DNA of 10,793 nucleotides from an uncultured Clostridia bacterium (GTDB taxonomy: Bacteria; Bacillota_A; Clostridia; Oscillospirales; Oscillospiraceae): assembly GCA_947167435.1 (NCBI GenBank), contig CAMVIC010000041.1, positions 1-10,793 of the forward strand, given 5' to 3'. The notes under the pieces are model-generated. The model was not told the DNA's origin. It saw only the letters and a list, made by a program, of their open reading frames with translations, and ran no database searches. Shown piece after piece: positions 1 through 10,793 of the stretch (the first letter of the stretch is position 1; each line of letters starts with the position of its first letter). The translations under genes were made by a program, and so were the position numbers.

Positions 1-60
1 TCCCGAGGCGAAAAACTCTGCGAGGCTTTTTCCTGAAGTCAAGTTTGCCTACAGCCCACG
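1..60 (+). other. tail of an upstream + strand transcript, identity unknown
   Basis: This stretch runs directly into the + strand terminator at 61-84, so it is the 3' end of something transcribed from outside the window. One frame is open from position 1 and reads SRGEKLCEAFS before a TGA at 34-36, so it could be the end of a protein. Alternatively it is the 3' end of a structured RNA: the segment around 45-57 (GCCTACAGCCC) is faintly like the 3' side of 6S RNA, but this is only a resemblance by eye and no complete fold can be tested because the 5' part is missing. Confidence 0.3.
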
Positions 61-84
61 CCCGGTGCAACACCGGGCTTTTTT
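61..84 (+). terminator. intrinsic terminator of the upstream transcript
   Basis: A perfect 7-bp stem (CCCGGTG at 61-67 with CACCGGG at 71-77) closes a three-base loop and is followed by C and six T at 79-84. The T-run lies on the 3' side only for + strand transcripts, so it ends the gene or RNA entering from the left edge. Confidence 0.85.
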
Positions 85-99
85 ATTTCCCGAAACAGA

Positions 100-139
100 A
101 AAGGATCGGAGCTGGTTAAAACCAGTTTCGGTCCTTTTT
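100..139. terminator. bidirectional terminator at convergent gene ends
   Basis: A long hairpin pairs 100-115 with 122-137 (16 bp including several G-T pairs, loop TTAAAA). It has five T on the + side (135-139) and, read on the minus strand, a TTTT-containing tail. It lies 25 bp past the stop of the minus-strand Nudix-nitroreductase gene and just after the + strand terminator at 61-84, so it probably ends the minus-strand dnaE unit and backs up the + strand terminator. Confidence 0.75.
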
Positions 140-164
140 GCGTGTCATGCGCCTGCGCGAACCA

Positions 165-1133
165 TCAATTCTGCGGAAAGGAGTTGAACCAGGCCCGCTC
201 CGAAAACGCTTTCTTTTTCGGGGGAGCCGGCACGTCCTCACCGATTCCCACCGGCAGGAAGCAGACCAGCTCGTAATCCTCCGGAACGTGCAGAATCTGC
301 GCCATCCTGTCGCAGATCCGGTCGTCGTCGGTAATGTGGCCCTCGAACCAGCAGCTCTGATACCCCAGAGCCGTGATGGCCAGCAGCATATTCTCGATGG
401 CGGCGGCATAGTCCTGCACCGCGAAGCATTTGTCCCGGTAGGCGGGGATTCTCCGGGTCAGGACGCAGATGGCCGCGGGTGCGGTTTCGGCCACCGGCGG
501 GTCGATTGCCCGGAGAAGGGCGGAGAGCACTTCCGGGTCGTCGATGGCGATCAGGGACGTGGTCTGCCTGTTGCAGCCGGAGGGGGCAGCAAGGCCCGCC
601 TGCAGAATCCGGACCAGGTCCTCTCTGGGGACGGGGACGGCTTTGTACCTTCCCCGATAGCTGTGCCGGTGCTCAATTGCGTCCAATACGCTGCAGCAGG
701 CCGGAGAGTGCGCTTCCCGGGGCGTTTGCGGCAGGACGTCCAGGCGGCGCAGTTCCGATTGGATCCGCTCAAGGATGGTCCGGTCCGCCGGGAGCCAGTC
801 GACCTGATCCAGGCTCTTCACATCCAGCCATCTGGCGGCCTCGTGCTCCTTCAGAACCGGGGTTCCCTCCGTGATGGTGCACCAGAAGCACTGCATGCTC
901 AGATGAAAGAGCGGGTAATCGTACTCGACGGTGGCGAGACAGTCGCCTACCTGGATCTCGGTGTCAAGCTCTTCCCGGATCTCACGCACCAGCGCCTGCC
1001 GGGGTGTTTCGCCGGGCTCGATTTTCCCGCCGGGAAATTCCCAGCCGTCCTTGTAATCGCCGTAGCCGCGCTGGGTGGCAAAGATCCTGCTGCCGTCGCG
1101 GATGACGGCCGCTGCAACGTTCACTGTTTTCAT
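165..1133 (-). CDS. fused Nudix hydrolase-nitroreductase protein
   Basis: This 322-residue protein joins two enzymes in one frame. Residues 1-135 form a MutT-like Nudix domain: W31-E-F-P-G-G-K leads into a Nudix box with G36, E42, R50-E51 and E54-E55. The usual glycine near the end of the box is D57. Such domains hydrolyse oxidised or other nucleoside triphosphates. Residues from about 148 to 322 form a nitroreductase-family flavoprotein domain: R156-H-S-Y-R160 and A183-P-S-G-C-N-R-Q190 match the family's FMN-binding segments. This family reduces nitro compounds, quinones or flavins with NAD(P)H. The start has GGGAG about 7 nt upstream and lies 11 nt after the dnaE stop, so the two genes are probably translated from one mRNA. 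The join (about 136-147) is a short P/S-rich linker, and the open frame is continuous. The substrates of both halves are unknown. No signal peptide or membrane segment is visible; it should be cytosolic. Confidence 0.88.
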   Translation of the reverse strand: MKTVNVAAAVIRDGSRIFATQRGYGDYKDGWEFPGGKIEPGETPRQALVREIREELDTEIQVGDCLATVEYDYPLFHLSMQCFWCTITEGTPVLKEHEAARWLDVKSLDQVDWLPADRTILERIQSELRRLDVLPQTPREAHSPACCSVLDAIEHRHSYRGRYKAVPVPREDLVRILQAGLAAPSGCNRQTTSLIAIDDPEVLSALLRAIDPPVAETAPAAICVLTRRIPAYRDKCFAVQDYAAAIENMLLAITALGYQSCWFEGHITDDDRICDRMAQILHVPEDYELVCFLPVGIGEDVPAPPKKKAFSERAWFNSFPQN

Positions 1134-1144
1134 GATTTCTCCCT

Positions 1145-4100
1145 TTACTTTACCACCACGTTCTGCTCGCCCAGAAGCTCCTGCAGCTCCAGCACCAGGC
1201 CCTCATGGATCAGGCACCTGGTTCCGATGCGCTTTTGCTCCTTCTCGCACCAGATGACCATCTGTTGCTCTCCGGGGAACATGGTGAGGATCAGCTCGAT
1301 GCGCTTGAGGATCGGGTCAGAGCGGGAGGGGAGCTTCACCCACAGCTTCTGCTCCGGCCGGATTGCGCTCGCCGCGGGGGGTGGGGCGGCAGCGGCCAGG
1401 GTGTCCAGGTCCTGCAGGGGCCGGATGCTGTCCACCATCAGCTGGGGTTCCTTCTCGTCCCGTACGGAGATGCGCCCCCGCACCAGGATGGCGGCGTTGT
1501 CCTTTACAAAGCGACCGCCCTCGTCCAGAACGCGCTGAAAGGCGATCAGCTCCATGGAGCCGGTGTCGTCCTCCAGCATGATATAGCTCATGAGGGAGTT
1601 GTTCCTGGTGGTACGGGTCCGGCTGGAGGCAATCACGCCGGCCAGCGTCACAAACTGGTTGTCCGCAAAGCGGCGGGGCCCCTCCTCATCGGCAAAATCG
1701 CTCATCACGGCGCCGATGGGCACCGCGCCCAGCTTTTTCACCGCGTCCCGGTATTCGTCCATGGGGTGGCCGGTGAGATAGAGGCCGGTGACCTCTTTCT
1801 CCATGATCATGATCTCCTGCCGGGTAAACTCCGGCACGTCCGGGATGCGGATGCTTACCGGGGCGGCGTTCTGCCCCGCTTCCAGATCGCCGAACAGGTC
1901 CATCTGCCCGGATATGTTGTCCCGCTCCGCCTGAGCCACGGCGTCAAGCACCTGAACGTAAATCTGGATCAGGGCCTTGCGCCTGTAGCCCATGCCGTCA
2001 AAGGCGCCGGCGCGGATCAGATTTTCCACCGCCCGGCGGTTCAGGTCCCGGCCTGCCGTGCGCCTGCAGAAATCCTCGAAGCTCTGGAAGGGACCGTTTC
2101 GCTCCCGCTCGGCCACCAGGCTCTCAATGGCGCTCCAGCCGATGCCCTTGATGGCCACCAGCCCGAAGCGCAGGTCATTGCCGGAGACGGTGAAGTTTGC
2201 GTCGGACTCGTTCACGTCCGGCGGCAGCAGCCGGATTCCAAGTTCCTTGCATTCGGCGATGTATTCGGAGACCTTGGCGCTGTTATCCAGCACCGAGGTC
2301 AGCAGCGCCGCCATGTACTGCCGGGGATAGTGGCGCTTCATGTAGGCGGTGCGGTAGACCACGATGGCGTAGCTGACCGCGTGGGCCTTGTTGAAGGCGT
2401 AGCTGGCGAAGTCCAGAATTTCGTCATAGATGCTGTTGGCCACGTCCTCGGGGATGCCGCGCTTCATGGCGCCGTCGATGCCCCGGGTCTCGTCGCCGTG
2501 GACGAAGGCGACCCGCTCGGCGTCGATGACCTTGTGCTTCTTCTTGGACATGGCCCGGCGGATGTTGTCCGCCTGACCCAGGGAGAAGCCCGCCAGGGAG
2601 CGGAAGATCTCGATGACCTGCTCCTGATAGACGATGCAGCCGTAGGTGACCTCAAGAATGGGGCGCAGGCTCTCGTGCTTGTAGCGGATTTTTTCCGGGT
2701 GCTGGGACCACTCGATGAAGCGGGGGATGGAGTCCATGGGACCGGGCCGGTAGAGGGCGATGATGGCGGTGATATCCTCAATGCTTTTGGCCTTGATGCC
2801 GGTACAAACGCCGGTCATGCCCGCGCTCTCCAGCTGGAACACTCCCTCGGTGCGGCCGGCGGCCAGCATCTCGAAGGTCTCCCGGTCGTCCTCCGGGATG
2901 GTCTCCACCTTGAACTCCGGCCGGAAGCGGCGCACCAGCTTGGCCGCGTCCTCCAGGACGGTCAGGTTCCGCAGCCCCAGAAAGTCCATCTTAAGAAGGC
3001 CCAGCTCCTCCAGCGTCGTCATGGGATACTGGCAGACCACAGACTCGTCGTTTGTGGCCAGAGGCACGTATTCGTACACGGGATTTTCCGTGATGACAAC
3101 GCCGGCGGCATGGGTGGAGGCGTGGCGGGGCATGCCCTCCAGGGCCCTGGCCACGTCGATCAGCTTTCGGATCTGCTCGTCGCCCTCATACATCTCCTTG
3201 AGAGGCTTGGACAGGCGCAGCGCCTCCTCCAGGGTCATGTTCAGGGCCATGGGCACCTGCTTGGCCACCGCGTCCGTGTCGCCGTAGCTCACGCCCAGCG
3301 CCCGGCCTACGTCCCGGATGGCGCCCCGGGCGGCCATGGTGCCGAAGGTGACAATCTGGGCCACGTGGTCGTGCCCGTAGAGCCGGTTCACATAGTCGAT
3401 GACCTCGCCCCGGCGGTTGACGCAGAAGTCCACGTCGATATCCGGCATGCTCACGCGCTCCGGATTCAGAAAGCGCTCGAAGAAAAGACTGTACTTGATG
3501 GGGTCCACGTCCGTGATGTGCAGGCAGTAGGAGACCACGCTCCCCGCCGCGCTGCCGCGGCCGGGGCCTACGGGAATGCCGTTGCGCTTGGCGTAGCCGA
3601 TGAAATCCGAGACAATGAGGAAGTAGTCCACAAAGCCCATCCGGTGGATCATCTCCAGCTCATAGTCCAGCTGTCCGTGGACCTCAGGCCTGTCGGCAAA
3701 GCGTTCGGCAAAGCCCTGCTCACAGAGCCTGCGCAGATAGGCATAGCTGTCCGTCTCTCCGTCGGGGAGCTTGAAGCGGGGCAGATGGTAGTGGCCGAAC
3801 TCAAAGTCGTAATGGCAGCGCTCGGCGATTTTCACCGTGTTGTCCGCCGCCTCCGGGTACTCCGGGAAGAGGGCGCGCATCTCTTCCTCGCTTTTGAGAT
3901 AGAACTCATCCGTCTCAAATTTCAGGCGGTTCTTTTCGTCCACAGTCCGACCTGTCTGGATGCACATGAGCACGTCCTGATAATAGGCGTCTTCCTTCTC
4001 CAGATAGTGGGCGTCGTTGGTGAGAACCAGGGGGATCCCGGTGTCCCGGCTCAGACGGATGAGCCCCCTTGAGACGGTCAGTTCGTCGCGAATCCCGTGG

Positions 4101-4624
4101 TTCTGAATCTCCAGATAGAAATCCTCCCCGAAAAGGGCCTTCAGGTCCAACGCCCGCTCCCGGGCCTTTTCATATTCGCCCCGGAGCAGGGTCTGGGGAA
4201 TCTCGCCGGCCAGGCAGCCGGACAGGCAGATCAGCCCCTCGCTGTACTTGTGCAGCAGCTGCCAGTCGATCCGGGGGCGGACATAAAAGCCCTCGGTAAA
4301 GCCCGATGACACCAGGTAGCACAGGTTCCGGTAGCCGGTTTCGTTTTTGCACAGCAGAATCAGGTGGCTGTACTCCCGGTCGATGCTGCCCTCTTTTTCA
4401 AAGCGGCTGCGGGGCGCCACATAGACCTCGCAGCCGATGACAGGCTGAATACCCTCGGCCAGGCAGGCCTTGTAAAAGGCCACCGCGCCGTACATAACCC
4501 CGTGGTCGGTGATGGCCAGGGCGGTCTGCCCCAGCTCTTTGGCGCGCTTTGCGATCCGGTCGATCCGGCAGGCGCCGTCCAGCAGGGAATATTCCGTATG
4601 CACATGGAGATGGACAAAGGACAT
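1145..4624 (-). CDS. dnaE: DNA polymerase III subunit alpha
   Basis: This is a full-length C-family replicative polymerase of 1159 residues, about the length of the E. coli enzyme. Domains in order are: an N-terminal PHP domain (HLHVHTEYS at 5-13, TDHG at 39-42); the palm/fingers with GPGRGSAAGS at 353-362 and the catalytic PDIDVDF at 394-400 (D397 and D399); a third catalytic aspartate in KMDFLGLR (D547); a helix-hairpin-helix region; an internal beta-clamp-binding motif QMDLFG at 907-912; and an OB-fold from about 985 to 1070 (FVTLAGVIASSR), followed by a C-terminal tail. It synthesises chromosomal DNA at the replication fork together with the sliding clamp. Firmicutes normally also carry PolC, which is not in this window. 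The start at 4624 is preceded by AAGAAGGTAAT and fits the family N-terminus. The gene stands head-to-head with the small + strand gene at 4900; no convincing promoter was found by eye in the gap. The Nudix-nitroreductase gene follows 11 nt after the stop. Confidence 0.97.
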   Translation of the reverse strand: MSFVHLHVHTEYSLLDGACRIDRIAKRAKELGQTALAITDHGVMYGAVAFYKACLAEGIQPVIGCEVYVAPRSRFEKEGSIDREYSHLILLCKNETGYRNLCYLVSSGFTEGFYVRPRIDWQLLHKYSEGLICLSGCLAGEIPQTLLRGEYEKARERALDLKALFGEDFYLEIQNHGIRDELTVSRGLIRLSRDTGIPLVLTNDAHYLEKEDAYYQDVLMCIQTGRTVDEKNRLKFETDEFYLKSEEEMRALFPEYPEAADNTVKIAERCHYDFEFGHYHLPRFKLPDGETDSYAYLRRLCEQGFAERFADRPEVHGQLDYELEMIHRMGFVDYFLIVSDFIGYAKRNGIPVGPGRGSAAGSVVSYCLHITDVDPIKYSLFFERFLNPERVSMPDIDVDFCVNRRGEVIDYVNRLYGHDHVAQIVTFGTMAARGAIRDVGRALGVSYGDTDAVAKQVPMALNMTLEEALRLSKPLKEMYEGDEQIRKLIDVARALEGMPRHASTHAAGVVITENPVYEYVPLATNDESVVCQYPMTTLEELGLLKMDFLGLRNLTVLEDAAKLVRRFRPEFKVETIPEDDRETFEMLAAGRTEGVFQLESAGMTGVCTGIKAKSIEDITAIIALYRPGPMDSIPRFIEWSQHPEKIRYKHESLRPILEVTYGCIVYQEQVIEIFRSLAGFSLGQADNIRRAMSKKKHKVIDAERVAFVHGDETRGIDGAMKRGIPEDVANSIYDEILDFASYAFNKAHAVSYAIVVYRTAYMKRHYPRQYMAALLTSVLDNSAKVSEYIAECKELGIRLLPPDVNESDANFTVSGNDLRFGLVAIKGIGWSAIESLVAERERNGPFQSFEDFCRRTAGRDLNRRAVENLIRAGAFDGMGYRRKALIQIYVQVLDAVAQAERDNISGQMDLFGDLEAGQNAAPVSIRIPDVPEFTRQEIMIMEKEVTGLYLTGHPMDEYRDAVKKLGAVPIGAVMSDFADEEGPRRFADNQFVTLAGVIASSRTRTTRNNSLMSYIMLEDDTGSMELIAFQRVLDEGGRFVKDNAAILVRGRISVRDEKEPQLMVDSIRPLQDLDTLAAAAPPPAASAIRPEQKLWVKLPSRSDPILKRIELILTMFPGEQQMVIWCEKEQKRIGTRCLIHEGLVLELQELLGEQNVVVK

Positions 4625-4899
4625 AGGATTACCTTCTTAAATCTCAATAAGATAGGGCGTTTTCTTCATGACCTCAGAGTCAGCAGATGAAACACGAATT
4701 ATCACATTAAACACCCCCTCGATTATGTTTCAGTAAAATATCCGGCTGATGCCGCAGCTCAGAGTTTTCATCCGGGAGCTTTACAACCTGCATGGGTCAC
4801 ATGGCGGCATGATAGTTTTGTGACATACTGTGCACGTAAACAAGAGATGCGGTGAGTATCTCATGAAAAATACAAAATTCAAAAAGGAGGATAATTATT
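4625..4899. other. AT-rich intergenic region between dnaE and the small peptide gene
   Basis: This 275-bp stretch is more AT-rich than the genes to either side and has no supported gene. It must hold the dnaE promoter (minus strand) and the promoter of the small gene (plus strand). On the minus strand a TGATAAT block is a possible -10, but no -35 at good spacing is visible. On the plus strand TACTGT at 4826-4831 is a weak -10 candidate with no clear -35. A 7-bp hairpin (GAGATGC at 4844-4850 with GTATCTC at 4856-4862, loop GGTGA) sits just before the RBS of the small gene and would be in its 5' leader. Confidence 0.5.
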
Positions 4900-5139
4900 A
4901 TGACACTTACAGAACTTAACACCGGCAGACAGGCTGCAGCGGCAAAAAAACGGGAACTCAAAATGTCTGAATTGAGCAAGGTATCCGGTGCCAAAAACGA
5001 CTGTTGTATTATTCACTCATACAAAACAGGCAATTACAGGAAAACCCGGGTTGGCTTTATAACGCTGGCGGAATACGAGTATTTTTGCACGATGTGCGAA
5101 CAGTTTTTCTGGCAGGGAGAAATTGAATACTTCGAGTAA
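4900..5139 (+). CDS. small cysteine-containing peptide with a double-glycine-like leader
   Basis: I do not recognise this 79-residue protein. It has a very strong ribosome binding site (AAAAAGGAGG, ending 9 nt before the ATG) and a strong terminator 21 bp after the stop, so it is very likely a real, independently transcribed gene. Residues 1-31 resemble the leader of a peptide exported by a double-glycine peptidase transporter: L20, E24, L25, V28, G30 and A31 fall at the -12, -8, -7, -4, -2 and -1 places of that leader consensus. The remaining 48 residues (K32-E79) hold four cysteines as C35-C36 and C63-x-x-C66, and an aromatic end (YEYFCTMCEQFFW at 59-71). It could be a bacteriocin, a modified peptide precursor or a signalling peptide; the CC...CxxC pattern could instead bind a metal in a cytosolic protein. 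No transporter, peptidase, modification or immunity gene lies nearby. Its surroundings are more AT-rich than the flanking core genes, which suggests later insertion between the whiA operon and dnaE. Confidence 0.75.
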   Translation: MTLTELNTGRQAAAAKKRELKMSELSKVSGAKNDCCIIHSYKTGNYRKTRVGFITLAEYEYFCTMCEQFFWQGEIEYFE

Positions 5140-5159
5140 TCACAGGGTACCTGAAAGCT

Positions 5160-5186
5160 GCGGGGGCGCTTGCCCCCGCTTTTTTT
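5160..5186 (+). terminator. intrinsic terminator of the small peptide gene
   Basis: A perfect 8-bp GC stem (GCGGGGGC at 5160-5167 with GCCCCCGC at 5172-5179) closes a GCTT loop and is followed by seven T (5180-5186). It lies 21 bp after the stop of the 4900-5139 gene. Read on the minus strand it lacks a clean T-run, so it serves the whiA operon poorly; no better minus-strand terminator is seen between 5187 and 5277. Confidence 0.92.
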
Positions 5187-5277
5187 ATGAGAAGATACAG
5201 GACAGAGGGTGTGCCTGACTTAAGCAAAAGGCTTATTCAGTCGAAAGTGTTTGCTCGCCCTTCCCGGGCGCCGGGCA

Positions 5278-6180
5278 CTATTGGATCTGGGCCGCCAGAC
5301 TCAGAATCTTCTTCAGCCTGTGGTTCAGGCAGCTTTTGGACACCGGGGGGCTTGAAAGCAGGGCCAGGTCCGCAAGGCTTGCCGCCGGATTTGTGATGCG
5401 CAGCAGCGCCGCGTCCTTCAGCGGCTCCGGCAGGGAGTCCAGCCCGTAGGCCCGGGCATAGCGCCGGATGGCGTCCAGCTGCTCTTGGGCGGCGGCCACG
5501 GTCTTGTCGGCGTTGGCGGAGTCGCAGTTGATCTGCCGGGTGACGGTGTTGCGCATCTCCTTGTCCACCTTGGCGGTCATAACGCCCATGGCGGTCACCG
5601 GGGCGCCGATGGCGGTGAAGAAATCCGCGATGGCGTCCGCCCGCTTGAAGTACAGCAGGGCGTTGCCGCTGCGCCGGGTTTCCCTGGGGCTGAAGCCCAG
5701 GTCCAGCAGCACGGTGTACATCTCCCGGCTGACGCTTTGGTGGGGCGTGGCCAGCTCCAGATGATAGCGCTTGGCCGGATCGGTGACGCTGCCGCCGGCA
5801 AGAAAAGCGCCGCGGACAAAGGCCTCCGGGCAGCCCTCCTCCTCCAGCACGCCGAAATTGACGTGGTGGGAGAGGGTCCCCTCCGGGTCGGCGCCGAAGG
5901 CCTCCAGAATCCGGCGGAGCTTGTCGCGGTCGCTGATGAGCAGGGATTTCTTCCCGCCGCCCGCCTGGGCGGGGAGCTGGTCAAAGCTCAGATTGAAGGC
6001 CCGCTTGAAGAGCCTGGGTAGCCGTTCGGCCACGTCCGGGCTTGCGGTGATGAAGCGCGCCTCCCGGGCGGAGAAGCTGTTGCCGTACAGCAGAGCGCCG
6101 TAGCACTCCGCCAGGGCGGTGCTTTTTTTATCGATTCGGAGCTGGCACAGCTCCGCTTTCGCGTCGGATGAAAAAGACAT
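5278..6180 (-). CDS. whiA: WhiA-family sporulation/cell-division regulator
   Basis: This 300-residue protein has the WhiA layout: an N-terminal part related to LAGLIDADG homing endonucleases but used for protein or DNA contacts, and a C-terminal helix-turn-helix. The C-terminal signature is clear: NPAASLADLALL followed by SPPVSKSCLNHRLKKI at 277-292. WhiA is a DNA-binding protein needed for sporulation septation in Streptomyces and linked to cell division and growth in Bacillus. The start at 6180 was chosen over the longer open frame to 6267 because GGAGG lies 9 nt upstream and MSFSSDAKAELC is the expected family N-terminus. It is the last gene of the hprK-murB-rapZ-whiA operon, 91 bp after rapZ, and is convergent with the small peptide gene. 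Confidence 0.94.
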   Translation of the reverse strand: MSFSSDAKAELCQLRIDKKSTALAECYGALLYGNSFSAREARFITASPDVAERLPRLFKRAFNLSFDQLPAQAGGGKKSLLISDRDKLRRILEAFGADPEGTLSHHVNFGVLEEEGCPEAFVRGAFLAGGSVTDPAKRYHLELATPHQSVSREMYTVLLDLGFSPRETRRSGNALLYFKRADAIADFFTAIGAPVTAMGVMTAKVDKEMRNTVTRQINCDSANADKTVAAAQEQLDAIRRYARAYGLDSLPEPLKDAALLRITNPAASLADLALLSSPPVSKSCLNHRLKKILSLAAQIQ

Positions 6181-6271
6181 GGACAGAAACCTCCGGTTTC
6201 GCTGCGCTTTGAACACAGTTCCCGCATTTCCAAGTACTAAGCACAAAGAACCAGGCACTGAATACAAAGCG
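6181..6271. other. rapZ-whiA spacer with a degenerate direct repeat
   Basis: This 91-bp gap is longer than the other gaps in the operon (22 and 36 bp). It occupies the place where yvcK/glmR is found in B. subtilis and many relatives. No coding remnant of that gene is visible. It holds two related 15-mers (6234-6248 and 6255-6269) that agree at 11 of 15 positions, all differences being transitions. Confidence 0.5.
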
Positions 6272-7129
6272 TTATTTATCCTTATCCCGGTTTACGTTGA
6301 TGGAGCTGACGCCCTTGGCGTTGAGATAGTCGTTGATAGCCGCGGCGATGGCCACGCTGCGGTGGCGCCCGCCGGTGCAGCCCACGGCGAGGGTCAGGTT
6401 CAGCTTGCCCTCCTCCATATAGTGGGGCAGCAGAAAGTCCAGCATCTCCGCGATCATCTCCATGAAGCGGCGGGTCTGGGGATAGGAGAACACGTACTCC
6501 GCCACCGGCCGGTCCAGGCCGGAGAGCGGGCGCAGGCTTTCCACGTAGAAGGGGTTGGGAAGAAAACGCACGTCAAAGACCAGGTCCGCATCCAGGGGGA
6601 TGCCGTGCTTATAGCCGAAGGACATGACGGTCACGTTCAGCCCCCGGCGCTTGCCCTGCCCGGCAAAGAGGGAAAAGAGACGGTTTTGCAGCTGGCCAAG
6701 GGTCAGGTTGGAGCTGTTGACCACGAAATCCGCGTTTTCACGGATGGGGGCCAGCAGGTCCATTTCCCGCTGGATGGCCTGCTCCACGCTGATGCCCGGC
6801 CCGGACAGGGGATGGGGGCGGCGGGACTCCTTGTAGCGCCGCACCAGGGTGCGCAGGTCCGCGTCCATATACAGGATGCGCACGGTGCAGTCCATGGCCT
6901 TGAGCTCCTCCAGGATATTGAGCAGCTCCCCGAAGCCGTCCCGCTCCCGCACGTCCGTCACCAGCGCCACCTTGTCATAGCGGCCGTGGGCGTCCAGGCA
7001 CAGCTCCGCGAAGCGGGGCATCAGCGCCAGGGGCAGATTGTCCACGCAATAGTATTCCAGGTCCTCCAACACGTCCGCGGCGCGGCTCTTTCCCGCACCG
7101 GACAGGCCCGTTATGATTAAAAACTCCAT
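6272..7129 (-). CDS. rapZ: RapZ/YvcJ-family nucleotide-binding protein
   Basis: This 285-residue P-loop protein begins with GLSGAGKS at 8-15, followed by the family's VDNLP block at 29-33, and carries the C-terminal signature GCTGGRHRSV at 250-259. In E. coli RapZ is an adaptor that directs RNase E to the small RNA GlmZ and so controls glucosamine-6-phosphate synthase. The Bacillus homologue YvcJ binds and hydrolyses nucleotides and affects competence; its target is less clear. The start at 7129 has GGGGAG 5 nt upstream. It lies 22 bp after murB and upstream of whiA, the conserved Firmicute order except that yvcK is missing between the two. A role connecting amino-sugar supply to wall synthesis fits the neighbours but is inference here. 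Confidence 0.95.
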   Translation of the reverse strand: MEFLIITGLSGAGKSRAADVLEDLEYYCVDNLPLALMPRFAELCLDAHGRYDKVALVTDVRERDGFGELLNILEELKAMDCTVRILYMDADLRTLVRRYKESRRPHPLSGPGISVEQAIQREMDLLAPIRENADFVVNSSNLTLGQLQNRLFSLFAGQGKRRGLNVTVMSFGYKHGIPLDADLVFDVRFLPNPFYVESLRPLSGLDRPVAEYVFSYPQTRRFMEMIAEMLDFLLPHYMEEGKLNLTLAVGCTGGRHRSVAIAAAINDYLNAKGVSSINVNRDKDK

Positions 7130-7151
7130 ACGATCTCCCCCTGCCGCCTCT

Positions 7152-8150
7152 TTACTCCTGAGACTCCGTCCCGGGAAAGCTGATGCGGTTGCGCCCCACG
7201 GCGGGGCCGTGATCCTCCAGACGGTAGTCCGGCGGAAGAATGATCATCTCCGGCTCCAGAAACACACCGCTTTTTTCATAGACGGTGTTTCGCACGTGCA
7301 TCATCAGATCGTATACGTCGTGAGAGCTGGCGCCGCCTGTGTTGACCACGAAGCCCGCGTGCTTCTCGCTCACCTGGGCGCCGCCCACGGCATAGCCCTT
7401 CAGCCCCGCCTCGTCGATGAGGGCGGCGGCATAGTGCCCCTCCGGCCGCTTGAAGGCGCTGCCGGCGGAGGGCAGATCCAGCGGCTGCTTTTCCCGCCGC
7501 TTTTCGCCCAGCTCCCGCATGCGCCCGGCGATGGCCTCCGGCTCGTCCTGCTCCAGGCGGAACACGGCCGACAGCACCACAAAGCCGCCTACGGAGTTGA
7601 AGCGGCTGCGCCGGTAGGAGAAGGCACACTGCTCGTTTGTCAGCTCATACATTCCCTGGTCCGGCAGATACAGGCACACCACGCTCTCGATGACGTCCTT
7701 CAGCTCTCCGCCGTAGGCGCCCGCATTCATGATGCACCCGCCGCCCAGGCTGCCCGGAATGCCGGAGGCAAACTCCAGCCCCTTCAGGCCGTGCTGCTGG
7801 GCAAAGCCCGACAGCCGCGCCAGGGAGACGCCCGCCTCGGCGTAAACGGCGCCGTCCGGCAGGAGAAAGAGCTTGGTGAGCTTTTCGGTGCTGATGAGAA
7901 AAACCTCCTGCAGTCCCTCATCGGGAAAGAGGATGTTGGTGCCGTTTCCGAGCATCAGGGGCGCAAGCTCCTGTTCCTTGAGAATGGCACAGATTTTTGT
8001 CAGACTGGTCACGTCGGAAGGAAAGGCGATGGCCCGGGCAGGCCCGCCGATCCGGAAGGAGCAGTGGGCGGACAGCGGCTCCTGCTCCAGCAGCTTCATG
8101 CCGGGCAGGGCCTCCTTGATTCGGGCGATGGCAAGTTCCAGATTTTCCAT
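7152..8150 (-). CDS. murB: UDP-N-acetylenolpyruvoylglucosamine reductase
   Basis: MurB is the FAD enzyme that reduces the enolpyruvyl group with NADPH to give UDP-N-acetylmuramate, the second committed step of peptidoglycan synthesis in the cytosol. The 332-residue protein shows HCSFRIGG at 29-36, GNGTNILF at 68-75, the FAD-binding GIPGSLGGGCIMNAGAYG at 130-147, active-site region SYRRSRF at 178-184, the proton-donor serine in SAGSAFKRP (S231), and the late glutamate in LEPEM (E301). About 27 residues (306-332) extend past the point where most family members end; this tail is charged and has no recognisable motif. The start at 8150 has a modest GGAG about 8 nt upstream. It lies 36 bp after hprK and 22 bp before rapZ, in the same operon. 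Confidence 0.97.
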   Translation of the reverse strand: MENLELAIARIKEALPGMKLLEQEPLSAHCSFRIGGPARAIAFPSDVTSLTKICAILKEQELAPLMLGNGTNILFPDEGLQEVFLISTEKLTKLFLLPDGAVYAEAGVSLARLSGFAQQHGLKGLEFASGIPGSLGGGCIMNAGAYGGELKDVIESVVCLYLPDQGMYELTNEQCAFSYRRSRFNSVGGFVVLSAVFRLEQDEPEAIAGRMRELGEKRREKQPLDLPSAGSAFKRPEGHYAAALIDEAGLKGYAVGGAQVSEKHAGFVVNTGGASSHDVYDLMMHVRNTVYEKSGVFLEPEMIILPPDYRLEDHGPAVGRNRISFPGTESQE

Positions 8151-8186
8151 ATGATAACTCCGCTTGTTTCAGATTTGCTCCGGGAT

Positions 8187-9125
8187 TCAGAAGGCCCCGG
8201 AATCGATCATGCTGTCGTGCTCGGCGGCCAGAGCCTCGGCGGCATTGTAGCCCATCTTCTTCTGGCGGTTGTTCATGGCCGCCAGCTCCAGAATAACCGC
8301 AAGGTTCCGTCCGGGGGTCACCGGAATGGTGACCAGGGGCAGCTTCACGCCCAGGATCTCCTCAGTCTCGCTCTCCAGCCCCAGCCGGTCGTAGGCCTTG
8401 CCCGCCTGCCAGTGCTCCATGCGGACCACCACGTCGATGTTGGTCTCCGGCTTTACCGCGCCGATGCCGTAGATGTGGCGCACGTTGATCACGCCGATGC
8501 CGCGCAGCTCCATGTAGTAGCGGATGATGGCCGGGGCGGTGCCCACCAGGGTGTTCTTGCCCACGAGCTTGATCTCCACCGCGTCGTCCGCCACCAGACG
8601 ATGGCCGCGCTTTATGAGCTCCAGGGCGGTTTCGCTTTTCCCGATGCCGCTGTCGCCCATGAGCAGCACGCCCTCGCCGTAGACCTCCACCAGCACGCCG
8701 TGGGTGGTGAGACGGGGGGCCAGATAGTTGTGCAGGGTGCGGATCACGTCCGCCTGAAAGTCCGAGGTGTCCTGGTCGGTGGTGAACAGGTTCCGGTCAT
8801 ACTTGATCGCCATCTCCAGACACTCGGGGGAGGGCTTGACCCCGTGGCAGATTACCAGGCCGCCGATGTCGTAGCCCATGAAGCGCTCGTAGGCGTGCAG
8901 CCGCTCCTGGTGGGAGAGGGTGTTCAGATAGGTGCTCTCCACCCGGCCGATGATCTGCAGACGCTTCGGGTCAAAATAATTGTAAAAACCGGTCAGCTGC
9001 ATGGCGGGGCGGTTTACGTCCGCCGTGGTAAGCACTGCGTTTTCGTAGTTTTTGGACAGATGGAGCGGCGTGAGGCCGTGCTCCTCGGCGATGGTCTTGA
9101 GCTTGACGCTGTACTTGCTTCTCAT
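8187..9125 (-). CDS. hprK: HPr kinase/phosphorylase
   Basis: This bifunctional enzyme phosphorylates and dephosphorylates a serine of HPr, the phosphotransferase-system carrier, and so sets CcpA-dependent carbon catabolite control in Firmicutes. The 312-residue protein has the N-terminal domain (to about 130), H142 before the nucleotide site, the Walker A GDSGIGKS at 157-164, and the family signature MELRGIGVINV. The C-terminal end (NNRQKKMGYNAAEAL) also fits. The start at 9125 was chosen because GGGAGGT lies 7 nt upstream and the protein begins as the family does. The open frame continues to 9542, but that extension runs antisense to rpmB. It is the first gene of the hprK-murB-rapZ-whiA operon, with a good promoter at 9167-9195. 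Confidence 0.97.
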   Translation of the reverse strand: MRSKYSVKLKTIAEEHGLTPLHLSKNYENAVLTTADVNRPAMQLTGFYNYFDPKRLQIIGRVESTYLNTLSHQERLHAYERFMGYDIGGLVICHGVKPSPECLEMAIKYDRNLFTTDQDTSDFQADVIRTLHNYLAPRLTTHGVLVEVYGEGVLLMGDSGIGKSETALELIKRGHRLVADDAVEIKLVGKNTLVGTAPAIIRYYMELRGIGVINVRHIYGIGAVKPETNIDVVVRMEHWQAGKAYDRLGLESETEEILGVKLPLVTIPVTPGRNLAVILELAAMNNRQKKMGYNAAEALAAEHDSMIDSGAF

Positions 9126-9166
9126 ATCCGGACCTCCCAAATCCCTGTGTGTTCCATAATATATCC

Positions 9167-9195
9167 ATTGTACCCTCTCCGGCGTTTTTTGGCAA
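9167..9195 (-). promoter_or_regulatory. sigma-A-type promoter of the hprK operon
   Basis: On the minus strand TTGCCA (9195-9190) and TACAAT (9172-9167) are separated by exactly 17 bp, close to the TTGACA/TATAAT consensus. Transcription would start near 9160, giving a leader of about 35 nt before hprK. It is back to back with the rpmB promoter. Confidence 0.8.
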
Positions 9196-9248
9196 CGGCT
9201 TTTCGGGGAAGAAAAGAAACAGATTTTTTGCAAAGGTAAAAATTTTGC

Positions 9249-9277
9249 TTGCAATTGCCGGGCCTGTCTGCTATTAT
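9249..9277 (+). promoter_or_regulatory. sigma-A-type promoter of rpmB
   Basis: TTGCAA (9249-9254) and TATTAT (9272-9277) are 17 bp apart, close to consensus. The start of transcription should fall near 9284, about 50 nt before rpmB. Only 53 bp separate its -35 from that of the divergent hprK promoter. Confidence 0.8.
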
Positions 9278-9335
9278 ATATGAGCTGTCCTTTTGGACGC
9301 TTTCTCAGAACACGAGCAAGGAGGTGCTTCAACTT

Positions 9336-9524
9336 ATGGCAAAGTGCCAGTTCTGCGACAAGGATGTGGCCTTCGGGATTCAGGTCAGCCATTCTCACAG
9401 ACGCTCCAATCGTACTTGGAAGCCGAACGTGAAGCGCGTCAAGGCCATCGTGGACGGTTCCCCCAAGCATGTCTACGTCTGCACCCGCTGCCTGCGCAGC
9501 GGCAAGGTCACCCGCGCTGTGTAA
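9336..9524 (+). CDS. rpmB: 50S ribosomal protein L28, zinc-binding type
   Basis: This 62-residue protein matches bacterial L28, a component of the large ribosomal subunit (MAKCQFC start; SHSHRRSNRTWKPN in the middle; RCLRSGKVTRAV end). It keeps two CxxC pairs, C4/C7 and C49/C52, which mark the zinc-ribbon form of L28 as opposed to the cysteine-free paralogue that some bacteria use in zinc shortage. The start at 9336 follows AAGGAGGTG by 9 nt; a longer open frame upstream was rejected for this reason. It is a single-gene unit with its own promoter and a terminator 18 bp after the stop. Confidence 0.97.
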   Translation: MAKCQFCDKDVAFGIQVSHSHRRSNRTWKPNVKRVKAIVDGSPKHVYVCTRCLRSGKVTRAV

Positions 9525-9542
9525 TTTCATTACCCGAAACAA

Positions 9543-9574
9543 AGCCTGTTGGAACTGCTCCGACGGGCTTTTTT
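9543..9574 (+). terminator. intrinsic terminator of rpmB
   Basis: An 11-bp stem with two G-T pairs (9543-9553 with 9559-9569) closes a five-base loop and runs into six T at 9569-9574. It separates rpmB from xpt. Confidence 0.92.
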
Positions 9575-9643
9575 CGGTTTTCCCGGAAAAGCCCCGCTTT
9601 CACGGGAAACGGGCGTTTATTTGTGTTTTGTGCACTTTGCATC

Positions 9644-9672
9644 TTGCGCATTTGGCCGCCGTCCGATAGGAT
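9644..9672 (+). promoter_or_regulatory. probable promoter of xpt
   Basis: TTGCGC (9644-9649) and TAGGAT (9667-9672) are 17 bp apart. The match is moderate, but the position between the rpmB terminator and the xpt RBS is right. The leader would be only about 20 nt long, leaving no room for a riboswitch. Confidence 0.55.
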
Positions 9673-9700
9673 ATAGAAAAACGAAACAGGAGGACGCGTT

Positions 9701-10273
9701 ATGAAGGCTCTGGAAGAACGGATTGTCCGGGACGGGACCATCCGGCCCGGCGGGATTCTGAAAGTGGACAATTTCCTCAACCACCAGATCGACCCGCAGC
9801 TGCTGTACGATATGGCCCGGGAGTTTTACCGCCTCTTCGGCGGGGAAGGGGTCAACAAGATCCTCACCATCGAGGCCTCCGGCATCGCCATGGCGGCCAT
9901 GACCGGCTACGTCTTCGGCTGCCCTCTGGTTTTCGCAAAAAAGAGCAAGAGCCGCAACATCGCCGATGACGTGTACGCAGTGGAGGTGGAGTCCTTCACC
10001 CACGGCAACACCAACACCGTAGTGGTGTCCCGGGAATATCTGGGACCGGAGGACCGGGTGCTGATTATCGACGACTTCCTGGCCACCGGCGCTGCCCTGG
10101 TGGGGCTCAAGGCCCTGGTGGAGCAGGCAGGCGGCACGGTGGTGGGCGCCGGCATCGCCATCGAAAAGGCCTTTCAGGGCGGCGGAGAGCTGCTGCGGCA
10201 GAAGGGCCTGCGGGTAGAGTCTCTGGCGCGCATCGCCGCCATGGGAGACGACGGCAGCATCGAATTCTGCTGA
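9701..10273 (+). CDS. xpt: xanthine phosphoribosyltransferase
   Basis: This 190-residue enzyme adds phosphoribose from PRPP to xanthine to give XMP in cytosolic purine salvage. It is closely similar along its length to the remembered B. subtilis Xpt: KVDNFLNHQIDP at 21-32, TIEASGIA at 56-63, SFTHGNTNT at 98-106 and the PRPP-binding loop VLIIDDFLATGAA at 120-132, then IEKAFQGG and VESLARI near the end. The start at 9701 has AGGAGG 7 nt upstream. In B. subtilis xpt is preceded by a guanine riboswitch. Here the short leader has none, and the riboswitch lies after xpt, serving the next gene. No clear terminator follows the gene; a weak TTCC/GGAA hairpin near 10303 is unconvincing. Confidence 0.96.
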   Translation: MKALEERIVRDGTIRPGGILKVDNFLNHQIDPQLLYDMAREFYRLFGGEGVNKILTIEASGIAMAAMTGYVFGCPLVFAKKSKSRNIADDVYAVEVESFTHGNTNTVVVSREYLGPEDRVLIIDDFLATGAALVGLKALVEQAGGTVVGAGIAIEKAFQGGGELLRQKGLRVESLARIAAMGDDGSIEFC

Positions 10274-10372
10274 GTACTGCCAAATAAATGATAAATGGTT
10301 TCCATAATGGAATTTTCTCCCTTTTATACAAAAATTTAAAGCATAAAATGTTCAAAACAGCCAAAAACATGC

Positions 10373-10401
10373 TTGACTTTTCAGACATCAACTGATATGC
10401 T
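10373..10401 (+). promoter_or_regulatory. promoter of the riboswitch-controlled gene
   Basis: TTGACT (10373-10378) and TATGCT (10396-10401) are 17 bp apart. Transcription would begin near 10408, just ahead of the riboswitch aptamer, so the gene at 10720 is transcribed separately from xpt. Confidence 0.8.
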
Positions 10402-10423
10402 ACCACCATAAAAGTGAACATGA

Positions 10424-10494
10424 TTTCGATATATCACAAATGATATGGATTTGAAGTCTCTACCCGGTTACCGTAAATGACCGGACTATCGAAA
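10424..10494 (+). ncRNA. purine riboswitch aptamer, guanine class
   Basis: The three-helix purine aptamer can be drawn in full. P1 is TTTCGATA (10424-10431) with TATCGAAA (10487-10494). P2 is CAAAT (10437-10441) with ATTTG (10449-10453), with loop GATATGG. P3 is CCGGTTA (10464-10470) with TGACCGG (10478-10484), with loop CCGTAAA. The junction reads AAGTCTCTACC, so the invariant uridines that correspond to U47 and U51 of the B. subtilis xpt aptamer are at 10457 and 10461. The base that sets specificity is C10486 (C74 in the usual numbering), which indicates guanine/hypoxanthine rather than adenine. U48C (10458) is at the flipped-out position and is tolerated. Ligand class is by family knowledge; binding was not tested. 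Confidence 0.95.
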
Positions 10495-10532
10495 ATGCAC
10501 AGCAGGACGGCGCGGCCGGGCTGCGAGGTTTC

Positions 10533-10573
10533 GCATTGGAGAGGAGACGGACAATCTTTCTTCAATGCTTTTT
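10533..10573 (+). terminator. riboswitch expression-platform terminator
   Basis: GCATTGGAG (10533-10541) pairs with CTTCAATGC (10560-10568), with one G-T pair, and is followed by TTTTT (10569-10573). A competing antiterminator is visible: CGAAA of the P1 3' strand (10490-10494) can pair with TTTCG (10529-10533), or AATGC (10494-10498) with GCATT (10533-10537), supported by CAGC/GCTG (10500-10503 with 10520-10523). Ligand binding would hold P1 and let the terminator form, so guanine should switch the gene off. The switch mechanism is inferred from the base pairing. Confidence 0.75.
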
Positions 10574-10703
10574 CATTTCCCTGCGCCAGCGGACGCGGCG
10601 CGCCTCACTTCGCTCCCAAAACCGCCTGTGCGGTTTCGGTGAATCGGGAGTGCGGGCCAGGAACGGCCCGCCTCTCCGCAATTTCCCATATACATTTTTA
10701 TAA
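10574..10703 (+). other. GC-rich folded leader segment of unknown role
   Basis: No gene is seen here. Between the riboswitch terminator and the RBS lie several hairpins in series. GCGCC (10583-10587) pairs with GGCGC (10597-10601). CGCTCCC (10611-10617) pairs with GGGAGTG (10646-10652) around a perfect inner hairpin (AAACCGC 10619-10625 with GCGGTTT 10630-10636). GCGGGCC (10652-10658) pairs with GGCCCGC (10665-10671). None has a T-run, so these are not simple terminators. They could be an RNA stabiliser, a second control element or an inserted repeat. The segment contrasts with the AT-rich sequence before 10420 and after 10680. Confidence 0.6.
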
Positions 10704-10719
10704 AGGAGAAAATCAGAGA

Positions 10720-10793
10720 ATGAAAAAGATCCTTGCCATGCTGCTCGCTCTGGTTATGGTCGTCGCCCTTGGCGCCGTCAACAATGCCACTGC
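10720..10793 (+). CDS. secreted or membrane-anchored protein, N-terminus only
   Basis: The first 24 codons are present before the window ends, reading MKKILAMLLALVMVVALGAVNN and continuing with ATA. This is a classic export signal: two lysines then a hydrophobic stretch of about 16 residues. AGGAG lies about 11 nt upstream of the ATG. No lipobox cysteine appears in the visible part, so it is either a signal peptidase I substrate or the cysteine comes later. Because a guanine-class riboswitch precedes it, it may be a purine or nucleoside uptake protein such as a BMP-family solute-binding protein, but this is inferred from context only. Confidence 0.8.
   Translation, partial: MKKILAMLLALVMVVALGAVNNAT

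Follow-up and report, generated by a model that had tools for sequence, protein, structure and literature searches.

The window (the whole stretch of DNA analysed, 10,793 nucleotides) contains a small peptide gene, which is best explained, with a probability of about 0.72, as an acquired stand-alone precursor with a double-glycine-type leader that would be cut after residue 31, its 48-residue core being exported in trans. The gene is real and conserved, and a leader with the canonical positions is conserved in all three sequences of the family, namely P0001, encoded in the window, and its homologues P0002 and P0003. The gene appears to have been acquired horizontally, and its product is probably a member of a new, apparently very rare family within the known kind of double-glycine-leader peptides. 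The features referred to below are as follows.

4625..5277: dnaE-whiA gap of 653 bp, containing the peptide gene (median 41 bp in 71 relatives)
4885..4890, + strand: Shine-Dalgarno motif AGGAGG, 9 nt 5' of the ATG, read from the sequence
4900..5139, + strand: peptide precursor gene of 79 codons (P0001), ATG to TAA, frame conserved in P0002 and P0003
4900..4992, + strand: predicted leader, residues 1-31, ending LKMSELSKVSGA, conserved at -12/-8/-7/-4/-2, profile cut at 31
4993..5136, + strand: predicted mature core, residues 32-79, 34/48 positions invariant
5002..5007, + strand: codons of C35 and C36, invariant in three sequences
5086..5097, + strand: codons of C63-x-x-C66, the cysteines invariant in three sequences
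5160..5186, + strand: intrinsic terminator of the peptide gene, a hairpin followed by seven T

The reading frame is kept at full length in two other, homologous clusters and is therefore not a chance ORF, a reading that was ruled out. An earlier note on this DNA had described a 79-codon gene with a near-ideal ribosome-binding site and its own terminator in an AT-richer patch, and all of these features were recovered. AGGAGG precedes the ATG, and the terminator hairpin (5160-5179) has 8 G-C pairs and a loop of 4. The RNA of positions 5140-5187 folds with -22.7 kcal/mol (z -2.74), equally stable structures being obtained in 1/200 shuffles; since a window-wide terminator scan was no richer than shuffled sequence (10 sites vs 10.9), the case for the terminator rests on the stem and the T-run. 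No promoter upstream of the gene passed a simple scan. The peptide gene has a GC content of 0.43 and a GC3 of 0.50; the other complete genes, of which seven of eight were compared with hprK left out, range over 0.59-0.66 and 0.79-0.87, respectively.

The genomic position is likewise unusual. The gene runs antiparallel to dnaE and whiA inside the 653-bp gap, and its earlier placement between core operons was wrong: it lies on the opposite strand between whiA and dnaE, which are almost contiguous in the majority of 71 relatives. These relatives come from 75 loci fetched with a WhiA query, in 71 of which both the dnaE start and whiA could be placed, gap lengths being counted from where the whiA match ends. 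Going by their titles, most of the 75 loci belong to MAGs of Oscillospiraceae, Ruminococcaceae or Clostridiales, and many stem from samples of rumen, goat, sheep, deer or rabbit. A gap of at least 653 bp occurs in 7/71 relatives. Similarity between the gap of the window and the loci of relatives is confined to the start of dnaE, plus two short matches at E 0.71, and a tblastn search of the 75 loci with the three proteins gave no match to the peptide below E 0.4. Where relatives have a longer whiA-dnaE gap, it is occupied by other genes, by eye for example sugar-related or secreted-protein ones. Because a minority of relatives carry other genes there (at least 654 bp, 7/71), the whiA-dnaE junction may be a spot that tolerates insertions. 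The long gap, the absence of the peptide from the loci of relatives and the deviant GC3 together suggest that a small piece of foreign DNA was inserted here, with its gene antiparallel to the neighbours; loss of the gene from the relatives seems a less likely account than acquisition. Genes within the whiA-dnaE gap can be seen at L009 10886-15503 and L029 10865-15707, and also in L006, L007 and L025.

Seven of the other complete genes of the window are dnaE, whiA, rapZ, murB, hprK, rpmB (L28) and xpt, and the eighth is a NUDIX-nitroreductase fusion, a single ORF at 165-1133 (-) with an N-terminal NUDIX domain and a C-terminal nitroreductase domain. A purine riboswitch aptamer (10407-10508, +, 76 bits) lies downstream of xpt, and one further ORF, beginning near 10721 downstream of this riboswitch with a secreted-protein-like start MKKILAMLLALVMVVALGAVNNA, runs off the window end. 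Immediately upstream of dnaE, a 25-codon ORF with a GTG start (4637-4714, -), situated within the gap, is possibly a remnant or a leader ORF. As stated in the earlier note, no export or modification gene was recognised among the genes of the 10.8-kb window, and the same holds for immunity genes; the complete genes besides that of the peptide are the seven housekeeping genes and the NUDIX-nitroreductase fusion, with no recognised modification enzyme among them. An adjacent immunity gene, a feature of class II bacteriocins, was looked for by eye in the 653-bp gap, where no other convincing ORF was found.

A search of 5.8 billion proteins, of a kind that misses relatives sharing no exact 5-residue word, returned only P0001, P0002 (77% identity) and P0003 (68%); the family, with three clusters found, is apparently very rare. 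All three proteins have 79 residues and align without gaps. The P0001 cluster comprises 3 member sequences from 2 contigs, and a separate protein search with P0003 alone returned only P0003 and P0001. A phage or plasmid gene was considered and rejected: tblastn against 50,697 phage and 72,556 plasmid records yielded no match at E <= 1, and at the DNA level the gap matched nothing among the plasmids and one 31-base stretch of phage sequence (E 0.004), which was put down to chance. Searches requiring exact short peptide patterns found no relative in IMG/VR (queries A1, P0002 and P0003) and, likewise with exact patterns, none in species-representative genome contigs. Query A1 gave 3 weak matches in 12 whole genomes (E <= 10), and 3, 7 and 12 weak matches in 400, 394 and 391 genomes of the family, order and class, respectively, of G001, the genome of one relative (thresholds of E <= 0.01 or 0.02; overlapping sets, sharing for example G001 and G519, with one match standing in two lists). 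No leader peptide was seen by eye at the weak-match loci L081 and L123-L136; loci L076-L080 were judged by their ranges and open-frame lengths only (60, 391, 605, 218 and 633 aa), and four matches of the 391-genome set had no locus. The three proteins had nothing below E 0.05 by tblastn in 20 loci around C39 peptidase genes (best 0.051, in L110), no sequence relative was found in the PDB, and nothing describing the peptide was found in the literature, as judged by titles and abstract starts.

According to PMC10885120, C39 proteases recognise hydrophobic side chains at -12, -7 and -4 of the leader and cleave behind GG, GA or GS. Hydrophobic residues occupy -12, -7 and -4 in 3/3 sequences (L, L and V/I/V for P0001/P0002/P0003), and the residues at -2/-1 are GA, GA and GG, again in agreement in 3/3, the P0003 leader ending in VAGG. 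Invariant in all three are L-12, K-11, E-8, L-7 and G-2 (L20, K21, E24, L25 and G30), while -3 is S/S/A, -1 is A/A/G, and -10, -9, -6 and -5 (residues 22, 23, 26 and 27) vary. Glutamate at -8 is part of the double-glycine leader consensus. Position -15 holds K, L and R, which differ from the Phe reported at this position for ComA in PMC10885120. Since the earlier prediction of this leader drew on a single sequence, P0002 and P0003 serve as an independent test, which it passed: positions -12, -8, -7, -4, -2 and -1 are kept or conservatively replaced in both, and both are stand-alone proteins of 79 residues, not parts of cytosolic enzymes.

The leader was further assessed against background ORFs. 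When a strict 12-residue pattern was sought within the N-terminal 45 residues, 3 ORFs of the window and the 75 related loci carried it; the two besides P0001, one each in L044 and L070, are apparently spurious. A 13-position leader profile was derived from 21/27 pattern-matching ORFs near C39 genes in relatives; because the pattern that selected these training ORFs already specified the canonical positions, the profile owes nothing to the P0001-P0003 family but does depend on the consensus. Its best cut falls at residue 31 in P0001, P0002 and P0003, which agrees with the cleavage after A31 predicted earlier. Shuffled sequences scored as high in 93, 31 and 1 of 20000 cases for P0001, P0002 and P0003, respectively. 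Among 8811 background ORFs, obtained with the same ORF criteria in the window and the 75 loci, P0001 ranked 5th, whereas P0002 and P0003 scored above all. Owing to this fifth rank P0001 alone is unconvincing, its sequence being suggestive of a leader, whereas the family of three, although a small sample, is convincing. Curated bacteriocin and RiPP leader models (NCBIfam/Pfam) gave no match over cut-off for P0001-P0003, and none at all for P0001; nor did any other protein family score above its curated cut-off. Below cut-off, P0002 matched PF04604 (Type-A lantibiotic) in the leader region (E 0.028, 14.7 bits vs a cut-off of 21.7), and P0003 matched TIGR04149, a radical-SAM RiPP leader family (E 0.046, 13.6 bits vs 25); two PHROGs with no assigned function were also matched weakly, below threshold, by the leader region of P0002 (E 0.00098 and 0.0047).

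The predicted core of P0001 consists of 48 aa with a calculated mass of 5906.6 Da before any modification, and is more strongly conserved than the leader (34/48 vs 11/31 invariant positions; Fisher P 0.003). The CC...CxxC core with four cysteines proposed earlier was borne out, C35, C36, C63 and C66 being invariant in the three sequences, as are S40, T43, T49 and T55. The cores start with KNDCC, INDCC and VNSCC, and have calculated charges at pH 7 of -2.2, -3.2 and -2.3 (P0001, P0002 and P0003, respectively). A core-only AlphaFold model made without an alignment shows a beta-hairpin and a helix (mean pLDDT 63.6). The full-length model has a low mean confidence of 49.3, with a helix over residues 3-29 and a core in strand-helix-strand order, differing from the core-only model. 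The fold search used the core model, the full-length one being too weak, and this weak core model matched no PDB fold at E <= 0.001.

These data bear on two other readings. According to the first, the product is a cytosolic, four-cysteine metal-binding microprotein whose likeness to a leader is that of a chance amphipathic helix. Zinc could be bound by the CC...CxxC arrangement, residues 57-70 of P0003 match a zinc ribbon below threshold (Zn_ribbon_11, E 0.11, 12.6 bits vs a cut-off of 24), no exporter was recognised in the window, and P0001 alone is only fifth of the 8811 ORFs on the leader profile. However, four of the five invariant residues within 20-31 fall on canonical leader positions while residues 22, 23, 26 and 27 vary, P0003 has VAGG, and the N-terminal part is the less conserved one, as a removable part could be; membership of the zinc ribbons finds no family match over cut-off and no fold match at E <= 0.001 with the weak model. 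This alternative is thereby weakened and appears improbable. The second reading holds that the peptide is a RiPP precursor and that enzymes encoded at other loci modify its core, for example with thioether/lanthionine rings from S40, T43, T49 and T55 to the four cysteines. It agrees with the invariance of these eight residues and with the sub-cut-off leader matches to the Type-A lantibiotic and radical-SAM RiPP families. Against it, no modification enzyme was recognised in the window, conserved aromatic and charged residues extend from one end of the core to the other, as they would in a folded domain, and conservation is higher in the core than in the leader, opposite to the situation in the LahT cluster (PMC10885120); we consider it quite improbable.

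For a stand-alone precursor exported in trans, a transporter would have to be supplied from elsewhere in the genome. A Peptidase_C39 domain over the family cut-off is encoded in 17/24 related genomes (21 matches), whereas the remaining 7/24 have no C39 match at E <= 1e-5. The matches sit in open frames of 682-801 aa, which, by their length, are likely peptidase-ABC transporters. The C39 domain is common anyway, since it also occurs in 8/14 control genomes. Small double-glycine proteins were found in 11/20 of the fetched C39 loci by selection and in 13/20 by pattern (hand count). Pfam analysis of six of them identified one LysM and one CW_7 protein. In L104 (5891-6160) a double-glycine leader precedes a LysM domain, and in L122 (8436-8756) one precedes CW_7 repeats, both near a C39 gene; similar LysM/CW_7-like ORFs were seen by eye in other C39 loci. 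These cell-wall-binding proteins are seemingly exported by the bacteriocin-type route. Five small ORFs in a row with double-glycine-type ends lie near a C39 gene at L118 1183-2582 (-). As double-glycine export seems active in these relatives, it is plausible that the peptide is served in trans by a transporter encoded elsewhere. Two Bacteroidales clusters without a peptidase-containing ABC transporter (PCAT) are described in PMC10352776 as having precursor peptides with double-glycine residues.

The proposed course of events would then be the following. Transcription would begin upstream of the gene, at a promoter within the AT-rich sequence, and end at the terminator 5160-5186. The leader helix would dock on a PCAT, at its C39 domain, with the transporter gene lying at another place in the genome; this recognition is supported by the conservation of the recognition positions. 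The leader would then be cut after residue 31 (GA) with export of the 48-residue core. Outside the cell, C35/C36 and C63/C66 would oxidise to two disulfides, perhaps around a beta-hairpin-helix domain, and the core would target bacteria nearby or work at the surface of the cell. A bacteriocin-like action on other bacteria outside the cell is put forward tentatively, at less than even odds, and the product could alternatively be a signal or a cell-surface domain. Most class II bacteriocins have a core that is not acidic. A classical bacteriocin is disfavoured here because the core is acidic and no immunity gene was recognised. The gene seems to travel alone. In a broader scheme, which is rather unlikely, it would be a self-contained, transferable one-gene secreted effector with a conserved core of new four-cysteine fold. 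Together with its own ribosome-binding site and terminator it would pass from one gut bacterium to another, relying for export in trans on a PCAT present in the recipient beforehand; the leader would evolve fast and adapt to the transporter of each host, and the core would remain unchanged.

When bacteriocins or modified peptides are sought by genome mining, a transporter or a modification enzyme is often the starting point. A lone gene with a sound double-glycine leader, with no exporter recognised in its window and three clusters found, would be missed by such approaches. If the peptide is exported in trans, the C39 transporters of these bacteria would be general-purpose exporters serving unlinked, movable cargo, and the core would be a new four-cysteine peptide scaffold.

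Several known systems resemble the peptide in part. The motif YGNGV is the signature of class IIa (pediocin-like) bacteriocins, and it is absent from P0001-P0003. With class II bacteriocins, both the pediocin-like IIa and the linear/disulfide IId types, the peptide has in common a short double-glycine leader, a 48-residue core with cysteines and, in a low-confidence model, a possible beta-hairpin followed by a helix, whereas it differs in its acidic core and in that no operon with an immunity gene and transporter was recognised. The LysM/CW_7 double-glycine proteins of related genomes follow a common leader logic but, unlike the window peptide, lie within about 8 kb of a C39 gene and carry cell-wall-binding domains. 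A small protein of a related genome (L118 2379-2582) combines, as P0001 does, a leader with a four-cysteine core, which is of the form CxxC...CxxC vs the CC...CxxC of P0001; it matches Zn_ribbon_3 below cut-off (E 0.035) and gives no BLASTP alignment with P0001. Substrates of the PCAT/AMS type have E at -8 in their consensus, as the window peptide does. Hydrophobic residues at -12/-7/-4, a GA or GG site and a small core are further points of likeness, whereas the window peptide has no adjacent PCAT in the window and no described core was found to be similar to its own. In PMC10885120, the LahT cluster is reported to combine conserved leaders with diverse cores; the window peptide differs from PCAT/AMS substrates in having a core that is more conserved than its leader.
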